From Bacteroidota bacterium (lineage in GTDB: Bacteria > Bacteroidota > Bacteroidia > B-17B0 > Aurantibacillaceae), in assembly GCA_025362395.1 (NCBI GenBank), contig JANYGK010000021.1:62001-126000 (forward strand): a stretch of DNA of 64,000 nucleotides. The letters run 5' to 3'. Made by a program: the position numbers and the translations under genes. Of the stretch, positions 1 to 64,000 are shown one piece after another. Position 1 is the first letter of the stretch, and every line of letters starts with the position of its first letter. The notes beneath the pieces were generated by a model. That model was not told where the DNA came from. It did no database searches and saw only the letters and a program-made list of their open reading frames with translations.

Positions 1-328
1 CTAGTTTTATTAACCTGGCTTTCATATCCTGCGCTTCCGCAGGCCACGGAATAAATAAACGCGCATTTTTTAAATACCCGTCAGCTTTCGATGCGCTTGC
101 CGAAGAATTATTTGTTCCCACACTTAAAGCTTCTTTCAGGCCTTTTATAACTTCATCGTTTGTTAAAGAGGGTGTAACAGTATATGAACCCGAGGTAACA
201 GTAGTAGCGGTGTTAATAATAGCCGTTGAATTGGTTTTCACGGAATTCCAAGCATTATTTAAAGTTTGTGCCCCCGCGGTTAAACTTCCGGCAATAACAG
301 CTGTTAAAATAAAAGGTTTGAGTGTCAT
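1..328 (-). CDS. DUF4197 family protein (N-terminal part, runs off the window)
   Basis: An open frame on the minus strand begins with ATG at 328 and is still open at base 1, so only the first 109 codons are present. It starts with a signal peptide (MTLKPFILTAVIAGSLTAGA). The mature part contains the segments GLKEALSVGTNNSSASASK and DGYLKNARLFIPWP, which match the start of the DUF4197 family of exported proteins of unknown function. The gene is divergent from cinA, with about 120 bp between the two starts. Family assignment is by recognition of these segments only; the function is not known. Confidence 0.8.
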   Translation of the reverse strand, partial: MTLKPFILTAVIAGSLTAGAQTLNNAWNSVKTNSTAIINTATTVTSGSYTVTPSLTNDEVIKGLKEALSVGTNNSSASASKADGYLKNARLFIPWPAEAQDMKARLIKL

Positions 329-450
329 AAATTCTATATTTTTTTAGTAAATAAGTAATCAAAAATGATCAATGCTAATAAGTTTTTCGGGCTATGTTTC
401 CCGGTTTTTAAATTTAAACTTAGTTTTACAAATATCTAATCAAATATACC

Positions 451-1716
451 ATGAAGGCCGAACTTTTAACAATTGGTAACGAAATTTTAATAGGGCAGAT
501 CAGTAATACAAATTCTGTTTGGATGGCGCAGCAATTAAATGAGGCGGGGATAAGCGTTATTCACATGAGTTCTGTAGCCGACGAAAAAGAAGCTATTCTT
601 ACAGCGCTTGCCGATGCGGGCAAACGTGCCGACCTTGTGCTGATAACAGGCGGACTTGGCCCTACAAAAGATGATATTACTAAAAAAACAGTGTGTGATT
701 ATTTTGATACGGAGCTTATTATAAATGAAGACGTATTAAAGGATGTTACGGGGTTCTTTACTAAAAGAGGCCGGGAAATTACGGACATTAATAAAAAGCA
801 GGCAGAGGTGCCAAAAGGAAGCATTGTAATACGAAATAAAAACGGAACGGCTCCAGGCATGTGGATGGAAAAAGACGATACCATTTATGTATCAATGCCC
901 GGTGTTCCATTTGAAATGAAAGCAATGGTAACAGAGTTTATTATTCCTGAGCTTAAAAAATGCTTTATATTACCTTTTATTTACCATAAAACGATATTAA
1001 CTCAGGGAATAGGAGAGAGCGATCTGTCTGAATTAATAAGTGATTGGGAAGATACGCTGGCATCAAAAAACATAAGCCTGGCTTATTTGCCTTCTCCCGG
1101 CATGGTAAGGCTTCGCTTAAGCAGTAAAGGGTTAAATGAAAAAGAACTGAATCAAAAAATTGAAGGTGAAGTGCAAAAAATATTACCCGTAATACAAAAA
1201 TACATTTACGGCTATGAGGAATATGGCAAGGACCAGCCGGCCATGGAAGAGATATTAGGTAAGCTGCTAAAAGAAAATAACTTAAAATTATGCTTGGCTG
1301 AAAGCTGCACGGGCGGCTATATTTCACACTTAATAACAAGCGTGGCAGGAAGCTCGGCTTATTATAACGGTTGCATTGTTCCTTATCAAAACGAATTTAA
1401 AAATTCTTTACTAAAGGTAAACAATGAAGTTTTTACAAAACATGGGGCGGTAAGTAAAGAATGTGTAGAAACAATGGTTAAAGAAGTGATGCATTCTTTT
1501 AACGGTAATGCCGCTATTGCAGTATCAGGTATTGCGGGCCCTTCGGGAGCAACAGAGGGTAAGCCTGTGGGCACAACATGGATAGCAGTTGCCTTGAATG
1601 ATACACTCATTTCCAAGCAATTTATTTTTGGAGATAACAGGCAACGTAACATTCACATGACGGCAATGAGGGCTATGAATATGTTGCGGAAATTAATATT
1701 AAAAGAGGAAGAATAG
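451..1716 (+). CDS. cinA: CinA family protein / nicotinamide-nucleotide amidohydrolase
   Basis: At 421 aa this has the full length of two-domain CinA. Residues 1-170 form the MoaB/Mog-like (COG1058) domain, with the signature TGGLGPTKDD at 66-75. Residues from about 270 form the PncC domain, with LAESCTGGYISHLI near 281 and VSGIAGPSGATEGKPVGTTW. In this family PncC deamidates NMN to NaMN, recycling pyridine nucleotides; the N-terminal domain has been linked to ADP-ribose pyrophosphatase activity. The start is ATG at 451 with no Shine-Dalgarno sequence, as usual here. A nicotinamide riboside uptake cluster lies 1 kb downstream, so NAD salvage genes are loosely grouped, but they are on the opposite strand. 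Confidence 0.95.
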   Translation: MKAELLTIGNEILIGQISNTNSVWMAQQLNEAGISVIHMSSVADEKEAILTALADAGKRADLVLITGGLGPTKDDITKKTVCDYFDTELIINEDVLKDVTGFFTKRGREITDINKKQAEVPKGSIVIRNKNGTAPGMWMEKDDTIYVSMPGVPFEMKAMVTEFIIPELKKCFILPFIYHKTILTQGIGESDLSELISDWEDTLASKNISLAYLPSPGMVRLRLSSKGLNEKELNQKIEGEVQKILPVIQKYIYGYEEYGKDQPAMEEILGKLLKENNLKLCLAESCTGGYISHLITSVAGSSAYYNGCIVPYQNEFKNSLLKVNNEVFTKHGAVSKECVETMVKEVMHSFNGNAAIAVSGIAGPSGATEGKPVGTTWIAVALNDTLISKQFIFGDNRQRNIHMTAMRAMNMLRKLILKEEE

Positions 1717-1818
1717 GTAAAACGTTTTGTCGCTTCGTTTAAGTCCTTCGCCTGATACGCTCATAAAGTCGTACTCGAATTGACATACTATCATAGTTAT
1801 ATTATAAACAAAACGTAT

Positions 1819-2586
1819 ATGGAACTTGCATACAGGGAATACGGCTCAGGCCGGCCTTTAATTATTTTACACGGTTTGTTCGGCCAAAGCGACAATTGGA
1901 ATACACTTGCGAAACGTTTTGCAGAAAAAGGATTTAGGGTATTTACCATCGACCAGCGAAACCATGGTTTGTCGCCGCACAGCAATGAATGGAATTATAA
2001 TGTTATGGCATCAGACCTTAACGAGTTTATTAAATTTCATAACCTCGAAGAGCCAATTTTATTGGGGCATAGCATGGGAGGAAAAACCGTACTGTTTTAT
2101 GAAGCCTTGTATTCCGGAAACGCTAAGCGATTAATAGTGGTTGATATTGCCCCAAGGGCTTATGAGCCGCACCATGATACTGTTTTAAAAGCATTGAACG
2201 CCGTAGATTTTACGGAAATAAATACACGCAAAGAAGTTGAAGCCGTTTTAAACGAATACATTACCGATACAGGCACTAAACAATTTTTATTAAAAAATAT
2301 TTATTGGAAAGAAGATGCATCCAAACAAATGGATTGGCGATTTGATTTAAAAACGATCACCGAAAAATACAATAACATTGGTATTGAAGTTCCTGAAAAA
2401 TTAAGTGCAACACCTGCCTTATTTATAAAAGGCGACAAGTCGAATTATATTACAAGCGCGGATGAAAAAGATATTGCCGCCCGGTTTTCAAATTATAAAA
2501 TTGAAACGATTGTTAACAGCGGGCATTGGATACATGCTGAACAACCGGAAGCGTTTTTTAAATGTGTAATGGAATTTATTATTTAG
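1819..2586 (+). CDS. alpha/beta fold hydrolase (YbfF-like esterase)
   Basis: About 255 aa with the alpha/beta hydrolase plan: oxyanion loop LHGLFGQSDNW, the DQRNHGLS strand-turn, the nucleophile elbow GHSMGG carrying the catalytic Ser, an acid in the FIKGDKSNYI strand, and the catalytic His in SGHWIHAEQPE near the end. This resembles the YbfF group of cytoplasmic esterases; the substrate is unknown. The frame is open from TTG at 1780, but ATG at 1819 is preferred because family members start just before the first beta strand. It converges on the kinase-like gene downstream and their 3' ends overlap by 8 bp. Confidence 0.88.
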   Translation: MELAYREYGSGRPLIILHGLFGQSDNWNTLAKRFAEKGFRVFTIDQRNHGLSPHSNEWNYNVMASDLNEFIKFHNLEEPILLGHSMGGKTVLFYEALYSGNAKRLIVVDIAPRAYEPHHDTVLKALNAVDFTEINTRKEVEAVLNEYITDTGTKQFLLKNIYWKEDASKQMDWRFDLKTITEKYNNIGIEVPEKLSATPALFIKGDKSNYITSADEKDIAARFSNYKIETIVNSGHWIHAEQPEAFFKCVMEFII

Positions 2587-3127
2587 TGGACTTAAACTGA
2601 TTATCAATAATTTGTATGGCCGAGTTCAGCTTGCTGTCTCCTATGCCCTTTATGATATGATATTCAGCATTAAGCTTCATTAATTCATGAAGGTTCCATT
2701 TAAGCAAATGATCTCTTAATTCAGGATTTCTTCTTTGCGAATCTTCTTCCCATTCCACATCATTATTACAAACCAGGTAAAGGTCATAATCTGTAGCCCG
2801 TATAGAATTAGTAATGAACTCTGAAATTTTATTGAACCGGTGTGTCGACCAGATTTTAATGGTTATTAAAGTAGTATCGCAAAATAAGTAAGTGTTTGCT
2901 TTTGGTAAATAGTCCGCCTCAAGCTGTAACTGGTTTTTCGCAATAATATCCAAGTCATTAACGCCATAGTTGTTAATGTCATTTTTATCAAAATATTCCC
3001 TGGCATATTCGGGCACGCAAACAGACTTGTAATGTTTAGCCAGTTTTTCGCACAACTCCGTTTTACCTGTACTTTCAGCACCAAGTATGGCAATTTTTTT
3101 TATAAGGTTTGCAGTTGTTTTTTCCAT
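2579..3127 (-). CDS. NadR-like ATPase / nicotinamide riboside kinase
   Basis: 182 aa P-loop kinase. Walker A is GAESTGKT at residues 16-23. PEYAREYF and YDLYLVCNNDVEWEEDSQR match the ribosylnicotinamide kinase domain of NadR, and there is no adenylyltransferase domain. The expected reaction is phosphorylation of nicotinamide riboside to NMN with ATP. The gene overlaps the 3' end of pnuC by 28 bp and is probably cotranscribed with it. Import by PnuC coupled to trapping by a kinase is the classical arrangement. The assignment to nicotinamide riboside rather than another vitamin is by motif and context. Confidence 0.85.
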   Translation of the reverse strand: MEKTTANLIKKIAILGAESTGKTELCEKLAKHYKSVCVPEYAREYFDKNDINNYGVNDLDIIAKNQLQLEADYLPKANTYLFCDTTLITIKIWSTHRFNKISEFITNSIRATDYDLYLVCNNDVEWEEDSQRRNPELRDHLLKWNLHELMKLNAEYHIIKGIGDSKLNSAIQIIDNQFKSTK

Positions 3128-3651
3128 GCATAAAAACCGTAAGCGGCCATTAATGTAAAAAAAGTATAGAGCATAGCATAGGTAGGCATTTCTTTTATAA
3201 TATACAAAAAAACATAAGATCCGTCAATTAATACCCAAAAAAACCAGTTTTCGAGCCATTTTTTAGTCATTAAATAAGTGCAGGTAAAACTACAAGCTGT
3301 TAAAATTGAATCAAACAGTATTTGGTCGGACTTAAAATGACGTAAAATAAAATAGTAAATACCGCTTTGAATGATAACGGATAACGCGATGAAAGGAATA
3401 TATTTTACGGGTAATTTAGTGACCTTAAATGTTTTTCCTTTATGCTTGCTCCAATAGATCCAACCATAGATTCCGCTGAAAAAATAAAATACGTTCAGGC
3501 TCATGTCACCGAATAAACGTTCATTATAAAACGTAAGCGTTGAAATAATAACAGAAACCAATGCCATTGGCCAACACCAAATACTTTCAAAAATAGTTAA
3601 TACTACACCTGCCACTCCTGTAAACAAAGCTATCCAATCCCAAAAAGCCAT
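3100..3651 (-). CDS. pnuC: PnuC-family nicotinamide riboside transporter
   Basis: 183 aa integral membrane protein with about seven hydrophobic segments and the PnuC signatures WYW-like IYGWIYWSKH and NWFFWVLIDGSYVFLYI. PnuC proteins move the dephosphorylated vitamin by facilitated diffusion, relying on an intracellular kinase; the NadR-like kinase gene follows with a 28-bp overlap. The start codon shares one base with the stop of the ThiE-like gene upstream (TAATG). Bacteroidota also have PnuT thiamine transporters of the same family. The neighbouring kinase favours nicotinamide riboside, while the neighbouring ThiE-like gene leaves thiamine possible. No TPP riboswitch was seen upstream. Confidence 0.88.
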   Translation of the reverse strand: MAFWDWIALFTGVAGVVLTIFESIWCWPMALVSVIISTLTFYNERLFGDMSLNVFYFFSGIYGWIYWSKHKGKTFKVTKLPVKYIPFIALSVIIQSGIYYFILRHFKSDQILFDSILTACSFTCTYLMTKKWLENWFFWVLIDGSYVFLYIIKEMPTYAMLYTFFTLMAAYGFYAWKKQLQTL

Positions 3652-4283
3652 TATTCGATAGGAATGTTTTTTTGTTTACAGAACTTTAAAAATTCAATGT
3701 ATTTATTGTATGGCGAAGCGCTTTTCCATAAATGGCCGTATAAAGCCACTCCCGGGAAACCAAGCTTATGAGCTAATTCAATGCTTTTTTCGTTTATTCC
3801 GCCGCGCGCGTAAATTTTCATTCCCGATTTATTAATGGCAGCTTCTACTATTTCAGTGTAAAAACCGCTGTATAATTCGCCTGATACATTATGGAACATG
3901 GTTCCTAAAAAGCAATAATCGGTTTTTACTTTTTGAGGTAAATAAAGCTCGGTGGGTCTTTTAAAAGAAATCGTTTTTACAAGCTTTGGTTTTCTTAAAT
4001 AAATAAATTTAGTGTTGAACCATAACTTTAATCTTTCCTTAAAATGAGTAGATGTAAAATGAAACCCTTTTAAATCGTATTTTAAAGCCAAGCGATGATG
4101 CGAATGAATAATAATACGGTTATGGAAATGTTTGGGAATCTCGTTTATATAATCATCCAGCTCTTTTGTTGAAAATCGGTTTTTGCGAACATGCAGTGTA
4201 TCGAGCCCTGCTTCAAACATTTGAATAACGGCTGCAATTTCATTTTCGCTTTTTTTGGTGGGGGTTATTACTACTAATCTCAT
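3651..4283 (-). CDS. thiamine phosphate synthase-like (ThiE/TenI family)
   Basis: 210 aa TIM-barrel protein. It begins MRLVVITPTKK and carries LHVRKN (the LQLRxK position), IIIHSHHRLA, KGFHFTST, and a C-terminal IYARGGINEKSIELAHKLGFPGVALYG resembling the phosphate-binding end of ThiE. True ThiE keeps HLGQxD and a GGI-x(7)-GA-GVAV pattern; several positions differ, so a TenI-like or otherwise divergent role is likely. It is the first gene of a tight three-gene unit with pnuC and the NadR-like kinase, sharing one base with pnuC. Confidence 0.75.
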   Translation of the reverse strand: MRLVVITPTKKSENEIAAVIQMFEAGLDTLHVRKNRFSTKELDDYINEIPKHFHNRIIIHSHHRLALKYDLKGFHFTSTHFKERLKLWFNTKFIYLRKPKLVKTISFKRPTELYLPQKVKTDYCFLGTMFHNVSGELYSGFYTEIVEAAINKSGMKIYARGGINEKSIELAHKLGFPGVALYGHLWKSASPYNKYIEFLKFCKQKNIPIE

Positions 4284-4370
4284 CTTTTATTTTGTTTTCC
4301 CGCAGATATCGCTAATGCTGCATATTATTTTATTTTTTTTACCTTATAAGTTATATAACTATTGTTAGCT

Positions 4371-4392
4371 TTTTAACCGCATAGATACATAG
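4371..4392 (+). repeat. dispersed TTTAACCGCATAG repeat, copy a
   Basis: The sequence TTTTAACCGCATAGATACAT belongs to a family of short period-8 repeats seen elsewhere in this window (5167, 63031 and, in the CGCAAAGA form, 10435, 13352 and 20337). It lies in the 164-bp gap between the ThiE-like and GGGP-synthase-like genes. No TPP riboswitch or terminator was recognised in that gap. Confidence 0.5.
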
Positions 4393-4447
4393 TTTTATTT
4401 TATGAACTTATATATCTTTTATGGTTTATGTTATTCTATTATTCCCT

Positions 4448-5212
4448 TCAGTCTCTTCTGTCTCTTCTTCCAATCTCATCACTCAGCTCAAGTAAAAATT
4501 GCGGATCTTTTTCTAATGCGTTCCCTACAACTATATAGTCAGGGTTTGCTTTTAAAACTTCTTTTGCTTTCTTTATAGTGTCAATGCCTCCTCCAATTAT
4601 TAAAGGCAGTGTAGTATGTTGTTTCACCTCTTTAATTAAAGATGCGGTTAGTGTTTTTTTAGCACCGCTGCCGGCTTCCAGGTAAATTAATTGCTTACCT
4701 AATAACTCCCCGGCAATAACTGTATTTATAATTTCTTTTTTACTACTTAAAGGCGTTGTCTTGGTTATTTTTTGGGTGGTTGATTTTGTTCCGCCGGCTA
4801 CTAAAATATAAGCTGTTGGGATTACCCGCAAGTTCGACGCTTTTATTTTTGCGGCTGCGTTTACATGCTTTCCTATTAAGTATTCTGCATTTCTGCCGGA
4901 TAGTAAGGACAGCATCAGAAAACCGTCTGCATGCTTAGATACCTGACTTTCGTCGCCCGGAAAAATAATAACCGGAATAGTGGTTTTAGCTTTTATAGAC
5001 TTTAATGTTTTCTCAAAATTATTTTTCTTTAAAGAGCTCCCTCCAAAAAAAATATAAGCCACACCGCATGTATTGGCAATATCTAACAGTGCGGGATTAT
5101 ATTTATCAGGGTCGATCAATATAATTAAATGTGTATGTGTTGTTTTAGTTAGCAATGTTTTAGTATGTTTAACCGCATAGTTACATAAGTTTAATGAAAA
5201 AGTATAAAACAC
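4448..5212 (-). CDS. geranylgeranylglyceryl phosphate synthase family protein (GGGPS, group II-like)
   Basis: 254 aa TIM-barrel prenyltransferase. Diagnostic segments are LIILIDPDK, MLSLLSGRNAEYLIG, VIPTAYIL, LIYLEAGSGA, LIIGGGI and YIVVGNALEKDP, all typical of GGGPS/PcrB proteins. The family joins an all-trans prenyl diphosphate to sn-glycerol-1-phosphate. That reaction is famous from archaeal lipids, but homologues occur in Bacteroidota, where the product's role is unsettled. The first 25 or so residues have no counterpart in the family and are encoded by a dispersed repeat. No other ATG lies before the conserved core, so either this start or a non-ATG start is used. Confidence 0.88.
   Translation of the reverse strand: MFYTFSLNLCNYAVKHTKTLLTKTTHTHLIILIDPDKYNPALLDIANTCGVAYIFFGGSSLKKNNFEKTLKSIKAKTTIPVIIFPGDESQVSKHADGFLMLSLLSGRNAEYLIGKHVNAAAKIKASNLRVIPTAYILVAGGTKSTTQKITKTTPLSSKKEIINTVIAGELLGKQLIYLEAGSGAKKTLTASLIKEVKQHTTLPLIIGGGIDTIKKAKEVLKANPDYIVVGNALEKDPQFLLELSDEIGRRDRRD
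5167..5189 (+). repeat. dispersed TTTAACCGCATAG repeat, copy b (inside the GGGPS 5' end)
   Basis: TTTAACCGCATAGTTACATA lies within the first codons of the GGGPS-like gene and, read on the minus strand, encodes part of NLCNYAVKH. Nearly the same sequence is intergenic at 4371 and 63031, so here the repeat has become coding or the true start lies downstream. Confidence 0.55.
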
Positions 5213-5272
5213 TTAAAGAATGTTTCAGCCTGTTGTTCTGAATTTTTTTATATACCTGTTCGGTTTTAATAT

Positions 5273-5854
5273 TTATAGTAGTTGGCTTAGCGCGTATACT
5301 AAAACATACTCGTCTAATACCTGATAATTAAGCTCAAAAGTTGTTTTAAATCCTGGTAAATTAATTTCTCCAATAATTGTTCCTAAATTATGTTTATTAA
5401 ACGGCTTAACAAATAAATGAGTAATAAAATCAACCTCCTTTAGTCCGTAAATTTTATACAGTGTTTCTTTGGCTGCCCAATAAATCAGTAGTTTTTCAAC
5501 ATCTGTTCCTGCTTCAGTAAGCTCTGATCGGGATAAAAATTTATGCCTGATCTTAATAACTTTATTTCTTATTAATTCTATATCAATACCTGTTGCTTCG
5601 TGTTCATTAACAATTATGGCCAACTTATCATGTGAGTGCGATACAGAAATATGCCTTGTATCATCTGTTAAATGTGGCTTTCCTTTATCATCATACATTA
5701 TTTTCCGGGTATCGTCTAAAAGCTTAGAGATCAAATAATTTTTGCCCTCTGTTTCAATATCGCGTTTAATGGTTAAACTCTTTATGTCCGCAAACTCTTT
5801 AAGGTTCAACAGCCCAAAAAAAAGCCCTTTTTTTATGTTAAAAACCTCTATCAT
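5273..5854 (-). CDS. 4'-phosphopantetheinyl transferase superfamily protein
   Basis: 193 aa. It has the Sfp-type signatures GKPHL (58-62), ISVSHSHDKLAI (69-80), GIDIE (89-93, Mg-binding acidic residues) and WAAKETLYKIYG (126-137, with the conserved W-KE-YK pattern). These enzymes transfer phosphopantetheine from CoA to a carrier-protein serine. No carrier protein or synthase gene is nearby, so the partner is unknown; fatty-acid ACP is possible. The gene is divergent from ahcY and on the same strand as the GGGPS-like gene 60 bp downstream. Confidence 0.9.
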   Translation of the reverse strand: MIEVFNIKKGLFFGLLNLKEFADIKSLTIKRDIETEGKNYLISKLLDDTRKIMYDDKGKPHLTDDTRHISVSHSHDKLAIIVNEHEATGIDIELIRNKVIKIRHKFLSRSELTEAGTDVEKLLIYWAAKETLYKIYGLKEVDFITHLFVKPFNKHNLGTIIGEINLPGFKTTFELNYQVLDEYVLVYALSQLL

Positions 5855-5880
5855 TCGTTAATTAATAAACTTTACAATAG

Positions 5881-5912
5881 TTTGAGTGTTACAAACTTAT
5901 ATCTTATCTTCG
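5881..5912 (+). promoter_or_regulatory. ahcY promoter (Bacteroidota type)
   Basis: TTTG at 5881-5884 and TATCTTCG at 5905-5912 are separated by 20 bp, fitting the Bacteroidota consensus TTTG-N19-21-TAnnTTTG with one mismatch. It sits 41 bp before the ahcY start, an ordinary leader length. Assignment is by motif only. Confidence 0.65.
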
Positions 5913-5952
5913 CATAATTATAAAAAATAAACAATTTTAATCAACAACTAAT

Positions 5953-7272
5953 ATGTCAGCAGTAGCAACAGGAAAGTACTTAGCGTACAAAGTTAAAGAC
6001 ATCTCATTAGCAGAGTGGGGTCGTAAAGAAATTAAATTAGCGGAAGAAGAAATGCCCGGATTAATGGCGCTTCGTGCAGAGTATGGTGCTTCTAAGCCAT
6101 TGGCAGGCGCTCGTATTGCGGGTTGTTTACACATGACCATTCAAACAGCTGTATTAATTGAAACGTTAACTGCTTTAGGTGCTGAGGTTACTTGGAGTTC
6201 TTGTAATATTTTTTCAACTCAGGATCATGCGGCAGCAGCTATTGCAGCGGCAGGTATCCAAGTGTATGCTTGGAAAGGTATGTCGGCGGAAGAATTTGAT
6301 TGGTGTATTGAACAAACGTTATGGTTTGGTGAAGACCGTAAACCATTAAACATGATTTTAGATGACGGTGGTGATTTAACTAATTTAGTATTTGATCAGT
6401 ACCCTGAATTAGCCGCGGGTATTAAAGGTTTATCTGAAGAGACAACTACAGGCGTTCACCGTTTATATGAGCGTATGGCAAAAGGTACTTTATTGTTGCC
6501 GGCTATTAACGTGAACGATTCAGTTACTAAATCAAAATTTGATAATAAATACGGTTGTCGTGAATCGTTGGTAGATGCTATTCGCAGAGCTACTGATGTA
6601 ATGATGGCAGGTAAAGTGGCTGTTGTGGCAGGTTACGGTGATGTTGGGAAAGGTTCTGCCTTGTCTTTATCGTCACAGGGTGTGCGTGTTATTGTAACTG
6701 AAATTGATCCTATTTGTGCGTTACAAGCTGCAATGGACGGTTACCAGGTACAAAAAATGGATAACGTGGTTAAAATTGCTGATATTATTGTTACTACAAC
6801 AGGTAATAAAGATATCGTGGTTGGTCGTCATTTCGAATCCATGAAACATGGAGCTATTGTTTGTAACATTGGCCATTTTGACACTGAAATTGATATGGCT
6901 TGGTTAAACAAAACTTACGGCGCATCAAAAGATACGATCAAACCTCAGGTTGATAAATACACGATTAACGGTAAAGACATAATTGTATTAGCGGAAGGCC
7001 GTTTAGTAAATTTAGGTTGTGCAACGGGCCACCCTAGTTTTGTAATGAGTAACTCCTTTACAAACCAAACTTTGGCTCAGTTGGAATTATGGACAAACAC
7101 TGCCGCTTATGAGAAAAAAGTATATGTGTTACCGAAAATTTTAGATGAAAAAGTAGCGCGTTTACACTTAGCTAAAATTGGTGTTGAATTAGATACATTA
7201 AATAAAGAACAAGCGGATTACATTGGTGTTAAAGTAGAAGGTCCTTTTAAAGGAGACGCTTACAGATACTAG
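5953..7272 (+). CDS. ahcY: adenosylhomocysteinase (SAH hydrolase)
   Basis: 439 aa, full length. Conserved blocks include [17 protein letters not shown], the substrate region [24 protein letters not shown], the NAD-binding [10 protein letters not shown] near 227, and [14 protein letters not shown]. The C terminus is GDAYRY, matching the usual PxxYRY ending. It hydrolyses S-adenosylhomocysteine to adenosine and homocysteine, which feeds MetH (also in this window). Codon use is biased to GGT, CGT and TTA, suggesting high expression. It has its own promoter upstream and a clear terminator downstream, so it is probably monocistronic. Confidence 0.98.
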
Positions 7273-7291
7273 TATTTGGTTTTAATAAATT

Positions 7292-7332
7292 AAAAATCCC
7301 ATGCACTTTATAGTGGATGGGATTTTTTTTTG
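7292..7332 (+). terminator. rho-independent terminator of ahcY
   Basis: The stem AAAATCCCATGCAC pairs with GTGGATGGGATTTT around the loop TTTATA, followed by a run of nine T. It begins 20 bp after the ahcY stop codon. Confidence 0.85.
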
Positions 7333-7349
7333 TATGCGACGAGTTTGTA

Positions 7350-7450
7350 TTTGGGCGTTACCTTGCGTAAAGAACAGGTGCAAGGTCAGGCTTTACATTA
7401 CAATCTTTTGCAGGAGGCAGGCAAAAGGATTTTCATTGCAATCCTAACGC
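7350..7450 (+). repeat. structured interspersed repeat, forward copy
   Basis: The element starts TTTGGGCGTTACC and ends ATCCTAACGC. GCGTTA (7355-7360) pairs with TAACGC (7445-7450), enclosing two hairpins: CCTTGC/GCAAGG (7361-7366 with 7380-7385) and CTTTTGC/GCAAAAG (7405-7411 with 7421-7427). The layout is a three-way junction. An inverted second copy lies at 7495-7581. It sits just past the ahcY terminator. Confidence 0.7.
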
Positions 7451-7494
7451 ATATATGCTTATTAAAAAAAATAAACTCCGGTGTAAAATAAATT

Positions 7495-7581
7495 GTGTGA
7501 GCGATTGCAGTAGAAATCCTTTTACGAAACGTAGTGGAGCAAAAGATTGAAACAAAAAGCGCGACCCGCAGGGTCACACCC
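7495..7581 (-). repeat. structured interspersed repeat, inverted copy
   Basis: On the minus strand it starts TTTGGGTGTGACCC, 10 bp after the ftsK stop. The closing stem is GTGTGA/TCACAC, where the forward copy has GCGTTA/TAACGC. The first hairpin is GACCC-tgc-GGGTC and the second CTTTTGC/GTAAAAG (one imperfect pair). The changed but still paired closing stem indicates that structure is kept. The first hairpin, followed by a T-rich stretch, could also end ftsK transcription. Confidence 0.7.
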
Positions 7582-7591
7582 AAATAAAAAA

Positions 7592-10252
7592 CTACCCTTT
7601 TATATTTCTGATAATTTCATTTAATTGTTCCATGTCTTTGCAACGTACTTCGCGTGCTTTAGAGCCTTCAAACGGACCAATGATGCCTGCTGCTTCCAAC
7701 TGATCCACAATGCGGCCTGCGCGGTTATAACCCAGTTTTAATTTACGTTGTAAAAAGGATGCTGAGCCTTGCTGAAATTGTACTACTAATTTAGCGGCTT
7801 CGTCAAACATTTTATCGCGCTCGCTTAAGTCAACCGCTTCTTTGCCGCTATCGCCGTCTTCACCTACATACTCAGGCAATAAAAAGGCGGAAGGGTAAGC
7901 ACGTTGTGAGCCGATGAATTCTGTAATTTTTTCTGCTTCCGGTGTATCAACAAACGCGCATTGTATACGAATCAAATCATTGCCTGTACTGAGTAACATA
8001 TCACCACGGCCTATTAATTGCTCTGCACCGCCTGAATCTAAAATAGTACGCGAGTCAATTTTACTGGTTACTCTGAATGCGATACGCGCCGGAAAGTTGG
8101 CTTTAATAGTTCCCGTAATAATATTTACAGAAGGACGCTGTGTGGCAATAATTAAATGGATACCTATGGCACGCGCCAATTGTGCTAAACGCGCAATAGG
8201 TGTTTCCACTTCTTTACCGGCCGTCATAATTAAATCGGCAAACTCATCAACTACCAATACAATGTATGGTAAGTATTTATGACCTTCGTTCGGGTTTAAT
8301 TTCCGATTAATAAACTTAACGTTGTATTCTTTAATGTTTCTTACCTGTGCATCCTGTAACAACGCGTAACGGTTATCCATTTCAATACATAAAGAATTTA
8401 ACGTATGTATTACCTTGGTGTTATCCGTAATAATCGCATCTTCAGAATTTGGAAGCTTCGCTAAAAAGTGACGTTCTATTTTGTTGAATAAGGTAAGTTC
8501 AACTTTTTTAGGATCTACCAACACAAATTTAACCTGCGCCGGGTGTTTTTTATAAAGCAGCGAAACTAAGATCGCGTTTAAGCCAACTGATTTCCCTTGT
8601 CCTGTAGCACCCGCCATTAGTAAGTGAGGCATTTTGGCCAGGTCGGCAATGAAAATTTCGTTATTAATGGTTTTACCTAATGCAATAGGTAGGTCGTGTG
8701 TTGTATTTTGAAACTTTTCTGAAGCAATAATATTACGCATCGGCACCATTTCGGGTGTTTGGTTCGGTACTTCAATACCAATAGTACCGCGTCCCGGAAT
8801 AGGGGCAATGATTCGAATACCTAAAGCCGCTAAGCTTAAGGCAATATCATCTTCCAAGTTTTTAATTTTAGAGATCCGCACACCGGCGGCAGGCACTATT
8901 TCATATAAGGTTACTGTAGGGCCAACGGTTGCAGAGATCCTGTCAATTTCAATTCCGTAATTTTTTAAGGTGTTAACAATACGGTCTTTATTGGCAACCA
9001 GCTCTTCGTTATTTACTTTACCGTTTCCTGTGCCATAATCTATTAAAAGCTCAACGCTCGGAAATTGGTAATTGCCTAAATCAAGCGTAGGGTCGTATTC
9101 TCCGAATTTTTCAACTAATTGCGTTGCTTTTAATTCATCATCCAGTGTAATCGTATCCACCTTAGGTTCTTCTTTTACAAAAGCGGGTGTTTTTATTATT
9201 TCATCGGCCGAAGGGTTATTGATTTCGAAGTCCAATGCTTTTTTTTCCGTTATTGCGGGCACTAGTCTATCAAGGCTTATGGAAGCTGTAGTATCAAGAA
9301 TTGGTTCCTCGAGAATTTCAGGAGCGCCGCTGTCATTCGTAGAAATAACTTCAAAGTTTAACAAAGCCTCTTCTTCTTCTTTTGATAAAGAAGGTTCGGT
9401 TTCATAAATTGTATTGGCGTTTGGATTAACTGTATTTAATAAGGTTTTATCTTCTTCTTCAATTATAGCATCGTTACTGAGGTCATTCAAAACATCTTTC
9501 TTAATATTAAACGATAAATTAATGCTCAGCACCAAAAAAGCAAGCATGCTGAATGCTAAAACGGCAAGTGTTCCAATATTACCAACGTAATTAGACAGTT
9601 GAATATTTAAAATGTAACCGTAACCGCCCCCAAGAAAAAATAAACGTTCGTGGAAAAAGTATGCCAGTGTTAAGCTCGTCCATACCATTAAAAAGAGCCA
9701 TTTAGCGGTAAAGGAATTTGGCTTAGTTATTTTTTTATTCAGTATTTTCTGTAAGCCGTATATGACTAAGACAGGAACTAAAATAAAAGATGATACGCCA
9801 AACCATTTGTACATGAACAGGTGGGATACTAATGCACCGAATTTACCAAGCCAGTTCACTACTTTTGTGTCTATAGCAAATAATTCACTTACGGGACCAA
9901 GCACTTTATCCTGATCTTTATCCCATGTAAATACGTAAGACAGCAACGCGATAAATAAATAAATTCCGGCTAATATCAGGAGTAAACCAATGAGTTTTTG
10001 AACACGTTCGTTCCTGTAAAGAGTTAGTGTTTTATCCCATTTATCAAGTATAGAAGCCTTGGCGTCTGATATAGTATTGGTATTGGGTTGTGGTTTTTTA
10101 TCCGGAACCGTTACTGCTTTTTTAGCAGCTTTTGATTTATTTTTAGAAGCCGGGTTATGTGTTTCCTCAATATCGTTTTTGTCGATAACGGATTGAGCTT
10201 GTAACGTTGCCTCAACAGGTTTGTCTCTGAATTTATTTTTGGTTGTTGCCAT
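7592..10252 (-). CDS. ftsK: DNA translocase FtsK/SpoIIIE
   Basis: 886 aa. Residues 85-255 hold four or five membrane segments, followed by an acidic linker. The motor domain carries Walker A GATGQGKS near residue 547, Walker B IVLVVDEFADLIM, and the RIAFRVTSKIDSRTILD block. The C-terminal gamma winged helix (FLQRKLKLGYNRAGRIVDQLE) reads KOPS-like sequences. It pumps chromosome termini through the closing septum and activates XerCD. The start is ATG at 10252. The gene stands alone, converging with ahcY. Confidence 0.97.
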   Translation of the reverse strand: MATTKNKFRDKPVEATLQAQSVIDKNDIEETHNPASKNKSKAAKKAVTVPDKKPQPNTNTISDAKASILDKWDKTLTLYRNERVQKLIGLLLILAGIYLFIALLSYVFTWDKDQDKVLGPVSELFAIDTKVVNWLGKFGALVSHLFMYKWFGVSSFILVPVLVIYGLQKILNKKITKPNSFTAKWLFLMVWTSLTLAYFFHERLFFLGGGYGYILNIQLSNYVGNIGTLAVLAFSMLAFLVLSINLSFNIKKDVLNDLSNDAIIEEEDKTLLNTVNPNANTIYETEPSLSKEEEEALLNFEVISTNDSGAPEILEEPILDTTASISLDRLVPAITEKKALDFEINNPSADEIIKTPAFVKEEPKVDTITLDDELKATQLVEKFGEYDPTLDLGNYQFPSVELLIDYGTGNGKVNNEELVANKDRIVNTLKNYGIEIDRISATVGPTVTLYEIVPAAGVRISKIKNLEDDIALSLAALGIRIIAPIPGRGTIGIEVPNQTPEMVPMRNIIASEKFQNTTHDLPIALGKTINNEIFIADLAKMPHLLMAGATGQGKSVGLNAILVSLLYKKHPAQVKFVLVDPKKVELTLFNKIERHFLAKLPNSEDAIITDNTKVIHTLNSLCIEMDNRYALLQDAQVRNIKEYNVKFINRKLNPNEGHKYLPYIVLVVDEFADLIMTAGKEVETPIARLAQLARAIGIHLIIATQRPSVNIITGTIKANFPARIAFRVTSKIDSRTILDSGGAEQLIGRGDMLLSTGNDLIRIQCAFVDTPEAEKITEFIGSQRAYPSAFLLPEYVGEDGDSGKEAVDLSERDKMFDEAAKLVVQFQQGSASFLQRKLKLGYNRAGRIVDQLEAAGIIGPFEGSKAREVRCKDMEQLNEIIRNIKG

Positions 10253-10434
10253 TATTAATAGTGATTAAAAATAGCGTTGCAGCCTTAAAAATAGGGGAGA
10301 TAATGAAAATGTTTTAAACTATGGAATGTTTACTACCGGAGGGGGGTTGAAGTTTAAAGTTTAGAAAGTTGGAAAGTCCTTAACTCTAAAGTCGTTTGAT
10401 AATGGTGTTAAGAAGCAAAGTGTTTATTTTTTTT

Positions 10435-10475
10435 CTCTGCATTCTTTATCCTCTCTCTGCACCTTTGCGGTTAAC
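10435..10475 (-). repeat. dispersed CCGCAAAG repeat, copy c
   Basis: Read on the minus strand the sequence begins GTTAACCGCAAAGGTGCAGA and continues in the same pattern. It starts 5 bp past the stop of the LytTR regulator. The rest of the 227-bp gap to ftsK holds only low-complexity sequence and no recognisable gene. Confidence 0.55.
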
Positions 10476-10479
10476 TAAA

Positions 10480-11226
10480 TCAAATCATGTCCAACAATTC
10501 CAATACATGTTCTTTTTTGCGGTTTGAAACGGGAACAATGGAATCATCTTTCATGACAATGTGACTTTCTTGCTTTTCAAAACAAAACACGTGGTTAATG
10601 TTAACGAGGTGTGAATGATGGACCCGCACAAATCCTACATCAGAAAGAAGCTCATCAAATTCTTTTAAAGTACGCGAAACCATAATCCTTTTCCGGTCTG
10701 AAAGATAGGTTTTTGTATAGCCGCCGTCTGATTCAAAACGAACGACATCATCTATATCAACCGAATAGATCCGTTCAAGTGTTTTAAGGATTATTTTCCG
10801 TTTATGTTTTGCCGGTTCATTCACATTATCTAATAACGTTTTCAGCTTTAAATTTAACTCTTCATTATTTAACGATTCTTCCGCTTTTTTTAATGAAGCC
10901 AGTAAACTCAAAGGCGACAAGGGTTTTAATAAATAATCTAAGGCGCTGAATTTAAAAGCGTCAATGGCAAATTCTTCATGTGCAGTTACAAAAATAACTT
11001 TGAACTCAGGCTTCTCAAAAAGCTTTAACAGGTCAAAACCTGTACCGTCTTGCATCTGAATATCCAAAAACACCAATTCGGGCTTATGTTCTAAAATACA
11101 TTTGTAGCCGCTCTCCACAGAATCGGCCATACCAACCACTTTAATATTTTCGGCATACGATTTTAAAAGATTAGAGATCAGTTCCCTGTTATTACTTTCG
11201 TCATCTATAATAATTGCTTTGATCAT
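10480..11226 (-). CDS. LytTR-family response regulator
   Basis: 248 aa. The receiver domain (1-120) has IIDDE at 7-11, phospho-acceptor Asp at 55 in LVFLDIQM, and the conserved Lys in LLKPLS. The LytTR DNA-binding domain (about 140-245) contains RIYSVDIDDVVRFESDGGYT and FVRVHHSHLVNINHV. The start codon overlaps the stop of the upstream sensor kinase by 4 bp (ATGA), so the two are translationally coupled and form one two-component system. Its target genes are not evident from this window. Confidence 0.95.
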   Translation of the reverse strand: MIKAIIIDDESNNRELISNLLKSYAENIKVVGMADSVESGYKCILEHKPELVFLDIQMQDGTGFDLLKLFEKPEFKVIFVTAHEEFAIDAFKFSALDYLLKPLSPLSLLASLKKAEESLNNEELNLKLKTLLDNVNEPAKHKRKIILKTLERIYSVDIDDVVRFESDGGYTKTYLSDRKRIMVSRTLKEFDELLSDVGFVRVHHSHLVNINHVFCFEKQESHIVMKDDSIVPVSNRKKEHVLELLDMI

Positions 11227-13208
11227 AGCGTAGTATCGTTAAACGGAACAATAAACTTTACTTTAACTCCTGAAATGCCCGGTGTTATTAATTTTTTATC
11301 TGTTATTTCAATTTCTATTTTGTTTTTCATGTGATCACTTAATGTACTCATGCGTTCTTTCGTTATTACGGTTGCTAATGATTCATACGAAGATTTTAAT
11401 TTATTTTTAAGCTTCATGGCTTCTTCAAAGCCGACCCCGTCATCTTCAATTTCGTAAATTAAATTAGCCCGTTCATAATAAAGCCGCACATCCACGCGGC
11501 CTTTATCTTTTTTGTAAAAAATACCGTGTTCAACGGCGTTTTCTATGAAAGGTTGCGCCAGCATAGGCGGTATGCATATATCCGAAACAGCTATTGCCTT
11601 ATCCACGTTAATAAAATAATCAAATTTGTTTTCAAAACGTAATTTCTGCAGTTCTAAATACGTATTTAACAATTTCATTTCCGATTCAACCGTAATGTAA
11701 TCTTTACGTGAAAAATCAAGGATCATACGGATCAATTCTGAAAACTGAGCAAGGTAATTTCCTGCGCGTAAACTATCCTGTTTAAAAATATAATTTTGTA
11801 TGGCGCTTAATGAGTTAAAAATAAAATGAGGATTCATTTGAGAAACCAATAGTTTTTGTTTCAGCAAATTATTTTTCTGCCCTGTTATAATGCTTTTTTG
11901 TTTAAAGTTTCTGTACAGAAAAAAGGCTGTAATTGTCAGTAATATTAACCCGGATCCAAACACGATGAGCCAAATGTTCTTTACTAAATTACCGCGTTCA
12001 TTTTCTGAGATAAGCGTCACCAATTTTTTTTCATTTTCTGATTTGGTTAACAGCTCTTTTTTCTCGTACTCATATTTTAATTTTTGTTCCAATAATGCAT
12101 TTTTTGATTCTTGGTTATCTAAAATATTTTTTGTTTCAATATATAGTTTACTCATTTTAGCTGCTTTTGCATCTTGTTTTGTTTCTGCATAAATAGAGTA
12201 GAGCTGCTTGGCTGCCATATTTATTTCAACGGGATGTTTAATTTCTTGACCAATTTTTAAAGCATCTTCAGCGTGTTCCAATGCTTGAGGATATATTTTT
12301 TGCAGGTCGAATACTTTGCTCAATACAATATGGCTATGGCTGATCTCTACTTTATTCTGCGTTTTTTCTGAAATAGCTAATCCTTTGAGTGCGTAGCTCA
12401 TGGCTTTATCATATTTTGATTGAAAAATATAAATTTGTGCAATGTTAAGGTATGCTACCGAGTTAGCTCCATAGTCAGAATTCTCAATCATATCAATGCT
12501 TTTTTGCAGATAGATCAATGCTTCAGGGTAGCTCTTTACTTCGTAATAATCGAGGCCGATCTTATAACAAATCGTGCTGATGGCCACACGGTATTCGTTT
12601 TTTAGATAAAGTTCATAGCTCTTTTTATGATGCTCCAGTGCTTTTTTATAATCTCTCTGAAAAAAACAAATATCTCCCAAGCTTAAATGCACATCAGCTA
12701 TTCCGATTTCATCCTGCTCTTTTTCAAATATTTTTAAGCATTCGTATAATTGCGTTAATGCCAGTGTATTGTTTCCTTTTCGGATATTAATTTGCGCAAT
12801 AGACTGTAAAGAAATCGCCATTTCATTGGCATTTCCTGCGCTTTTAGAGATCTCAATACTCTTGTTAAAGTAGTCTATTGCTTTTTCGTCGTTGGATTGT
12901 TCAGAATACATAATGCCTTCGTTGTGAAGAGCCGTGGCATAATATTTAGAAAAGAGAATTAGCGGACGACCTGTAGGCCTTAATGAAAGGTTTTTTACTG
13001 CCAGCTGTTTCATCTCCCCATTATATTTTTGCCATTCCTCTTCTGAAGCAATCTCAATAAGCTGATCTAAAATATCGCAGCGAGAGGTATCGTGCGTTGC
13101 TGATTGCAGTTCTTTTTTTAATGAAGTAAGACTATTGTTTTGTGCACTGCCTGTAAAAGCAACTCCTATGATACATGTGATAATGATACCGGCCCTTTTA
13201 AAACACAT
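11223..13208 (-). CDS. TPR-containing sensor histidine kinase (LytS/PF06580 type)
   Basis: About 661 aa from ATG 13208; the frame extends to 13277, but the signal peptide (MCFKRAGIIITCIIGVAF) argues for the inner start. An exported sensor region of six to eight TPR units (about 60-370) is followed by a coiled coil, one membrane segment (IWLIVFGSGLILLTITAFFL), the His_kinase block QMNPHFIFNSLSAIQNYI with its His near 460, and a HATPase domain with AQPFIENAVEHG and EDDGVGF. It is the cognate kinase of the LytTR regulator that overlaps its 3' end. The signal is unknown; TPRs suggest protein or peptide contacts in the periplasm. Confidence 0.93.
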   Translation of the reverse strand: MCFKRAGIIITCIIGVAFTGSAQNNSLTSLKKELQSATHDTSRCDILDQLIEIASEEEWQKYNGEMKQLAVKNLSLRPTGRPLILFSKYYATALHNEGIMYSEQSNDEKAIDYFNKSIEISKSAGNANEMAISLQSIAQINIRKGNNTLALTQLYECLKIFEKEQDEIGIADVHLSLGDICFFQRDYKKALEHHKKSYELYLKNEYRVAISTICYKIGLDYYEVKSYPEALIYLQKSIDMIENSDYGANSVAYLNIAQIYIFQSKYDKAMSYALKGLAISEKTQNKVEISHSHIVLSKVFDLQKIYPQALEHAEDALKIGQEIKHPVEINMAAKQLYSIYAETKQDAKAAKMSKLYIETKNILDNQESKNALLEQKLKYEYEKKELLTKSENEKKLVTLISENERGNLVKNIWLIVFGSGLILLTITAFFLYRNFKQKSIITGQKNNLLKQKLLVSQMNPHFIFNSLSAIQNYIFKQDSLRAGNYLAQFSELIRMILDFSRKDYITVESEMKLLNTYLELQKLRFENKFDYFINVDKAIAVSDICIPPMLAQPFIENAVEHGIFYKKDKGRVDVRLYYERANLIYEIEDDGVGFEEAMKLKNKLKSSYESLATVITKERMSTLSDHMKNKIEIEITDKKLITPGISGVKVKFIVPFNDTTL

Positions 13209-13351
13209 ACGTTCCGGAATTAAAAAAAGAAGTGTATTGTTTTTTGAACCGGGGTCTTTCATCATTCCAAGATACACACTATTCTATTATACTACAAAAC
13301 CACTTATCGGTTAATCACCGTCAGTTATTAGTTGGATTAATTGTATAGCCT

Positions 13352-13540
13352 TTGAGATTGTTGTTTAACCACAAAGACGCAGAGAGGTTCCGCGAAAAAT
13401 GCAAAGAAGAATGATTGAGCTTGTTGTTTAACCGCAAAGATGCAGAGACGTTTCGCAAAGGATGCAAAGAAGGATGATTGAGTTTGTTGTTTTACTGCAA
13501 ATACGCAGAGAGGTTTCGCAAAGGATGCAAAGAAGAATGA
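13352..13540. repeat. 63-bp tandem repeat, three units (CCGCAAAGA family)
   Basis: Three head-to-tail units begin at 13352, 13415 and 13478 with an exact 63-bp period. Each contains TTGTTTAACCGCAAAGAYGC, then a TTTCGCAAAGGATGCAAAGA-like part and GATGA. The units differ at scattered positions. They fill most of the 394-bp gap between the kinase start and mtaB; nothing else was recognised there apart from a CGGTTAATCACCG inverted repeat at 13308-13320. Confidence 0.8.
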
Positions 13541-13602
13541 TAAGAAAAGGAACGTAAAATATTGAAAGTTATACTTAAATTAATAAGGATTTAGTACGAT
13601 CG

Positions 13603-14946
13603 CTACACTAATGCCGATACAAGTTCAGCATTTACAAAACCTTCTTCGTTAATTGAAGTCGTGTGTACAATAACCGTTTTGTTTACCAGCGATTCATCGT
13701 AAGGATGCGTTATTTTAATATAGTTTTCGGTAAAGCCGTACATCGAGCCGTTCTTATTTTCATGTTCAAATAATACGGTAAATTTTTTTGTAAGATGCTG
13801 CTCGTAAAACTGTCTTAATTTTTTGGCTGATAAAATTCGCAGCATTTTATTACGGCGTTTGCGTTCGCTCAACTCTACCGTACCCGGTAAGTTTGCGGCT
13901 TCCGTGTTATCACGTTCGCTGTAAGTAAATACGTGTAAATAGGAAACATCTAAGGCATTAATAAAATTATAGGTATCTGTAAAATGTTCTTGTGTTTCGC
14001 CGGGGAAGCCTACAATCACATCTACACCTATACAACAACCGGGCATTAATGTTTTTATTTTTGCTACCCTGTCTTGATACAGCTCGCGTTGGTAACGGCG
14101 TTTCATTTTACTGAGAATTTCGTTATTGCCGCTTTGTAAGGGAATATGAAAGTGCGGGACAAAGCGTTTTGACTGTGCTACAAATTCAATCACCTCGTCT
14201 TTCAATAAATTCGGCTCTATGGAAGAAATACGGATACGTTCAATCCCTTCTACTTTGTCGAGCTCTTTAATAAGATCAAGGAATGTATATTCTTTACGTT
14301 TCTTTGTGTCCTTATCAATGTCAATACCGTAGCCGAAATCGCCGAGGTTTACGCCGGTCAATACTATTTCTTTAACGCCGCTTTCTGCAATGCGTTTTGC
14401 ATTATTTATTGCATTTTCAATAGTATCGCTGCGACTTTTACCGCGCGCTAAAGGAATGGTGCAAAAGGTGCAGCTGTAATCACATCCGTCCTGTACTTTT
14501 AAAAAAGAGCGGGTCCTGTCGCCAAGGGAAAAGGAATCGACAAATGTATTGACTTCGGATATTTCGCAGTTATGTACTTCGGTATGTGCATTTTTTCCGG
14601 AGAAATTAATATAGTTAAGCAGCTTAAATTTTTCGGAGGCCCCCAATACAACATCAACCCCTTCAATATTTGAAATTTCATCGGGCTTTAACTGCGCATA
14701 GCAGCCAACAACAGCAATAAAAGTATCAGGATTTTTGGCGAGTGCCGATCTTACAATTTGCTTACATTCTTTATCGGCATTTTCTGTAACGGAGCAAGTA
14801 TTGATCACGCACACATCGGCACCCTGGTCAAATGCAATTTTTTGAAATCCTTTTTCCTGCATTAAACGTGCGATGGTGGAGGTTTCAGAAAAATTAAGCT
14901 TACAGCCTAAGGTATGAAATGAAACGGTTTTCCCTGCAAATGACAT
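13603..14946 (-). CDS. mtaB: tRNA t6A37 methylthiotransferase
   Basis: 447 aa from ATG 14946; the frame reaches 14982, but the homologous start is MSFAGKTVSFHTLGCKLN. The UPF0004 N-terminal domain provides cluster cysteines (LGCKLN, INTCSVT, VVGCYAQ). The radical-SAM core has CDYSCTFCTIPLARG (CxxxCxxC, near 150). A C-terminal TRAM-like region follows. TLGCKLN and the overall pattern fit MtaB (t6A to ms2t6A) rather than MiaB or RimO. It uses two 4Fe-4S clusters and SAM. The gene stands alone; the 3' side faces the 63-bp repeat array. Confidence 0.94.
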   Translation of the reverse strand: MSFAGKTVSFHTLGCKLNFSETSTIARLMQEKGFQKIAFDQGADVCVINTCSVTENADKECKQIVRSALAKNPDTFIAVVGCYAQLKPDEISNIEGVDVVLGASEKFKLLNYINFSGKNAHTEVHNCEISEVNTFVDSFSLGDRTRSFLKVQDGCDYSCTFCTIPLARGKSRSDTIENAINNAKRIAESGVKEIVLTGVNLGDFGYGIDIDKDTKKRKEYTFLDLIKELDKVEGIERIRISSIEPNLLKDEVIEFVAQSKRFVPHFHIPLQSGNNEILSKMKRRYQRELYQDRVAKIKTLMPGCCIGVDVIVGFPGETQEHFTDTYNFINALDVSYLHVFTYSERDNTEAANLPGTVELSERKRRNKMLRILSAKKLRQFYEQHLTKKFTVLFEHENKNGSMYGFTENYIKITHPYDESLVNKTVIVHTTSINEEGFVNAELVSALV

Positions 14947-15023
14947 GGGGCAAAGATAACTTTTTATTAGTATTAACGACAAAGTACAGCGTTTTTTCGT
15001 TAATCATGCAGGGTGTTTTAGAG

Positions 15024-15389
15024 TTATGCTTCCGGTATGCTTGGGTTTGAGAGATCGTCGAGGAACCGGCGTAAGTCGTTAAGTTTACCGGCCGGTAATT
15101 GCTTGAGAATTTGGTTAATATTGCCTTTGTTTGTTTCATGCACTAAGGGTTGCAGAAATTGTTCGCCGGCTTTATTGGTTTGGTCGTCGGTGTACCAGCT
15201 TAACAATTCGTTAGGTGAACATTTGAATAGGACGCACAGTTTTTCGAGCTGCGCAAAACTGATACTGCCTGTTTTATTATGTAGCAAACGGTGGACTGTA
15301 TGGCGGGTAAATCCGTTTTTCCATAAGTATTGGTTGGGATTTTCGATGCCCTTGGCGTCGAAAAGTCTTTTAAGATTTAAGTAGATCAT
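15024..15389 (-). CDS. XRE-family helix-turn-helix regulator
   Basis: 121 aa. The first 65 residues are a Cro/CI-type HTH: LKRLFDAKG, FTRHTVHRLLHNKTGSIS as turn and recognition helix, then LEKLCVLFKCSPNELLSWY. The C-terminal 50 residues (LKQLPAGKLNDLRRFLDDL) are unassigned and probably helical. No partner toxin is adjacent. Upstream, at 15411-15514, are three CGG/CCG inverted-repeat motifs that could be operators. A 115-codon frame on the other strand is only its shadow. Confidence 0.82.
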   Translation of the reverse strand: MIYLNLKRLFDAKGIENPNQYLWKNGFTRHTVHRLLHNKTGSISFAQLEKLCVLFKCSPNELLSWYTDDQTNKAGEQFLQPLVHETNKGNINQILKQLPAGKLNDLRRFLDDLSNPSIPEA

Positions 15390-15410
15390 AACCTAGGTGT
15401 TAAATTTTAG

Positions 15411-15514
15411 TCGGCTTATGCCAACTTATATGTTATACGTGTAAGCCGGAGCGATTGCCGGCGTTATGTGTACAACTATTGTTAAAATAAAAGAAATAAG
15501 TCGGTAATCACCGG
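15411..15514. promoter_or_regulatory. possible operator sites of the XRE regulator
   Basis: Three inverted-repeat motifs stand upstream of the regulator start: TCGGCTTATGCCA (15411-15423), GCCGG-AGCGATTG-CCGGC (15445-15462) and TCGGTAATCACCGG (15501-15514). Their shared CGG-N-CCG shape suggests one DNA-binding protein. The rest of the region from 15390 to 15690 shows no gene. The functional claim is inference. Confidence 0.35.
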
Positions 15515-15696
15515 CATCCATGTTTCAAAAGGCAGCTATACAGCAGGAAAAATTTGAAACACTGTTGAAGGAGTTTGAACTATAGTATGAAAAACATGAA
15601 TTAATACTGTAAAGGTTTAAAATCTTATTGAATGTTTATGTTTTATATGTTTAACATTATGCAACAGCTATTAAAAAATGTGATTTATTTATGTAA

Positions 15697-15780
15697 GAAC
15701 AGGGAATAATGATTAAAGAACAGGGAATAATGGTGAAGGAACAGGGAATAGTGGTGAAGGAACAGGGAATCTTAGTCGAA
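15697..15780. repeat. 21-bp tandem repeat, four units
   Basis: Four units of exactly 21 bp start at 15697, 15718, 15739 and 15760, each beginning GAACAGGGAAT. Because 21 is a multiple of three, the array stays open in frame and yields a spurious repetitive ORF. It lies just outside the repeat-flanked GIY-YIG element. Confidence 0.85.
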
Positions 15781-15830
15781 GACATGCCTACGTTAATCAA
15801 AGAGCAGCTGCGGGTACAGAGGAACTTGAC

Positions 15831-15898
15831 GAATGCTAGAGGTGAGATTGCTTCGTGCCTCGCAATGACGAATAAAGGTGAGATTGCCTCGTGCCTCG
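15831..15898 (+). repeat. left array of the 39-bp GIY-YIG-associated repeat (two units)
   Basis: Two units contain GATTGCTTCGTGCCTCGCAA (or a near variant), preceded by the linker GAATGCTAGAGGTGA or a decayed form. The same unit, including the linker, forms the longer array at 16424-16640 on the other side of the GIY-YIG gene. Confidence 0.75.
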
Positions 15899-15910
15899 TA
15901 TCATAAATAA

Positions 15911-16016
15911 TAAATGTAATAATTTTTTGATATCCTGTCATTGCGAGCATTAGCGAAGCAATCTCATACACAGTTTTTAAGCATAGTATGATATTGATTT
16001 GTGTCTCGCAATGACG
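15911..16016. repeat. left ~106-bp direct repeat flanking the GIY-YIG gene
   Basis: The sequence starts TAAATGTAATAATTTTTT and ends TCGCAATGACG. It aligns with 16342-16448 over its whole length at roughly 85% identity by eye. The inner 15937-16016 part is itself a large palindrome: GTCATTGCGAG...GCAATCTC on one arm and GATTGATTTGTGTCTCGCAA on the other, around a centre containing CACAGTTTTTAAGCATAG. It ends 20 bp beyond the gene's stop. Confidence 0.8.
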
Positions 16017-16035
16017 CTGTTCATGACAGTTCGTA

Positions 16036-16335
16036 TTACTCAACACCAACTTCTTTAGAAAGGTCTTGCCAATCTGGATTGATGGAAAGTATGAGGTTTT
16101 CTTTTTTTAAGCGACTGCCTGCTTTTATTTGTTTTTCTTTAGCAATGACATCTTCTATTCTTAAAAACACTTCGTAGTATACTAATTTATTAAGAGCATA
16201 TCTGCTTGTAAAAATTTGTCTAAAAGTGCCGGTTCTGTGCTCGTATAATCGTTTAACAATATTGGACGTAACACCTGTATATATAGTACTATTACCATGA
16301 TTTGTAAGTATGTAAACAGCGCCGCCTTTTTTCAT
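16036..16335 (-). CDS. solitary GIY-YIG endonuclease family protein
   Basis: 99 aa, essentially a bare GIY-YIG domain: AVYILTN at 6-12 and TIYTGVTSN (the two tyrosine motifs), RLYEHRTG with the catalytic Arg, and EDVIAKEKQIKAG carrying the catalytic Glu, then NPDWQDL. It belongs to the small YhbQ/URI-like group that is abundant in Bacteroidota and usually of unknown function. No homing-intron or UvrC context exists. The gene lies between two ~107-bp direct repeats: one ends 20 bp after its stop, the other begins about 6 bp before its start and so contains its promoter. Gene and repeats may be one mobile or selfish unit. Confidence 0.9.
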   Translation of the reverse strand: MKKGGAVYILTNHGNSTIYTGVTSNIVKRLYEHRTGTFRQIFTSRYALNKLVYYEVFLRIEDVIAKEKQIKAGSRLKKENLILSINPDWQDLSKEVGVE

Positions 16336-16341
16336 AAGTAT

Positions 16342-16448
16342 TAAATGTAATAATTTTTCTGCTATTTCGTCATTGCGAGCGATAGCGAAGCCATTTCATA
16401 CACAGTTTTTAAGCATAGTATAAGATTGCTTCGTGCCTCGCAATGACG
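16342..16448. repeat. right ~107-bp direct repeat flanking the GIY-YIG gene
   Basis: This is the partner of 15911-16016, in the same orientation. The palindrome at 16368-16448 has arms CGTCATTGCGAG...GCGAAG and GATTGCTTCGTGCCTCGCAA around the same ATACACAGTTTTTAAGCATA centre. It covers the 5' flank of the nuclease gene, and its last arm is also the first unit of the tandem array that follows. Confidence 0.8.
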
Positions 16449-16640
16449 AATGTTAGAGGTGAGATTGCTTCGTGCCTCGCACTAACGAAATGCTAGTATG
16501 AGATTGCTTCGTGCCTCGCAATGACGAATGCCAGATGTGGGATTGCTTCGTGCCTCGCAACGACGAGATGCTAGAGGTGAGATTTGTTTTGTGTCTCGCA
16601 CTAACGAAATGCTAGTGTGAACTTGCTTCGTTCAATGCAA
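16424..16640 (+). repeat. right array of the 39-40-bp repeat (six units)
   Basis: Units with GATTGCTTCG or a variant start at 16424, 16463, 16502, 16541, 16581 and 16621, giving spacings of 39, 39, 39, 40 and 40 bp. The linkers (ACGAATGCTAGAGGTGA and variants) are conserved too, so this is a true tandem repeat and not a CRISPR array. The last, decayed unit runs into the 3' end of the next gene (stop at 16632). Confidence 0.85.
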
Positions 16641-17648
16641 TTTATATTTCGCATACAATGCCGCGTATTTTTTTAAATGCCGGAGGTTGTAGTAATCTAC
16701 GCGTATTCTTTTTATTTCTAAAGGGCCGCCGTCCGATTTTTTCATTAATTTATAGGTGCCGGCTTTCATGGCCCTGTTTTTTAATTCCCGATCCATTAAT
16801 TCTTTATAGATGCTAAGTTGCCTGTCTATTGAGGTAGTATCGCTTGTATATTTATAGTGTTTCATCCAATGCAGTAGTTTATTTGTTATGTCTTTGTATT
16901 CATCTACGCCGGTGTAAGAGTATTGATAATTATCGAACAGTTGTTTTATGACAGAGTCTGTTTGGTGAATATAGGATCTGATCTCACTAAAATCGTTTGC
17001 CGTAATTTTATCTGTTAATTTGGAATATCCAAAGCAATATTGAAGGCCAATCCTAACTGTAAATTCTGTTTCATAACGGTACGTGTCGAAAGGTTTTTTT
17101 AAGAAATTAATAGTATATGACCGGGAGCCTTCATAATACACATGCTCTTTAGAGCTTCTGTAAACTACACCTGCTTTTATAAATGAGGAGAGGTTAACTG
17201 CGTGTGGAAAGTGATAGTAATAGCCTAATAATCCTGTATAGCTTTGTGCGGTAATGTCAGAATACGTAACTTCATAATCTCTCCCTCCTTTAAATAAATA
17301 ATTGGGGTCGCTGGAACTCCCTACTAAACTTCCATATTCTACATCCAATGAAATTTTATGATAGGGTTTTTTAAAATTCAGTTCGCTTCCCGCACCTATA
17401 ACAGGGCCTAATAAGCTCCAGATCTTCGAAATGTTAGAACCTGATCCGCTATAACTTCCCCAACTTAATGAAGGTAACTGGTAGCCGCCTTTTATATTAA
17501 ATGAAAACATTTTGGAAGACAGGAGTTTTACACCTACTTGTAATCTCCGCGGGAAATCGTATTCTATTAAAAGCTTAAGCCGGTGGGGAGATTGGCTATA
17601 CAATTGTATGGTGAGCAATGCAAAGAGTATAATAAAGGATCTTTTCAT
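16632..17648 (-). CDS. hypothetical exported protein, probably outer-membrane beta-rich
   Basis: 338 aa, not recognised as a named family. It begins with a signal peptide (MKRSFIILFALLTIQLYSQS). Residues 20-205 consist of alternating short strands rich in aromatics and glycine (FNIKGGYQLPSLSWG, ISLDVEYGSLVGSS, SSFIKAGVVYRSS, FTVRIGLQYCFGYSKL), as in a small beta barrel. The C-terminal 130 residues are charged and probably helical (YKDITNKLLHWMKHYKY, YKELMDRELKNRAMKAG). Its stop codon lies inside the last decayed unit of the GIY-YIG-linked repeat array. Function unknown. Confidence 0.7.
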   Translation of the reverse strand: MKRSFIILFALLTIQLYSQSPHRLKLLIEYDFPRRLQVGVKLLSSKMFSFNIKGGYQLPSLSWGSYSGSGSNISKIWSLLGPVIGAGSELNFKKPYHKISLDVEYGSLVGSSSDPNYLFKGGRDYEVTYSDITAQSYTGLLGYYYHFPHAVNLSSFIKAGVVYRSSKEHVYYEGSRSYTINFLKKPFDTYRYETEFTVRIGLQYCFGYSKLTDKITANDFSEIRSYIHQTDSVIKQLFDNYQYSYTGVDEYKDITNKLLHWMKHYKYTSDTTSIDRQLSIYKELMDRELKNRAMKAGTYKLMKKSDGGPLEIKRIRVDYYNLRHLKKYAALYAKYKLH

Positions 17649-17775
17649 ACAATGTTTTAAAAGTAGTTTAATAAGCTTATTAATGTACTACCGTTCAATA
17701 GATATTTTTCACAGTATTTAATCCTGCCGGTATCCGCGATATTTAGTATTTTTAGGAACATTAAAATTTAAAAAT

Positions 17776-17997
17776 ATGGCGAAAACAAAAATTACGATAA
17801 ACAATAACGGTTCGGTTAAATTAGAAGGAGATTTTGAAATTGTTGATAAAAGCGGAAACCCTTATGACCTTGGAGGAAGAGAAGTTGTATCGTTATGCCG
17901 TTGCGGCCTATCTAAAAATAAACCTTTTTGTGACGGAGCCCATAACGGGCATTTTGAGCATGAAACGGTTGCTTTTGCTTTGCCTCCAAAGAAATAG
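17776..17997 (+). CDS. CDGSH iron-sulfur domain protein
   Basis: 73 aa. It has the CDGSH signature CRCGLSKNKPFCDGAH, giving the three Cys and one His that bind a 2Fe-2S cluster. The N-terminal half (ITINNNGSVKLEGDFEIVD) is the usual beta strand lead-in. Such small proteins act in electron transfer or cluster handling; no specific partner is visible. It is a single-gene unit flanked by genes on the other strand. The 180 bp downstream has no gene, only an imperfect GATGGCAATTTGCCCATC palindrome. Confidence 0.92.
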   Translation: MAKTKITINNNGSVKLEGDFEIVDKSGNPYDLGGREVVSLCRCGLSKNKPFCDGAHNGHFEHETVAFALPPKK

Positions 17998-18176
17998 TTA
18001 GGAGGCGGTTGAAGGGCGGAAAAGACTCAGGGGATTAACCGAATAGGTAAATAGAAGGCATAGTTTGGGAAATGATGAGGCAGATGGCAATTTGCCCATC
18101 ATTAAATGGGAAATAAGAGTAATCCTATACACTTCCATGAAATTTCCGACTAATGTATTATAATCATTTCACTAAC

Positions 18177-20327
18177 CTACTTCATCAACTTCATCTCATT
18201 CAATAAATATCCTGCACCCGCGTATTTATCAATGATAAATAAGGTGTAGCGCACATCTAATGTAATATTACGGCATTGGTTAGGGTTGTACATAATGTCA
18301 CTCATAGTGCCCTCCCAGTTACGATCGAAGTTAGTGCCTATTAATTCGCCTTTGGCATTAAACACCGGGCTGCCGCTGTTGCCTCCTGTGGTATGATTAC
18401 TTGCCGTAAAAGCCACCTGTATTTTTCCGTCTTTGTTAGCGTATTGTCCAAAATCTTTTTTAACGTAAAGCTCTTTTAATTTTGGCGGAACGTTAAACTC
18501 TTCATCTCCGGGAATTTCTTTTTCCATAATACCGTCAAGCGTTGTATAGTAATTATTTTCAACACCATCTTTTGGTTTATAGCCCGCTACTTTACCGTAA
18601 GCCACACGCAGTGTTGAGTTAGCATCCGGGTAAAACTTTTTATCTTTTATTACTTCCTGTTGTCCTTTAATGTAAAGCTTTTCCAACTCGTTAATTTCTT
18701 TTTCATCATACTGAAATTGTGGGAATACAGACTCCGAATAATATTTAAGGATAGCGTTTGTAATATAGTACACGGGATCTCGTTCGTAGAGGTTTGGGTA
18801 CTTTTCAATATCATTCAGCATGGCTTCCGTTTTTGTTTTATCTACAAAACTTGTGTTAGAGAATAAAAAATCCGTCATTTTTTTTGCATCATTATTATTC
18901 GCAATAATAAAAGAATCTAATACAGGGGGCCTGTTACCTGCTGCTACCCCTTTAATGTATTCGTTTAGCATAGCTTGGCAAATTTTAATATCTGTAGGTT
19001 GATTATAGCCTTTATAAAAGCCGAGTTTTTTATATTCTGCCAGTGAACCGTCAAATGTGTTTGCTAAGCCGCGCTGTTTCTTTTTAAGCTCAGCTATTAA
19101 ACTTATGTAGCCTCTCGCGTAAGTAAACGCTTCAATGGTCATTAAGCATTCGCTGTAGTAATCTACCTGTTTATTTAAAATTTTATATTCTGTATATACT
19201 TTTTGAAATTGATTAAACAGGTTACCGTATTTTTCTTTTTTTATGGGATCAGCGGTTATAGAGGTTGTAAATTGTTTTTCGAATAATTGTTTTTTTGTTA
19301 CGGCATCGTATTTTTTAAGACCGTTCATTTCACCCATCCATTTTTTATAATAGTTGGCAATGCTCGCGTACCTGCCTGCATAAGCAATTCTTACGGCATC
19401 GCTTTGGCGCATGTCCACATTCATAATGCTCAATCGTTTTTCGCGAAGCGATACTTTTAAGGGATCGCTTTCGTTCATGATCATATCAACCGCATAGCTC
19501 GATAAATATTCCTGTGTTCTTCCGGGGAAGCCGTATACCATGGTGAAGTCGCCTTCTTTATAACCTTTTAAAGAAATAGGAATCACATGTTTCGGGGTAT
19601 AAGGAACATTGTCTTGACTGTATTCCGCAGGCTTGTTGTCTTTACCGGAATAAATCCGGAACACAGAGAAATCGGCATTGTGACGAGGCCACATCCAGTT
19701 GTCTGTTTCACCGCCAAACTTACCAATAGCAGAAGGCGGGGCGCCTACCATACGTACATCTTTAAATGTTTCAACTACAAATAAATAGTATTCGTTACCG
19801 TAAAAGAACGGTCGCACAAAGGCATCATACTGAGTACCTGCCGAGGCTTCTTTTTCAATTTGTTTAATGTTTGCTTTTGTAATGGAATCTGTTTTTGCTC
19901 CGGTGCTTGTTGCCAATACCCCTTTTAATACTTTAGCGGTTACATCTTCAATACGGTTAATAATAGTAGCCGTTAAGTTGGGGGTATACACTTCTTCATT
20001 TTTATTCATGGCCCAAAAGCCATTGGTCAGGTAATCTTTTTCAACCGTGCTGTGGTAGGCAATGGATGAGTACCCGCAATGGTGATTGGTTAAAATTAAT
20101 CCTTTATCGGAAACGATCTCGGCCGTACAGCCGCCTCCAAACTGAACAATGGCGTCTTTTAAGCTCGATTTATTAATGCTGTAAATTTGTTCGGCCGTTA
20201 ATTTAAGCCCGTTCTTTTTCATGTCTTTAATATTCATGGCATTTAAAAGTTGTGGTAACCACATACCTTCGTCTGCCTTACTTATTAAGGAGGTAATCAG
20301 GATTAATGCAAGTAAAGTGTGTTTCAT
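18177..20327 (-). CDS. dpp11: S46 family dipeptidyl-peptidase, DPP11-type
   Basis: 716 aa with signal peptide MKHTLLALILITSLISKA. The chymotrypsin-fold triad is visible: His 83 in LTNHHCGYSS, Asp in WPRHNADFSVF and Ser in TGGNSGSPVF near the C terminus, with RYTLFIIDKYAGAGYLL closing the protein. Eighteen residues after the catalytic Ser is Arg (NFDRNWEG). In this family Arg there marks DPP11 (cleavage after Asp/Glu) and Gly marks DPP7. It works in the periplasm, releasing dipeptides for uptake. The gene is followed upstream by dispersed repeats. Confidence 0.93.
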   Translation of the reverse strand: MKHTLLALILITSLISKADEGMWLPQLLNAMNIKDMKKNGLKLTAEQIYSINKSSLKDAIVQFGGGCTAEIVSDKGLILTNHHCGYSSIAYHSTVEKDYLTNGFWAMNKNEEVYTPNLTATIINRIEDVTAKVLKGVLATSTGAKTDSITKANIKQIEKEASAGTQYDAFVRPFFYGNEYYLFVVETFKDVRMVGAPPSAIGKFGGETDNWMWPRHNADFSVFRIYSGKDNKPAEYSQDNVPYTPKHVIPISLKGYKEGDFTMVYGFPGRTQEYLSSYAVDMIMNESDPLKVSLREKRLSIMNVDMRQSDAVRIAYAGRYASIANYYKKWMGEMNGLKKYDAVTKKQLFEKQFTTSITADPIKKEKYGNLFNQFQKVYTEYKILNKQVDYYSECLMTIEAFTYARGYISLIAELKKKQRGLANTFDGSLAEYKKLGFYKGYNQPTDIKICQAMLNEYIKGVAAGNRPPVLDSFIIANNNDAKKMTDFLFSNTSFVDKTKTEAMLNDIEKYPNLYERDPVYYITNAILKYYSESVFPQFQYDEKEINELEKLYIKGQQEVIKDKKFYPDANSTLRVAYGKVAGYKPKDGVENNYYTTLDGIMEKEIPGDEEFNVPPKLKELYVKKDFGQYANKDGKIQVAFTASNHTTGGNSGSPVFNAKGELIGTNFDRNWEGTMSDIMYNPNQCRNITLDVRYTLFIIDKYAGAGYLLNEMKLMK

Positions 20328-20336
20328 TTTATTTTG

Positions 20337-20380
20337 TTTAACCGCAAAGAAGCGGAGTTTTTTCGCAAAGATCGCAGAGG
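20337..20380 (+). repeat. dispersed CCGCAAAG repeat, copy e
   Basis: GTTTAACCGCAAAGAAGCGG followed by TTTTTTCGCAAAGATCGCAG, 10 bp in front of the S46 peptidase start. It is the same family as the 63-bp tandem array at 13352. Confidence 0.6.
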
Positions 20381-20428
20381 TTTGTTATATAGTTTATTAT
20401 AGAGGCAGGGAGAAATTTTATTGTATAG

Positions 20429-20500
20429 CGTCATTGCGAGGCACGAAGCAATCTCCTATTTAGCGTTGGTTGAGATTGCTTCACTTTGTTCGCAATGACG
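20429..20500. repeat. large hairpin of the GIY-YIG-associated repeat, after punA
   Basis: Left arm CGTCATTGCGAGGCACGAAG plus CAATCTC (20429-20455). Right arm GAGATTGCTTC then TCGCAATGACG, ending at 20500. A 16-bp centre separates them. The arms are the same sequence as the palindromes around the GIY-YIG gene 4 kb away. It begins 7 bp past the punA stop, so it will be transcribed as a 3' structure. Confidence 0.8.
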
Positions 20501-20507
20501 GAGTATA

Positions 20508-21323
20508 TTACATCGAGCGAATTACTTCCTTAACAATCAAACTCATTTTTGGTTCTGCCGCTGCTGCAATATGCTGTACTTCTTCGTGCGTTACTTCCAC
20601 TATTTTTCCGTCAATACCTAAATCTGTTACAATGCTCACGCCAAATACACGCATGCCGCCATGCCGTGCTACAATAACTTCCGGCACTGTACTCATGCCA
20701 ACTGTATCTGCTCCTATACGGGCAATGTAGCGGTATTCGGCAGGCGTTTCAAAGCATGGGCCTGTTAAGCCCGCGTAGCTTCCCCGGCTTACTTTTATAT
20801 TATTTTGTTTTGCGATCTCTAAGGCTTTAGCAATTAATTTTTTATCGTAAGGCTCGCTCATATCAAGAAAGCGAGGCCCTAGTTCAGAAATATTTTTCCC
20901 TATTAAGGGGTTAGTAGGAAATAAATTTATATGATCGTCAATGATCATGATCTCCCCAATTTCAAAAGAAGGATTCATACCACCGCTCGCATTTGATACA
21001 ATTAAAGTATGTGCTCCAAGGGCTTTCATAACACGCACCGGGAAGGTAATTTGGTGCATGGTATAGCCTTCATAAAAATGGAAACGGCCTTGCATGGCCA
21101 TTACTTTTTTTCCGCCTAATTCGCCGAAAATTAATTTACCGCTATGGCCTTCTACAGTGCTTACAGGAAAATTTGGAACTTCTTCATAAGGAATAATATA
21201 TTCCGCACTTATTTCTTTTACTAATCCTCCTAAGCCTGTTCCTAATATGATGCCAACCTCAGGTTTAAAATTGTTTGTTTTTTCAAGAATACTTTTTGTG
21301 GTAAAATTTATTTGTTCTAACAT
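20508..21323 (-). CDS. punA: purine-nucleoside phosphorylase (trimeric, class I)
   Basis: 271 aa, the normal size for trimeric PNP. Signatures: GIILGTGLGGL (phosphate loop), EGHSGKLIFG, MQGRFHFYEGYTMHQITFPVRVMKALG, VSNASGGMN, LTGPCFETPAEYR with the substrate-binding Glu, and TVGMSTVPEVIVARH. It phosphorolyses inosine and guanosine (deoxy)nucleosides in purine salvage. It overlaps the 3' end of lpxK by 41 bp, so the two form an operon. A long palindromic hairpin lies 7 bp after the stop. Confidence 0.95.
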   Translation of the reverse strand: MLEQINFTTKSILEKTNNFKPEVGIILGTGLGGLVKEISAEYIIPYEEVPNFPVSTVEGHSGKLIFGELGGKKVMAMQGRFHFYEGYTMHQITFPVRVMKALGAHTLIVSNASGGMNPSFEIGEIMIIDDHINLFPTNPLIGKNISELGPRFLDMSEPYDKKLIAKALEIAKQNNIKVSRGSYAGLTGPCFETPAEYRYIARIGADTVGMSTVPEVIVARHGGMRVFGVSIVTDLGIDGKIVEVTHEEVQHIAAAAEPKMSLIVKEVIRSM

Positions 21324-22368
21324 AATTGATTATTGTTTCATTAAATTCATGTTCTTTATCTTTAAAATCCACCTCTATCGGCAGAACAAACAAAGGTAAC
21401 GTATTTACTATATCCTGCAAGTCAGGATCCTTTAAACGCATGGCATCTTTTTCAGTAGTTACTACAATTTTATTACCCCCTTCAATGGCATCTAATGCCG
21501 CTCTTATATCTGCAATATCTTGTAAGGTAAAGGTATGGTGGTCGGGGTATTGAATGTGTTTAACGGAAGAACCGTATTCTTTTAAATAGGTTACCATTGG
21601 TTCGGGATTACCAATGCCCGTAAATACAACTATACGATACCTGAACAGGTCGCTAAGCGTTTCAACGGTTTCTCCCGGATTTTTAAAGCCTTTTAATTCA
21701 CCGTATTTTAACCATGTAAAAAATAATTTTTGGTGTGAAAGCGGTCTAATGTCTTTAATGAAATTACGGATATCAACAGCGTTTACACGATCAGGCGTTT
21801 TGCTGATAATAATAATATCGGCACGGTTAATCCCCCTTTTTGATTCCCGTAAATTACCTGCGGGCAACATACAATCATTAAGGTAAATGTTATTATACTC
21901 ACTGACTACTATGTTGAGTTCGCACTTTAATGCACGGTGCTGAAAAGCATCATCCAACAAAATAACGGTTGGCGGATTGAGTAATGCCAGTAAGTTTTTA
22001 ACGCCATTGGGCCTGTTGGCATCTACCGAAACAAGCAAACCCGGGTTTTTTGTTTTATATTGCAAAGGTTCATCCCCAATATCAAGTGCCGTGCTGTTTT
22101 CATCGGCTATCATAAAGCCGTTTGTTTTGCGCTTGTAACCTCGGCTTAAAGTGGCAATGCTAAACTGATCTTTAAGCAAGTTTATCAAATACTCAATATG
22201 AGGTGTTTTACCGGTGCCCCCAACAGCAAGGTTACCTACGCAAATAGTGTGTACATTAAATGATTTGCTTTTTAAAATTTTCCAGTCATACAACATATTA
22301 CGGAACGCTGTAATGATTCCGTAGATAACTGCTAAGGGGAATAGTAGTATTTTTCTGACTGTCACCAA
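21283..22368 (-). CDS. lpxK: tetraacyldisaccharide 4'-kinase
   Basis: 361 aa. It has an N-terminal amphipathic/hydrophobic anchor (KILLFPLAVIYGIITAFRN), the P-loop GNLAVGGTGKTPHIEYL, the DDAFQHRAL version of the DDxFQHR motif, and the late VVTTEKDAMRL block. It phosphorylates the 4' position of the lipid A disaccharide precursor at the inner membrane. No ATG is available at the N terminus; the start must be TTG (22368) or GTG (22365). It is the first gene of an operon with punA. Confidence 0.93.
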   Translation of the reverse strand: MVTVRKILLFPLAVIYGIITAFRNMLYDWKILKSKSFNVHTICVGNLAVGGTGKTPHIEYLINLLKDQFSIATLSRGYKRKTNGFMIADENSTALDIGDEPLQYKTKNPGLLVSVDANRPNGVKNLLALLNPPTVILLDDAFQHRALKCELNIVVSEYNNIYLNDCMLPAGNLRESKRGINRADIIIISKTPDRVNAVDIRNFIKDIRPLSHQKLFFTWLKYGELKGFKNPGETVETLSDLFRYRIVVFTGIGNPEPMVTYLKEYGSSVKHIQYPDHHTFTLQDIADIRAALDAIEGGNKIVVTTEKDAMRLKDPDLQDIVNTLPLFVLPIEVDFKDKEHEFNETIINYVRTNKFYHKKYS

Positions 22369-22690
22369 ATGTATAAAGGAACTCTTTAAAAAAGTGAATT
22401 TACAGTGTTTTTGCTAAAAACGGAAATATTGTATAAATAAAAACACTATCCAAGTTTAAGCCATAAATAAATTGTATGTTTACATATCCATTCTTAATTA
22501 AACTTGATTTTATTGCCTGTTTCTTAAAATAAAAATGCCCGTTCACAGTATTAGAGCATTATTATTTTAAAAGTAGAAAAAATCGTATTCTGTTTAATTA
22601 CCGTTTTAATTTAGCAGGTATTCTGTCTTTCCCTATAATAAACATATTTCGAGAGCAACTCGAGCTTGTTCATCCTTTAACTATATTAAA
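22369..22690. other. divergent intergenic region lpxK / ice-binding gene
   Basis: 322 bp without a gene. It should hold promoters for both flanking genes, but no convincing TTTG...TAnnTTTG pair was found. A short CGAG-AGCAA-CTCG inverted repeat lies about 30 bp before the ice-binding gene. Nothing else was recognised. Confidence 0.5.
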
Positions 22691-24607
22691 ATGAAACGCA
22701 GCCGGCTAAGTATTGCAGTAACTATTATTCTTTTTTATTTTCCGAATTTAAATTTCGCACAAGCCCCTAATTTAGGCACTGCGGCCGATTTTGTACTTTT
22801 TACAACTACAGGAGCTGTTGGAAATACAGGTGTATCGCAGGTAACGGGAAATATTGGAACTAATAATGGAGCCATCACAGGGTTTGGAAATGTAAACGGG
22901 AAGTTACATAATACGGATGCGGTAACCGCCCTTTGTGCAACGGACTTGTTAAGCGCATACAACCAATTAAACAGTATGGTGCCAACTTTTTTTCCCGGCA
23001 CCCTGCTCGGAAGCGGACAGGTTTTTAACAAAGGCGTATACAATGTGCCAAGTGCTGCGTCACTAAACGGATGCCTTATTTTGGATGCACAGGGAAATCC
23101 TAATGCTGTATTTGTTTTTCAGATACAAGGCGCTTTTTCTACTGCGGCCTCGTCTAAAATTTGTTTAATTAACGGAGCCCTGGCCTGTAATGTGTTTTGG
23201 AAAGTTGAAGGGGCTGTAAGTATGGCCACAGGAACATTTATGAGAGGAAGCATCATAGCCAATAATGGAGCAATCAGTATTGGTGCTACAGACACACTTG
23301 AAGGGAGGGCGTTGTCGACAACCGGTTCGGTTACTATTTACGGAACGTTAGCTTATATGCCTTTAGGATGCGGAGTGCCTATGCTTACGGGCGCGTCTTC
23401 ACCTACACTTTCATCCGCGGACGCATATGCACTATTTGCCTCTAATGCATCCGTATTTAATACAGGCAGCACCTATATTAACGGTGATGTAGGATCTAAT
23501 TCGGGAACTACTTTAGGTTATAACCCGGTAAATGTAACAGGAACTATTCATTTAATTCCTGACGGCTCCACGGCATCTTGCTCAGTTGATCTGTTAACGG
23601 CGTATTCTTACATCAACGCATTACCTTTTGATATTGAACTTTTATATCCTTTACAGTTTGGAAATAATTTAACGCTTACTCCTCATACTTATTTATTAAA
23701 TAGTAATACAGTACTTACTGATACATTGTATCTTGATGGAGAAGGAAACTCGAACGGAATATTTGTTTTCCAGGTAAACGGAAGTTTTTCTACAAGCGTT
23801 TTTTCAAAAGTAAAATTGATTAATAAAGCACAATCAACAAATGTATATTGGAAAATTGAAGGCCCTGTAATAATAAATAACAATTCAGTATTTAAAGGAA
23901 CCATTATTTGTAATAGTGGATCAATTACTTTTAATACCGGTGCACGGCTTTATGGAAGAGCATTGGCAACTTCAGGTCCTATAAATACAAATTCAACAAC
24001 CATTACCATATTAAATGATACATCATCAAAAATCTCTGTAACATCTGCTTGTGTTTGCCTTTTTGGCCTGCCCGTCGAACTTTTATCATTTGCATGCTTA
24101 TGCGATAACCAACATACAAGGTTAAAATGGAGCACTGCGGCTGAAACTAACATTGCTTATTTTACGGCAGAGTACAGTTTGAACGGAATTAATTGGCAGG
24201 CATTAGGCTTAACGGATGCTGTTGCAAATTCACACAACATTCAAAATTATTCTTTTATGGATACACTGCATATTAATCAAACTCAATACGGTTATTATCG
24301 ACTGAAAGAAACTGATCACACCGGTTTCTTTCAGTATACTTCTATTGAAAGCATTATTGGTTGTACAAAAGAAGAGGTCGGCACTTTCCAAATCTATCCT
24401 AATCCATCAACCGGAAAATTCGCGTTTGTATTAAATACAGGGTCGCCCAATTTAATTAATATAGATAATGTTTTAGGTGAAAGTGTTTTAAGATCAGCAA
24501 GTGTAGATTCCGGTTTTGATCTGTCAGGTAACTCACCCGGGATTTATTTTGTAACTATTTATTCGGATTCAAAAACAATAAACCGGAAAATTATAGTAGA
24601 AAATTAA
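22691..24607 (+). CDS. ice-binding protein, two DUF3494 domains with T9SS signal
   Basis: 638 aa. Signal peptide (to about 23); DUF3494 domain 1 (about 24-225: LGTAADFVLFTTTGAVGNTG, VFVFQIQGAFSTAAS, VFWKVEGAVSMATGTFMRG); DUF3494 domain 2 (about 230-440: LSSADAYALFASNASVFNTG, IFVFQVNGSFST, VYWKIEGPVIINNNSVFKG); then a fibronectin-like region and a type A T9SS tail (FQIYPNPSTGKF, IYFVTIYSDSK). DUF3494 folds are beta-solenoids that bind ice and limit its growth. Two domains in tandem with T9SS export imply a secreted or surface-held ice binder. It is monocistronic; the next gene converges on it. Confidence 0.93.
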   Translation: MKRSRLSIAVTIILFYFPNLNFAQAPNLGTAADFVLFTTTGAVGNTGVSQVTGNIGTNNGAITGFGNVNGKLHNTDAVTALCATDLLSAYNQLNSMVPTFFPGTLLGSGQVFNKGVYNVPSAASLNGCLILDAQGNPNAVFVFQIQGAFSTAASSKICLINGALACNVFWKVEGAVSMATGTFMRGSIIANNGAISIGATDTLEGRALSTTGSVTIYGTLAYMPLGCGVPMLTGASSPTLSSADAYALFASNASVFNTGSTYINGDVGSNSGTTLGYNPVNVTGTIHLIPDGSTASCSVDLLTAYSYINALPFDIELLYPLQFGNNLTLTPHTYLLNSNTVLTDTLYLDGEGNSNGIFVFQVNGSFSTSVFSKVKLINKAQSTNVYWKIEGPVIINNNSVFKGTIICNSGSITFNTGARLYGRALATSGPINTNSTTITILNDTSSKISVTSACVCLFGLPVELLSFACLCDNQHTRLKWSTAAETNIAYFTAEYSLNGINWQALGLTDAVANSHNIQNYSFMDTLHINQTQYGYYRLKETDHTGFFQYTSIESIIGCTKEEVGTFQIYPNPSTGKFAFVLNTGSPNLINIDNVLGESVLRSASVDSGFDLSGNSPGIYFVTIYSDSKTINRKIIVEN

Positions 24608-24629
24608 TAATCTAATATCAATTAGAACT

Positions 24630-25835
24630 TTATTCCTTTACTTTAATATACAGCTTGCAGGTTTCAAGCTTACAACCTTTTTTATCTGTTTCAGTTACTT
24701 CAATATAGCCGCTTTCATAATCGGTTGTTACGGTAACGGCATTTGTTTTATTACCCGCTGTAATCCATACTCCTGCAGGTGTTTTCCAATTATAATACGA
24801 TCCTTCATGTAAAGGAACAGAGTAGGTCAGGTCTTGTGTATTCGGCTTTGCTGTGGTATTACCCGTTATTTGGTAAGGTTGTTTTATAATGCCGAAAAAA
24901 TCAGCAGCCCAATAGGTGCTGTTAAAATCCTTATCAACCGCAAACAGCCCGGTTTTCCCGCCTTGTGTGTCGCAACCTCCGGTATCAAGCGCTACCGCAT
25001 GTCCCATGCCTTTTACCTTGTAATATTTAACAACGTCAATACCTTCTTCGTCTTTATAAACAGTCAGCTCTACATCCTCATTATTATTAAATTGCTCGTA
25101 ATGTTCGTCGGGCTCATAATCCATATGGTGTATGTTTACCCATTGCTTAATTAACTGGTTTGCATTGTTTGGACTCACTACAGGGTCTATGCCCCCATGA
25201 AATACAACCAGCTCCGGGTATGTACCTTTATAGCCGGGGTTTTGCCGGCGCACCAAGTCACCCCAGTCTTCCGGAGATTTTGAGACAATACCCAACATAG
25301 ATGTTCCTGCTTTGATGACTGATTCTGCTGCTTTGTAAGGGCCTCCGCCAATAACACCGCCCTTATCAAATACTTCAGGAAATACAGACAGCATAATGCT
25401 GCTCATGGCTCCGCCTGCAGATAAACCAACAATATAAATGCGGGTTGAATCGATCGATTTGTTTTTCTTCAGGTAATCGATCATTTGCATAATGGAAGCA
25501 GGCTCTCCTTTATCTTTTGTTTGGTCGCCGCTGCGGTACCAACTAAAACAATTTTGGGGATTGTTTAAAATAAGCTGTTCCGGATATACTACATAAAAGC
25601 CATGTTTTTTTGCCAGTTTATTCCAACCTGTTTGTTCCGCGCATGCCGTTGCCATTTGTGTGCAGCCGTGTAATACAACTACCAGGGGCGCTTTTGAGGT
25701 TATGGTACCGGGATCATAAAACAGGAGCTTTAAATTACCCGGGTTTGTGCCGAAAGGCCTTATTTGTACCAAGTCATGTTGTGCATATAAACTACTTATT
25801 ATGCAGATGAAAAAAAATAAACCTTTAATTTTCAT
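24630..25835 (-). CDS. extracellular PHB depolymerase-like esterase (CE1 type)
   Basis: About 401 aa from ATG 25835; an open frame continues two codons to TTG 25841. Signal peptide MKIKGLFFFICIISSLYA. The esterase domain has VVLHGCTQMATACAEQTGW (oxyanion loop), VGLSAGGAMSS (nucleophile Ser), FHGGIDPVV (acid region) and GMGHAVAL (His). This is the secreted PHB depolymerase/feruloyl esterase fold; the substrate could be polyhydroxybutyrate or an ester-linked polysaccharide. The C-terminal 80 residues look like a beta-sandwich. No T9SS tail is evident. It starts 7 bp after the T9SS type B gene and is probably cotranscribed. Confidence 0.87.
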   Translation of the reverse strand: MKIKGLFFFICIISSLYAQHDLVQIRPFGTNPGNLKLLFYDPGTITSKAPLVVVLHGCTQMATACAEQTGWNKLAKKHGFYVVYPEQLILNNPQNCFSWYRSGDQTKDKGEPASIMQMIDYLKKNKSIDSTRIYIVGLSAGGAMSSIMLSVFPEVFDKGGVIGGGPYKAAESVIKAGTSMLGIVSKSPEDWGDLVRRQNPGYKGTYPELVVFHGGIDPVVSPNNANQLIKQWVNIHHMDYEPDEHYEQFNNNEDVELTVYKDEEGIDVVKYYKVKGMGHAVALDTGGCDTQGGKTGLFAVDKDFNSTYWAADFFGIIKQPYQITGNTTAKPNTQDLTYSVPLHEGSYYNWKTPAGVWITAGNKTNAVTVTTDYESGYIEVTETDKKGCKLETCKLYIKVKE

Positions 25836-25841
25836 AAACAA

Positions 25842-26843
25842 TTATCTGAATAAAGAAATGTGACCGCTGCGTGTAATTTTTTTATCCGGATTTTTTTGTA
25901 TTGCGTCTATCTTATAAACATAAACATCGTCGGGACAAGGATTACTCTTAAATTTACCGTCCCATTTACCGTTTATGTTCAACGAGGTATAAACAGTATT
26001 TCCCCATCTGTCGTAAATGGTTAGTAAAAAGTAACTGTAGTCACACTGAAATACGGGGGCAAACAGATCATTCCGGTCATCATCGTTAGGTGTAAAGCTA
26101 TTCGGAATATAAATATCGCAATCGCAGTTCTTGTATTTAACAGTCACACTGTCTACTTTGGTGCCACAGGTTTTAGAAGTACTTTTTACCCAATACACCC
26201 CTTCTTTGGCAGCATTAATGGAAGGTGTATTTTCGCCGGTATTCCAATATAATTTTACATCGCCGGGCACTTTTACAGATAATAGTTTATTGGCATCCGT
26301 TTCACATACCAATACTTCCTTTCCAAAATTAGGAATTACACCGGTTGCTGAGGTTACCCTGAATGTATCAATAAAATAGCACCCTTTATTATTAAGCTTT
26401 ATCCAGTATTTACCGGGCTTGTCTATTTTTAAATTTTCGGAAGGGTCGCCATTACTCCAACTGTATTTATATTTTGTATCAGGTTTAATGATAAGCGCAC
26501 TGCCGCTGCATAAGCTCGTATCATGAATGTTTAGCTTCGGTTTATCGTTAAGCTTTACATAAGTTGTATCATGAATAACACGATTGCCATCATAAATTTT
26601 GACAAAGTATTTACCTTTTGTTTTTATATACAGTTGTTTTGTGTTTTGATAAATTATTTTTGGAGAGGTCCATTCATAAGTGGCTGTAGAGCTCACTTTA
26701 TCTTCCGGGAATTTAAGAAGCACAGAATCACCCGCGCAAATTACCAATGTATCCGGTAATAAATTAAAGGGTTTTGTTTGGGCGTGTACTATACTTACCG
26801 TCAAACAAAAAAGTATAAAAAATATGTATAATCGTTTAATCAA
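25842..26843 (-). CDS. Ig-like surface protein with T9SS type B sorting domain
   Basis: 333 aa. A signal peptide (RLYIFFILFCLTVSIVHA) precedes two or three Ig-like segments (VICAGDSVLLKFPEDK, SLCSGSALIIKPDTKYKYSW, GVYWVKSTSKTCG). The C terminus is the gliding-motility-associated/CHU domain: IYIPNSFTPNDDDRND, LTIYDRWGNTVY, then WDGKF and a final ISLFR. That domain is the type B T9SS export signal. The protein is expected outside the cell, perhaps in adhesion. Its stop is followed closely by the esterase gene on the same strand. Confidence 0.92.
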   Translation of the reverse strand: MIKRLYIFFILFCLTVSIVHAQTKPFNLLPDTLVICAGDSVLLKFPEDKVSSTATYEWTSPKIIYQNTKQLYIKTKGKYFVKIYDGNRVIHDTTYVKLNDKPKLNIHDTSLCSGSALIIKPDTKYKYSWSNGDPSENLKIDKPGKYWIKLNNKGCYFIDTFRVTSATGVIPNFGKEVLVCETDANKLLSVKVPGDVKLYWNTGENTPSINAAKEGVYWVKSTSKTCGTKVDSVTVKYKNCDCDIYIPNSFTPNDDDRNDLFAPVFQCDYSYFLLTIYDRWGNTVYTSLNINGKWDGKFKSNPCPDDVYVYKIDAIQKNPDKKITRSGHISLFR

Positions 26844-26899
26844 TCTTAAATAATAGTATCGTTTTTATAAAAAATAAATATAGGACTTTAAATGTTCAA

Positions 26900-29839
26900 T
26901 TATTCTATCTGTAATGTTATGGTTATTCGCGTGCCATGCCCCTGACCAGGCAGTTCAGCCTTATCAATGATTTCTACTTTTTGTTTTCTACCCGAGAGCT
27001 TTGTGTTCAACTCTAATATGTTTTCAATTGTTTTTGTACCAAGTGATTTATGACCGGCCTTTGCATTTTCTTTAGCTTTATTAAAACCTATTCCATCATC
27101 TTCAATTATGATTAACAATGTTTTTTCATTTGCCTTTTTAAAATAAATGTACAAATTGCCATGTTCATGTTTTGGCAAAATTCCGTGTATTATCGAATTC
27201 TCTGCATAAGGTTGTATGATCATATTTGGAATTTTTATATCATAGGTGTTAATGCCGGGATCAACGATAATATGAAAATCGAACTTTCCTTTAAACCGTT
27301 CCTTCTCAAGATCTAAATAGTAATTTAAGCGGGTCAACTCTTCATGTAAAGCAATATCGCTGTCTGCCGCCTTTTCAATGATCATACGGATAAGCCGCGA
27401 AAACTTTGCAAGGTATTCGCTTGCTTTTAAAGAATCGTGCGCGTTAATGTAATTTTGAATAGATGTTAATGAATTAAAAATAAAATGCGGACTCATTAAG
27501 GAATTCATTGCTTGGTGCTTTAGTAAATTTACCCGGCGCTCTTCTTTTACGCGCCCGGTTGCTTTTACGCGTACGCGCTTTATCCAGAGTAAAGAACCTG
27601 CAGTGATAATTATTAAAGATCCTAATATAATAACGATTACAAACCATTTGCTTTCATTGAAAGGAATTGCTTTTTTTATGGTAATGCTTACAGGTTCCGA
27701 CCAGTTAATGTTATCATAGGAGCAAATGATTTTTACACTATGCGTGCCGCCATTAATGGAGGTAAGTCGTAAATTAGTATTATCTAACGGCAGATATCTT
27801 GATTTATCATACTTGTATTGATAGTATTGTTTATTTGGCTTTACAAACAAGGGGCTCGAAAAGTTAATGGTCACATCTGATTCAGAGCTTTTTAAGATCA
27901 GCTGATTATTGATCATATTCACCTCTTTTTCTTCGACGGTTACTGAAGTAATAAAAAGTTTGTCAGCTGCTCTCGATTGTTTTAACAGGTCGGTTATGGA
28001 ACAGATGGTAATGCCTTTGTTTGTGCCGATACAGCAGTTGTCGCCTTTAAATACAATGTCGTTTATACTGTTTGATAGTAAGCCGTTCGATTTATTATAG
28101 ATAACAATGGGCCTCATTTTTTCATCACAAATAAATAATCCGTCCAGTGTGGCGATCCAAATTCTGTGCTGATAGAATTTTATTTTTTTTACGGCAGTTA
28201 AGCGCAGCTCTCCTATTTGTTGAATAAGGGTTGAGTCTTCTAAAACCGTAATTCCGTTCTCATGCGCTAAATATGTTTTGCCTTCGTGACTTTCAATATC
28301 ATTAACTGCATAACTGAACAGCTCATTGTTGTTGTAATTTTTATAGGTTTTATTTTTACCCGAATAAATAGTTAAGCCGTCAGAGGTTCCCACATATAAT
28401 GAATTTCCGGCTTCAAATAACGTCTTTATTTTTGTGCGGTAATCAGGGAAAGAAATGATGGTATCAGGGATGGTGTTTTTATCAGTGTCATAAGTATTAT
28501 TTACATATAAATTTCCTATGCCGTCGGCAGTATACGCTTTACGCGTACTTATATTATAATTAAATAAATGGGAAGCTACCGGCGAAAAATGATAGAGGTT
28601 GTTGCCGATTATAAATGGCCGTTTAACGGCGTTAATGGCGTTTATCTTAGAATAAACAACTGTTGTATTAATTAAGTTCAACGCGTAAATGGATTCAAAA
28701 AACAACTCATCAGGCTTTACTACTATTTGAGTATTCCCTGTAATATAATCGTAAATAAAGAGACCGTTATTTGTACCTACCACAATACTATTTTCAACAA
28801 ATGACGCGCAATTAACCGGTAAAATTTTTCGATCGGATGTAAAAGAAATGTTTTGAAATTGTGGATTTTGAATAAAATAAATGCCGTCATTAAAAGTGCC
28901 GATCCATATATTATCGTCCGCATCTTTATAAATGCAATTGATCAATACTTTGTCTATGCCCAGCATATCAAACGCATCATAGGTAATATTATTCTCAATC
29001 ACATATAAATTATCATCAGGTGTATTAGTAAACCAAATTCGGTTGTATTTATCTACCACCAGTTTGCTGACGCGGGATGTGTTATTGGCAGAGAAAAAAT
29101 TATTGGTTTTTTGTGTTTTAACCGGAATTACTTTTTGCACGGTTGTACTGTTTAAGCAAACAATGGAATTATCGCTTCCTAAATAAATAATACCCATTGT
29201 ATCCTGTGTGATGGAATAAACAGGAAATGGTTTTTTAAACAGTATTTTTAATTGTTTCCCGTTCTCAAATTTGTATAAACCGTCTGAACGACCTATTAAA
29301 ACAGTGCGTTGTTTTGTTTTAAAAATAGCAAATGCCTGGTTCGAATTATCAGCTTTTTTTATTTCATCTTCAATGGTTTTCCCTGTCTTCCTGTCAATGG
29401 CGGTTACCCTAATTTGTTCGGTAAGCGAATAACTGTAGTCATCATCAATAATAAGCTCATCAACCGTATTAAATTTTAAGCTGTCAATAAGCTTTGCCTC
29501 GTTTGTTTTTTTAATGTATTCGTAAATTCCGGCACGGCTGTTAATAATGATGAGGTTATTGGCTTTATTAAAACCAATGTTCCTGATATCATTTGATTTA
29601 AGAATACTGTTAGGCTTAATTTTACTAAAATTGTAACCATCAAAATTATAGACGCCATTCTCCGTTGCTAAATATAAAATAGCGTTCTTATCCTGTTTTA
29701 TGGATTGGATGTTTGTGTTGCTCAAGCCGTCTTCGGGTCCGTAATGCTGAAAAGAAAAACTTCTGCTTTGTGAGTAGGCTGTACCGGCTAAAGATAACAA
29801 GCAAAAAATCAAGAACCGATATAGAGTTTTTACAACCAT
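26900..29839 (-). CDS. beta-propeller (reg_prop) sensor histidine kinase
   Basis: 979 aa. Signal peptide; a long periplasmic region of two-component-regulator propeller repeats (GLSNTNIQSIKQDKNAILYL, RSDGLYKFENGK, DDNIWIGTFNDGIYFI, NGLLSNSINDIVFKG); a Y_Y_Y Ig-like domain (about 680-750); one membrane segment (VIVIILGSLIIITAGSLLWI); the His_kinase motif MSPHFIFNSLTSIQNYI; and a HATPase with IQPYAENSIIHG and EDDGIGF. There is no receiver or AraC domain, so it needs a separate regulator. The LytTR protein at 30648 is the best candidate, separated only by a toxin-antitoxin pair. Confidence 0.93.
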   Translation of the reverse strand: MVVKTLYRFLIFCLLSLAGTAYSQSRSFSFQHYGPEDGLSNTNIQSIKQDKNAILYLATENGVYNFDGYNFSKIKPNSILKSNDIRNIGFNKANNLIIINSRAGIYEYIKKTNEAKLIDSLKFNTVDELIIDDDYSYSLTEQIRVTAIDRKTGKTIEDEIKKADNSNQAFAIFKTKQRTVLIGRSDGLYKFENGKQLKILFKKPFPVYSITQDTMGIIYLGSDNSIVCLNSTTVQKVIPVKTQKTNNFFSANNTSRVSKLVVDKYNRIWFTNTPDDNLYVIENNITYDAFDMLGIDKVLINCIYKDADDNIWIGTFNDGIYFIQNPQFQNISFTSDRKILPVNCASFVENSIVVGTNNGLFIYDYITGNTQIVVKPDELFFESIYALNLINTTVVYSKINAINAVKRPFIIGNNLYHFSPVASHLFNYNISTRKAYTADGIGNLYVNNTYDTDKNTIPDTIISFPDYRTKIKTLFEAGNSLYVGTSDGLTIYSGKNKTYKNYNNNELFSYAVNDIESHEGKTYLAHENGITVLEDSTLIQQIGELRLTAVKKIKFYQHRIWIATLDGLFICDEKMRPIVIYNKSNGLLSNSINDIVFKGDNCCIGTNKGITICSITDLLKQSRAADKLFITSVTVEEKEVNMINNQLILKSSESDVTINFSSPLFVKPNKQYYQYKYDKSRYLPLDNTNLRLTSINGGTHSVKIICSYDNINWSEPVSITIKKAIPFNESKWFVIVIILGSLIIITAGSLLWIKRVRVKATGRVKEERRVNLLKHQAMNSLMSPHFIFNSLTSIQNYINAHDSLKASEYLAKFSRLIRMIIEKAADSDIALHEELTRLNYYLDLEKERFKGKFDFHIIVDPGINTYDIKIPNMIIQPYAENSIIHGILPKHEHGNLYIYFKKANEKTLLIIIEDDGIGFNKAKENAKAGHKSLGTKTIENILELNTKLSGRKQKVEIIDKAELPGQGHGTRITITLQIE

Positions 29840-29915
29840 TTAGGATCATAAAAATAAGGAAAATAATGTGAATTGCATGAAACAATTAAATAAGAATGCG
29901 GATGTATCAAAGTGT

Positions 29916-29946
29916 TTTGATAATACGTATTAAATTTATAACTTTG
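29916..29946 (+). promoter_or_regulatory. promoter and likely operator of the PIN toxin-antitoxin operon
   Basis: TTTG at 29916-29919 and a perfect TAACTTTG at 29939-29946 are 19 bp apart. Between them is the 12-bp perfect palindrome TAATACGTATTA (29921-29932), placed where a bound antitoxin would block polymerase. The role as operator is inference. Confidence 0.65.
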
Positions 29947-29972
29947 TCGTATAACTATAAATTTTAATTATT

Positions 29973-30230
29973 ATGGATGCTAAAATTACGTTATCGTTTG
30001 ATAAACAAATCATTGAAAAAGCCAAACGTTATGCGGAATCACAAAACATCAGCTTATCCCGTTTAATGGAGCATTTATTAGATAAAATCACTTCTAAGCA
30101 ATACCAATCACTCGAAGATTTTCCGGTAGCCGATTGGGTAAACTCTGTTGCAGAAGGAAAAGTGGAATACATTTCTTCACCAAAAAAACGCTCATCTATT
30201 AAATATGAATATAAAAACAGGAAAAAATGA
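29973..30230 (+). CDS. DUF6364-like antitoxin of a PIN module
   Basis: 85 aa. It begins MDAKITLSFDKQIIEKAKRY followed by ISLSRLMEHLLDKI, a ribbon-helix-helix DNA-binding fold typical of DUF6364 antitoxins. The tail is basic and probably disordered (SPKKRSSIKYEYKNRKK), the part that usually wraps the toxin. Its last codons overlap the PIN gene start by 4 bp (ATGA). It should bind the toxin and repress the operon, probably at the palindrome inside its promoter. Confidence 0.85.
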   Translation: MDAKITLSFDKQIIEKAKRYAESQNISLSRLMEHLLDKITSKQYQSLEDFPVADWVNSVAEGKVEYISSPKKRSSIKYEYKNRKK

Positions 30231-30643
30231 AAATTTTTCTGGATGCGAATGTTTTAGTTTCTGTTTTAAATAAAGAATATCCCGGTTTCACTTATACTTC
30301 AAGAGTTTTAAGCCTTGCGGATTTCTCAGAGTATAAACTGTATACTTCACCTGTTTGTCTTGCTATAGCGTATTTTTTTGCCGAAAAAAAATGCGGGAAC
30401 ACGCATGCACGGCATAAAATAGAGTTAATAATGTCTAAGCTAAACATTACAACCGTAAATGATAAAATAGCGAGAGAAACACTCTTAAATAAAAAGATCC
30501 ATGATTTTGAGGATGGCCTGCAATATTATTCAGCCATTCACAGCGGATGTAAATATATTATTACAGAAGATCTAAATGACTATTACTTTTCTGAAATAGA
30601 AGTCATGACCGGCCGGCAATTTCTTGAAAGGATTGTTTTTTGA
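30227..30643 (+). CDS. PIN-domain toxin (VapC-like ribonuclease)
   Basis: 138 aa. The acidic active site is visible: Asp 6 in FLDANVLV (with Asn 8), the Asp/Glu cluster DFEDG at 93-97, and TEDLNDY at 113-119. PIN toxins of this kind cut RNA, often tRNA or rRNA, when freed from the antitoxin. It is translationally coupled to the antitoxin gene. Four bases separate its stop from the end of the convergent LytTR regulator gene. Confidence 0.88.
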   Translation: MKIFLDANVLVSVLNKEYPGFTYTSRVLSLADFSEYKLYTSPVCLAIAYFFAEKKCGNTHARHKIELIMSKLNITTVNDKIARETLLNKKIHDFEDGLQYYSAIHSGCKYIITEDLNDYYFSEIEVMTGRQFLERIVF

Positions 30644-30647
30644 TTAC

Positions 30648-31391
30648 TTACTTCGGGGTTACCGCGCGCGTTTTTATAAACTCTCCAAACTCCTGTGAGC
30701 GTGCTTTCGACACTTGAATGCTTGTACCGTCACTCATAATAATAGTGCCGCCTTCCGCGTTAGAATATTCTTTAATAAAATCAATGTTAATTAAAGATGA
30801 ACGGTGTATCCTGAAAAATACGTTGGTCGGTAAAATAGCTTCAAACTCTTTTAATGTTTTAGAAGCCACTATTTTTTTACCGGTGTTTAAAAACAGGTTT
30901 GTATAATTATCAGATGCTTCGAGCCACACAATATCTTTATAATCAATTAATGTAAATCCTTTACTGTGATTGATCAACACTAAGTTTTTATCGTTACTTC
31001 CGGCTGCTGTTGCACCGCTTTTTTGTTCATAGTATTGTACCACTTTTTTTACGGCGCCTTGTAATTCGCTTAGTAATAAAGGTTTTAATAAGTAATCAAT
31101 TGCTCCTGCTTTTACGGCGTTTATACCATGCTCACTGTATGCCGTTAAAAAGATCAGGCAAAAATCACGGTGCACCAAGCCGTCTATCATTTCAAGCCCT
31201 GTCATACCCGGCATATTTATGTCACAAAAAACAACCTGCGGCTTTAATTCCTGTATCAGTTTTTTTCCGTCAATTCCGCTTCCCGCTTCAGCAATCACTT
31301 CAATTTCGGGGCAGTAATTAGCTAACATGGTACGCGTGTTGCTTCGGCTGTTTTCTTCGTCGTCTATTATAATGGTTTTGAAAGTTTGCAT
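30648..31391 (-). CDS. LytTR-family response regulator
   Basis: 247 aa. Receiver domain 1-120 with IIIDDEE at 7-13, phospho-acceptor Asp 57 in VVFCDINMPGMTG and YLLKPL; LytTR domain from about 140 with YKDIVWLEASDNYTNLFL and FFRIHRSSLINIDFI. It probably pairs with the propeller kinase at 26900-29839 on the same strand downstream. The two would be neighbours but for the inserted toxin-antitoxin operon on the opposite strand. Confidence 0.94.
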   Translation of the reverse strand: MQTFKTIIIDDEENSRSNTRTMLANYCPEIEVIAEAGSGIDGKKLIQELKPQVVFCDINMPGMTGLEMIDGLVHRDFCLIFLTAYSEHGINAVKAGAIDYLLKPLLLSELQGAVKKVVQYYEQKSGATAAGSNDKNLVLINHSKGFTLIDYKDIVWLEASDNYTNLFLNTGKKIVASKTLKEFEAILPTNVFFRIHRSSLINIDFIKEYSNAEGGTIIMSDGTSIQVSKARSQEFGEFIKTRAVTPK

Positions 31392-31535
31392 GGCTTTAGT
31401 TTATTTATGCTAATCTAGTTAAAATTCATATAAGATTCAACTCATTTATTTAACACAGTTACCGTTTGAGTAAAATAGTGTTTGTCAATAGGGAGTAATC
31501 ATTACCTTCACGCTCTAAAACAAAAAACATTTATC

Positions 31536-33716
31536 ATGAAAGTATTTTATTCATTTCTTATCCTGTTAATAGTCTTATTACAACCCGGCTATTCTCAAAA
31601 ACAGGTCACTATAGATGACCTTTGGGTTAAATATGCATTTATGCCGGCTTCCGCGGGCGGTTTCAATGTTATGAAGAATGGTACGCATTATACGGATCTT
31701 GAACAAGACGGCGATTATCAAAATATTGTAAAATACGATCTTAAATCAGGAAAAAAAATTGAAGTATTGGTAAAAGGATCCGGTGTAAAATTTAAAGATA
31801 AAGTAATTGATATCAGTGGTTACTCATTCAGCCCCGATGAAACTAAATTGTTTTTTTCGGTAGAGGAAGAAAGGATCTACCGCCGCTCCTCTGTTGAAAA
31901 AAATTACGTATATGATATTAAAAGCGGTAAAACAGAAGAGCTTTCAGAAAGCGGGAAGCAAATGTTTGCCACTTTTTCACCGGTTGGAAATAAAGTGGCT
32001 TTTGTACGAAATAATAATTTATTTATTAAAGACCTTGCCACCGGTAAAGAAACCGAAATAACAAGCGACGGTAAAAATAATGAAATTAAAAACGGCTGGG
32101 CCGATTGGGTATATGAAGAAGAATTTAGCAAGGCCAATTATTTTGTGTGGAACGCCGACGGCAGCAAGTTGGCTTATGTACGATTTGATGAAAGTAAAGT
32201 AAAAGAATATACGTTCGATACCTATAATAATAATTTATATCCTGATAAAGTAACGTTTAAATACCCTAAAGCAGGTGAAGATAATTCTGTATTGAGCGTT
32301 CACGTATTTGACCTGCCTGCCGCTAAAACAACCACTATTGATATTGGTACGGAAACTGATATTTATATTCCGAGAATTCAATGGACGACCGATAAAAATG
32401 TATTATCGTTACAACGTATGAACCGTTTACAAAATAAATTGGAGCTGTTATATGCCAATGCAACCGACGGAACAACCAAACCTATCTTAACTGAAGAAGC
32501 AAAAACGTATATAGATATAACGGATGATCTCACTTTTTTACCTAACAACAAAGGTTTTATATGGAGTAGCGAAAAAGATAATTACAACCACTTATATTAT
32601 TATGATAACACCGGTAAATTGGTAAACCAAATTACAAAGGGAAACTGGGATGTTATTTCTTTTAACGGGTATGATGAGAAAACAAATACCTTATTTTATA
32701 TCTCAACTGAAAACGGGCAAATTAACCGCGACATTTACAGCATTAAATTAGACGGTAGTGCTAAAAAAAGATTATCCCCTGTGGCCGGTACTTCTTCTGC
32801 GGAATTCAGCACCGGTTTAAAATATTACGTAAGCACGTATTCAAATGCCAACACGCCGCCGGTATATGAATTACACAGTGCCGACGGTAAGTTAGTAAAA
32901 GTGTTGGAAGATAATAAAGAACTTCAAGCAAAGATGAAAGAGTATTCGTTGTCTAAAAAAGAGTTTTTTACGTTTAAAAATACAGACGGCATTGAATTGA
33001 ACGGGTGGATGATGAAACCGCAAAATTTTGATCCGGCTAAAAAATACCCGGTCTATATGTTTGCCTATAACGGCCCCGGATCGAACGAATGTAACAATGC
33101 CTGGGAAACTTTTGATTTTTGGTGGCATTCATTGCTTAATCAAGAAGGTTATATGGTGGTTTGTGTTGACGGAAGAGGAACCTTAGGTCGCGGTAGAGAA
33201 TTTAAACATTGTACCTATTTACAATTAGGTAAGTTGGAAACGCTTGATCAGATTGATGTTGCTAAGTATTTAGGCGACTTGCCTTATGTTGATAAAACAC
33301 GTATCGGCTTTCAGGGATGGAGCTTTGGTGCTTACATGGCTTCACTGCTTATCAGTAAAGGATCTGATTATTTTAAAGCAGCGATTGCCGTAGCTCCGGT
33401 AACCAACTGGAAGTTTTACGATAATATTTATACAGAACGTTTTTTACGCAAGCCAAAAGATAACACAAGCGGTTACGAAGATAATTCGCCCGTTAACTTT
33501 ACTAAAAAAATAAAAGGTAAATTTTTATTGGTACATGGCAGCGGCGATGATAACGTACATTATCAAAACTCTATGGAACTTGCCAATGCGTTGGTTAAAA
33601 ATAATGTTCCGTTTGAGTTTATGACGTACCCTAATAAAAATCACGGTATTTACGGCGGTTATACAAGGGCTCATCTGTACAACAAAATACTCAAATTTGT
33701 TAAGGAAAATCTTTAA
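31536..33716 (+). CDS. S9 prolyl oligopeptidase family, dipeptidyl peptidase IV-like
   Basis: 726 aa from ATG 31536; the frame reaches TTG 31482, but the signal peptide (MKVFYSFLILLIVLLQPG) fixes the start. Residues 30-470 form the beta-propeller (DPPIV_N), including the DWVYEEEF double-Glu motif that binds the substrate amino terminus. The hydrolase domain carries Ser in QGWSFGAYMAS, Asp in HGSGDDNVHYQNS and His in NKNHGIYGG. It removes X-Pro or X-Ala dipeptides in the periplasm, complementing the DPP11-type enzyme. A weak promoter (TTTG 31481, TACCTTCA 31503) lies upstream. Confidence 0.94.
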   Translation: MKVFYSFLILLIVLLQPGYSQKQVTIDDLWVKYAFMPASAGGFNVMKNGTHYTDLEQDGDYQNIVKYDLKSGKKIEVLVKGSGVKFKDKVIDISGYSFSPDETKLFFSVEEERIYRRSSVEKNYVYDIKSGKTEELSESGKQMFATFSPVGNKVAFVRNNNLFIKDLATGKETEITSDGKNNEIKNGWADWVYEEEFSKANYFVWNADGSKLAYVRFDESKVKEYTFDTYNNNLYPDKVTFKYPKAGEDNSVLSVHVFDLPAAKTTTIDIGTETDIYIPRIQWTTDKNVLSLQRMNRLQNKLELLYANATDGTTKPILTEEAKTYIDITDDLTFLPNNKGFIWSSEKDNYNHLYYYDNTGKLVNQITKGNWDVISFNGYDEKTNTLFYISTENGQINRDIYSIKLDGSAKKRLSPVAGTSSAEFSTGLKYYVSTYSNANTPPVYELHSADGKLVKVLEDNKELQAKMKEYSLSKKEFFTFKNTDGIELNGWMMKPQNFDPAKKYPVYMFAYNGPGSNECNNAWETFDFWWHSLLNQEGYMVVCVDGRGTLGRGREFKHCTYLQLGKLETLDQIDVAKYLGDLPYVDKTRIGFQGWSFGAYMASLLISKGSDYFKAAIAVAPVTNWKFYDNIYTERFLRKPKDNTSGYEDNSPVNFTKKIKGKFLLVHGSGDDNVHYQNSMELANALVKNNVPFEFMTYPNKNHGIYGGYTRAHLYNKILKFVKENL

Positions 33717-33767
33717 TTGCTAACTGTTTATTTAGTCCCGGCAAAATCAACACTCGTCTTATTTAAT

Positions 33768-33797
33768 TTTGATAACTAAGTAATATACCTATATTTG
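33768..33797 (+). promoter_or_regulatory. promoter of the patatin gene
   Basis: TTTG at 33768-33771 and a perfect TATATTTG (TAnnTTTG) at 33790-33797 with 18 bp between. It lies 45 bp before the patatin start. Confidence 0.6.
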
Positions 33798-33842
33798 ATA
33801 GGTGTTGAGGCACTAAATTAATTTAATGCTAAAAAGAGATTA

Positions 33843-34880
33843 ATGAATATGAGTAATTCTGAAGCGAAAAAAGTTGGAATAGCCTTACAGGGCGGTGGTG
33901 CCCATGGAGCTTTTACCTGGGGAGTTTTAGATAGATTATTAGAAGTTGACCATATTGTGGCGGAAGCCATGTGCGGTACAAGTGCAGGTGCTGTTAACGC
34001 AGTTACATGCGCTTACGGCCTTCACGTTGGAGGTCCTAAAATGGCCAAGCAATTAATGGAAACGCTATGGCGCAAAATAGCTGAAACAGGCAGTATGTTT
34101 AAGCCAAGCGGCTTCGATAAGTTTTTTGGCGGTGGCGATATGCATAATTCACCGGGGTATATGTTATTTAATAATATGACCCAGTATATGTCGCCTTATA
34201 ATTTCAATCCTTTTAACTATAATCCTTTACGTGATATATTAACAGACCTGATTGATTTTAAAGAGCTGCAAATGTATAATAAAAAGAAATTATTTATTTG
34301 TGCAACCAATGTAAAAACCAACCGCGCAAAAATATTCAGTAATAAAGACATTACGGTTGATGCTGTATTAGCATCAGCGTGCTTGCCGTTTTTATTCCAA
34401 GCCGTTAAAATTGACGGTGAATATTATTGGGATGGCGGTTATATGGGCAATCCTCCAATTTTCCCTATCATTACCAATACAACGTTAAGAGATATTGTGT
34501 TGATCAAAATTAATTCTATCAATATCAATTCTGTACCTACTACTGCCAGGGATATTGCTGACAGGGTAAATGAAATTTCCTTTAACAGCAGCTTAATTAA
34601 CGAAATGAAATTAATTCATTACCGTAATGAGTTAATCAGGAACGGCATTTTAAGTACAGACGATAAAACCAACCGCGAAATATTTGTACATACTATTTCC
34701 GGTTATGATGCGTTGAGCCAGTTAAGCTATAGCAGCAAAATGAACACCTCATGGGAGTTCCTGTTAAGCCTTAAAGAAAAAGGCAGGCAAACGGCTTCAA
34801 AATGGCTTGAATCAGACTACAAGCAAGTGGGAATTAAATCTACTTTTGACGTTGAAGAGCATTTCTTCGATAAATTGTAA
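33843..34880 (+). CDS. patatin-like phospholipase family protein
   Basis: 345 aa. The Ser-Asp dyad is intact: GGGAHGAFTWG forms the oxyanion hole, GTSAGAVNAV (GxSxG) carries the nucleophile, and WDGGYMGNPPI carries the catalytic Asp. Patatins hydrolyse acyl chains from membrane lipids. No signal peptide is visible, so it is probably cytoplasmic or membrane-associated. The porin-like gene starts 24 bp downstream on the same strand and may be cotranscribed. Confidence 0.93.
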   Translation: MNMSNSEAKKVGIALQGGGAHGAFTWGVLDRLLEVDHIVAEAMCGTSAGAVNAVTCAYGLHVGGPKMAKQLMETLWRKIAETGSMFKPSGFDKFFGGGDMHNSPGYMLFNNMTQYMSPYNFNPFNYNPLRDILTDLIDFKELQMYNKKKLFICATNVKTNRAKIFSNKDITVDAVLASACLPFLFQAVKIDGEYYWDGGYMGNPPIFPIITNTTLRDIVLIKINSININSVPTTARDIADRVNEISFNSSLINEMKLIHYRNELIRNGILSTDDKTNREIFVHTISGYDALSQLSYSSKMNTSWEFLLSLKEKGRQTASKWLESDYKQVGIKSTFDVEEHFFDKL

Positions 34881-34904
34881 ATTTGTATCTTTCCGCATTT
34901 TTTA

Positions 34905-36761
34905 ATGTCATTTCTTAAATATAAGCTCAATGCTGTAAAACTGTGTATATGTTTTACAATTGGTTATTTTATGGCCCAGGGCCAAGTTAAATATTCCAAT
35001 GACAGCAGCTATATAAATACGTTAACAAATACCTGTAAAAATAACCTGGAAAAATTTAACTATAACAGGCCTGATACAACCGTTAACAATTTTCACAATT
35101 ATTACCCTCGTAACAGCAGCGGAAATATAGGGTTACCCTCCGCGCCTTTATTTTTAAAATACGACAGTCGTCCCCTTGGTTTTCAATTATACCATGCTCC
35201 ATACGATAATGATATGATCTCCAACGATCAGGTTAAATATTATCAAACCAAAGGCCCTTATGCCAATTTAACAGGGATTGCAGGGAGTAAGCAAGAGCAA
35301 ATGTTTAAAATGGTATTTGCACATACCTTTAAAAATAAATTAAATTTAGCGATCGCACTTAACCGGTATGGTTCTTTAGGGTTTTATAAAAGGCAGCAAA
35401 GTTTTACCAACAGTCTTTATACCTCAAGCAATTATACAAGTAAATCGGGCAGGGTAGGTTACTATGCTTATTTTTTATTTAATAAAGTAAAGCACCAGGA
35501 AAACGGCGGAATAAAAAACGATACGTTTTTTTTAGAGAATGTAAGAATTAATAAACAGTTATTACCGGTTAATTTAAGTGCCGCCAAGCGCGAGGTGAGG
35601 TATTCAACCATAGAGGTTAACCCATGGTTCAGGTTAAATAAAACAGAAGACAGCTCAACAGTATTTTCTCACTTTATTGAATATAAGCTTAACTATTCAG
35701 GCAACTATACAAAGTATGTGGATGCGGGTATTGCAACGGATAACTTTTACAGGTTATTTTATTTAGATACGTTAAAAACGTTTGATTCTACCCACTGGCA
35801 AAGCATTAGTAATGCGGCTAAATACACATTAAAAATAAATCCATTACACACCGGCTTACAAATAGGTTATAAAAATGAATACAATCGCGTGCATCAATAC
35901 CGTGACTCAGTGTTTATGAATAATAGCGTAAACGCGGGTTTATTTTTTAATACGAATACATTTAACGGTTTCGCCAAAGCAGATTATATTTTTCAAGGCT
36001 CTAATAAAGATGATTATGCTCTTGAATTGGGAGGACGTTATTTACAAAAACTTAAAGTCAACGGCCATAAAGTTCCCATAGTTTTTAATTTAAAGGCGGG
36101 CATGGAAAAACGACATCCTGATTTTATTTATAATACCATGTACAGTAATAACTTTGTATGGAATAATAATTTTTCTCCTACCGATAAAGTACAGGCACAG
36201 TTTAATATCTCTACTGCCGACAGCCGTTTTGATATGGGGGTTTTGGTACAGAATATAAATAACCAATTATATTTCGATCAACAGGCACGTCCTCAGCAAA
36301 CATCTGTCTCTATTCAAAATTTTTCCTTTTTTATAAAAAAAGACCTGTTATTGTTTAAGCATTTAGGGCTTAATGCCGGTTACGTGTATCAAAAAAGTTC
36401 TTATGAAGCCATTGTGAGTGTTCCCAATAATAGTGTAAGCGGCGCTTTGTATTATGAGGGCGATCTGTTTAAAAAAGCGTTACAAATTCAAATTGGTTTT
36501 AGCGGGCAATACTTCAGTGAATTTTTAGGATATAACTACATGCCTGCTACAAATAGTTACTATGTACAAACCTCCAAAGTGGTTGGTAATTACCCTTACG
36601 TAGATTTCTTTTTAAACGCGAGAATCAAACCCGTAAGAATTTTTGTGAAGGTAGATCATATTACACAAGGCTTTTTAGGGCATAATTATTCGTTGCAGCC
36701 CGGCTATTTGCAAAGCGACAGGGCTTTTAAGTTTGGCGTAAACTGGATCTTTTTTGATTAG
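34905..36761 (+). CDS. putative outer-membrane porin (Porin_10-like)
   Basis: 618 aa. A hydrophobic leader (KLCICFTIGYFMAQGQ) is followed by a conserved early segment (RPLGFQLYHAPYDNDMISND) and long runs of alternating amphipathic strands, ending FKFGVNWIFFD with a C-terminal aromatic as in beta-barrel proteins. This fits the Bacteroidota family annotated putative porin. No TonB box or plug domain is seen. Substrate unknown. A 12-bp palindrome, TAGAACGTTCTA, lies just after the stop (36764-36775). Confidence 0.8.
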   Translation: MSFLKYKLNAVKLCICFTIGYFMAQGQVKYSNDSSYINTLTNTCKNNLEKFNYNRPDTTVNNFHNYYPRNSSGNIGLPSAPLFLKYDSRPLGFQLYHAPYDNDMISNDQVKYYQTKGPYANLTGIAGSKQEQMFKMVFAHTFKNKLNLAIALNRYGSLGFYKRQQSFTNSLYTSSNYTSKSGRVGYYAYFLFNKVKHQENGGIKNDTFFLENVRINKQLLPVNLSAAKREVRYSTIEVNPWFRLNKTEDSSTVFSHFIEYKLNYSGNYTKYVDAGIATDNFYRLFYLDTLKTFDSTHWQSISNAAKYTLKINPLHTGLQIGYKNEYNRVHQYRDSVFMNNSVNAGLFFNTNTFNGFAKADYIFQGSNKDDYALELGGRYLQKLKVNGHKVPIVFNLKAGMEKRHPDFIYNTMYSNNFVWNNNFSPTDKVQAQFNISTADSRFDMGVLVQNINNQLYFDQQARPQQTSVSIQNFSFFIKKDLLLFKHLGLNAGYVYQKSSYEAIVSVPNNSVSGALYYEGDLFKKALQIQIGFSGQYFSEFLGYNYMPATNSYYVQTSKVVGNYPYVDFFLNARIKPVRIFVKVDHITQGFLGHNYSLQPGYLQSDRAFKFGVNWIFFD

Positions 36762-36823
36762 AGTAGAACGTTCTATCTATATTGTTAATACATATTATAT
36801 CAAATAATTCTATATGGTAAGAG

Positions 36824-37798
36824 TTATTTTACCGACAAATATCCTACAATAGGATAATGATCGGTTAATGTCTCCGATAGATGATGGTAATTTTTGCAGG
36901 TAAATGAATTGCTGAACAAAATGTAATCAATCCTGAACCGCGGAAAAGTGCCTGCATAGGTCTGTTCAAAGCCTGAGCCTGCTTCCATAAAAGCGTCATT
37001 CAAATTTCCTTTTATGGTTCTGTAAACATAAGAAGCCGGCGTATCATTAAAATCTCCGCATAATATAATTTTGTAGCGGCACAATGCAATATGGTCGGCA
37101 ATAGCATCCGCCTGTTTAGCGCGTTTTACAAAAGCACGTTTTATGCGTCGTAAAATACTTTTACTGTTTTCCATTTCATCTTTCACATCGCTTGTATCAT
37201 TTTGTATGGCGTCTATAAATTTATAGTTTGCCTTACTAAAACTGATCGATTGTAAATGCATATTGTAAATTCTTACCGTGTCTTTATCAATTAAAATATC
37301 TGTATAAATACAAAGGTTATTTGATCGTGTATTAAATTCTATTTTGCCTTTTCTTACCACCGGGTATTTTGTAAACGTGGCAATACCCCAATGGTCTAAA
37401 TTGCGTAAGGTGGTAGTGTATTCAATATGGCTGCTTTTAGTATTTAATAAATTTGTGACTGTATCAATATTATTAAAATCTCCTTTCTCTTCCGATGTAT
37501 AAAATTCTTGCAGGCAAAGTATATCCGGATTTTCTTCAGCTAAGGAGGTTAAAATAATATTACGGCTCTGCTTATTTTTACTCCAGTTATAAAGGTCGAA
37601 CAACATGGAGTTATAGCTCATCACCTTTATATCCTTATTAGAGACAAGGTGCTTTGAAAAATTTAATTGGGCAAAACCAAAACAGGTAGGCATGCTTATT
37701 AAAAGTACGAGTGTAGAAAATATAGCATGGATCCTAAATTGCGTAAGCCAATAGGCAACAAATAATACGTTTAATAGTACAATAACAGGGAATGCCAA
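36824..37798 (-). CDS. endonuclease/exonuclease/phosphatase (EEP) family membrane protein
   Basis: The EEP domain is complete: VMSYNSMLFDLYNW, ILCLQEFYTS, YNMHLQS, IILCGDFNDTPASY, and a final YILFSN...DHYPIVGYLS supplying catalytic Asp/His. Homologues carry two or three N-terminal membrane helices, but the only usual start here is TTG 37798, in the middle of a helix. The frame stays open upstream to the lolD stop and encodes convincing sequence (KRNAEKLSKLNRILLWIN, SKYISPDNFWILAFFGLAFP) with no ATG, GTG or TTG. The start is therefore probably ATA near 37939 or CTG near 37918, or an ATG was lost. It follows lolD on the same strand. Confidence 0.85.
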   Translation of the reverse strand: MAFPVIVLLNVLFVAYWLTQFRIHAIFSTLVLLISMPTCFGFAQLNFSKHLVSNKDIKVMSYNSMLFDLYNWSKNKQSRNIILTSLAEENPDILCLQEFYTSEEKGDFNNIDTVTNLLNTKSSHIEYTTTLRNLDHWGIATFTKYPVVRKGKIEFNTRSNNLCIYTDILIDKDTVRIYNMHLQSISFSKANYKFIDAIQNDTSDVKDEMENSKSILRRIKRAFVKRAKQADAIADHIALCRYKIILCGDFNDTPASYVYRTIKGNLNDAFMEAGSGFEQTYAGTFPRFRIDYILFSNSFTCKNYHHLSETLTDHYPIVGYLSVK

Positions 37799-37996
37799 TC
37801 CGAAAAATGCAAGGATCCAAAAATTATCGGGTGAAATATATTTAGAAGCAACAGAGCCCAGTAAACATATAATACACAGGTAATTTATCCATAACAGGAT
37901 CCTGTTAAGTTTTGACAGTTTCTCAGCGTTTCTTTTTATGACAAGCGCACGCAGATCGGCAATAGATATTTTTGAAAAAAAACTGATAAGCTGTAT

Positions 37997-38647
37997 TTAT
38001 AGAATTAAACCGTCTTTCATTACTAATTTCCTGTCTGTTATATCAGCCAGCGCTTCATTATGAGTAACAACCACAATCGTTTGTTTTAGTTCATCTCTTA
38101 ATTTAAAAAATAAGCTGTGTAAATTTTGAGCATTTTCACTGTCAAGGTTTCCGCTTGGCTCATCGGCAAAAATAACTTTTGGATTATTGATCAATGCCCT
38201 CGCAACAGCCACGCGCTGCTGTTCTCCACCGGAGAGTTCGGATGGTTTATGCTGTGCGCGGTCTTTCAAGCCTAACAGATCCAACAATTCAATAGCTTTT
38301 ATTTCTGCTTCTTTTTTAGAAGTATTATTTATATATGCAGGAATACACACATTTTCAACAGCCGTAAATTCAGGTAATAAATGATGAAACTGAAAGACGA
38401 AACCTATATGCTGATTCCGGAATGCCGCCAGTTTTTTTTCGCTTAAAGAAGAAATATTGACATTGTTAAATAAAATTTCACCGGATGTTGCCCTGTCTAA
38501 AGTTCCTAATATGGTTAACAAAGTAGTTTTACCTGCGCCGGAAGAGCCAACAATAGAAACTACCTCCGACTGTTGAATGTGAATATCAACCCCTTTTAAA
38601 ACGTCCAGCTGACCGTATTTCTTTTTTATATTTTTTCCTATGATCAT
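37997..38647 (-). CDS. lolD: ABC transporter ATP-binding protein, LolD-like
   Basis: 216 aa. Walker [20 protein letters not shown]-loop [17 protein letters not shown], signature [15 protein letters not shown], Walker [14 protein letters not shown], and H-loop [10 protein letters not shown]. The QFHHLLPEF segment is typical of LolD, the ATPase of lipoprotein release to the outer membrane (MacB-type ABC family). The membrane partner LolC/E is not in the window. Its stop codon is in the same frame as the EEP gene that follows. Confidence 0.9.
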
Positions 38648-38660
38648 TTTTACACACCCC

Positions 38661-38683
38661 TCAATCCCCTCTTGCTAGAGGGG
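38661..38683. repeat. CCCCTC hairpin between the PorE-like gene and lolD
   Basis: CCCCTC-TTGCTA-GAGGGG with an extra CCCCTCAAT copy just before it. The gap is 63 bp. It could be a weak transcription barrier or a member of another dispersed repeat family; no T run follows. Confidence 0.4.
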
Positions 38684-38710
38684 AAGCTGTTTAACGTCCT
38701 ATTCATGTTT

Positions 38711-40675
38711 TTATTTTCCTAATACTTTTAATTCTGTTCTCCTGTTCCTGGCTTTATTTTCGGGAGTATCGTTTGGCACCTTTGGCTTACTGTCTCCGTA
38801 TCCTTTATAAGCAAGGCGTGGAGTCGCAATACCGCCTGTTTGTATTACATAATCATATACTGCTTTTGCACGGTTGGTGGATAATGTTTTATTAAATACC
38901 TTATCGCCGCTGTTATCTGTATGTCCGCCAAATTCAATTTTTAAAGTAGGATTTGTTTTTAAGAACGTAATTACTTTTTGCAGCTCCGCTTTCGATTCAG
39001 GTTTCAGTTCCCATTTATTCACATCAAAAAACACATTCTTCAATTCAATCGTATAGCCGGTATCAATAGGTTGTAAAGGAATTTCTAACTGATAGGGTTT
39101 ATTATAATCCGCTACTTTATCTTTCAACGAAAAATTATCACTGTAAAATAAAAAACCCGGTTTGCTTACGTTCACTAAATAATTATGATTGGAGGTTAGG
39201 GTCACTAAAAACTCCCCGGCGCTGTTACTAAAAGCTTTCGTAACAGATTGCTGCGTTTCCAGGTCTATTAATTCAAACGATGCATCGGTTGGTAATTTTG
39301 TTTTAGCGTTATAGGTTAAGCCTTTGACATAGGTAATTTTTTCGGGCTTTAAGCTTTCCGGTAATTCAAACTGGTAAATATCCAATCCGCCGTAACCACC
39401 ATCGCGTTCACTCGCAAAGTAAGCAAGCTTACCGTTAGCATCCACTACTAAACTATTTTCATCGGTAACCGTATTAAGAGGATAGCCTAAGTTTACAGGC
39501 TTACCCCAACTGCCGTCAGCTTGCCTCCTGCTCATAAAAATATCCAATCCTCCCATTCCTGGGTGACCTTCGCTGCTGAAATACAACGTTTGATTATCGG
39601 GGTGAATAAAAACACTTTCTTCTTTAAACGGCGTATTAATAACATCCGATAATCTTACAGCTTCTCCAAATTTTCCGTCTTCACTAACGGTAGCAAAATA
39701 AATATCCGGGTTTTTAATGCCTTCTCTTGTAACTGAACCTCTTATAAAATACAATGTTTTACCGTCGCTGCTAAAGCTTGGTTGTGTTTCCCAGTTTCGT
39801 GTATTTACCTGTTGCCCTGCATTTACCGGAACCGACCACTTGCCGTTTTGTTTTTGCGAATAAAAAATATCGCAACTCCCGTAACCTTTTCTTTCCGGTG
39901 ACCCGTAATCACCTGTTAATTCCATACAGGAAGCAAAGAACATGAACTGACCATCGGCGCTTAATGTAGGAGCTCCTTCATTACCGGCAGTATTTACACT
40001 TGGAATAGGATTGGCTGTTTGCCAGGTCCCATTTATTTTTTTACTGATAAAAAAATCTTCCTGCTGTGCTGCACCTGCCCTGATGTTTCGGGTAAACATA
40101 AACGTATTACCGTCGGCAGTTAAAGCCGGAAAATATTCATAGTCGGCAGTATTAATACCGGGACCAACATTTACAGGTTTAAAAGGTTGAGGATTTTTTA
40201 TAGCGTTTGAGCCAAACCTTGCGTTTTTTAAGTATTGCTCTGCCTGATCTTTTGTAGCGGGATTGATCCTATCAAACTTTAAATAAGCTTCTAAATTTTT
40301 TACGGCTCCATCATAATCCGCGGAAAGCAACTCTGCTAAACCAAGATCAAAATAATTTCTAGGAAAAAATTTAGGATTTATATCGATGGCTTTTTGAAAA
40401 TGACCGATTGCTTCTTTGGTTCTTCTTTTTTCCATTAATAAATATGCCAATGCTGAATGAGCTTCCACAAAATTAGGATCTTCCTGTATGGCCTTATTTA
40501 AGAGCTTTTCGGCATCTTCATCTTTCCTTACCTCATAATTTTTTTTACCTTCTTCGTAAAATTTTATGGCTTTTTTATTGGTACTGGTATAGGTTCCCGG
40601 AGGTAAAGCGGGTTGTTGGGAAAAGGATAACCGACCAAATAATAATAAGAATAAAAAGAGTATAAAATGCTTCAT
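38711..40675 (-). CDS. PorE-like OmpA family protein (TPR, PD40 propeller, CRD, OmpA)
   Basis: 654 aa. Signal peptide; TPRs at 25-150 (EDAEKLLNKAIQEDPNFVEAHSALAYLLM); PD40/WD40-like beta-propeller at 170-430 (EYFPALTADGNTFMFTRN, EGAPTLSADGQFMFFAS, SFSSDGKTLYFIRG); a carboxypeptidase-regulatory-like domain at about 440-530; and a C-terminal OmpA domain (IEFGGHTDNSGDKVFN, LSTNRAKAVYDYVI, NRRTELKVLGK). This order is that of PorE, the T9SS component that anchors the machine to peptidoglycan. Related non-T9SS proteins have the same layout, so the role is probable rather than certain. Confidence 0.88.
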   Translation of the reverse strand: MKHFILFLFLLLFGRLSFSQQPALPPGTYTSTNKKAIKFYEEGKKNYEVRKDEDAEKLLNKAIQEDPNFVEAHSALAYLLMEKRRTKEAIGHFQKAIDINPKFFPRNYFDLGLAELLSADYDGAVKNLEAYLKFDRINPATKDQAEQYLKNARFGSNAIKNPQPFKPVNVGPGINTADYEYFPALTADGNTFMFTRNIRAGAAQQEDFFISKKINGTWQTANPIPSVNTAGNEGAPTLSADGQFMFFASCMELTGDYGSPERKGYGSCDIFYSQKQNGKWSVPVNAGQQVNTRNWETQPSFSSDGKTLYFIRGSVTREGIKNPDIYFATVSEDGKFGEAVRLSDVINTPFKEESVFIHPDNQTLYFSSEGHPGMGGLDIFMSRRQADGSWGKPVNLGYPLNTVTDENSLVVDANGKLAYFASERDGGYGGLDIYQFELPESLKPEKITYVKGLTYNAKTKLPTDASFELIDLETQQSVTKAFSNSAGEFLVTLTSNHNYLVNVSKPGFLFYSDNFSLKDKVADYNKPYQLEIPLQPIDTGYTIELKNVFFDVNKWELKPESKAELQKVITFLKTNPTLKIEFGGHTDNSGDKVFNKTLSTNRAKAVYDYVIQTGGIATPRLAYKGYGDSKPKVPNDTPENKARNRRTELKVLGK

Positions 40676-40772
40676 AATTTTAACTAAAGTGTTGTATAAA
40701 TATAACGATATCTCTAATAAAAGATACGAGGAAAATGTAAATTAAATAAAATAGAATTAACAATACGGCAAG

Positions 40773-41165
40773 CTATTGCGGCAACTTTAATGACTGAATT
40801 TTTAACCAGGCAATGGCTTCATCCCTGTCGTCAAAAAATTTAGTGGGCACAATAGGTTTATTAATTTTTAAGAATAAGCTGCCTATAATCCTTTCATATG
40901 ATTTGTTACTGAACATGGCTAATGCGGCAACATGTTGTGAATATTCCTCCGATGCGCCGGCCCTCCTGGCATCGCCTGAAATAGTGGCATTATCTTCCCC
41001 CTCAAATAATACAAAAAACTTTTTACCGGGAATATGATTCATAGACTGACTTCTGGATTCCCATACATCTTCTGACTGGAGGGTCGCATTCTTTTTAACT
41101 TTAAATTCAATCAACAAGTCATCATGAATGTTCATGAGGTAAGCATTTGTTTCAAATGTTTGCAT
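40773..41165 (-). CDS. SpoIIAA/STAS-like domain protein
   Basis: About 130 aa from ATG 41165 (a GTG one codon earlier is also open). The pattern MNIHDDLLIEFKVKK, IPGKKFFVLFEGED, AALAMFSNKSYERIIGSLFL and FFDDRDEAIAWLK resembles small SpoIIAA-like or DUF7793-type proteins, with alternating strands and helices and the ending FFDDRxEAxxWL. No enzymatic residues can be named. It is the gene immediately downstream of metH (22 bp), so it may be cotranscribed under the SAM riboswitch. Function unknown. Confidence 0.65.
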   Translation of the reverse strand: MQTFETNAYLMNIHDDLLIEFKVKKNATLQSEDVWESRSQSMNHIPGKKFFVLFEGEDNATISGDARRAGASEEYSQHVAALAMFSNKSYERIIGSLFLKINKPIVPTKFFDDRDEAIAWLKIQSLKLPQ

Positions 41166-41186
41166 CACTAAATATAGTAAATAGGA

Positions 41187-44100
41187 TTAATATCCCAAAG
41201 CCGGCCCAAGCCATTTTTCTGCTTCTTCAAATTTCATATTCTTTCGCTTAGCATAATCTTCTACCTGTTCTTTGCTTATTTTTCCGATCCCGAAATAATG
41301 TGAATCGGGATGTGCAAAATAAAAGCCGCTTACCGCCGCCGTTGGCACCATTGCCAGGCTGTCTGTTAAAATGATACCCGTGTTTTTTTCTACGTCTAAC
41401 AGTTTCCACAAAATTAATTTCTCCGTATGGTCGGGCTGTGCGGGATATCCCGGCGCCGGACGAATGCCTGCATATTCTTCTTTAATAAGATCTTCATTTT
41501 TTAAACTTTCATTCCCTGCATAGCCCCAAAACTCTTTACGTACTTTTTTATGCATTAATTCAGCAAAGGCTTCTGCTAAACGGTCTGCCAATGCTTTAAG
41601 CATAATAGAGCTGTAATCGTCATGGTTCTTTTCAAATTCGGCCACATGCTCATCAATGCCAAAACCTGTACATACGGCAAAACCGCCAATGTAATCATGA
41701 TCAGGTGTTGAATTCTTTGGTTTAATAAAATCAGCCAATGCTACATTATATTGACCCGCAGGCTTTTTTGTATTCATGCGCAAACTGTGCAACGTTGCTA
41801 TTGCTTTCTCTGAGTCAGATCCGTTAGAACTGTAAATCTCAATGTCATCATCACCCACCGAATTAGCCGGATAAATTCCTATAACGGCTCTCGCTTCAAG
41901 CCATTTTTCTTCAATTATTTTTTTGAGCATATCTTGCGCATCATTAAATAATTTAGTGGCTTCAACGCCTCGTGTAGGATCTTTTAAAATTTTAGGGTAA
42001 GAGCCTTTCATTTCCCATGAAATAAAGAAGGGCGTCCAGTCAATGTATTCAGCTATTTCGCTGAGATCGTAATTAGTAAATACTTTAGTGCCGGAGAAGA
42101 TCGGTTTTTGAATAGTAGTTTTATTCCAGTCAATCGGGAATTTATTTTGACGTGCTTCCGCCAGAGTTAAATATTTATTTTGTGATTGTGCGTTTTTGTT
42201 TTGTTCACGCACCCGGTCGTAATCTTTGTTGACTTCCAACATAAACGCATGTCGTAATTCCTCTGAAATAAGGCTGCCGGCAATGGGTACAGACTTACTG
42301 GCATCATTTACATGCACAACAGGACCTGAATAATTTTGAGCAATTTTAACGGCAGTATGCACTTTTGATGTGGTTGCACCGCCAATCAATAATGGTAATT
42401 TAAAATTTAAACGTTCCATTTCCTTTGCCACATGTACCATTTCATCGAGTGACGGTGTAATTAAACCGCTTAAGCCGATCACATCTACATTATGTTTTTT
42501 TGCCTCTTCTAAAATTTTATCGCAAGATACCATGACGCCAAGATCAATGATTTCGTAATTGTTACAGGCTAGTACAACACCAACAATATTTTTACCTATA
42601 TCATGCACATCGCCCTTTACTGTAGCCATTAAAATTTTACCCGCATTGGTTCTTCCATTGCCAACAATACCGGCCAATCGGTTTGCTTCTTTTTCCGCCT
42701 GTAAGTAAGGTTCTAAATACGCTACTGCTTTTTTCATAACGCGCGCGCTTTTCACCACCTGCGGTAAAAACATTTTTCCGCTCCCGAACAAATCACCTAC
42801 TACATTCATCCCATCCATTAAGGGGCCTTCTATAACGTGTAGCGGCCTGCCTAATTTTAACCGTGCTTCTTCCGTATCCACATCAATATATTCTACCAAA
42901 CCTTTTACAAGGGCATGGCTCAAGCGTTCTTCCACTGTGCCTTTACGCCACTGCTCGTCTTTTTCTGTTTTTTCTTTGGTAATTCCTTTTAATGATTCGG
43001 CATGTTCTACTAAACGTTCCGTAGCGTCATCTCTCCTGTTTAATAAAACGTCTTCTACTAATTCCAACAATGTTTTATCAATATCATCGTACACTTGTAA
43101 TTGTGCCGGGTTTACAATTCCCATATCCATTCCGTTTTTTACGGCATGGTATAAAAAGGCGCCGTGTATCGCTTCACGCACATGGTCATTCCCTCTAAAT
43201 GAAAAAGAAACGTTACTTACACCGCCGCTTACTTTAGCATGGGGTAAATTATTTTTGATCCATTTAGTAGAATTGAAAAAATCCAGGGCGTTTAGGCGAT
43301 GTTCCTCCATACCCGTTGCCACGGGAAAAATATTGGGATCAAAAATAATATCCTGTGCCGGAAAATGTACTTTATCCACTAAAATATCATAAGCACGCCT
43401 GCAAATTTCTTTTCTTCGCTCTAATGTATCTGCTTGTCCAACTTCGTCAAACGCCATTACAATAACGGCTGCACCGTATTGTTTTATTTTATGAGCCTGT
43501 TCAATAAATTTTTCTTCACCTTCTTTTAAAGAGATGGAATTGACAATGGCTTTTCCCTGTACGCATTTTAAACCTGCCTCGATTACGCTCCATTTAGAGG
43601 AATCGATCATAATCGGAACCCGTGAAATGTCGGGCTCAGAAGCAATTAAATTTAAGAAGGTAGTCATAGCTTGCTCGCTATCCAACATCCCTTCATCCAT
43701 GTTCACATCAATCACCTGCGCGCCGCCGTCCACCTGGTCTTTAGCAATAGATAACGCTTCTTCGTAATTGCCTTCTTTAATTAACCGAAGAAATTTTTTA
43801 GAGCCTGTCACATTAGTTCTTTCACCCACATTCATGAAATTACTTTCAGGTGTTAAGGTAAAGGGTTCCAAGCCGCTTAAATGCATTAATGTATCAGGCT
43901 TTGGTCTTTTCCGCGGCTTTGCTTCCTTTGCAAGCTCTGCAATGCGTTGAATATGCGCAGGTGTTGTTCCGCAACAGCCACCGACAATATTTAAAAATCC
44001 CGCTTTTAAAAAATCCTCTATCTGGTGGCCCATTTCATGAGCATCCTGATCATATTCACCAAATTGGTTCGGCAAACCGGCATTAGGGTAAGCGCTCACA

Positions 44101-44900
44101 TAAAATGGCGCTTTAGCAGAAAGCTCTTCTAAATAAGGACGCATATCCTTTGCACCCAAAGCACAATTTAAACCAACGCTTAATAAATCAACGTGTGATA
44201 CCGAATTTAAAAATGCTTCGGTTGTTTGTCCGGATAAGGTTCTGCCACTGGCATCAGTAATAGTACCCGAAACCATTACCGGCATTTTTACGTTAATAGA
44301 TTCACAGTAATTTTGAATAGCATATAAAGCCGCTTTTGCATTGAGCGTATCAAAAATAGTTTCAATTAATAGCAGGTCTGCGCCGCCGTCAATTAAACCG
44401 CGAACTTGTTCTGTATAAGCTTCTACTAATTGATCAAACGTAACGGCACGAAAGCCTGGGTCGTTTACATTTGGCGATAAGGATAGCGTACGATTAGTTG
44501 GCCCGATGGCTCCTGCTACAAATTTTGGGACAGACTCGAATTCCGGAAATTCTGTTTTAAATTCTGCAACCGCTTGTTTCGCAATTTTAGCCGATTCAAA
44601 ATTCAGCTCATATACAATGTCCTGCATATCATAATCTGCCATAGCAATGGAAGTATCGCTAAAGGTGTTTGTTTCAATAATATCGGCTCCGGCTTTTAAA
44701 TATTCTTTATGAATGGTTTTAATGATCTGCGGTTGTGTAATGGATAATAGGTCATTATTACCTTGCAGGTCTTTATGCCAGTCGGCAAAACGTTTTCCCC
44801 TAAAATCTTTTTCCGTAAGCTTATATTGTTGGATCATGCTGCCCATGGCACCATCGATTACTAAAACTCTTTTTTCTAATTCTTCCTGTATGGTATGCAT
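41187..44900 (-). CDS. metH: cobalamin-dependent methionine synthase
   Basis: 1237 aa, full length. Homocysteine-binding domain 1-325 with zinc ligands in GLNCALG and [10 protein letters not shown]; pterin-binding domain about 350-620 ([27 protein letters not shown]); B12 cap and binding domain with DVHDIGKNI (DxHxxG, cobalt-coordinating His); and C-terminal SAM-binding activation domain ending [14 protein letters not shown]...[10 protein letters not shown]. It methylates homocysteine from methyl-THF. Transcription is controlled by the SAM-I riboswitch and terminator upstream. Confidence 0.98.
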
Positions 44901-44911
44901 ATATGTATAAT

Positions 44912-44945
44912 AAAAAAATCTCTTCCGCTAGTTGCAGAAGAGATT
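44912..44945 (-). terminator. intrinsic terminator between SAM riboswitch and metH
   Basis: On the minus strand AAATCTCTTCTGC pairs with GCGGAAGAGATTT around AACTA, followed by a T run. It is 12 bp before the metH start and just after the riboswitch, the place of the expression platform. Confidence 0.8.
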
Positions 44946-44979
44946 TATAGTGTGTGTTATTATTTATAAAATCTGATCT

Positions 44980-45142
44980 ACTTATTTTCTCCGGTTAACC
45001 GGGACGAATTCCCACCTTCTTTTAGATGAAGAATAGGATTTATGAGGTAAGATCAATTAATCTTACAGCTTAGGTCTTAATCTTCCTTCTTAAGGGTTGG
45101 TAAAGCTTCATTGGGCGTATCCCTCTGCTTTTCTTAATAAGT
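44980..45142 (-). ncRNA. SAM-I (S-box) riboswitch upstream of metH
   Basis: Minus-strand sequence matches the S-box core: CTTATTAAGAAAAGCAGAGGG, then GCCCAATGAAG, CCAACCC and a late AAGGTGGGAATTCGTCCC. P1 forms from ACTTATT (45136-45142) and AATAAGT (44980-44986). High SAM is expected to favour the terminator and turn metH off. The match was made by eye, with a few departures from consensus in the P3 region. Confidence 0.88.
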
Positions 45143-45160
45143 GTGTTAAAGAACGAGGCA

Positions 45161-45168
45161 CAAAGATA
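45161..45168 (-). promoter_or_regulatory. -7 element of the metH riboswitch transcript
   Basis: TATCTTTG on the minus strand is a perfect TAnnTTTG box about 19 bp before the riboswitch P1 stem. No clear TTTG -33 element was found at the expected distance. Confidence 0.55.
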
Positions 45169-45231
45169 TAACATTTTACGTAATTTTATAAGATAAAGTA
45201 TCATCTGTATTATTAACATTTTAATCCCGTT

Positions 45232-45657
45232 ATGAAAAAATCAATAGTCCTTTTTTGTTTGTTTTGGTCTTGTTATGCTATTGCTCAAAAAGATAATTCA
45301 TCCTTTAAAACTATTACGGATAACATACAGGCTCAACAAAATTTTTGGAATGAAGGAGATATTAAAGGCTTTATGAACTATTATTGGAACAGTGACAGCC
45401 TTAAATTTATTGGTAGTAAAGGTATTACATACGGTTGGCAAAAAACATTAGATAATTATATAAAAAATTATCCCACAAAAGAAGAGATGGGAATACTGAC
45501 GTTTAAAATTATTGAATGCACGTCATTATCAGCCTCAAGTGCCTACGTAATCGGTAAATGGGATCTGCAAAAAGAAAAAGCTGTCGGCGGTTATTATACA
45601 TTACTCTGGAAAAAAATAGACGGTAAATGGGTAATTATAGCCGATCATACAAGTTAG
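45232..45657 (+). CDS. exported NTF2-like (DUF4440/SnoaL) protein
   Basis: 141 aa with signal peptide MKKSIVLFCLFWSCYAIAQ. The rest has the cone-shaped NTF2 fold pattern: an N-terminal helix (ITDNIQAQQNFWNEGDIKGFM), NSDSLKFIGSKGITYGWQKT, and C-terminal strands AYVIGKWDL, YYTLLWKKIDGKWVIIADHTS. Members include YybH-like and ketosteroid-isomerase-like proteins; no catalytic assignment is possible. It is divergent from the metH riboswitch transcript. Confidence 0.82.
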   Translation: MKKSIVLFCLFWSCYAIAQKDNSSFKTITDNIQAQQNFWNEGDIKGFMNYYWNSDSLKFIGSKGITYGWQKTLDNYIKNYPTKEEMGILTFKIIECTSLSASSAYVIGKWDLQKEKAVGGYYTLLWKKIDGKWVIIADHTS

Positions 45658-45715
45658 GGATACAAAAACGGAACACGTAAAGTTATATAGAGGAAACGCA
45701 TAACAAAATTTAAAA

Positions 45716-45931
45716 ATGAATTTGGAATTAGGTTTATATAAGCATTATAAGGGTAAGATTTATGAAGTTATCGGCGTTGCAAGGCACAGCGAAACTTTAG
45801 AAGAATTGGTTGTTTATAAGGCAACCTATCAACCGGAAGGAGAGAACCTCTGGATAAGGCCGGTAGCAATGTTCACAGAAACTATACTAATTGATGGAAT
45901 AAAGAAAAAACGCTTTGAGAAAATAGATTGA
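45716..45931 (+). CDS. DUF1653 domain protein
   Basis: 71 aa. GLYKHYKGKIYEVIGVARHSETLEELVVY followed by LWIRPVAMFTE is the DUF1653 pattern, a small SH3-like domain of unknown function often found near nudix or general metabolic genes. Standalone here, 58 bp after the NTF2-like gene on the same strand. Confidence 0.9.
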   Translation: MNLELGLYKHYKGKIYEVIGVARHSETLEELVVYKATYQPEGENLWIRPVAMFTETILIDGIKKKRFEKID

Positions 45932-45972
45932 GGGCGTGATAAATTCCTTAGCTTTTTAACCTCTCTGCCTAT

Positions 45973-46662
45973 TTAACTGCCCGGCACAAATTTATAACCA
46001 ATGCCGCGTATAGAATAAAAGTGGACCGGTTCTTTAGGATTTACTTCAAACCATTTTCTGAAATTTAAAATAAAATTATCAATGGTTCTCGAAGACGGGC
46101 TTTCCTCTTTTGTCCAGAGTTTATCTAAAATTTCATCTCTTGAAACTACATGGTTTAAATGGTCGATCAATAATTTTAACAACGCCATTTCCCGTTTAGA
46201 AATTGTTTCTATGGTTCCTGAAATGGTTTTAACTTCGAACGTAGAAAAATTTATTTCACATTTTCCAAAGTTAAATACATCGGTTGCCATAGGGCTTTTA
46301 TGTCTTTTTAAAACAATGTTTACTCTCAGTAAAAGTTCTTCCAGATCAAAAGGTTTTGTAATATAATCGTCAGCGCCAAGCTTTAAGCCTTCAATCTTAT
46401 CTTTTACATCATCTTTTGCCGTTAAAAAAATAACCGGTATACTAATTCTCTGTTCTTTTAATTCTTTATAGATCTCGGTTCCACTTAAAACGGGCAGCAT
46501 GATATCCAATAGAATCAGATCGGGAGAAAATGACCTGATATAAGAGATTGCGTTTAAACCCGTTGACAGTGTTTCCACATGATACCCTTCCAGTTCCAAA
46601 TTCAACTTTAACGTTTCCTGTAAAGCCGGTTCATCTTCAATTATCAGCACTTTAAATACCAT
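45973..46662 (-). CDS. OmpR/PhoB-family response regulator (orphan)
   Basis: 229 aa from ATG 46662. The frame is open to 46866, but that extension overlaps the divergent metalloprotease gene and does not resemble the family. Receiver domain with IIEDEP, phospho-acceptor Asp in DLILLDIMLPVLSG and YITKPFDLEELLLR; C-terminal winged helix (ISKREMALLKLLIDH, VSRDEILDKLW, TIDNFILNFRKWF, YSIRGIGYKFV). No histidine kinase gene lies beside it. Confidence 0.94.
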   Translation of the reverse strand: MVFKVLIIEDEPALQETLKLNLELEGYHVETLSTGLNAISYIRSFSPDLILLDIMLPVLSGTEIYKELKEQRISIPVIFLTAKDDVKDKIEGLKLGADDYITKPFDLEELLLRVNIVLKRHKSPMATDVFNFGKCEINFSTFEVKTISGTIETISKREMALLKLLIDHLNHVVSRDEILDKLWTKEESPSSRTIDNFILNFRKWFEVNPKEPVHFYSIRGIGYKFVPGS

Positions 46663-46813
46663 TCGCCCAAAATTATCTATTTTTTGCCTCAAAAAGCAAT
46701 CTTGGTATTGAATTTGTCTAAATAATAACGTAATTATGTATAATATCTCCCCTAATAAAATTGATACCGGGTATATCAAATCGTTTTTAATTAAATAATT
46801 TAATCTGTTTCGT

Positions 46814-48172
46814 ATGAAAAAAATTTTTACTTCAATAACATTTTCTTTGGCATGTTTGAGTATCACTGCTCAAAATCAGGTAGAAGTTACACCTAAAAGA
46901 AAGTGTGCTACTGTACAATCCAACGTCCCGCAGCAGGCTGCTTTTGAACAATGGATGCAAAGCGCTTTGCTAAAAGATAATCAATTTGCCAATTCAAGAA
47001 AAGTTTCCGTGGTTTATACTATTCCTGTTATTTTTCATATTATTCATTCAGGAACCGTTGTGCCCGCCAGGAACATTAGCCAGGCGCAGGTTAATTCACA
47101 GGTAACTATTTTAAATAATGATTACAGGCACCTTAGTACTGATTTCAGCACGTATGTTACTCAGTCTTCTTTTACAACTGCCGCTGCGGATATACAAGTT
47201 AATTTTTGTGCTGCAAATGTTGATCCTAACGGAAATGTTATGGTTGAACCCGGGATTGAACGCGTTAATGTTGCTACCAAGGGTTGGTCGGCATTACCTT
47301 ATGCAACACCTTATATCGAATCAACGGTTAAGCCCGGCACCATTTGGGATCCTACAAAATATTATAACGTATGGATTCTTGAATTTGGCGGCGCGGATGC
47401 ATCAACTTTAGGTTATGCGCAATTTCCGACCGTGCCTTCCGGTACAGCTCCTGTAACCGATATGGTAGGGCAGGGAGGTTCTGCAAGTACAGACGGTGTG
47501 GTGATAGGTTATAAATACATTGGTAATGTAGGTACTGTTTCCGCTCCTTATAATAAAGGAAGAACGTTGGTGCATGAAACGGGCCACTGGTTAGGCCTAT
47601 TACATATTTGGGGTGATGACGGAACATCATGCAGCGGTACGGATTATGTAACGGATACTCCAAACCAAGCCGGGGAAAACTATACCTGTCCTTCAACAGC
47701 GGGCGCAGTAGTAACAGACGCGTGCAGCGCATCAACACCCGGCGTTAATTACCAAAATTTTATGGATTACAGTGATGATAAATGTATGGTAATGTTTACA
47801 GCGGGTCAAAAAGCAAGGATGCAGGCAGTTATGGCTAATTGTACAAGAAGGCTTTCGTTAAACACATCTACTGTATGTTCCGGTAACGGAATAAATAATG
47901 TAGGTATTGCTGAACAGGGATTGGATGTTGAAATAAATGTATATCCTAATCCTGCTAAAGGAGAACTAAATGTAAAAATTGATTTATTAAATGCACAGGA
48001 TTTTACCATTTCAGTGATCAATCCGTTAGGCCAAACCGTTAAAGAGATCAAGCAGAATCAATCAAACGGAGGTACCGTTAAAATTGACCTGTCAGATAAG
48101 ACTTCCGGGATTTATTTTGTGACTATAAAATGTAAATCAGGTTCATTTTCGAAAAAAATCATTTTACAATAA
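46814..48172 (+). CDS. M43-family zinc metalloprotease with T9SS signal (cytophagalysin-like)
   Basis: 452 aa. Signal peptide (KKIFTSITFSLACLSITA); propeptide-like region; catalytic domain with VHETGHWLGLLHIWGD (HExxHxxGxxH) near 256-266, TDTPNQAG and the Met-turn NFMDYSDDKCMVMFT; then the type A T9SS tail VYPNPAKGELNVKID ... GIYFVTIKCKSGS. Pappalysin/cytophagalysin relatives digest collagen, gelatin or other extracellular proteins. A terminator follows. It is divergent from the OmpR-type regulator, which might control it. Confidence 0.94.
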   Translation: MKKIFTSITFSLACLSITAQNQVEVTPKRKCATVQSNVPQQAAFEQWMQSALLKDNQFANSRKVSVVYTIPVIFHIIHSGTVVPARNISQAQVNSQVTILNNDYRHLSTDFSTYVTQSSFTTAAADIQVNFCAANVDPNGNVMVEPGIERVNVATKGWSALPYATPYIESTVKPGTIWDPTKYYNVWILEFGGADASTLGYAQFPTVPSGTAPVTDMVGQGGSASTDGVVIGYKYIGNVGTVSAPYNKGRTLVHETGHWLGLLHIWGDDGTSCSGTDYVTDTPNQAGENYTCPSTAGAVVTDACSASTPGVNYQNFMDYSDDKCMVMFTAGQKARMQAVMANCTRRLSLNTSTVCSGNGINNVGIAEQGLDVEINVYPNPAKGELNVKIDLLNAQDFTISVINPLGQTVKEIKQNQSNGGTVKIDLSDKTSGIYFVTIKCKSGSFSKKIILQ

Positions 48173-48189
48173 CTATTTTTTCTATTCTT

Positions 48190-48222
48190 AAAAGCCTTTA
48201 CTAATTTAGTAGGGGCTTTTTT
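48190..48222 (+). terminator. terminator of the M43 protease gene
   Basis: AAAAGCCTTTACTA pairs with TAGTAGGGGCTTTT (two U-G pairs) and is followed by further T residues, 17 bp after the stop. Confidence 0.75.
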
Positions 48223-48272
48223 GATGGCCTGAATCCTGAATAACCCGTATTATTTTCTTAAAAGTATAAACT

Positions 48273-49292
48273 ATGAAAAACACGACCCTTCTTATCAGCC
48301 TGCTGATCACAACCTATTCTTTCGCGCAGAAAACAGTAGATGTTAAATTAAATTTAAGGGATGGCAGTACTATTTCAGGCACTACCATAATGAATGACGT
48401 GATTTTAAAAACAAATTACGGCCAGTTATCGGTGCCTATACAAAATGTGAGCACTATTTTAGTAGGTATCGGTAAAGAAAAAACTATTACCGATAAAGCC
48501 TTGCAATGCTTAAAAATAGTGAACGCCAACGGAAGCGACGAAACTAAAAAAGGCGCTTATGATGACCTTGTAAGTTTGGGCGTGAAGGCTATTTCAGCTA
48601 TAAATGATTTTCAGGCAGATCCTAAAACGAACACGGATGCTGAAATTACCGGTGATTATACGATTGACAATGCATTAGCGGATCTGAAAGGTAAATTCAA
48701 TATTGAAGATGTATCTAAAATCAATGATGTGATTACTATTGATAATGAGTACACCATGGGCGGAGCATATGAGTTTACGAAGCTTGATGTTAAAACAGAA
48801 TACGGAAATTTATCAATCCCTAAAGAAAAAATCAAGATCATTGAAATATCTTACTCAGAACCCGGGAACGGAAATGAAACGATTTTAAAATTATCAGCCA
48901 ATAAACACATTAGTGGAAACACGCAAGGCGGCTGGTTAAAAACAGGTATTGTATTAAAGCAAGGACAAAAATTTATGATCACCGCTACAGGCGAAGTAAC
49001 ATTGGCAAGCTTAAGCAATCAAAAATATAAGCCGGACGGAGCGTATGTTTCAACCACGGGGACTGTTTATCCTCCTACTACTGCCAATGATGAATACACC
49101 AGCGGTGTTACATATCCTATTTACGGCAATGTTGTATACAAAATCGGTGACGCAAGTTATGATGTTTTAAAAGCCGGCGCTAAGTTTACGGGAACTGCAA
49201 AAACACCGGGTATGTTATTAATCTCTATTTATGAAACCGTTTACAATGCCGGTAATACAGGTTCTTACAGTGTTAAGATTAGTTTGAAGTAA
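48273..49292 (+). CDS. exported protein with LecA-like C-terminal domain
   Basis: 339 aa with signal peptide MKNTTLLISLLITTYSFAQ. Two similar SH3-like segments (VDVKLNLRDGSTISGTTIM...YGQLSVPIQNVSTI and FTKLDVKTEYGNLSIPKEKI) bracket a helical region (80-130). The last 125 residues (GWLKTGIVLKQGQKFMITAT, YGNVVYKIGDASYDVL, GMLLISIYETVYNAGNTG) resemble the PA-IL/LecA galactose-binding sandwich. A role in carbohydrate binding is plausible but unproven. Confidence 0.7.
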   Translation: MKNTTLLISLLITTYSFAQKTVDVKLNLRDGSTISGTTIMNDVILKTNYGQLSVPIQNVSTILVGIGKEKTITDKALQCLKIVNANGSDETKKGAYDDLVSLGVKAISAINDFQADPKTNTDAEITGDYTIDNALADLKGKFNIEDVSKINDVITIDNEYTMGGAYEFTKLDVKTEYGNLSIPKEKIKIIEISYSEPGNGNETILKLSANKHISGNTQGGWLKTGIVLKQGQKFMITATGEVTLASLSNQKYKPDGAYVSTTGTVYPPTTANDEYTSGVTYPIYGNVVYKIGDASYDVLKAGAKFTGTAKTPGMLLISIYETVYNAGNTGSYSVKISLK

Positions 49293-49293
49293 A

Positions 49294-50010
49294 TTATTTT
49301 AATTGTCTTAAATATAATTGAATCGTGTTTTCTAAACCGTAGTACAATGCATCACTGATTAAGGCGTGCCCTATTGAAACTTCCAATAAATTTGAAGTAT
49401 TATTTTTAAAGTAAGCTAAATTTTCGAGGTTCAAGTCATGGCCTGCGTTAACGCCTAACCCGAGTTTATTAGCTAATAGTGATGATTCGGTAAATGGCTT
49501 CATCACGTTTTCTTTTTGAGTAGTATAAAGCCTTGCATATTCTTCCGTATACAATTCTATACGGTCAGCGCCTGTTGCTTTAGCGCCTTCCACCATTTTA
49601 AGGTCCGCGTTAACAAAAATCGAAGTTCGGATCCCTGCTTGCTTAAATTTCGCAATCATATCTGTTAAGTAATCTTTATTGGATATGGTATCCCAGCCGT
49701 GGTCTGAGGTTAGCTGATCACCGCCATCGGGAACCAATGTTACCTGTTCAGGCTTTACTTCCATAACAAGGTCAACAAATTTTTGGATCTTAGGATTGCC
49801 TTCAATATTAAATTCGGTCTTTAATAAAGGTTTTAAATCGTATACATCTTGGTAACGGATGTGTCTTTCATCAGGACGAGGATGCACTGTAATGCCTTGC
49901 GCACCAAAGCGTTCAGCATCCTGCGCTACTTGTAATAAATTGGGAGTATTACCGCCTCTTGAATTTCGGATGGTGGCAATTTTATTAATGTTAACGGAAA
50001 GCTTTGTCAT
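49294..50010 (-). CDS. pdxJ: pyridoxine 5'-phosphate synthase
   Basis: 238 aa, standard length. It begins [18 protein letters not shown] and has the His-rich [14 protein letters not shown] motif, [37 protein letters not shown], and [13 protein letters not shown]. It condenses 3-amino-2-oxopropyl phosphate with deoxyxylulose 5-phosphate to make PNP in vitamin B6 synthesis. It converges with the LecA-like gene (1 bp between stops) and is followed upstream by the DCC-family gene on the same strand. Confidence 0.97.
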
Positions 50011-50036
50011 AGCCTGTAAAGTTATGATTTAATAGA

Positions 50037-50447
50037 TTATAAAAAACGTTTTGCCATTTCTTTATCCGGGATCATACAGCTTTCAGATTTGCCAAACCAT
50101 TTGTAGCGGTGCCTTGCAATGTAATCATACACCACATTTCGTAAAAATGCCGGTATAATAGTGAAGCCGAAAAGCGCGGGATACAGATGCTTTAAATATT
50201 TTGTGATTCTTAAGGCCGCAGAAGATTTAACGTATGCTTTATTATTTTCAATCAATACAAGGCTGTCTGTTTTTGAAGGATCAATATGATATTGCTTTAA
50301 AAGCTCGACACCTGTTGGTGACTGTAAGGAGGCGAAATATAATTGATTATTTTTTTCATGCTCAAAAATAAACTGAACGGTGGAGCTGCAAAAATTACAG
50401 TAACCGTCGAATAGTAAAATGGATTTATTTTTTAAGGCTTCGTTCAT
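50037..50447 (-). CDS. thiol-disulfide oxidoreductase DCC family protein
   Basis: 136 aa. DGYCNFCSSTVQFI at 14-27 is the DxxCxxC hallmark of the DCC family (PF04134), with later DSLVLIENNKAYVKSSAALRI and a C-terminal RYKWFGK. Redox partners are unknown. The start codon shares one base with the stop of the YncE-like gene upstream (TGATG), so the two are coupled. Confidence 0.92.
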   Translation of the reverse strand: MNEALKNKSILLFDGYCNFCSSTVQFIFEHEKNNQLYFASLQSPTGVELLKQYHIDPSKTDSLVLIENNKAYVKSSAALRITKYLKHLYPALFGFTIIPAFLRNVVYDYIARHRYKWFGKSESCMIPDKEMAKRFL

Positions 50448-51916
50448 CAGGGCTTAACAGCTAAGGAATAAGGATCGGCGGCTACTTCTGTTTTTTTACT
50501 TAATAATTGCATCGTGTTAATGTTGAAATAATTTAAAAAACCGTTTCTTCCGCAAACACCCGTGTGGTGAGGAAGAGGGCCCGCCGTTAATACATTTCTG
50601 CTGGCAACTATTAAAGTTTGGTTTACTTCATCAATACCAATACCATGCGGCTGGTAACCTACTTTGTAATTAGATACGGCATAAGAACTCATATCAATAA
50701 CGGAAACAGAGCCCAGGGTTACAGGACTTGGATTAGGATCTTCCGAACAGGAAACGTATATTTTATTACGCGCGGCACTCACTGTCATTTCTACAGGATA
50801 CACGCCCGTTGATACGGCAAATAAGAATACATCGCCCGCTGTCTGCATAACTCTTACCTGGTTTGAGTATTGACAGGAAACAAAATATTTACTTCCATCA
50901 GGAGAAAAAACGATCTCATGCGGATCAAATACATTTATTGAACTATTCAGTGAAGTGCCGGCAACGTCCAACACAATTGTATTAACAGAATTAAACCCGG
51001 TGTCAATTTTATAAATATAATTGCCCGATTGTTTTGTAATATATAAGGTATCATTTGTTGGGTTTAAGGCTGTACCGTGAGCATCGCTAAAGCCGCCGAA
51101 ATTATGCATAAGCCGCATATTTTTTATATCAACCGTTGCAATGCGACTGTTAGCCTGCCAAGATGTGCAATACGCTCTTTTATCATCATTACTTAGTACG
51201 ATTGTATTCCAGTTATTATAAGCCTGGTTACCCGGAGCCTTTCCCAAATCAATTTCACCCACTAATGTATTATCGGAGGTTGTGTATTTTTGAAGAATAT
51301 TACTGTTTACAAAAATAACATACCAGTATTGTCCGTCGTGCGATACTTTTATCATGTGCGGACTTTCGGTTACTCCCGGATTATTGCCTACGGTAATGTA
51401 ACGCATAGGCAACTGTGTTTTTGTGTCGAACACGGTTACTACATCGCATCCCTGATTTGACACATAATATTTTTGACGGTTTGGATTATCAGTCCACATG
51501 ACGTTTCCTTTAATATCGGGAGCGCCGTTATCGATCCAGTTTTTAATGGTCTTAACTTCTTCCTTACTTAAAGGGTCGGCATTAAGTGGCATGACCGGTA
51601 AATTTTTCGGGCCATATTCATTATAAGTATTAATAAAATAACACAAGGAAGAAAAATCGCTTCTAAAAGGAATAACAGGAGCACCGTTATTAGAGCCTTT
51701 AAACATAGAGGCATAAGAGCTAAGGTCGAGGTTTGCTGAAGCACCGGAGCTCGCTGTATTATGACAACCGGATACAGCACATTTGTAAGCAATTATTTTT
51801 CCTATTTCAGTCGGATAACCTGAAAAATCAGGTGGGGCAGAATGTCTTGAGCAGGCACCTATTATTAAGACAATACTGATTGCCGGGAACAGGTATCTTT
51901 TTAACATAAAGCTCAT
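50447..51916 (-). CDS. YncE-like beta-propeller lipoprotein with cytochrome-like N-terminal motif
   Basis: 489 aa. A lipoprotein signal (LFPAISIVLIIGACSRHS) ends at a lipobox Cys; M4 (51907) could be the start instead. Residues 30-130 hold the motif YKCAVSGCHNTA, a C-x4-CH variant of a haem c site, and PVMPLNADPLSKEEVKTIKNWIDNGA, as in PSCyt1-type cytochrome domains where Met is a second ligand. Residues 150-480 are a seven-bladed YncE-like propeller (VTVFDTKTQLPMRYITVG, DPHEIVFSPDGSKYFVSC). It likely sits on the outer membrane or in the periplasm. Function unknown. Confidence 0.82.
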   Translation of the reverse strand: MSFMLKRYLFPAISIVLIIGACSRHSAPPDFSGYPTEIGKIIAYKCAVSGCHNTASSGASANLDLSSYASMFKGSNNGAPVIPFRSDFSSLCYFINTYNEYGPKNLPVMPLNADPLSKEEVKTIKNWIDNGAPDIKGNVMWTDNPNRQKYYVSNQGCDVVTVFDTKTQLPMRYITVGNNPGVTESPHMIKVSHDGQYWYVIFVNSNILQKYTTSDNTLVGEIDLGKAPGNQAYNNWNTIVLSNDDKRAYCTSWQANSRIATVDIKNMRLMHNFGGFSDAHGTALNPTNDTLYITKQSGNYIYKIDTGFNSVNTIVLDVAGTSLNSSINVFDPHEIVFSPDGSKYFVSCQYSNQVRVMQTAGDVFLFAVSTGVYPVEMTVSAARNKIYVSCSEDPNPSPVTLGSVSVIDMSSYAVSNYKVGYQPHGIGIDEVNQTLIVASRNVLTAGPLPHHTGVCGRNGFLNYFNINTMQLLSKKTEVAADPYSLAVKP

Positions 51917-51978
51917 ACAGATTAAAGATACAAAAGCCTGCTTGGAATTAAAAACTAAATAATGGTAAAATTAGATGA

Positions 51979-52521
51979 CTATGATTTGCAGGAAGCCAAC
52001 AGCATCTGCATGTATTGCAAGCCTTTTTTAGTTGCAAAGGCAATGTTAGTATCAGGTATTGTTTCAGGGTGAGAAAAGAATGTTAAAGCTTTGGTAACAC
52101 TTTCCTCTTTTAATAAATGAAGCATGGGGTATACGGAACGGTTGGTATAATTTGCGGGATCATCATTATCGGAACCTTGAAAACAATAGTCCGGGTGAAA
52201 GCTTGCAATTTGGTAAATGCCGTCATAGCCTTCTTTTGCCAGTAATTTTTCAGCCTTTTTAACGAGCAATAAATACGTTTTAAAATCTACAAAGCTTTCC
52301 GGGAAAATAAGGAAGGCAGTTTCAGTCAATTCATTTTTATCCAGTAATTCTAATTCATCTTTTAACTGCTGAAGGCTTTCATCAATAGTAGTGGCTTTAC
52401 TTACCGTGTAATGAATAGTTTTGTTTGAATATACTCTTGCCGCAAATGGACAAAAGTTGCAATCGATGACTACATTCTTGATCCACTTTTGAGTTTGCTC
52501 TATAACAGTTTCGTAAGTCAA
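51979..52521 (-). CDS. DUF1415 family protein
   Basis: 180 aa. WIKNVVIDCNFCPFAARVY with two Cys, and YQIASFHPDYCFQGSDNDDPANYTNRSVYPMLHLL are the DUF1415 hallmarks. Function unknown. The start is TTG at 52521, because a stop codon lies two codons earlier and no ATG precedes the conserved region. It follows the TPR gene on the same strand by 10 bp. Confidence 0.9.
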   Translation of the reverse strand: MTYETVIEQTQKWIKNVVIDCNFCPFAARVYSNKTIHYTVSKATTIDESLQQLKDELELLDKNELTETAFLIFPESFVDFKTYLLLVKKAEKLLAKEGYDGIYQIASFHPDYCFQGSDNDDPANYTNRSVYPMLHLLKEESVTKALTFFSHPETIPDTNIAFATKKGLQYMQMLLASCKS

Positions 52522-52531
52522 TTTTTAAAAT

Positions 52532-54070
52532 TTAAAAAATGTCGTAGTATTTTTCCATCAATTCTACCCTGATCCATTTACTGTTATGCAATCTTTTTCC
52601 GGATTTAAAAGCTTCAAAAGCATTTACGGGATCATTGTTGCATAAAGATACGATACCGTATAAAATATAAAGCTCCCACTTTTTAGGGTTGATCTTGTAA
52701 GCCTCATCAATGCTGCTTAACGCATCTTTATAATTAGTATTTAAGTAATAGGTTAAAGCAAGGCCGAGGTAAATATCCGCGTTTTTAGTGTCGAGTTCTA
52801 TGGCTTGCGTAAAGTATTTTTCGGCATCTGTAAATTTTTTACGGTCAATGCTAATTTTCCCGGCCATAATATAATCTGTTGCGGCGGGCTCAATAGCGGG
52901 TTTTACTTTTATTTTTTCAAGAATCGTTTTTTCGTAGTGTACAGTATCCTTTAATATAAAATAAGCCGTAATTAAATTATCATAGTCTTCAGAAGTATTA
53001 TCCCCAACGGTACATTCTTTAACAGGCTTAAGTTTTATCGCTTTCTTTAAATAAGAAATCGCTTCTGTAGGTTTATTAAGCAGCAAATTAATATTGCCGA
53101 GTATTTTGTTAGGTAAAAATTTATTTTGTATGTCTTTATTATGAAGGCTTTTTGTGAAAAATACTTCCGCAGTTTTAAGGTTTGCTTCATCTTTAGGAGA
53201 AATAATAAATTTTACATTCTTATAATCAAAAGTAGTGTCGTTAATGGTTTTGTAAGTGATCAAAGTTGAATAACATACCTGATAAGTAACCCTGTAGAGG
53301 TATTCGCGCTTAAAATCATTTTTATCTCTCTCGTAATAATCACTCAATAATTTTAGATTGATCATAGCTTCCGGCTCCAACTTTTCCGGTTCTACAGTCT
53401 TCATCTCATTTAATTTACCTAACCGGTTGTAAAATTTATAAATATAATATGCCGGTAATGCTTCGTAAACAGTATAATTATCCGGATTTTTTTCAATTTG
53501 CTTAATGATAAAAGCATAAGCCGAATCAAACTTACCATTCATAATATGCATGAATGGCAGTAACAGCATAGCTTCCCTGTTACCCGGATCTTTTGTAAGC
53601 GCCAGTTTATATTTTGCCATAGCACTGTCAACCTGTAAAGCGCTCATGTAAATTCCGCCCAAAGTTACAATGGCAAAAGCACTGTCAGGGTGTTGTTTGA
53701 GTACATTACTTATTACGGCAAAAGATTTGGCGCGGTATTCAATAGCTTCATCAGGCATGTTTAAACGACTGTACATGCCCATTATCTGTGTATACAAGCC
53801 TGCATCGTTAGGTGTTTTCTCAATTTTCTTTTTAAGTAAGTCAATGTTTTCTAAGGTGGCGGGTTTATCTCCCGTTTTCTTTTTACCGGGTGCAAAATCG
53901 CGGCTGTTATAGGATAGCTGCATGTGGGCATTGAACCCGAAACACTCAGCGGCTTCTTTTTTCAAGAAAGCAAAATCAGCGGACGTTAAAGGCCTTCTGA
54001 AATTACCTTGTTGCGCAAAGGTATGCGACATCTTAGTAAGAAGCAGTAAACATAAAATGTACTTATACAT
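52532..54070 (-). CDS. exported tetratricopeptide-repeat protein
   Basis: 512 aa with signal peptide (YKYILCLLLLTKMSHTFAQQ). Ten or so TPR-like units can be traced, such as AGLYTQIMGMYSRLNMPDEAIEYRAKSF, GGIYMSALQVDSAMAKYKLALTKDPGN, and the clearer C-terminal ones (AEKYFTQAIELDTKNADIYLGLALTYYL, ALSSIDEAYKINPKKWELYILYGI). These form protein-binding scaffolds. No partner domain is seen. Followed by the DUF1415 gene. Confidence 0.88.
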   Translation of the reverse strand: MYKYILCLLLLTKMSHTFAQQGNFRRPLTSADFAFLKKEAAECFGFNAHMQLSYNSRDFAPGKKKTGDKPATLENIDLLKKKIEKTPNDAGLYTQIMGMYSRLNMPDEAIEYRAKSFAVISNVLKQHPDSAFAIVTLGGIYMSALQVDSAMAKYKLALTKDPGNREAMLLLPFMHIMNGKFDSAYAFIIKQIEKNPDNYTVYEALPAYYIYKFYNRLGKLNEMKTVEPEKLEPEAMINLKLLSDYYERDKNDFKREYLYRVTYQVCYSTLITYKTINDTTFDYKNVKFIISPKDEANLKTAEVFFTKSLHNKDIQNKFLPNKILGNINLLLNKPTEAISYLKKAIKLKPVKECTVGDNTSEDYDNLITAYFILKDTVHYEKTILEKIKVKPAIEPAATDYIMAGKISIDRKKFTDAEKYFTQAIELDTKNADIYLGLALTYYLNTNYKDALSSIDEAYKINPKKWELYILYGIVSLCNNDPVNAFEAFKSGKRLHNSKWIRVELMEKYYDIF

Positions 54071-54126
54071 GTTATAAAGTAAAGAATTTTTTATGTAAAA
54101 ACCGGGTTCTTTACTATTAAAAATGA

Positions 54127-55518
54127 TTAATAATAAGTCTCGATGCGTTTTTGAAGAATTATTTTTTTAAGCGTATGCTTTTGTAAATGTGCTTTGATCA
54201 TGTTATTGGTATCCGGGTAATATGTTTGCCGTTTCACCATGTCTTTTAATTCTTCGGGTGTGCCGCATTGCGTGAATTGATCAATATAAGTATAGCCTAC
54301 ATAGTTACTGTTTTCTACCAATATAACGGAACGCTCGTCGGCATTTCTTCCCCTGTCCATTAATATAAAGTCGGATTCTTCGTAGGTGAATCTTTTTACA
54401 ACTTTGGCCGCTCTTTTATTGTATTCCTCTATATCTTCTTTTCCCGCACAAATGCCGTTACATTGTTTTATCTGGTGGTTAAAGCATATACTGCTTTCTT
54501 CAGTTAAATTGCAGTGTTGCAGGCATAAGGTGTATTCCCCGATCCAGGTATCCAAATAGCTCCGTGCGGTAGAATAGGTGGCACAAGAGATTAAGGCTTG
54601 CTCAGATTCTTCATAAGGCACAATTTTAAATTGAATAATTTTTCGCCGGTTAATCGTATGATCTATGGCATGCGTAAATAATTCCGATTTACTTTTGCGA
54701 TTATATAAGGGCTTATGCTTTTTTATTTCTTCCGCTTCCAGTAATAGAGCGATCAGCTCGCTGCCTGTTTCTATAAAGTTTACATTATATAAATCATTCA
54801 ACATTTTTTTACCTTTCTTAATGTCGTTGTTAAAATGGCTAATGGCGCGGTTGTACATATTAATGCTTTTACCGACGTAAATAATTTCCCGGTCTTTATT
54901 TAAAAAATAATATACGCCGCATGTTTCCGGAATTTTGTTGAGGATGTATTTTTTAATAGAGTCGATACGGCGCGTCATTAATTCTGTAACACCTTTGTTT
55001 TTATATAAAGGGTTTGAATTTTTTAACCGCAACAATAAGTCAAACAGCTCTGCCGTTGCTACCGCATCGCCTTCCGCACGGTGCCGTCCGAAAATTTCTA
55101 TTCCTAAACCGGCGCATAATTTCCCTAAACTGTAGGATAATCGGTTGGGCATTAATTTACGGCTTAATCTAACCGTGCATAATGTTTCGCGTTTATAAAC
55201 ATAACCTAACGAAGAAAATTCATCTTTAATAAAACTGTAATCGAAACCTACATTATGCGCTACAAACACACAGCCTTCCGTTAGTTCAATAATGGTTTTT
55301 GCTATTTCATGAAACTTCGGGGCGTCGGCTACCATATCGTTCGTAATGCCTGTAATGCTTGTAAAATAAGGAGTAATATAACACTCGGGATTAATAAGAC
55401 TGGTAAATTTTTTAATAACCGTTAAGCCGTCATGCACCAGGATACAGATCTCGGTGATCCTTCCTTTTTTGAAATCAAATTTCCCGCCGCAGGTTTCAAT
55501 ATCAATAATGGCAAACAT
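54127..55518 (-). CDS. DEDDh exonuclease fused to a UvrC-like GIY-YIG domain
   Basis: 463 aa. Residues 1-165 are a DnaQ-like exonuclease: AIIDIETCGG (DxE), FVAHNVGFDYSF, and HRAEGDAVAT (His and Asp). Residues about 195-275 are the GIY-YIG nuclease of UvrC/Cho type: IPETCGVYYFLNKDREIIYVGKS, a later Arg, and LIALLLEAEEIKKHKPLYN. The C-terminal half resembles the UvrC cysteine/Cho region (CLQHCNLTEESSICFNHQIKQCNGIC). Such fusions are presumed to cut and trim damaged DNA. No UvrA/B nearby. Confidence 0.9.
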   Translation of the reverse strand: MFAIIDIETCGGKFDFKKGRITEICILVHDGLTVIKKFTSLINPECYITPYFTSITGITNDMVADAPKFHEIAKTIIELTEGCVFVAHNVGFDYSFIKDEFSSLGYVYKRETLCTVRLSRKLMPNRLSYSLGKLCAGLGIEIFGRHRAEGDAVATAELFDLLLRLKNSNPLYKNKGVTELMTRRIDSIKKYILNKIPETCGVYYFLNKDREIIYVGKSINMYNRAISHFNNDIKKGKKMLNDLYNVNFIETGSELIALLLEAEEIKKHKPLYNRKSKSELFTHAIDHTINRRKIIQFKIVPYEESEQALISCATYSTARSYLDTWIGEYTLCLQHCNLTEESSICFNHQIKQCNGICAGKEDIEEYNKRAAKVVKRFTYEESDFILMDRGRNADERSVILVENSNYVGYTYIDQFTQCGTPEELKDMVKRQTYYPDTNNMIKAHLQKHTLKKIILQKRIETYY

Positions 55519-55595
55519 GATGTAAAGATAAGGATAGGAGGGCCTTTAAATGCTACAATTTGTAGCATTTGACATTTATTGTAAAATTTTTGGAA

Positions 55596-57947
55596 CTATG
55601 AAACGGAGCCTAAAAATTCGATTGTTAATTCGTTGGAGACATTGTTTTTTTGTAAGGCATCAAACGGAATAATAAAGCGACAGTCTTCTTTAAAACGGCT
55701 GCAACCCCAGGCTGTTTTGCCTTTTATCATAATTCCTGTTTTACATTTAGGGCAGGTTAACCTTGCAGGTAGATTATCTTTACTTTCAGAAGCGGTTATT
55801 GGCTCAGGATTAAAGGCAGATTTAAATTCAGGATCTAAATTTATGGTACCGTTTACTTTTTTAGCATTAACCGTAAAACCTTTTATTAAAGTTGTTTTAC
55901 CTTTTTTAATCAGCTGAAGTAATTGGGCATCACTTAATTTTTTACCCATAAATTCAAAATCAACTCTAAAGGTACAGCCCTCTTTGTAAGCAGAACAACC
56001 ATAAGCAGCCTTTCCTTTAATAATAGTTCCGGCTTTACACTTCGGACAAACCATTTTTTCGTCTGTTGCCGCTTTTACTTTTTTAACGGATGCTTTTTCT
56101 TTTTCTATATTTGTATTGTCAGACGCTGTACTTATCACTTTTTTCGGTTCATCTTTGCTTGCAGCTTCAATGGTAATGCGTGAAAAGGTTTCGGTTTTTA
56201 CTTCGCTTACTAAGCTGCTCACCATATCCTTCATTTCCTGCATAAATAAAGGCGCATCATATTCTCCTTTTTCAATTTGCCGTAATTTCTTTTCCCATTG
56301 GCCTGTTAATTCAACCGATGTAAGCAATTCATTATTAATGGTTTTTATTAATTCAATGCCGGTAATTGTGGGAATTAAATTCTTTTTTTGGCGTGTTATA
56401 TAAGTGCGTTTAAATAAGGTCTCAATAATATTAGCCCGTGTCGATGGCCGGCCAATACCGTTATCTTTCATGAGCTCACGCAATTCAGGATCATCAACTT
56501 GTTTACCCGCAGTTTCCATTGCCCGCAGTAAAGTTGCTTCTGTATGATGCTTTGGCGGCTGTGTTTGTTTTTCCTGCAAGTCAGGTACATGCGGACCTTT
56601 TTCTCCGATCACAAAATTCGGCATTACCTGTACATCCTCTTCCTTATCATCACTTTCTTTTTTAGGATAAATAACACGCCAGCCTTCTTCTAAAATCAGT
56701 TTACCCGTTGCCGTAAAATCATGTATATCAACCTTACCGATCACAGAAGTATTTGATGCCACACAGTCAGGATAGAATGCTGCTATAAAACGTTTAGTTA
56801 TTGTATCATATACCTGCTTTTCCGGCATGGGCATTGACGAATAAGGCTCAACGCCTGTAGGAATAATAGCGTGGTGATCTGTAATTTTTTTATCGTCAAA
56901 TACTTTTTTGCTTTTTCGTAAAGGCTTACTTAATAAAGGCGAAATAATCCTTTCATAAGGACGCATATTTTTTAAAATACCGGGAACCTTACTGTACATT
57001 TCCTCCGGCAGGTAAGTCGTGTCTACCCTTGGATAGGTTACTAATTTTTGTTCGTATAATTTTTGAATATGCTTTAACGTATCATCTGCCGTAAAATTGA
57101 ATTTTTTATTACACTCCACCTGCAAGGCAGTTAAATCAAACAACGGCAAAGGACTCTCATTGGTGTTCTTTTTTACGACAGAAGTAATTTCAAACTCTTT
57201 GTCTTTTATTTCAACTAAAAGCGTTTGTGCTTCTTCTTTATTTTTAAATTTCCGCTGACTTGAATTGAAGTTGACATCTCGGTAATTTGTTTTTAATTCC
57301 CAATACGTTTCAGGAACAAAATTGGTAATTTCTAAATAACGGTTCACAATCAGCGCAAGGGTAGGGGTTTGTACACGCCCTATAGATAGCACACCTTTTC
57401 CGTTGGCATATTTTACGGTATATAAACGACTTGCATTCATTCCCAGAAGCCAATCGCCAATGGCACGCGCGTTACCTGCCGCGTACAGTAAGTCGTAAGC
57501 AGAGGCATCTTTTAATTTATCAAAACCCTCCCGAATGGCTTCATCTGTCATGGATGAGATCCATAATCGCTTTACCGGTTTCGAACATAATGCTTTGGCT
57601 AACACCCAACGCTGAATTAATTCTCCTTCAATTCCCGCATCACCACAGTTAATAACCTCAGTACATTGATCGATTAAATTTTTTAAAATACCGTATTGCT
57701 TTTGAACACCCGAATTATCTATTAATTTAATTTGAAATTTAGGAGGTAGCATCGGTAAAAAATCCAATGACCATCGTTTCCAATCATCGCTGTAATCTTC
57801 CGGTGATTTTAAGGTGCAGAAATGCCCGAAGGTCCAGCTGATCAGATATCCGTTGCCTTCATAAAAACCATCGCGACGGCTTGTTGCGCCTAGTATACGG
57901 GCAATTTCTTTTCCAACACTTGGTTTTTCGGCAATGCAAAGTTTCAC
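55596..57947 (-). CDS. topB: DNA topoisomerase III with two C-terminal zinc ribbons
   Basis: 783 aa from GTG 57947. Toprim domain (KLCIAEKPSVGKEIARILG, INCGDAGIEGELIQRW), active-site Tyr in LVTYPRVDTTYLPEEMY, IGRVQTPTLALIVNRY, and NGIGRPSTRANIIETLFKRTYI. The C terminus has two zinc-ribbon modules (CPKCKAGTIIKG...GCSAYKEGC and CPKCKTGIMIKG...GCSRFKEDC). Type IA enzymes pass single strands and decatenate DNA. The gene follows the exonuclease fusion divergently by none: both lie on the minus strand, topB upstream by 77 bp. Confidence 0.95.
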   Translation of the reverse strand: MKLCIAEKPSVGKEIARILGATSRRDGFYEGNGYLISWTFGHFCTLKSPEDYSDDWKRWSLDFLPMLPPKFQIKLIDNSGVQKQYGILKNLIDQCTEVINCGDAGIEGELIQRWVLAKALCSKPVKRLWISSMTDEAIREGFDKLKDASAYDLLYAAGNARAIGDWLLGMNASRLYTVKYANGKGVLSIGRVQTPTLALIVNRYLEITNFVPETYWELKTNYRDVNFNSSQRKFKNKEEAQTLLVEIKDKEFEITSVVKKNTNESPLPLFDLTALQVECNKKFNFTADDTLKHIQKLYEQKLVTYPRVDTTYLPEEMYSKVPGILKNMRPYERIISPLLSKPLRKSKKVFDDKKITDHHAIIPTGVEPYSSMPMPEKQVYDTITKRFIAAFYPDCVASNTSVIGKVDIHDFTATGKLILEEGWRVIYPKKESDDKEEDVQVMPNFVIGEKGPHVPDLQEKQTQPPKHHTEATLLRAMETAGKQVDDPELRELMKDNGIGRPSTRANIIETLFKRTYITRQKKNLIPTITGIELIKTINNELLTSVELTGQWEKKLRQIEKGEYDAPLFMQEMKDMVSSLVSEVKTETFSRITIEAASKDEPKKVISTASDNTNIEKEKASVKKVKAATDEKMVCPKCKAGTIIKGKAAYGCSAYKEGCTFRVDFEFMGKKLSDAQLLQLIKKGKTTLIKGFTVNAKKVNGTINLDPEFKSAFNPEPITASESKDNLPARLTCPKCKTGIMIKGKTAWGCSRFKEDCRFIIPFDALQKNNVSNELTIEFLGSVS

Positions 57948-57993
57948 GTTAGCTTAAAGACAATTTTACGAGTAAAGATTTTAAAATAGTTCT

Positions 57994-59154
57994 CTAATCT
58001 AATTCTATTAAAGAAGTATTTTTTAAAATGTTTTCCAAAGCTGTAAACAACGTATTCAAATCATTTTGAGAATTAAAGGCTTGTATGGAATACCTCAAAT
58101 ACGTATTGACTCCGTGCCTCATAATAGGAACCTCTATTTTATAATCTGTAAACAGCAGCCTTTGCAATGTTTCGGGTTCTTTCGTCCGTAAAGGTATGCT
58201 CACCATCTGTCCTAAAAACTCCTCTGTAACAGGGCATAACGGTTTAGAATATAACAACTCACAAAAACGCGCCACGTTATCTCTTACTAATTTCCGACAA
58301 TCATACGTTTGTTTTTCCCAATTATGTTGCTGCATAAATTCAAGCGCTTTTGGTACTGTTAAAAATGCGGAAATATCTCTTGTGCCTTGCAACTCATGAT
58401 AATCCTGAAATTGAGAATGTGAAGGTGCTGCACTTTCATAGCCCCAGTTTACTACTAAAGGATCAACCCATGGTTGGTGCTCTTTACTTACATATAAAAA
58501 AGAGCAGCCTTTAGGAGTCATCATCCATTTATGGCAGGCACCTGTATAGATATCCGCTTTTAATTGAGATAAATTTAAAGGAATATGGCCCGGAACATGC
58601 GCGCCGTCTATAATAGTAAGCAACCCTTTTTCTTTTGCCATATAGCAAATTTCTTTTACGGGCAATATCAAAGCAGTGGCACTGGTAATTTGTCCAAGAA
58701 AAATAACCTTTGTATTGGGTGTTAGGCCTTTCCAGAACTCAGCAATAATTTGTTCTTTAGAGGTTATGGGTAAGGTAATGGTTTGCCTGACATAGGTGGT
58801 TTTATTCTTTTTACAATAATGGCTCCAGGCACGATCCATAGCGCCGTATTCCAGATCAGTAGTCAGGATCTCATCACCCGGGTTCAGCTGTAAGCTTTTT
58901 GTGATGATATTCATTGCGTATGAAGGGTTCGGTGTATATACAATATCATCTTCATGACAATGAATGTAGTTTGCCAATGCCTGCCTCGAAGCTTTTAAAT
59001 ACGTTGTACTGTTAACCGCAATAAATTGAACCGGCTCTCTTTCAAGTTCCAGTTGTTTATTTTGGTATTCTTCAAAAACCGGTTTGGCACAAGCACCAAA
59101 TGAAGCGAAGTTTAAGTAGGTGATGTTAGGGTTTAGTAAAAAGTTTGATTTCAT
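57994..59154 (-). CDS. class V aminotransferase-fold PLP enzyme (isopenicillin-N epimerase-like)
   Basis: 386 aa. FLNPNITYLNFASFGACAKPV opens the fold; TTDLEYGAMDRAW, TIIDGAHVPGHIPLNLSQL (PLP-binding Asp and His) and TGACHKWMMTPKGCSFLYV (Lys forming the Schiff base) are present, and a late ISIPLRTKEP-like strand follows. The family includes cysteine desulfurases, CefD-like epimerases and lyases; the substrate is unknown. A decayed inverted repeat lies just upstream. Confidence 0.9.
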   Translation of the reverse strand: MKSNFLLNPNITYLNFASFGACAKPVFEEYQNKQLELEREPVQFIAVNSTTYLKASRQALANYIHCHEDDIVYTPNPSYAMNIITKSLQLNPGDEILTTDLEYGAMDRAWSHYCKKNKTTYVRQTITLPITSKEQIIAEFWKGLTPNTKVIFLGQITSATALILPVKEICYMAKEKGLLTIIDGAHVPGHIPLNLSQLKADIYTGACHKWMMTPKGCSFLYVSKEHQPWVDPLVVNWGYESAAPSHSQFQDYHELQGTRDISAFLTVPKALEFMQQHNWEKQTYDCRKLVRDNVARFCELLYSKPLCPVTEEFLGQMVSIPLRTKEPETLQRLLFTDYKIEVPIMRHGVNTYLRYSIQAFNSQNDLNTLFTALENILKNTSLIELD

Positions 59155-59164
59155 GTGTTATAAT

Positions 59165-59285
59165 TAATGTTTTGGTTTCCCGCAAATCTCCCTGATATCA
59201 AAGATCTTTAAATTTATTGATTCACTTTATCAGGCTTCCATTCGTGTTCTTAAATCTGGCTTATCTGTGTGATCGTCGGGCTAAT
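59165..59285. repeat. decayed long inverted repeat of the CCCGCAGATTT family
   Basis: The left arm starts TTTCCCGCAAATCTCCCTGA and the right arm ends ATCTGTGTGATCGTCGGGC, with an AT-rich centre. A one-arm relative, TTTCCCGCAGATATCGCTAA, is at 4297. It occupies most of the 304-bp gap before msrBA; the rest of that gap is AT-rich with no gene. Confidence 0.45.
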
Positions 59286-59458
59286 TTTTTTTTAATTTGT
59301 AAATATATATTCTAATCTGCCTCATCTCTTCCAAAATTACCCATTACTCTTTAAAAACCAAAAAAACATAAAATACGTAAGTGCTTATGACATTACGATC
59401 AAACAAAAACTTTTATAATGATTCAATTGTTTAACTTTACAATCATAAAAATAAAGAC

Positions 59459-60460
59459 ATGCAAAACACTTCATTGATCCCTCAAAAAAGAACAATACAT
59501 TTTATGTTCATAAGCATTTTATGTTTATTGATCGTGTGCTCAGGTACAAAATGTCAGAACGCAGATAATTCAAAACTTACTACAGGAATAAAACAAAACG
59601 GAACTATGAAACTAAACACCCTTACTAAAGAAGAGCAACGCGTTATTATTAATAAAGGCACAGACGCTCCTTTTACCGGGGAATACACTGATAATTTTAT
59701 TGCCGGAACTTATACTTGCAGGCAGTGTAATTCACCTTTGTATAAATCGAATGCAAAATTTCATTCAGAATGCGGCTGGCCGAGCTTTGAAGAAGAAATT
59801 CCGGGAGCAGTTAAAAAAACACCTGACGCCGACGGACAGCGTACCGAAATTACATGCGCTACATGCGGCGGACATTTAGGCCACGTATTTTACGGTGAAG
59901 GCTTAAATGATAAAGATACACGCCATTGTGTAAATTCAACATCGATGTTATTTGTGCCGGAAAAAAATGCTGCGAAGGTAACGGAGAAGGCAATTTTTGC
60001 CGGCGGATGTTTTTGGGGTGTTGAATATTATTTTCAACATGCTCCCGGGGTTGTAAAAACAACTGTAGGTTATACAGGAGGCCATACACAAAACCCGACT
60101 TATAAGGAAGTGTGCAATCATACTACAGGGCATATTGAGGCTTTAGAAGTAGAATACGATCCTTCACAAACAAGCTATGAAACATTGGCTAAGTTGTTTT
60201 TTGAGATACATGACCCTACACAGGTTAATGGACAAGGAAATGACATTGGAGAGCAATATTTATCAGTTATTTTTTATGAGAATGATGCTCAGAAAAAAAC
60301 AGCAGAAGATCTGATTTCCACCTTAAAATTAAAAGGTTATAAAGTGGCAACCCAATTAAGAAAAGCTGCTAAGTTTTGGCCGGCAGAAGATTACCACCAA
60401 GAATATTACGAGAAAGAAGGTGGTACGCCTTATTGCCACAAGAGAGTAGCACGTTTTTAA
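59459..60460 (+). CDS. msrBA: bifunctional methionine sulfoxide reductase MsrB-MsrA
   Basis: 333 aa. A hydrophobic leader (FISILCLLIVCSGTKC) suggests export. Residues about 55-155 are MsrB: zinc pairs CRQCNSPLY and CATCGGHLGH, CGWPSFE, and the catalytic Cys in RHCVNSTSMLF. Residues about 175-333 are MsrA: KAIFAGGCFWGVEYYF with catalytic Cys, VGYTGGHTQNPTY, EVEYDPSQTSYETL, DPTQVNGQGNDIGEQY. Together they repair both R and S methionine sulfoxides, here probably in the periplasm. The MsrB-first order is less common than MsrA-MsrB. Confidence 0.95.
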   Translation: MQNTSLIPQKRTIHFMFISILCLLIVCSGTKCQNADNSKLTTGIKQNGTMKLNTLTKEEQRVIINKGTDAPFTGEYTDNFIAGTYTCRQCNSPLYKSNAKFHSECGWPSFEEEIPGAVKKTPDADGQRTEITCATCGGHLGHVFYGEGLNDKDTRHCVNSTSMLFVPEKNAAKVTEKAIFAGGCFWGVEYYFQHAPGVVKTTVGYTGGHTQNPTYKEVCNHTTGHIEALEVEYDPSQTSYETLAKLFFEIHDPTQVNGQGNDIGEQYLSVIFYENDAQKKTAEDLISTLKLKGYKVATQLRKAAKFWPAEDYHQEYYEKEGGTPYCHKRVARF

Positions 60461-60540
60461 TATTAATTAAAAGGCGATGTTTCCTGCTAACCATATAGGC
60501 GTTACAAATGACACTAATGAATTATGCGGATCGGTAAAAA

Positions 60541-60720
60541 TTCATTCATGTGATTCCTTTTAAACAATCTTATGAAGATACTTTATACTTTCAAAAAATA
60601 GCGCAGGTTGCCGGTTATGCCAAGTAATTTAATCATCACTTTAGAATGTATTATGCCGAAGACATTAATAAAGAAGTATTAAAATTTATGAAGCCGGCAT
60701 ATAACAAGAGAAATAATTAG
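60541..60720 (+). pseudogene. possible degraded coding remnant
   Basis: One frame reads VIPFKQSYEDTLYFQKIAQV-AGYAK, then a stop, then FNHHFRMYYAEDINKEVLKF-MKPAYNKRNN and a final stop, with another stop just upstream. The amino-acid composition looks protein-like across the inner stop, suggesting the 3' end of a broken gene. I do not recognise the family. There is no start codon in a sensible place. Confidence 0.3.
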
Positions 60721-60728
60721 TACCGTTA

Positions 60729-61841
60729 TTATTTTAGAATATAAGTTGTGCTTCTGCCTCCCGCGTTTTCTTTTTCAAGTATATTTTTATTTATAAGATC
60801 TGTTATATCTCTCAAAGCCGTATCCGCTGAGCATTTAGCGATCTTTGCCCATTTAGAAGAATTCAATTTTCCGTTAAATCCGTCCCACAGTTTATTGATC
60901 ATAAAGCGTTGTCGTTCATTAATACCGGTATGCGTATGCTTATCCCAAAACTTTGTTTTGTTAAGAATACGTTTTAATGTTTTATCTGTGGCGTTTAATG
61001 CGCCATCCAAACAATTTAAAAACCATAAGAGCCACTCTGTAATATCAAGGTTGCCTTTTTGTGTTTTTTCTAATATGGCATAGTACGCGTTTCTTTCCAC
61101 TCTTATTTGTGCGGACATACTATAGTAACGCTGATCGTCGCCTTCTGCTTTCGTTAATTCCATGTCCGCTATAGCCCTTGCTATACGACCATTTCCATCA
61201 TCAAAAGGATGTATCGTTATAAACCATAAATGTGCAACGGCAGCTTTCAATACAGTATCGGTAGAATGTTTTGTGTTGAACCAATCTAAAAATAATTTCA
61301 TTTCTTTTTTAAGGCGATCTGCCTCAGGGGCTTCATAATGGATGCGTTCTTTACCCATTGCTCCCGAAACTACCTGCATCGGGCCTTTTTCGTTAGTGCG
61401 CCAATCACCTACAGTTATTTTATGCATTCCGCTGCGTCCTGTCGGGAATAAAGCAGAGTGCCAGTCAAATAATCGCTTTTTACTCAACGATTTATTATAA
61501 TGCCTGGTGGCATCCAACATCATTTCTACAACACCTTCCACATTCCTGTCTGAAGGGACAAGGCCTGCAATGTCCATTCCTAAATGTCTTGCAACCGAAG
61601 ATCTCACTTGATCGCTGTCTAAGATCTCGCCTTCTATCTCGGTAGACTTTAATACATCAAGCGTTAAGGTTTGGAGTATCGTTTCTTTTTGTTGCGTAAA
61701 GCCCAACATTTCCATATTTCCTTTTAACCGACCTTGTTTATGACGTATATTGGATAATGCCGGTATAATAGCGCCATTATCCCATGTAAAATCAGGCCAT
61801 TGAACTGATTGATGGATATATATATTATTTAATCTCCGCAT
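60729..61841 (-). CDS. Fic family protein (DUF4172-Fic-HTH), class II self-inhibited
   Basis: 370 aa. N-terminal DUF4172 region (residues 1-80) with the inhibitory motif STEIEG at 66-71, which fits S/T-xxx-E-G/N. The Fic core motif is HPFDDGNGRIAR near 210-221, with the catalytic His and Arg. The C-terminal 80 residues form a winged helix (RQRFMINKLWDGFNGKLNSS, DTALRDITDLINKNIL). Fic proteins AMPylate target proteins; the inhibitory Glu keeps the enzyme off. The start codon sits inside one of four TTCTCCGCAT motifs upstream, suggesting autoregulation by the HTH. Confidence 0.93.
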   Translation of the reverse strand: MRRLNNIYIHQSVQWPDFTWDNGAIIPALSNIRHKQGRLKGNMEMLGFTQQKETILQTLTLDVLKSTEIEGEILDSDQVRSSVARHLGMDIAGLVPSDRNVEGVVEMMLDATRHYNKSLSKKRLFDWHSALFPTGRSGMHKITVGDWRTNEKGPMQVVSGAMGKERIHYEAPEADRLKKEMKLFLDWFNTKHSTDTVLKAAVAHLWFITIHPFDDGNGRIARAIADMELTKAEGDDQRYYSMSAQIRVERNAYYAILEKTQKGNLDITEWLLWFLNCLDGALNATDKTLKRILNKTKFWDKHTHTGINERQRFMINKLWDGFNGKLNSSKWAKIAKCSADTALRDITDLINKNILEKENAGGRSTTYILK

Positions 61842-61927
61842 TTATGCGGTAAATGTAGGTCTTATTCTCCGCATTTTCAAATTATTCTCCGCATTTTTGC
61901 GGAGAATATAATGTTTATTCTCCGCAT
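61830..61927. promoter_or_regulatory. operator-like array upstream of the fic gene
   Basis: Four TTATTCTCCGCAT-like motifs start at 61830, 61862, 61882 and 61915. The one at 61883-61908 is a perfect inverted repeat, TATTCTCCGCA and TGCGGAGAATA, around TTTT. The one at 61830 overlaps the fic start, so the first codons of the gene (ATGCGGAGATTA) are part of the motif. They lie on the 5' flank of fic and 3' of the KTSC gene. Confidence 0.7.
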
Positions 61928-61931
61928 CAAA

Positions 61932-62165
61932 CTAAATCCGGGTGAAATCATGTTCGAATTTATCTTTTATATATTGGTTGATATAGCTTGCTAAGCCTTT
62001 GCCTTTTGCTGCAAGTAGCTTCATGTGTTCAATATGTTTTCGACCGGCACTTTTATATGAATACGTGTATACAGAGCCTTCTACAAATTTAACGCGAATA
62101 CATGTTTTGTCGGTTTCATAAGCAGTTACGCCCGAATTACCTGAGCTATTTTTATAAGGCTTCAT
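61932..62165 (-). CDS. KTSC-like small protein
   Basis: 77 aa. SSGNSGVTAYETDKTCIRVK, FVEGSVYTYSYKSAG and SYINQYIKDKFEHDF resemble the KTSC domain (a short strand-rich module ending in a lysine-rich helix) found alone or in nucleases and synthetases. The match is by pattern only. Its stop is about 90 bp upstream of the fic start, so fic may be cotranscribed. Confidence 0.65.
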   Translation of the reverse strand: MKPYKNSSGNSGVTAYETDKTCIRVKFVEGSVYTYSYKSAGRKHIEHMKLLAAKGKGLASYINQYIKDKFEHDFTRI

Positions 62166-62203
62166 ACTTATTAGGTATCAATGTATAAGCCGGTAATAAA
62201 CTG

Positions 62204-62229
62204 CAAAGCCCGAATGTAATCGGGCTTTG
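62204..62229 (-). terminator. probable terminator after the hydroxybutyrate dehydrogenase gene
   Basis: CAAAGCCCGA and TCGGGCTTTG form a perfect 10-bp stem around a 6-base loop, 24 bp after the dehydrogenase stop. The T run on the minus strand is weak (TTTGCAGTTTATT). Confidence 0.65.
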
Positions 62230-62252
62230 TATTATTAATAAGTTTATTTTTA

Positions 62253-63023
62253 TTATTGTGCGTTCCAACCGCCGTCAACAGGCAGAGCCGTTCCTGTTAA
62301 TGTTTTAGCAATGTCAGATGCCAAAAACACTGCCAATTGTCCAAGTTCTTCAACCGATACAAATTCTTTTACGGCTTGCTTTAAAAGCATGACTTTATTA
62401 ACTACATCTTCTTCGCTCATGTTATGCGCTTTTGCCTGATCGGCAATTTGTTTTTCAACCAAAGGCGTTTTTACATAACCCGGGCATATAGCATTTGCTG
62501 TAATATTAAAAGGGGCACCCTCCAAAGCAATAGTTTTCGTAAAGCCTACAATGCCATGTTTACTGGCTACATAAGCGCTTTTAAATTCGGAAGCAACTAA
62601 TCCGTGAGCGGAAGCAATATTGATCACACGTCCGAATTTACGATCTTTCATGCCTTTCCAAACAGCTTTCGTTAAATAGAATGCAGAGGTTAAATTAATT
62701 CCGATAATAGCATTCCATTTATCGTCCGGGAAATCTTCAATAGGAGACACGTGCTGAATGCCTGCGTTGTTAACCAATACATCGATCTTTCCGAATTTAG
62801 TAACGGCGTCTGCTACCATTTTTCTTAACTCTTCAGGCTGCAACATATTTGCATTACTGTACATCACTTCAATACCATATTGTTTACCAATACCTTCGGC
62901 AATTTCCAAACCGTTAGGCTCTAAGCCGTTAAATACAATATTATATTGTTTTGTTTTAGCAAATTCTGTAGCTATACCAAGGCCTATACCACTGGTGCTT
63001 CCTGTTATTAAAATTGTTTTCAT
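62253..63023 (-). CDS. 3-hydroxybutyrate dehydrogenase (SDR family)
   Basis: 257 aa from ATG 63023; the frame extends six codons further but the family starts at MKTILITGSTSGIGLGIA. TGSTSGIG is the NAD-binding glycine motif, NNAG follows at the end of strand 4, then NIASAHGLVAS and YVASKHG (catalytic Tyr and Lys). LVASEFKSAY, the HNMSEEDVVNKVML segment and the ending PVDGGWNAQ match bacterial D-3-hydroxybutyrate dehydrogenases. It interconverts 3-hydroxybutyrate and acetoacetate. It could work with the PHB-depolymerase-like esterase at 24630. Confidence 0.92.
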   Translation of the reverse strand: MKTILITGSTSGIGLGIATEFAKTKQYNIVFNGLEPNGLEIAEGIGKQYGIEVMYSNANMLQPEELRKMVADAVTKFGKIDVLVNNAGIQHVSPIEDFPDDKWNAIIGINLTSAFYLTKAVWKGMKDRKFGRVINIASAHGLVASEFKSAYVASKHGIVGFTKTIALEGAPFNITANAICPGYVKTPLVEKQIADQAKAHNMSEEDVVNKVMLLKQAVKEFVSVEELGQLAVFLASDIAKTLTGTALPVDGGWNAQ

Positions 63024-63030
63024 ATTTTTT

Positions 63031-63062
63031 GGTTTAACCACATAGTTACATAGACGACATAG
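63031..63062 (+). repeat. dispersed TTTAACCACATAG repeat, copy f
   Basis: GGTTTAACCACATAGTTACA then TAGACGACATAG, starting 8 bp in front of the 3-hydroxybutyrate dehydrogenase start. Same family as 4371 and 5167. Confidence 0.55.
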
Positions 63063-63121
63063 TTGTTTATTATAATAGTATTATAAAAGTCTTTAATCTT
63101 ATATCTTTTTACTTCTCTTGA

Positions 63122-63835
63122 TTAGAAGTTAGGTTTCAATAAATATTTACTGTAAAAATCTACAATGTGCTTTACGGCTTCATCGGCAGTATCCACCAGT
63201 TTAAAAAGGTCAAGATCGATCACGTTAATATTACTTTCTTTTGAAAGCATTGTTTCTTTTATCCAGTCAATTAAACCACTCCAGTATTCAATGCCTACTA
63301 ATACAACAGGAAACTCGGCAATTTTTGTAGTTTGTACCAGAGTAAGCGATTCAAATAATTCATCAATAGTACCAAAGCCTCCGGGCATTCCGATAAATCC
63401 TTGCGAGTATTTTAAGAAAATAGTTTTACGTACAAAGAAAAAATCGAAATCAATATTTTTATCACGGTCAATATAATCATTAGGTTTTTGTTCAAAAGGA
63501 AGATCAATGTTTAATCCTACCGATTTCCCTTTTCCTCGCCTGGCGCCTTTGTTGGCCGCTTCCATAATACCGGGCCCACCGCCGGTAATAATACCATAAC
63601 CTTGCTGTGTCAATTTAAATGCAATTTCCTCTGCTAAAATATAATATTTATTTTCAGGTTTGGTACGGGCTGATCCAAATATGGAAACACATGGTCCGAT
63701 TTGTTGCATTTTTTCGAATCCGTTTACAAATTCGCTCATTATTTTAAAGATCTGCCAACTGTCTGATGCTTTTACATCATTCCAATCTTTCTGCGCAAAG
63801 GCTTTTCTTATTTTATCTTCTTTATCTTGAGTCAT
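63122..63835 (-). CDS. LOG family (TIGR00730) Rossmann-fold protein
   Basis: 237 aa. SIFGSART and ITGGGPGIMEAANKGARR near the N-terminal side, and GMPGGFGTIDELFESLTLVQ (PGGxGTxxE) in the middle, define the LOG/lysine-decarboxylase-like family that cleaves ribose 5-phosphate from nucleoside monophosphates (cytokinin activation in plants; AMP-type substrates in bacteria). The 165 bp upstream of its start to the window end shows no gene. Confidence 0.93.
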   Translation of the reverse strand: MTQDKEDKIRKAFAQKDWNDVKASDSWQIFKIMSEFVNGFEKMQQIGPCVSIFGSARTKPENKYYILAEEIAFKLTQQGYGIITGGGPGIMEAANKGARRGKGKSVGLNIDLPFEQKPNDYIDRDKNIDFDFFFVRKTIFLKYSQGFIGMPGGFGTIDELFESLTLVQTTKIAEFPVVLVGIEYWSGLIDWIKETMLSKESNINVIDLDLFKLVDTADEAVKHIVDFYSKYLLKPNF

Positions 63836-64000
63836 ATTCAGTAGTTGAATTTTTTAATTTTTAATGTGGAAATTTATCATTCTTCAGTGGAGCTATTTTA
63901 AAGTGATCAATGAATTATACTATGGTTTATGTGTATAAAAGTGAATTTCGATAAAAGTGCAATTTAGTTATTTGCGTTAATATTTATGGAAATCCGATCT

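Follow-up and report, generated by a model that had tools for sequence, protein, structure and literature searches.

Pfam confirms punA, lpxK, and an S46 peptidase gene within the window (the whole 64,000-nucleotide stretch of DNA that was analysed), all three on the minus strand, and a hairpin lies in the gap between punA and the S46 gene. The hairpin starts 7 bp past the punA stop, and the S46 start (20327) lies 101 bp beyond it. The features of this region are as follows:

18177-20327, minus strand, S46 peptidase gene, downstream of the hairpin (PF10459)
20429-20456, plus strand, REP unit 1 of the hairpin, GCGTC-ATTGC-GAGGCACGAA-GCAAT-CTC
20457-20471, no strand given, spacer of 15 bp between the two inverted REP units, unlike the spacer of the pairs at the GIY-YIG gene
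20472-20500, minus strand, REP unit 2, inverted, with apex ACAAAGT where unit 1 has GGCAC
20508-21323, minus strand, punA-like phosphorylase gene, upstream of the hairpin (PF01048)

The hairpin as a whole (20429-20500) is composed of GCGTCATTGCGAGGCACGAAGCAATCTC and the complement of CGTCATTGCGAACAAAGTGAAGCAATCTC, inverted with respect to each other across the spacer. Its presence in the punA-S46 gap, reported in the initial annotation, is confirmed by the coordinates and by RNA and DNA folds that are better than those of shuffled sequences. The RNA fold of 20415-20520 reaches -39.7 kcal/mol (z -5.2, with none of 200 shuffles equally good), that of the hairpin on the punA strand is also strong (z -5.0), and the DNA fold of 20428-20500 has a z of -6.4 versus shuffles. 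The arms had been described as about 26 bp, which is correct as an arm length but not as unbroken pairing, because an internal loop divides the pairing into two stretches, outer and inner, of 11-12 pairs. A repeat search of a 181-bp region at default settings reported no pair at the hairpin, and the plasmid sequences searched with the hairpin itself yielded no match.

A CGTC tag heads both units of the hairpin and most of the 57 units listed from the genome. When up to 3 mismatches are allowed, 21 copies of the arm are found in the whole genome (0 with the reversed pattern as control), and the looser pattern GTCATTGCGA-N(2-22)-GAAGCAATC finds 32 genome-wide, again with 0 in the control. For the repeats of relatives, the strict pattern was replaced by a gapped one with a free apex, because the apex varies and the strict pattern consequently missed many of them. 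The original view of the hairpin as REP-like was right. Tandem arrays of whole REP pairs, with periods of ~167 and ~190 bp, were observed at G000:C78 17922-18691 (L004/L012-L014) and at G000:C19 5245-5815 (L001/L002).

The placement of the copies was surveyed in the fetched loci, using a simple ORF caller and raw counts; the genome holds further copies outside this set. The 27 repeat clusters fall between co-oriented ORFs in 11 cases, between convergent ORFs in 10, and between divergent ORFs in 1, with 3 inside ORFs and 2 at contig edges. The nearest stop is a median of 11.5 bp away (22 clusters), and the nearest start 102 bp (13 clusters). By these raw counts, placement relative to genes does not look random; the comparison of copies with stop codons that had been proposed earlier finds them close to stops.

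Similar repeats have been described. According to the passages available from the 2013 survey that defined them, CGTC REPs apparently lack a dedicated transposase, are intergenic and near 3' gene ends, and have the tag CGTC, TGTC, or CCTC on one end of every unit, a stem of 8-9 bp starting with AT, a loop of 4-5, and a three-base tail that is mostly, but not always, CCA; no CGTC-flanked tyrosine transposase genes are reported there, and it is GTAG REPs that are linked to RAYTs (Di Nocera et al. 2013, PMC3733652). As far as those passages allow the comparison, the window repeat shares with CGTC REPs the CGTC/TGTC tag, a palindromic unit starting with AT, inverted head-to-head pairs, an intergenic position near 3' gene ends, and the occurrence of several types per genome. 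In contrast, it has a perfect stem of 5 bp (ATTGC/GCAAT), an apex of 10 bases, the tail CTC, and a gene partner. Since its stem and loop are unlike those published, the window hairpin is called CGTC-REP-like here and is assigned to none of the four published families.

The gene partner lies 4 kb away, where the arms of the hairpin are found on both sides of a small GIY-YIG gene, at 15844-16016 and at 16368-16563. The earlier statement that the arms, and not the centre, are what the hairpin has in common with this locus is borne out, as the arms recur and the spacer differs. The features of the locus are as follows:

15844-15870, minus strand, single REP unit beyond the 3' pair, by arm match
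15936-16016, no strand given, inverted REP pair 3' of the GIY-YIG gene, its centre nearly that of the 5' pair
16036-16335, minus strand, gene for a 99-aa GIY-YIG nuclease, the proposed cognate mobilising enzyme (PF01541, E 3.9e-12)
16368-16448, no strand given, inverted REP pair 5' of the GIY-YIG gene, by arm matches
16422-16563, minus strand, tandem array of REP units with a period of 39 bp, the first unit being part of the 5' pair

Adjoining the nuclease locus, a short tandem repeat with the motif TTCCCTGTTC occupies 15700-15790. Elsewhere in the window there are two inverted Flavo-1 RNA matches, 39 bp apart, at 7380-7570, and a SAM riboswitch on the minus strand at 44979-45143.

The 99-aa protein is placed in the GIY-YIG superfamily by its PF01541 match together with conserved Y, Y, R, H, and E residues, which we take to be the catalytic residues of the superfamily. 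Within an alignment of nuclease relatives from 133 of the 141 loci, Y8, Y19, G21, R29, H33, and E67 are each conserved in all or all but one of the sequences (at least 132/133). Pfam detects the GIY-YIG catalytic domain only and no separate DNA-binding domain. By sequence profile, the nearest solved relatives are likewise small GIY-YIG-like proteins, the UPF0213 proteins PDB 1zg2 (E 1e-9) and 1ywl (E 1e-7), both listed as hypothetical only; structure-specific SLX1 and UvrC are matched weakly.

The same genome contains further small GIY-YIG genes. A decayed paralogue with 3 stops (L023) has the window repeat type on both sides. The L024 gene has inverted GTC-tagged repeats of another type, CGTCATGCTGAACTCGATTCAGCATCTC, whose stem (ATGCTGAA) and loop (CTCGA) agree with those published for CGTC REPs, whereas those of the window type do not. 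The L026 gene has repeats of the TGTCACTTCGAG type, GTC-tagged and mainly direct. Derivation of the punA spacer from the decayed L023 element was also considered; it proved too weak, as the common CCTATTYAG occurs in 2 of the 57 listed units. In other genomes of the genus, five orthologues with 69-85% identity lie between inverted CGTCATTGCGA...GAAGCAATCTC units that have the same stem but vary in the apex; at one of them (L113), the upstream unit is degraded. In two genomes, and by eye, the orthologous nuclease elements L114 and L115 appear to share a location, the 3' end of one gene, with opposite orientations.

Around small GIY-YIG genes, the tag-to-tag unit has a median size of 408 bp (84 units). 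At G092:C3, G066:C86, and G076:C2, GIY-YIG matches occur in tandem with periods of 345-537 bp, similar to that unit. Some small GIY-YIG genes (L027, L060, L066, L069, L076, L078, L125, L126, and others) are, by eye, flanked on both sides not by REPs but by repeated pieces of tRNA and by tRNA genes; L027 is one of the genes of the source genome. Of the 12 loci of this type that were tested, ARAGORN detects a tRNA in 9.

The bracketing of such genes was surveyed with a flank score. The 250 bp preceding a gene were aligned locally with the 250 bp following it, taken as reverse complement for inverted matches or as they stand for direct ones, and the best alignment was scored with a threshold of 30. 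For an independent set, contigs were scanned by protein alignment only, and the best 80 of at least 576 confirmed places, from ~20 phyla by record titles, were taken. An inverted match between the flanks is present in 58 of these 80 relatives, compared with 4 of 568 shifted control positions; when direct matches are included, the numbers are 62/80 and 12/568. The scan was queried only with proteins of repeat-flanked genes, so that the result speaks for that part of the superfamily. Among the loci of the genome itself, its genus, and its phylum, 44 of 61 pass the threshold, compared with 10 of 404 shifted positions of the same loci. Below the threshold are 17 of the 61 and 18 of the 80 loci. 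None of 18 punA genes passes (those of 22 loci with full flanks), and none of 29 uvrC genes, which also encode a GIY-YIG domain, has matching flanks. Flanks of different loci, scored against each other, reach the threshold in 13 of 482 cases, some of which have the same repeat type. Of eight plasmid loci picked by hand from 34 records, seven have an inverted match; no repeat is found around the GIY-YIG gene of a Rhizobium tumorigenes plasmid (L225). Locus L068, which is the L026 gene, was left out of the 61, and L245 out of the uvrC control (29/30). Counted as they fell were L137, with almost no upstream flank, and L140, L143, L185, and L207, with early stops.

Both flanks contain an inward-pointing YGTCA head within 150 bp at 57 of the 80 protein-chosen loci (47/1090 controls) and at 22 of the 61 loci of the genome, genus, and phylum (14/789 controls). 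Heads that point outward are enriched more weakly (23/80 versus 50/1090 and 7/61 versus 24/789); their enrichment indicates that the gene is surrounded by repeat clusters and not just by a single clean pair. Counted in 57 of the 58 inverted matches (L183, with 29 bp of downstream flank, is missing), the commonest 4-mers at the outer end of the best match are TCAT (33/57) and GTCA (32/57). Matching inverted repeats that bracket small GIY-YIG genes are general and occur in many bacterial groups.

Furthermore, the repeat type follows protein relatedness across loci. This comparison used 128 of the 141 loci, with 12 same-site pairs removed (L114/L115 was kept) and with pairs that are not independent of one another. 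Flank sequence is common to 71 of 81 pairs of loci when the proteins are at least 70% identical, and the fraction falls with identity: 169/415 at 60-70%, 442/2159 at 50-60%, 161/2470 at 40-50%, 37/2678 at 30-40%, and 0/313 below 30%. Control windows 600 bp away share sequence in 0.2-0.8% of pairs, but in 8 of 81 in the class of at least 70%, indicating that some same-site pairs remain there. Repeat numbers per genome vary with the gene as well. Repeat counts range from 2 to 35 in the six genomes with a close gene (at least 69% identity; mean 16.5) and from 0 to 15 in the 14 without one (mean 3.2). The one-sided Mann-Whitney p for this difference is 0.005; it takes no account of phylogeny, and the genomes are 76-99% complete. 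There are exceptions: G099 and G106 have 11 and 15 repeats without a close gene, and G105 has the gene and only 2 repeats.

Gene-less equivalents were found for three insertion sites: sufB-sufC in Azospirillum, beside fnrL in Sphingobium, and beside gltA in Sinorhizobium. In Azospirillum lipoferum 4B, a repeat pair, a GIY-YIG gene, and a second pair lie between sufB and sufC. The comparison covered 5 of the 11 other Azospirillum records listed, and none of the five has a CGTC pair there (the fifth by eye); the spacer is 55-129 bp in the four that are annotated, and B510 has an untagged hairpin. The three aligned Sphingobium plasmid records that carry the gene have it beside fnrL. At this site, the TomTYG64 record shows one palindrome that is tagged at each end, and both the gene and the palindrome are missing from TomTYG72 and TomTYG65. 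Similarly, Sinorhizobium K101 lacks the element of Ak57 and has a single two-headed palindrome at the site. In loci L229 and L228, the single palindrome that takes the place of the gene of relatives is flanked at each end by a GTC-like tag. The single palindromes of TomTYG64 and K101 would fit excision, deletion, or a pre-existing target alike. No target-site duplication can be read at the compared sites, where the relatives are too divergent. A comparison of S. medicae strains was rejected as a clean insertion, the difference being a loss of ~190 bp between repeat pieces.

The punA-S46 spacer itself was read in 19 genomes of the genus, the source genome included, with S46 next in 18 and the contig ending first in one. 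It had been suggested that the hairpin terminates or stabilises the lpxK-punA transcript, an explanation that draws on the strong fold of the punA-strand RNA and on the location of the repeats just past stops, which is also the location of published REPs in the passages available (PMC3733652). In addition, at least G099 and G103 have, by eye, other kinds of hairpin after punA. However, no U-run follows the hairpin on the punA strand, as an intrinsic terminator would require, and the repeat type of the window is behind punA in none of the 18 other genomes; in 7 of these, the spacer measures 23-76 bp and hardly folds. (A terminator scan did not flag the hairpin, but the scan takes loops of 3-8 bases only and so could not have done so.) Because there is no U-run and these relatives have short, nearly foldless spacers, a terminating or stabilising role is unsupported by the sequence; the hairpin is not a conserved terminator, termination was rejected as its main function, and an mRNA element that ends or protects the transcript is improbable as its explanation. 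Behind punA, G106 carries an inverted tagged pair that belongs to another type, and G113 has one unit only, of a third type. The spacer is only 23 bp in G116 and 25 bp in G111, suggesting that punA and S46 may form one operon in which the hairpin arrived late. The hairpin has the appearance of a small mobile DNA repeat and not of a gene terminator.

If the repeat is mobile, the GIY-YIG gene could have several relationships to it. GIY-YIG domains occur in homing enzymes, and it could be postulated that the gene is a homing-type parasite inserting into REPs that something else has spread, which would agree with the single palindromes at the gene-less sites of TomTYG64 and K101. This is unlikely, given the five Azospirillum relatives with no CGTC pair at sufB-sufC, the match between repeat type and protein relatedness, and the finding of no other candidate mover linked to the repeats. 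A RAYT or other transposase might instead move the repeats, with the nuclease a bystander, as the link between RAYTs and GTAG REPs would suggest. Yet the genome, searched for the Y1 class, has a single Y1 transposase match, whose 3.3-kb locus contains no copy of the repeat, and hence no RAYT gene flanked by the window repeat; nor were CGTC-flanked tyrosine transposase genes reported in the available passages of the 2013 survey (PMC3733652). A RAYT as mover was therefore set aside as unsupported, and a transposase of any kind is highly improbable. Finally, the nuclease could belong to the host and serve to trim or police REP cruciforms without spreading them, a role compatible with its nearest solved relatives being hypothetical proteins and with its weak matches to SLX1 and UvrC. 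The several unrelated types in one genome, the decayed copy, and the tandem copies at 345-537 bp look selfish, however, and such a host role is quite unlikely.

Taken together, these results have led to the hypothesis, to which we assign a probability of about 0.7, that the punA hairpin is a gene-less, non-autonomous mobile repeat and that the small GIY-YIG nuclease is the mobilising enzyme of its family. In this model, the non-autonomous form would be two CGTC-tagged REP-like units, inverted and separated by a short spacer, and the autonomous form would have the same inverted units with a small single-domain GIY-YIG endonuclease gene between them, ~400 bp from tag to tag. The nuclease would recognise CGTC/TGTC-tagged hairpins of its own type, whether extruded or single-stranded; since Pfam finds no separate DNA-binding domain, we infer that it reads the shape of the hairpin together with the tag. 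It would then cut at or near its own hairpin, and cutting would drive movement, in that the cut unit, with or without the gene, would be copied or pasted elsewhere through repair or re-joining. Insertions would be tolerated mostly just past stop codons, and any effect on the punA mRNA would be a by-product.

Such an element would resemble known systems in part. As in the REPIN/RAYT system, the non-autonomous unit is an inverted REP pair and the gene is bracketed by its own REP type, but there the tag is GTAG and the enzyme an HUH tyrosine transposase, whereas here a CGTC tag is paired with a GIY-YIG nuclease. MITEs are short inverted-repeat elements whose parent insertion sequence is a longer version with an enzyme gene. 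Here too an enzyme gene lies between inverted repeats common to gene-less copies; in contrast to MITEs and their parents, the ends are hairpin units, the enzyme is a GIY-YIG protein of ~100 aa, and no target-site duplication is seen among the divergent relatives. GIY-YIG enzymes of selfish elements include free-standing homing endonucleases and those of Penelope-like elements. Unlike these, the 99-aa protein is a catalytic domain only by Pfam, and tagged hairpins bracket its gene. Among the titles and abstract openings listed from an open-access library, with subscription papers and preprints mostly outside, no paper was found that ties GIY-YIG genes to REPs. The available parts of the 2006 survey of the GIY-YIG superfamily (PMC1564403) do not mention palindromes, intergenic placement, or UPF0213, those of a 2024 MITE review (PMC10969869) do not mention CGTC or GIY, and the passages of PMC12306157 and PMC6006769 leave GIY-YIG unmentioned.

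A broader proposal, for which the odds seem only a little better than even, is that the CGTC REPs of many phyla are non-autonomous copies of an unrecognised class of transposable element, whose sole enzyme would be a GIY-YIG endonuclease of ~100 aa acting on its own tagged hairpins, and which would have a sister group with tRNA-gene pieces as ends. Unlike the GTAG REPs with their RAYTs, CGTC REPs have been without a known mover since 2013, and the gene bracketed by them in distant phyla is a named candidate for that enzyme. If this is true, it would provide a role for many small genes now annotated as 'GIY-YIG nuclease family protein' or 'excinuclease ABC subunit C', and the small GIY-YIG nuclease may be the long-missing engine that spreads such repeats.
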